Source of the DNA: Chloroflexi bacterium RIFCSPLOWO2_02_FULL_71_16 | GTDB lineage: Bacteria > Chloroflexota > Limnocylindria > P2-11E | NCBI GenBank assembly: GCA_001795345.1 | Contig: MGON01000016.1 | Coordinates: 1,127-9,695, forward strand | DNA: 8,569 nucleotides | Direction of reading: 5' to 3' | Part shown: positions 1-8,569 of the stretch, piece after piece | How positions within the stretch are numbered: the first letter of the stretch is position 1 | Layout: every line of letters starts with the position of its first letter | The notes under the pieces: generated by a model | Database searches by the model: none | Seen by the model: the letters and a program-made list of their open reading frames with translations, nothing else | Told to the model about the DNA's origin: nothing | Position numbers and translations under genes: made by a program

Positions 1-744
1 CTGACCCCGACCCCGACCCCGACCCCGACCGCCGCAGGGTCGGTGTGGCGGCCGCCGGTCGGCACGACCTGGCAGTGGCAGTTGACCGACCTGCCCGTTG
101 ACCTCTCGGTCGACGCCGAGGTGTATGACATCGACGGCTTCGAGAACAAGGCCAGCGTCGTCCAGGCGCTGCACGCACGCGGGCGCAAGGCCATCTGCTA
201 CATCAACGCCGGCGGATGGGAGGACTGGCGACCCGACGCGGGGGACTTCCCGGGGGCGGTGATCGGCGAGCCTCTGGACGGATGGCCAGGCGAGAAGTGG
301 CTCGACATCCGCCGCCTCGACGTGCTCGCGCCGATAGTGGGAGCGCGTCTCGACATGTGCCGCGACAAGGGCTTCGACGCGGTGGAGCCCGACAATATCG
401 ATGGCTACGCCAACGACACCGGCTTTCCGCTGAACTACGCGGATCAGCTGCGATACAACACATGGCTGGCCGAGGCGGCTCACGCACGCGGGCTCTCCAT
501 CGGGCTGAAGAACGACCTCGATCAGGTCGCGGACCTGCTGCCGCTCTTCGATTGGGCGCTCAGCGAGGAGTGCTTCGCCTACGACGAGTGCGATCTGCTC
601 GTACCGTTCATCACCGCCGGGAAGGCCGTCCTCCACGTCGAGTACGAGCTGAGCACGCGGAAGTTCTGCGCCGAGGCCCGCCAGCTTGGCTTCAGCTCGA
701 TGCGCAAAGGCTGGGATCTCGACGCCTCTCGGGAAGTCTGCTAG
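1..744 (+). CDS. GH114-type glycosidase (endo-alpha-1,4-polygalactosaminidase-like), 5' end missing
   Basis: The reading frame is open from the first base, so the true start and any signal peptide lie left of the window; GTG at 43 is only the first visible start codon. The visible part opens with an alternating Thr-Pro linker, typical of a tether behind a signal peptide or lipobox. A compact barrel domain of about 220 residues follows. Counting from GTG 43, GH114-like landmarks are WQWQL (10-14), EVYDIDGF (26-33), CYINAGGWEDWR (52-63), GFDAVEPDNID (110-120) and SEECFAYDEC (174-183). By comparison with the family, the likely catalytic acids are D117 and E175. Six cysteines, including the last residue, would suit a disulfide-bonded extracellular enzyme. 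Known members cleave galactosamine-containing exopolysaccharides; the substrate here is inferred. It ends with TAG 12 bp before the stop of the convergent LysR gene, so it is not part of the sdh operon. Confidence 0.82.
   Translation: MTPTPTPTPTAAGSVWRPPVGTTWQWQLTDLPVDLSVDAEVYDIDGFENKASVVQALHARGRKAICYINAGGWEDWRPDAGDFPGAVIGEPLDGWPGEKWLDIRRLDVLAPIVGARLDMCRDKGFDAVEPDNIDGYANDTGFPLNYADQLRYNTWLAEAAHARGLSIGLKNDLDQVADLLPLFDWALSEECFAYDECDLLVPFITAGKAVLHVEYELSTRKFCAEARQLGFSSMRKGWDLDASREVC
3..30 (+). repeat. GACCCC hexanucleotide tandem repeat coding a Thr-Pro linker
   Basis: GACCCC is repeated about 4.7 times without a mismatch, in frame with the glycosidase, giving alternating Thr-Pro codons (ACC CCG). 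The array may extend left of the window. It is both a microsatellite and a flexible extracellular linker, so copy number can change in steps of two residues without a frameshift. Confidence 0.9.
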
Positions 745-756
745 CCGGCGGACCGA

Positions 757-1692
757 TCAGCCTTCCGGCGACGTGATGAGCTCGAGCCCGGCCGGCATGC
801 CGGCCAGCCACTCGCGACCGCGGACGAGCGTGGTGACGCTCTCCATGAGCTCGCTCGCGGCGCGCGACGGCCGCCGGTCCTTCCGGTGCGCGAACGCGAC
901 CGTGCGGCCGAGCGAAGGGCGTGAGATGCGCACGGCGTGGAGCGCTCCCCCGTGCGTGACCACCATGCTCGGCACGACCGCAACGCCGATGCCTGCCGCG
1001 GCCATGCGGAGCACTCCGTCCATCTCGCCGCCCTCGACCGCGAATCGCGGGTGGAAGCCCGCGGCGGCGCACGCCGCGAGCGTCGTCTCCCGCAGGTCAT
1101 AGCCCTCGCGGAACATGACGAGTGGCACGTCCCGCAGCTCCGAGATCGTGACGCTCGCGCGAGCCGCCAGCGGATGCTCGAGCGCGACGGCGACGACGAG
1201 CTCCTCGCGCAGGAGCGGCTCCGTGACGAGCGACCGGTGCCGCACCGGCAGGATCACGAGCGCGAGGTCGAGCGCGCCTTCGTCCAGCTCGCGCACGAGG
1301 TCGCGCGAGCCCGCCTCCTGGAGCTTGAGGTCGATGCCCGGATACGCGGCGCGGAAGCGCGCGAGCGCTGCGGGCAGGATGGCCGTCGTGAGGCTCGGCG
1401 TCGCACCGACGCTGAGGCGGCCGCGGCGCAGTCCCGCGAGCTCGTGCACCTCGTCGACGGCGGTGTCGAGGTCGGAGAGCACGCGCCGGGCCCAGGGGAG
1501 CAGCGTCTCGCCCGCGGGCGTGAGCGCGACGTTCCCGCGCATGCGGTGGAAGAGCACGGCTCCGAGCTCCTCCTCGAGCAGGCGGATCTGCTTCGAGATG
1601 GACGGCTGCGCGACCGCCAGGTCGCGCGCGGCTCGGGTGAAGTGGCGCTGCTCGGCCACGGCCACGAAGTAGCGGAGCTGATGGATCTCCAC
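757..1692 (-). CDS. LysR-family transcriptional regulator
   Basis: A 311-residue protein of normal LysR length. Residues 1-60 form the winged helix-turn-helix: MEIHQLRYFVAVAEQRHFTR, then AVAQPSISKQIRLLEEELG (26-44) as the recognition region and LTPAGETLL closing the domain. A linker helix (about 65-90) leads to a two-lobed effector-binding domain beginning GRLSVGATPS (91-100). The start is GTG (1692-1690). No strong Shine-Dalgarno sequence precedes it and no other start lies immediately upstream in frame. It is divergent from the sdhC-sdhA-sdhB operon across 83 bp that contain a perfect LysR-type inverted repeat, the classic arrangement for autoregulation plus control of the neighbour. The effector is unknown; a dicarboxylate would suit the context but is only a guess. 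Confidence 0.95.
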   Translation of the reverse strand: MEIHQLRYFVAVAEQRHFTRAARDLAVAQPSISKQIRLLEEELGAVLFHRMRGNVALTPAGETLLPWARRVLSDLDTAVDEVHELAGLRRGRLSVGATPSLTTAILPAALARFRAAYPGIDLKLQEAGSRDLVRELDEGALDLALVILPVRHRSLVTEPLLREELVVAVALEHPLAARASVTISELRDVPLVMFREGYDLRETTLAACAAAGFHPRFAVEGGEMDGVLRMAAAGIGVAVVPSMVVTHGGALHAVRISRPSLGRTVAFAHRKDRRPSRAASELMESVTTLVRGREWLAGMPAGLELITSPEG

Positions 1693-1703
1693 CTCGCCCG
1701 AGC

Positions 1704-1718
1704 ATAGCCTGCGGCTAT
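1704..1718. promoter_or_regulatory. LysR-type operator palindrome (T-N11-A)
   Basis: ATAGCC-TGC-GGCTAT is a perfect 6-3-6 inverted repeat that contains the T-N11-A core of LysR-family boxes (T at 1705, A at 1717). It lies 12 bp upstream of the LysR start and about 58 bp upstream of the sdhC start. On the minus strand it overlaps a possible -10 element (TATGCT, 1706-1701), so occupancy would be expected to block the regulator's own promoter. Binding is inferred from sequence and position only. Confidence 0.65.
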
Positions 1719-1740
1719 CAAGTCGAGCACGTCCATATCT

Positions 1741-1769
1741 TTGCCTTCTGGCCGGAGCCTGCCTACCGT
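1741..1769 (+). promoter_or_regulatory. Candidate promoter for a leaderless sdhC transcript
   Basis: TTGCCT (1741-1746) and TACCGT (1764-1769) resemble -35 and -10 (TANNNT) hexamers with a 17-bp spacer. If GTG at 1776 is +1, the TACCGT element occupies exactly -12 to -7. The sdhC start also lacks a Shine-Dalgarno sequence, which fits leaderless transcription. The hexamers match consensus only partly. Confidence 0.4.
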
Positions 1770-1775
1770 GGGGCC

Positions 1776-2564
1776 GTGGCGGCGACGGCGGCCCCCCTCC
1801 GGCAGCGCGTCCTGCGCCGTGACATCTGGTGGCTCGAGCCGGCGGCCCTGGCCGTCCTCTTCGCGGTCTTCGTCGTCTACTCCGCCGTCGTCGGCGTCGC
1901 GAACGAGCACTACTACTACGGGCCGTACCTCTCGCCGTTCTACTCGCCCTGCATCACGGCCAACTGCGCGCACTTCACGTTCGGCGTACCGATCATCGGC
2001 GAGTGGTGGAACCTCGCTCCGGCCATCTGGATCGTGGCCTTCCCGCTCGCGTTCCGCGCCACCTGCTACTACTACCGCAAGGCCTACTACCGCTCGTACT
2101 TCTGGTCCCCGGCCGCCTGCTCCGTGCCCGACGCGCGCGCGAAGTACGGCGGCGAGACGAAGTTCCCGTTCGTCATGCAGAACATCCACCGCTACACGTG
2201 GTACCCGGCGGTCGCCCTGGTCTTCATCCTGTCGTACGACGTCATCCTCGCGTTCCGCTTCCCGACGGCGTCCGGCGGCGCCGCCTTCGGGATCGGCCTC
2301 GGGACCCTGCTCATGCTGGCGAACGTCGTGCTCATCGGGCTCTACACGTTCTCCTGCCATGCCTGCCGCTACCTCTTCGGCGGACGGCACGACCGCTTCC
2401 ACACCCGTCCGCTCGCGTACCGGCTGTGGTCGCTCATCTCCGTCCTGAACGGACGTCATGGCCAGTACGCGATCCTCAGCCTCATCAGCGTGGGGCTCAC
2501 CGATCTCTACATCCGCCTGCTGTCGATGGGCGTGATCCCGTTCGATCCGCGGATCGTCTTTTGA
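1776..2564 (+). CDS. sdhC: Complex II membrane anchor, Sdh1/type F-like SdhC with Cys/His clusters
   Basis: A 262-residue polytopic membrane protein that anchors the SdhA/SdhB dimer and exchanges electrons with quinone. Five hydrophobic segments are visible: about 21-42, 78-95, 140-160, 171-192 and 228-250. It is much longer than the four-helix SdhC or SdhD of E. coli and resembles the single fused-length anchor of mycobacterial Sdh1. Notable residues are C59, C64 and H66 in SPCITANCAHF, C97 in RATCYYYRKAYYR, H138, then C194, H195 and C197 in FSCHACRY, with H205 and H209 close behind. The mycobacterial Sdh1 anchor is reported to hold a Rieske-type [2Fe-2S] cluster inside the membrane; these two groups are the candidate ligands here, but which residues bind is inferred. 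The start is GTG 1776, without a Shine-Dalgarno sequence. It is first in the operon, 82 bp before sdhA. Confidence 0.85.
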   Translation: MAATAAPLRQRVLRRDIWWLEPAALAVLFAVFVVYSAVVGVANEHYYYGPYLSPFYSPCITANCAHFTFGVPIIGEWWNLAPAIWIVAFPLAFRATCYYYRKAYYRSYFWSPAACSVPDARAKYGGETKFPFVMQNIHRYTWYPAVALVFILSYDVILAFRFPTASGGAAFGIGLGTLLMLANVVLIGLYTFSCHACRYLFGGRHDRFHTRPLAYRLWSLISVLNGRHGQYAILSLISVGLTDLYIRLLSMGVIPFDPRIVF

Positions 2565-2575
2565 TCCCTACCTTC

Positions 2576-2598
2576 GGGCTCTCGCTTCGCTCAAGCCC
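2576..2598 (+). repeat. Imperfect inverted repeat in the sdhC-sdhA spacer
   Basis: GGGCT (2576-2580) pairs with AGCCC (2594-2598) around a 13-nt loop just after the sdhC stop. The stem is short and there is no T run, so it is not a convincing intrinsic terminator. It could be an mRNA processing or stability element, or simply part of a REP-like spacer. Confidence 0.3.
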
Positions 2599-2618
2599 TC
2601 GGCGGGGGTCCACCGGAC

Positions 2619-2646
2619 GCTCGCTCGCGGCGGAGCCGCTCGCTCG
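2619..2646 (+). repeat. Direct repeat flanking a small hairpin, abutting the sdhA start
   Basis: GCTCGCTCG occurs at 2619-2627 and again at 2638-2646, ending directly before the TTG start of sdhA. Between and partly within the copies lies a perfect hairpin, GCGGC-GGA-GCCGC (2627-2639). This structured, GC-only spacer occupies the place where a ribosome binding site should be. It looks like a REP-type intergenic element, but I see no second copy in the window. Confidence 0.5.
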
Positions 2647-4491
2647 TTGAGCGCTAACTACACGTTCGACGTCGTCGTGATCGGCGCGGGCGGCGCCGGC
2701 ATCCGGGCGGCCATCGAGGCCCACCTGCAGGGCGCCCGGACGGCGCTCGTCTGCAAGTCGCTCTTCGGGAAGGCGCACACGGTCATGGCCGAGGGCGGCA
2801 TCGCGGCGGCGCTGCGGAACGTGTGGAAGGAGGACGGCTGGGACGTCCACTTCCGCGACACCATGCGCGGCGGCAAGCTCCTGAGCAACTGGCGCATGGC
2901 GCAGCTCCACGCGCAGGAGGCACCGGACCGCGTCCTCGAGCTCGAGGAATGGGGCGCGATGTTCGACCGCACGGCCGACGGGCTGATCCTCCAGCGCGAC
3001 TTCGGCGGTCACCGCTACGCGCGCCTGGCGCACGTCGGCGACCGCACGGGGCTCGAGATGATCCGCACGCTGCAGCAGAAGGCGGTCGCGCTCGGGATCG
3101 AGGTGCTCATGGAGTGCACGATCCAGCGGCTGCTCGTTGACGACGGGCGCGTCGCCGGCTGCGTCGGCTACTGGCGCCAGACGGGCGAGACGGTGACGCT
3201 CCGCGCCAAGGCGGTCGTCCTCGCGACCGGCGGCCTGGGGAAGGCCTGGCGCATCACGTCGAACTCCTGGGAGTACACGGGCGACGGGATGGCCATGGCC
3301 CTGGAAGCCGGCGCCGACCTGATCGACATGGAGTTCGTGCAGTTCCACCCCACGGGCATGGTGTGGCCGCCGAGCGTGCGCGGGATCCTCGTGACCGAGG
3401 GCGTGCGCGGCGACGGCGGCACGCTCCGGAACAGCACCGGCGAGCGCTTCATGTTCCGGTACATCCCGGAGTTCTTCCGCGCCGAAACGGCCGACACCGA
3501 GGCCGAGGCCGACGCGTGGTACGAGGACAAGAAGAACCGGCGCACGCCCGACCTGCTTCCGCGCGACGAGGTCGCGCGCGCCATCCACGCAGAGGTGAGG
3601 GCGGGGCGGGGAAGCCCCCACGGCGGGGTCTTCCTCGACATCGCCTCGCGCCGCCCGGCCGAATACATCAAGAGGCGGCTGCCCTCGATGTACCACCAGT
3701 TCAAGGAGCTGGCGGACATCGACATCACCAAGGACGCGATGGAGGTGGGTCCGACCTGCCACTACGCCATGGGCGGCATCCGGGTCGATGCCGACACCGC
3801 GGCCACGACGCTCGAAGGCCTTTACGCCGCCGGCGAGGTCGCCGCGGGACTGCACGGCGCCAACCGCCTCGGCGGGAACTCCCTCTCCGACCTGCTCGTG
3901 TTCGGCCGGCGCGCCGGGCTGTACGCGGCCGAGTACGCGAAGGGCCGGCCCAAGCAGGCCGCCGTCGACCGCGCCGCCGTCGAGGCGGCGTCACGCCGTC
4001 TCGCCGAGCCGCTCGAACGCAAGACCGGGGAGGACCCGTACGCGATCCACGCCGATCTCCAGGAGGTCATGCACACGCTCGTCGGGATCATCCGCACCCA
4101 GGCCGATCTCGACGAGGCGCTCATCCGCATCGCGGCTCTTCGCGAGCGGCAGACCCGTGTCGCCGCATGGGGGAACCGGCGGTACAACCCCGGCTGGAAC
4201 CTCTCCCTCGATCTCGAGGCCATGCTCACGGTCTCCGAGGCGGTCGCCAGGTCCGCCGCGATGCGCACCGAGAGCCGCGGCGGCCACACGCGCGACGACT
4301 TCCCGAAGCCGGATCCCGAGTGGGCCAAGGTGAACGTCGTGACCCGCAAGCGCGACGGGCGGCTCGAGCTGGCGAAGGAGCCGCTCTCCGAGATGCCCCC
4401 GGAGCTCAGGGACCTCGTCGGCGAGCAGGCCAAGCCGCACGCGGAGTCGACGGACATGGAGGCGACCGTGCCTGCCGGGAAGCCCGTATGA
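2647..4491 (+). CDS. sdhA: Succinate dehydrogenase/fumarate reductase flavoprotein subunit
   Basis: A 614-residue catalytic subunit that interconverts succinate and fumarate on the inner face of the membrane. The N-terminal dinucleotide fold is VVVIGAGGAGIRAAIEA (9-25). H44 in GKAHTVMAEGG is the expected site of covalent FAD attachment. Active-site signatures are HPTGM (234-238), GILVTEGVRGDGG (246-258), LPRDEVARAI with the proton-relay arginine R306, HYAMGGI (372-378) and ANRLGGNSLSD with R407. The C-terminal helical domain (about 440-560) includes TESRGGHTRDDFP. The start is TTG 2647: no ATG or GTG lies in frame in the spacer upstream, and the residues just before the FAD motif have the usual length. 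No Shine-Dalgarno sequence is visible. Its last codons overlap the sdhB start by 4 bp (ATGA). The direction of the reaction in the cell cannot be read from sequence; succinate oxidation is the default. Confidence 0.97.
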   Translation: MSANYTFDVVVIGAGGAGIRAAIEAHLQGARTALVCKSLFGKAHTVMAEGGIAAALRNVWKEDGWDVHFRDTMRGGKLLSNWRMAQLHAQEAPDRVLELEEWGAMFDRTADGLILQRDFGGHRYARLAHVGDRTGLEMIRTLQQKAVALGIEVLMECTIQRLLVDDGRVAGCVGYWRQTGETVTLRAKAVVLATGGLGKAWRITSNSWEYTGDGMAMALEAGADLIDMEFVQFHPTGMVWPPSVRGILVTEGVRGDGGTLRNSTGERFMFRYIPEFFRAETADTEAEADAWYEDKKNRRTPDLLPRDEVARAIHAEVRAGRGSPHGGVFLDIASRRPAEYIKRRLPSMYHQFKELADIDITKDAMEVGPTCHYAMGGIRVDADTAATTLEGLYAAGEVAAGLHGANRLGGNSLSDLLVFGRRAGLYAAEYAKGRPKQAAVDRAAVEAASRRLAEPLERKTGEDPYAIHADLQEVMHTLVGIIRTQADLDEALIRIAALRERQTRVAAWGNRRYNPGWNLSLDLEAMLTVSEAVARSAAMRTESRGGHTRDDFPKPDPEWAKVNVVTRKRDGRLELAKEPLSEMPPELRDLVGEQAKPHAESTDMEATVPAGKPV

Positions 4492-5312
4492 CGGCGCGGA
4501 GCGGGTCCAACGGCGGCGCGCGCGACGTGACCGTCCGGGTCTGGCGCGGCGAGGACCGCGCGAGCGGCGGCTTCGTCCAGTACGACGTTCCGGCCGATCC
4601 AGGAATGGTCGTGCTCGACGTCATGTTCCGCGTCCAGGCGCTCCGCGCCCCCGACCTCGCGGTGCGCTGGAACTGCAAGGCCGGCAAGTGCGGCTCGTGC
4701 AGTGCCGAGATCAACGGGCGTCCGAAGCTCATGTGCATGACGCGCGTCTCGAGCCTCCCGGAGGGGGAGCCCATCACCATCGCGCCGATGGCGACCTTCC
4801 CCGTCATCAAGGACCTCGTGACGGACGTGTCCTACAACTACGAGAAGGCGAAGACCATCCCGGCGTTCAGGCCCGCTCCCCTGGAGCCCGACGGCACGCG
4901 GCGCATGTACCAGGAGGAGGTCGACCGGGTCCAGGAGTTCCGCAAGTGCATCGAGTGCTTCATGTGCCAGAACGTCTGCCACGTCATCCGCGACCACGAG
5001 GAGAACAAGGAGGCGTTCTCGGGGCCGCGCTTCTTCGTGCGCCTGGCCGAGCTCGAGATGCACCCCCTCGACACGCACGACCGCATCGAGCTCACCCGCG
5101 CCAAGCACGGCCTGGGCTTCTGCAACATCACCAAGTGCTGCACCGAGGTCTGTCCCGAGTCGATCCACATCACCGACAACGCGATCATCCCGCTCAAGGA
5201 GCGCGTGGTGACCGAGTTCTACGACCCGCTCGCCTGGGCCAAGCGCCGCCTGTTCGGGCAGCGGCCCAGGCAGCTAGGGGAGAAGGAGCCGGCGGCGCCG
5301 TCGGACCGCTGA
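4488..5312 (+). CDS. sdhB: Succinate dehydrogenase/fumarate reductase iron-sulfur subunit
   Basis: A 274-residue electron-transfer subunit linking SdhA to the membrane anchor. The plant-type ferredoxin domain supplies the [2Fe-2S] ligands C63, C68 and C71 (NCKAGKCGSC) and C83. The C-terminal domain has C154, C157, C160 and C164 (CIECFMCQNVC), then C212, C218 and C222 in CNITKCCTEVCP. By alignment with E. coli SdhB, C154, C157, C160 and C222 bind [4Fe-4S], and C164, C212 and C218 bind [3Fe-4S]. C217 is an extra cysteine next to a ligand. The start is ATG 4488, overlapping the sdhA stop as ATGA, a typical translational-coupling junction. The same frame stays open far upstream inside sdhA, but that part is an arginine-rich out-of-frame reading of sdhA and is not counted. 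The basic tail (WAKRRLFGQRPRQ) is unexceptional. Confidence 0.97.
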   Translation: MTARSGSNGGARDVTVRVWRGEDRASGGFVQYDVPADPGMVVLDVMFRVQALRAPDLAVRWNCKAGKCGSCSAEINGRPKLMCMTRVSSLPEGEPITIAPMATFPVIKDLVTDVSYNYEKAKTIPAFRPAPLEPDGTRRMYQEEVDRVQEFRKCIECFMCQNVCHVIRDHEENKEAFSGPRFFVRLAELEMHPLDTHDRIELTRAKHGLGFCNITKCCTEVCPESIHITDNAIIPLKERVVTEFYDPLAWAKRRLFGQRPRQLGEKEPAAPSDR

Positions 5313-5337
5313 GCGCGCGCGACCGAGCGGCGGCCCC

Positions 5338-5508
5338 GTGAGCGGCCGCGTCGTGTTCATGGCCGTCGCGGGCACCGTTCTCGCCCTCTTCCTGTTCCTG
5401 GTCGTGATCCAGCCGGCCGTCGCGCGCGGCGGCTGGGCCGAGCTGGCCCTGGTGGCCGCGATCTTCCTGGCGGTGCTCGGCCTGGAGCGCTGGCTGCGCA
5501 CCCGCTGA
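5338..5508 (+). CDS. Small two-helix membrane protein behind sdhB
   Basis: A 56-residue ORF from GTG 5338 to TGA 5506-5508. It has two hydrophobic helices, about residues 5-25 (rich in V, A, L and F) and 33-49, joined by a short turn near QPAVARGG. It ends in a basic tail ERWLRTR, so both ends may face the cytoplasm. It starts 25 bp after the sdhB stop on the same strand and fits an operon member. I do not recognise the family. It could be a small accessory subunit of complex II, comparable in idea to the small SdhF of mycobacterial Sdh2, an assembly factor, or an unrelated membrane peptide. There is no clear Shine-Dalgarno sequence; ATG at codon 8 is a possible alternative start. The well-formed helix-turn-helix hydropathy supports coding. 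Confidence 0.6.
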   Translation: MSGRVVFMAVAGTVLALFLFLVVIQPAVARGGWAELALVAAIFLAVLGLERWLRTR

Positions 5509-5526
5509 CGGCGCAGCCCGTAGGTG

Positions 5527-5542
5527 GCGGCGGCGACGCCGC
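5527..5542 (+). repeat. Perfect hairpin with GNRA-type loop
   Basis: GCGGCG-GCGA-CGCCGC is a 6-bp all-GC stem closed by a GCGA tetraloop (GNRA class). It lies 18 bp after the small membrane ORF and 18 bp before the next gene. There is no T run, so as a terminator for the sdh operon it would be non-canonical. It could instead sit in the 5' leader of the next gene, or be chance in GC-rich DNA. Confidence 0.35.
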
Positions 5543-5560
5543 TGGGATACACCGTGCCGT

Positions 5561-6349
5561 GTGCCCACCCTGGCCGACCTCCGCGCCGAGCGCATCCGGC
5601 TCTGCCGGCTGACGGCGGACCGCGCTCTCGAGAGCGTGGACGACGCCGAGGCGTTCCTCCATGACCGCCGGATGCTCACTTTGGTGGCGGACTCGTCCCT
5701 CCCGAGCCTCTTCGGCGCGACCCATGAGGAGCCGTACGCCGCGGTGAAAGCGGGCTTCGGCTCCTGGCCGAAGACCAAGTGGCGCTGGGGCGGCGAGCTC
5801 GCGGGCCGCACCGGGGTCCTCACGGCGAAGATCCACCGCGGGAAGCTCGTGTTCCTGTCCCGCGAGGCCGCCTCCATCGCGGACCCGCTCTGCCGCGAGT
5901 CCCTCGCGCGCGCGGCGGACGGCGAGCTCGGCCCCGAGGCGGCGACCATCGTCAGCCACCTCGCGGCGGCCGGCCCATCGAGCGTCGACGACCTCAAGAC
6001 GGAGCTCGGCCTCGACGCCAAGACGCTGCGCTCGGCGCGCGAGAAGCTCGAGTCTTCGGGCGCGGTCGTCTCGAAGGGAACGGTGGTGCCCGCGGCGATC
6101 GAGCCGGGGCACAAGCATTCGAGCACCCTCGCGCGCTGGGATCAGGCCTTCACGCAGCGCCGCAAGGGCTCCGCCGCGGCGTCGCTCGACGAGCTGGTGG
6201 TGCTCGGGGTCCGCGCGACCGTCGTCACGCACCAGGAGGAGATCCGGACCTGGTTCCACTGGCCGGTGACCTCGGGCGCCATCGAGGGTCTGGTGCGCTC
6301 CGGACGCCTCTCGCGTCCCGCTCCCGGCTGGGTCGCGGCGCCGCAGTGA
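5561..6349 (+). CDS. AlkZ-related winged-helix protein
   Basis: A 262-residue soluble protein without a signal peptide or membrane segment. The pattern resembles the family annotated as AlkZ-related: a leading region with FLHDRRMLTLVADSSLPSLF (32-51), a tryptophan-rich stretch SWPKTKWRWGGEL (68-80), the segment GVLTAKIHRGKLVFLS (85-100), then a winged helix-turn-helix at about 123-178 (GPEAATIVSHLAAAGPSSVD, then DAKTLRSAREKLESSGAVV), and ARWDQAF (191-197). AlkZ (YcaQ) is a DNA glycosylase acting on crosslinks and bulky alkylated bases through a QxQ motif; no QxQ is present here, so glycosylase activity should not be assumed. A second small helical domain fills about 205-260. GTG 5561 is the chosen start, with no strong Shine-Dalgarno sequence. 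It converges on the dehydrogenase gene with 9 bp between stops. Family assignment is from memory of the pattern and is moderate. Confidence 0.55.
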   Translation: MPTLADLRAERIRLCRLTADRALESVDDAEAFLHDRRMLTLVADSSLPSLFGATHEEPYAAVKAGFGSWPKTKWRWGGELAGRTGVLTAKIHRGKLVFLSREAASIADPLCRESLARAADGELGPEAATIVSHLAAAGPSSVDDLKTELGLDAKTLRSAREKLESSGAVVSKGTVVPAAIEPGHKHSSTLARWDQAFTQRRKGSAAASLDELVVLGVRATVVTHQEEIRTWFHWPVTSGAIEGLVRSGRLSRPAPGWVAAPQ

Positions 6350-6358
6350 CGTGACGCG

Positions 6359-7249
6359 CTAGCCGGACCTCTCCTCGAGGTCGCGCTTCCGCCACCGCAT
6401 GAGCTCGGCATCCCGCTCCGACGCGAGGGAGCGCAGTGCTTCCGCAGGCGGCAGGTCGATGCGGGCGAGCGCCTCGGGATCGACGTCGCGGCCGAGCTCG
6501 GCGAACAGGAGTCGCGCGATCTTCACGAACGTCTCGCGGCCGCCGAGGGCCATCGTCTCGAACGGCCCGATGAGGCTCCAGCGGCGGCCGATGGCGCGCT
6601 TCACGGCGAGGTCGACGGCGGCGGGATCGACGCCGTGCTCCGTCACCAGTCGCGCGGCCTCGCGCAGGAGGGCGAACTGGAGGCGGTTCCAGAGGAATCC
6701 CGGGATGTCCGGAGCGATGATCGGCTCCTTGCCCATGTCGCGGAGCAGCCCGACGATCATCTCGACGTGGCGCCGCTCGGTGCGCGGGCCGGGGATGACC
6801 TCGACCGCAGGCATGAGGATCGCCGGGTTCGCGTAGTGGGTCCCCAGCGTTCGCTCGGGCGCGCGCGCCGCCTCGCCGAGGGTCGCGATGGGGATGGACG
6901 ACGTGTTAGAGCAGAGGATCGCGTCCGGGGCCGCGCGCGCTGCGGTGTCCAGGACGTCGGCCTTCGCGCCGAGGTCCTCGGCGACCGACTCAACGATCAC
7001 GTCGCGGCCCTCGCACGCCGCGCGCAGGTCGGTCGAGACCCGCATGCGCGGCAGCGCGGCTTCGCCCTTCGCCACCGGGACGAGCCCGTGCGAGATCAGG
7101 CCGCGGATCGCCGCGTGCGCGCGGCCCAGGGCCGCGTCGGCGCTCGGCTGGGACCGCGTGACGAGGACGACCTCGTGGCCGGCCAGCGCGTACTCGGCGC
7201 CGATCTGGGCGCCCATGAGCCCGGCGCCCACGACCGCGACCTTCTTCAC
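6359..7249 (-). CDS. 3-hydroxyacyl-CoA dehydrogenase family oxidoreductase
   Basis: A 296-residue single-unit NAD(P)-dependent dehydrogenase of usual length for the short 3-hydroxybutyryl-CoA dehydrogenase or lambda-crystallin class. The Rossmann motif is VAVVGAGLMGAQIG (4-17). Catalytic landmarks are SNTSSIPI (114-121), GTHYANP with H138, E150 in AVEVIPG as its partner, and the helical-domain entry PGFLWNRLQFALLREA (183-198). After the second strand the usual acidic residue is replaced by VTRS (30-33), which may favour NADP. The start is GTG 7249, 19 bp after the malate dehydrogenase stop, so it is the last gene of a minus-strand operon with mdh and a RidA-type gene. The substrate cannot be fixed: a 3-hydroxyacyl-CoA, or a small hydroxy acid as in lambda-crystallin/gulonate dehydrogenases, is possible. 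Confidence 0.88.
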   Translation of the reverse strand: MKKVAVVGAGLMGAQIGAEYALAGHEVVLVTRSQPSADAALGRAHAAIRGLISHGLVPVAKGEAALPRMRVSTDLRAACEGRDVIVESVAEDLGAKADVLDTAARAAPDAILCSNTSSIPIATLGEAARAPERTLGTHYANPAILMPAVEVIPGPRTERRHVEMIVGLLRDMGKEPIIAPDIPGFLWNRLQFALLREAARLVTEHGVDPAAVDLAVKRAIGRRWSLIGPFETMALGGRETFVKIARLLFAELGRDVDPEALARIDLPPAEALRSLASERDAELMRWRKRDLEERSG

Positions 7250-7268
7250 GGCGCGGGAGGCCCCGGTC

Positions 7269-8273
<1,005 letters not shown>

Positions 8274-8279
8274 TGCTTT

Positions 8280-8285
8280 CTCCTT
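8280..8285 (-). promoter_or_regulatory. Shine-Dalgarno site fixing the mdh start
   Basis: On the minus strand AAGGAG ends 6 bases before GTG 8273. It touches the stop codon of the upstream RidA-type gene, so terminating ribosomes could reinitiate at mdh. It is the clearest ribosome binding site in the window, where most other starts have none. Confidence 0.8.
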
Positions 8286-8569
8286 CAGGCCGGCTTGCCG
8301 GTCGCGGCGGGCACGTCCTGATCGGCCCCGCCGTACACCGCTTCGGCCTCTATCTCCACCAGGATCCGCGAGTCCACGAACTCGGTGCGGACGACCGTGG
8401 TGGCCGGGCGGATGTCGCGGAAGGCCTCGCCGTGCACCACGGCCGCCGTGTCGGCGTCTCTCATGTCGGCCAGGTAGATGCGGGTCATGACCACGTCCTC
8501 GAGCCCGGCGCCGAGCTGGCGTAGGGCGTCGGTCATGATCTCGAGGGCGCGGCGGAGCTGGCCGGTCAC
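8285..8569 (-). CDS. RidA-superfamily (YjgF/YER057c/UK114) protein, N-terminus missing
   Basis: 94 residues are visible, the C-terminal three quarters of a roughly 125-130 residue family; the frame runs off the right edge, so the GTG at the boundary is probably an internal valine. Family marks are QLRRALEIMTDALRQLGAGL, then DVVMTRIYLADM (25-36), RPATTVV (54-60) and ILVEIEAEAVYGG (69-81). RidA proteins form trimers, and classical members hydrolyse reactive enamine/imine intermediates. Aligned without gaps to E. coli RidA, the catalytic Arg105 position is Thr (visible residue 57), while the Glu120 equivalent is present (residue 72). This points to a non-classical Rid subgroup that may not be an imine deaminase. 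It is first of the visible genes in the operon with mdh. Confidence 0.88.
   Translation of the reverse strand: MTGQLRRALEIMTDALRQLGAGLEDVVMTRIYLADMRDADTAAVVHGEAFRDIRPATTVVRTEFVDSRILVEIEAEAVYGGADQDVPAATGKPA

Follow-up and report, generated by a model that had tools for sequence, protein, structure and literature searches.

A class F complex II anchor from a Chloroflexota bacterium and the residues that probably hold an iron-sulfur cluster

We found that the window, by which we mean the whole stretch of 8,569 nucleotides analysed here, encodes a class F complex II anchor in an operon homologous to Mycobacterium smegmatis Sdh1 in all three subunits. This anchor, SdhC, probably binds a Rieske-type [2Fe-2S] cluster with H138, H228 and two cysteines, the likely pair being C97 and C194 (window numbering), and would relay electrons from SdhB to quinone. 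The sdhCAB genes add a non-mycobacterial member to class F complex II, a kind already known, and belong to a family with thousands of sequences. Coordinates of the features discussed are collected in Table 1.

Table 1. Positions in the window of the sdhCAB genes and of the SdhC motifs discussed in the text
Feature	Position	Strand	Remarks
sdhC, class F complex II membrane anchor	1776..2564	+	262 aa, GTG start
C59-x4-C64-x-H66, outer loop	1950..1973	+	Probably not ligands; 29/239 and 16/20 rows without the pair; no Lys/Arg in residues 41-80
First half-cage, C97-x3-R101 ... N136-x-H138	2064..2189	+	TM2 break and TM3 start; would give one Cys and one His ligand
C115, inner loop TM2-TM3	2118..2120	+	Invariant; alternative Cys ligand; loop pLDDT 58-68
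Second half-cage, C194-x3-R198 ... N225-x2-H228	2355..2459	+	TM4 break and TM5 start; would give the other Cys and His
sdhA, flavoprotein subunit	2647..4491	+	TTG start; 7d6v_A 828 bits, next 6lum_A 333; NF005866 over cut-off
sdhB, iron-sulfur subunit	4488..5312	+	12 Cys; 7d6v_B 363 bits, next 1kf6_B 82

The sdhCAB operon and its class

The sdhC reading frame was translated without an internal stop, and its GTG start lies in the same register as the ATG starts of three relatives (P0006, P0009 and P0010). All three genes are on one strand, with 82 bases separating sdhC from sdhA and the ATG of sdhB overlapping the sdhA stop, consistent with the original prediction, made from the DNA sequence, that sdhC stands directly before sdhA and sdhB. 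The operon has a single membrane subunit, no second anchor gene being present between sdhC, sdhA and sdhB. The sole PDB sequence match of SdhC was the anchor of M. smegmatis Sdh1 (7d6v_C, 210 bits). Both SdhA and SdhB, the latter compared from residue 23 on, scored far higher against 7d6v than against any other PDB entry. Together with the fold, these best matches bear out the type F assignment that had been proposed. The window enzyme and M. smegmatis Sdh1 (PDB 7d6v and 7d6x) thus have in common their three best-matching subunits, the single anchor and the predicted fold, and the two SdhC proteins share about 40% identity.

Next to the operon, a LysR-type regulator (757-1692, minus strand) is divergent from sdhC across an 83-base gap; that it controls sdhCAB may be offered as a guess. 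A malate dehydrogenase over its NCBIfam cut-off is encoded near sdhCAB (7269-8273, minus strand), placing two TCA-cycle functions on one stretch but on opposite strands. The window also contains a GH114 glycoside hydrolase domain truncated where the window begins (1-744, plus strand, 296 bits), an AlkZ-related protein (5561-6349, plus strand) that matched PF24741 with 36 bits and, weakly, Csa3 with 25 bits, and a 3-hydroxyacyl-CoA dehydrogenase-like protein (6359-7249, minus strand).

Conservation and membrane side of the candidate ligands

The original prediction drew two Cys and two His ligands from C59, C64, H66, C194, H195, C197, H205 and H209. Conservation was examined in an alignment of 239 rows that comprised, besides the window protein and residues 19-267 of M. 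smegmatis SdhC, 118 loci and 119 of the 120 database relatives listed; it did not include P0002, a copy of the window protein, or L001, which is the window itself. A later set consisted of 20 sequences fetched after the main count, 19 of them new, as the SdhC of L139 (genome G369, from the host's family) is identical to that of L023 (Chloroflexi UBA4730). Five residues, C97, C115, H138, C194 and H228, were invariant in both sets (239/239 and 20/20 rows), and four of these (C97, C115, H138 and H228) were absent from the residues first proposed. Among the eight that had been proposed, only C194 never varied in the aligned relatives. C59 and C64 were each Cys in 210 of the 239 rows and in 4 of the 20 later ones; one or both were absent in the remaining rows of each set, including the truncated P0044, and the pair was absent from whole branches of the family. 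C197 was Cys in 165/239 and 2/20 rows. His occupied the H195 position in 238/239 and 19/20 rows, and the positions of H66, H205 and H209 in 130, 14 and 91 of the 239 rows, respectively. The H195 position is Asn in two anchors (L119 and L138), which provide a natural test of H195 as a ligand.

Homology suggests that the ligands are shared throughout the family. Taken with the Asn in L119 and L138, this points to H138 and H228 as the two His ligands, and it would leave the two Cys ligands to be drawn from C97, C115 and C194. Comparison with M. smegmatis SdhC, the check proposed at the outset, divided the original set: C59, C64, C194, H195 and C197 have their counterparts there, whereas H66, H205 and H209 do not align with His. 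All 6 Cys of the M. smegmatis stretch 19-267 are also Cys in the window protein, and 3 of its 10 His are kept, with H155, H207 and H240 corresponding to window H138, H195 and H228. No ligand residue numbers for Sdh1 were given in the passages available from four papers, nor were any evident in further literature searches.

Charge distribution gave a second view of the same residues. In window SdhC, residues 41-80, the loop that carries C59, C64 and H66, contain no Lys or Arg, and the mean count of these residues in the family was 0.5 for loop 1, 5.75 for loop 2 and 6.25 for loop 4. By the positive-inside rule, these counts predict that C59-C64-H66 lies outside, and C97, C115, H138, the C194-H209 group and H228 inside. 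The C59 and C194 groups, which the original prediction had joined in one cluster, would accordingly face opposite sides of the membrane. A cluster built by Cys and His from the original eight residues is therefore given almost no chance of being correct, even with five of them found also in M. smegmatis, because most of the eight vary or are missing in relatives and their two groups are predicted to be so separated.

The same conservation bears on whether there is an Fe-S cluster in SdhC at all. At an E-value of 0.001, SdhC had no family match in Pfam or NCBIfam, and in Pfam neither the Rieske families nor Sdh_cyt (PF01127) matched it. Like the heme-bearing Sdh_cyt anchors, it is a succinate dehydrogenase membrane anchor encoded in an sdh operon; unlike them, it is unmatched by their family, of which the host genome (78% complete) also has no detected member. 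A heme might in principle be bound by invariant His residues close to the starts of helices, and the invariant residues might be purely structural in a protein with a heme or with nothing bound. We consider such an SdhC very improbable, given that the window protein keeps all Cys of the M. smegmatis stretch, that three Cys never vary and that heme anchor families are unmatched in the searches just described.

Structure models and the proposed cluster site

The AlphaFold2 model of window SdhC shows five long membrane helices, as had been predicted; the count becomes six if residues 212-225 are included, and six is the number given for class F anchors in a review. The placement of the Cys/His groups described originally also held, with C59-x4-C64-x-H66 after the first predicted helix (20-42) and C194-H195-x-C197 at the end of the fourth membrane helix, followed by H205 and H209. 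In the model, TM2 is interrupted at C97, between helices 83-95 and 98-108, and TM4 at C194, between helices 175-192 and 195-202. Helix 228-251 begins with H228, whereas helix 131-158 has H138 in its interior. The same pattern, at C90, C189, H226 and H133, was seen in a model of L112, which is distantly related and has no outer Cys pair; its only Foldseek match under an E-value of 0.001 was 7d6v_C. Both models are cofactor-free, and they are not independent of each other because the underlying alignments share most rows.

The two hairpins TM2-TM3 and TM4-TM5 carry matching motifs, each consisting of C-x3-R followed by N-x(1,2)-H. Both were complete in 235 of the 239 rows. In the first, R101 was as invariant as C97 and H138 (239/239), and N136 was found in 238 rows; in the second, R198 was present in 237 rows and N225 in 238, alongside the invariant C194 and H228. 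When the 35 most conserved columns had their letters shuffled, both motifs appeared twice in 1 of 200,000 shuffles, a figure to be read in the light of the motif having been picked after it was seen. A profile comparison of the two halves was not significant (local E 0.28), although H138 and H228 are matched to each other in this alignment. The profile comparison thus does not support an internal duplication of the hairpins; the pairing of the motifs stands.

Because of the helix breaks in the models and the matching motifs in both hairpins, C97 and C194 are most likely the Cys ligands, as judged from aligned sequences and predicted structures. C115 is the live alternative. It would replace C97 or C194 in the same enzyme with the same two His ligands, the inner loop between TM2 and TM3 being folded over the cluster. 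Its invariance in all 239 and 20 rows and its position on the inner side speak for such a role. We nevertheless regard it as unlikely, since it is C97 and C194 that occupy the helix breaks and the matching motifs, and since the loop of C115 was modelled with a pLDDT of 58-68 and has no counterpart in the second half.

With C97 and C194 as the preferred pair, the TM2-TM5 bundle would hold the cluster and its ligands at its cytoplasmic mouth, with a Cys and a His contributed by hairpin TM2-TM3 and the other pair by hairpin TM4-TM5. Electrons from succinate would then pass through the FAD of SdhA, the Fe-S clusters of SdhB and the cluster of SdhC to quinone. In the Sdh1 structure paper, a mutant of two His ligands reportedly lost quinone reduction. 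Two Cys and two His would be a feature shared with soluble and bc-type Rieske proteins. In those proteins the ligands are in loops with C-x-H and C-x2-H motifs, whereas the SdhC ligands would come from helix ends, and no Rieske domain match accompanies them. The corrected ligand set changes which residues to mutate for testing the cluster in class F anchors.

Distribution of the class F anchor and quinones in the host's family

The expectation that type F enzymes extend beyond mycobacteria was supported by relatives labelled Chloroflexi, Actinomycetota, Rokubacteria/NC10, Acidobacteria and Deltaproteobacteria. The original description of the design as rare is doubtful, because at least 7927 of the best 8000 candidates scored in a protein search were relatives at an E-value of 0.001 or better. 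A scan of named genomes returned at least 581 relatives among 590 stretches. Titles of the 80 loci kept from that scan named Chloroflexi, Streptomyces, Embleya, Jiangella, Nocardioides, Actinacidiphila and Frankiales, and also Acidimicrobiales, Rokubacteria, NC10, Acidobacteria, Deltaproteobacteria and Myxococcaceae, several of the loci being from metagenome bins. Among the matches listed, the nearest named proteins were mostly from Limnocylindria or Chloroflexi, with single labels of Methylomirabilota and Gemmatimonadales. Within the host's phylum, the anchor was found in 61 of 301 and 80 of 400 genomes in two overlapping draws. These results indicate that class F is widespread outside mycobacteria.

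Gene order was sdhC-sdhA-sdhB in 78 of 119 loci. Another 39 showed sdhC-sdhA only, their stretches being too short for an sdhB to be found on them. In the remaining two sdhC stood alone: L107 stops shortly beyond sdhC, and in L117 (genome G036), unlike in other loci of sufficient length, SdhA was not found in the adjacent 1.4 kb. One genome of the host's phylum (G013) carries two class F anchors on separate contigs (C15 with L092 and C24 with L143).

In a midpoint-rooted tree of 42 rows, two changes are needed to account for the outer Cys pair, and the clade bearing the pair includes M. smegmatis, in a group with Jiangella and Streptomyces. Most divergent rows come from the host's phylum, on which the genome sampling was centred, so the tree says nothing firm on the origin of the family. 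The results also indicate that the outer Cys pair seen in the M. smegmatis branch is dispensable. Neither the spread of class F nor the C97/C115/H138/C194/H228 pattern was evident in the literature searched, a body that did not cover the Sdh1 structure and complex II module papers. Many sources label members of the SdhC family as 'hypothetical protein', and, as the family is unmatched by Pfam and NCBIfam, genomes can be misread as having no complex II anchor.

A sample of 28 genomes was used to examine complex II and quinones in the host's family. The class F anchor was found in 25 of them, in two as fragments, and in all 9 genomes that were at least 90% complete and little contaminated. SdhB was over its cut-off in 24 of the 28, and G171 alone had a second copy; no SdhB was found in G163 (92% complete), which has a class F anchor. 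Cumulatively, the counts of anchor and SdhB indicate that class F is nearly always the only complex II in this family, as far as seen. NuoH of complex I (PF00146) was present in all 28 genomes. MenB and MenD were each over the cut-off in a single genome, G415 (66% complete), in which the class F anchor was not found, and MqnA/D (PF02621) was found in none of the 28. It is conceivable, if on balance doubtful, that this Chloroflexota family uses neither known route to menaquinone and has, as its sole complex II, a heme-free enzyme whose cluster sits between two C-x3-R...N-x(1,2)-H modules arranged as a pseudo-twofold cage, in which case the electrons from this enzyme would pass to a scavenged quinone or to one from an undescribed pathway.
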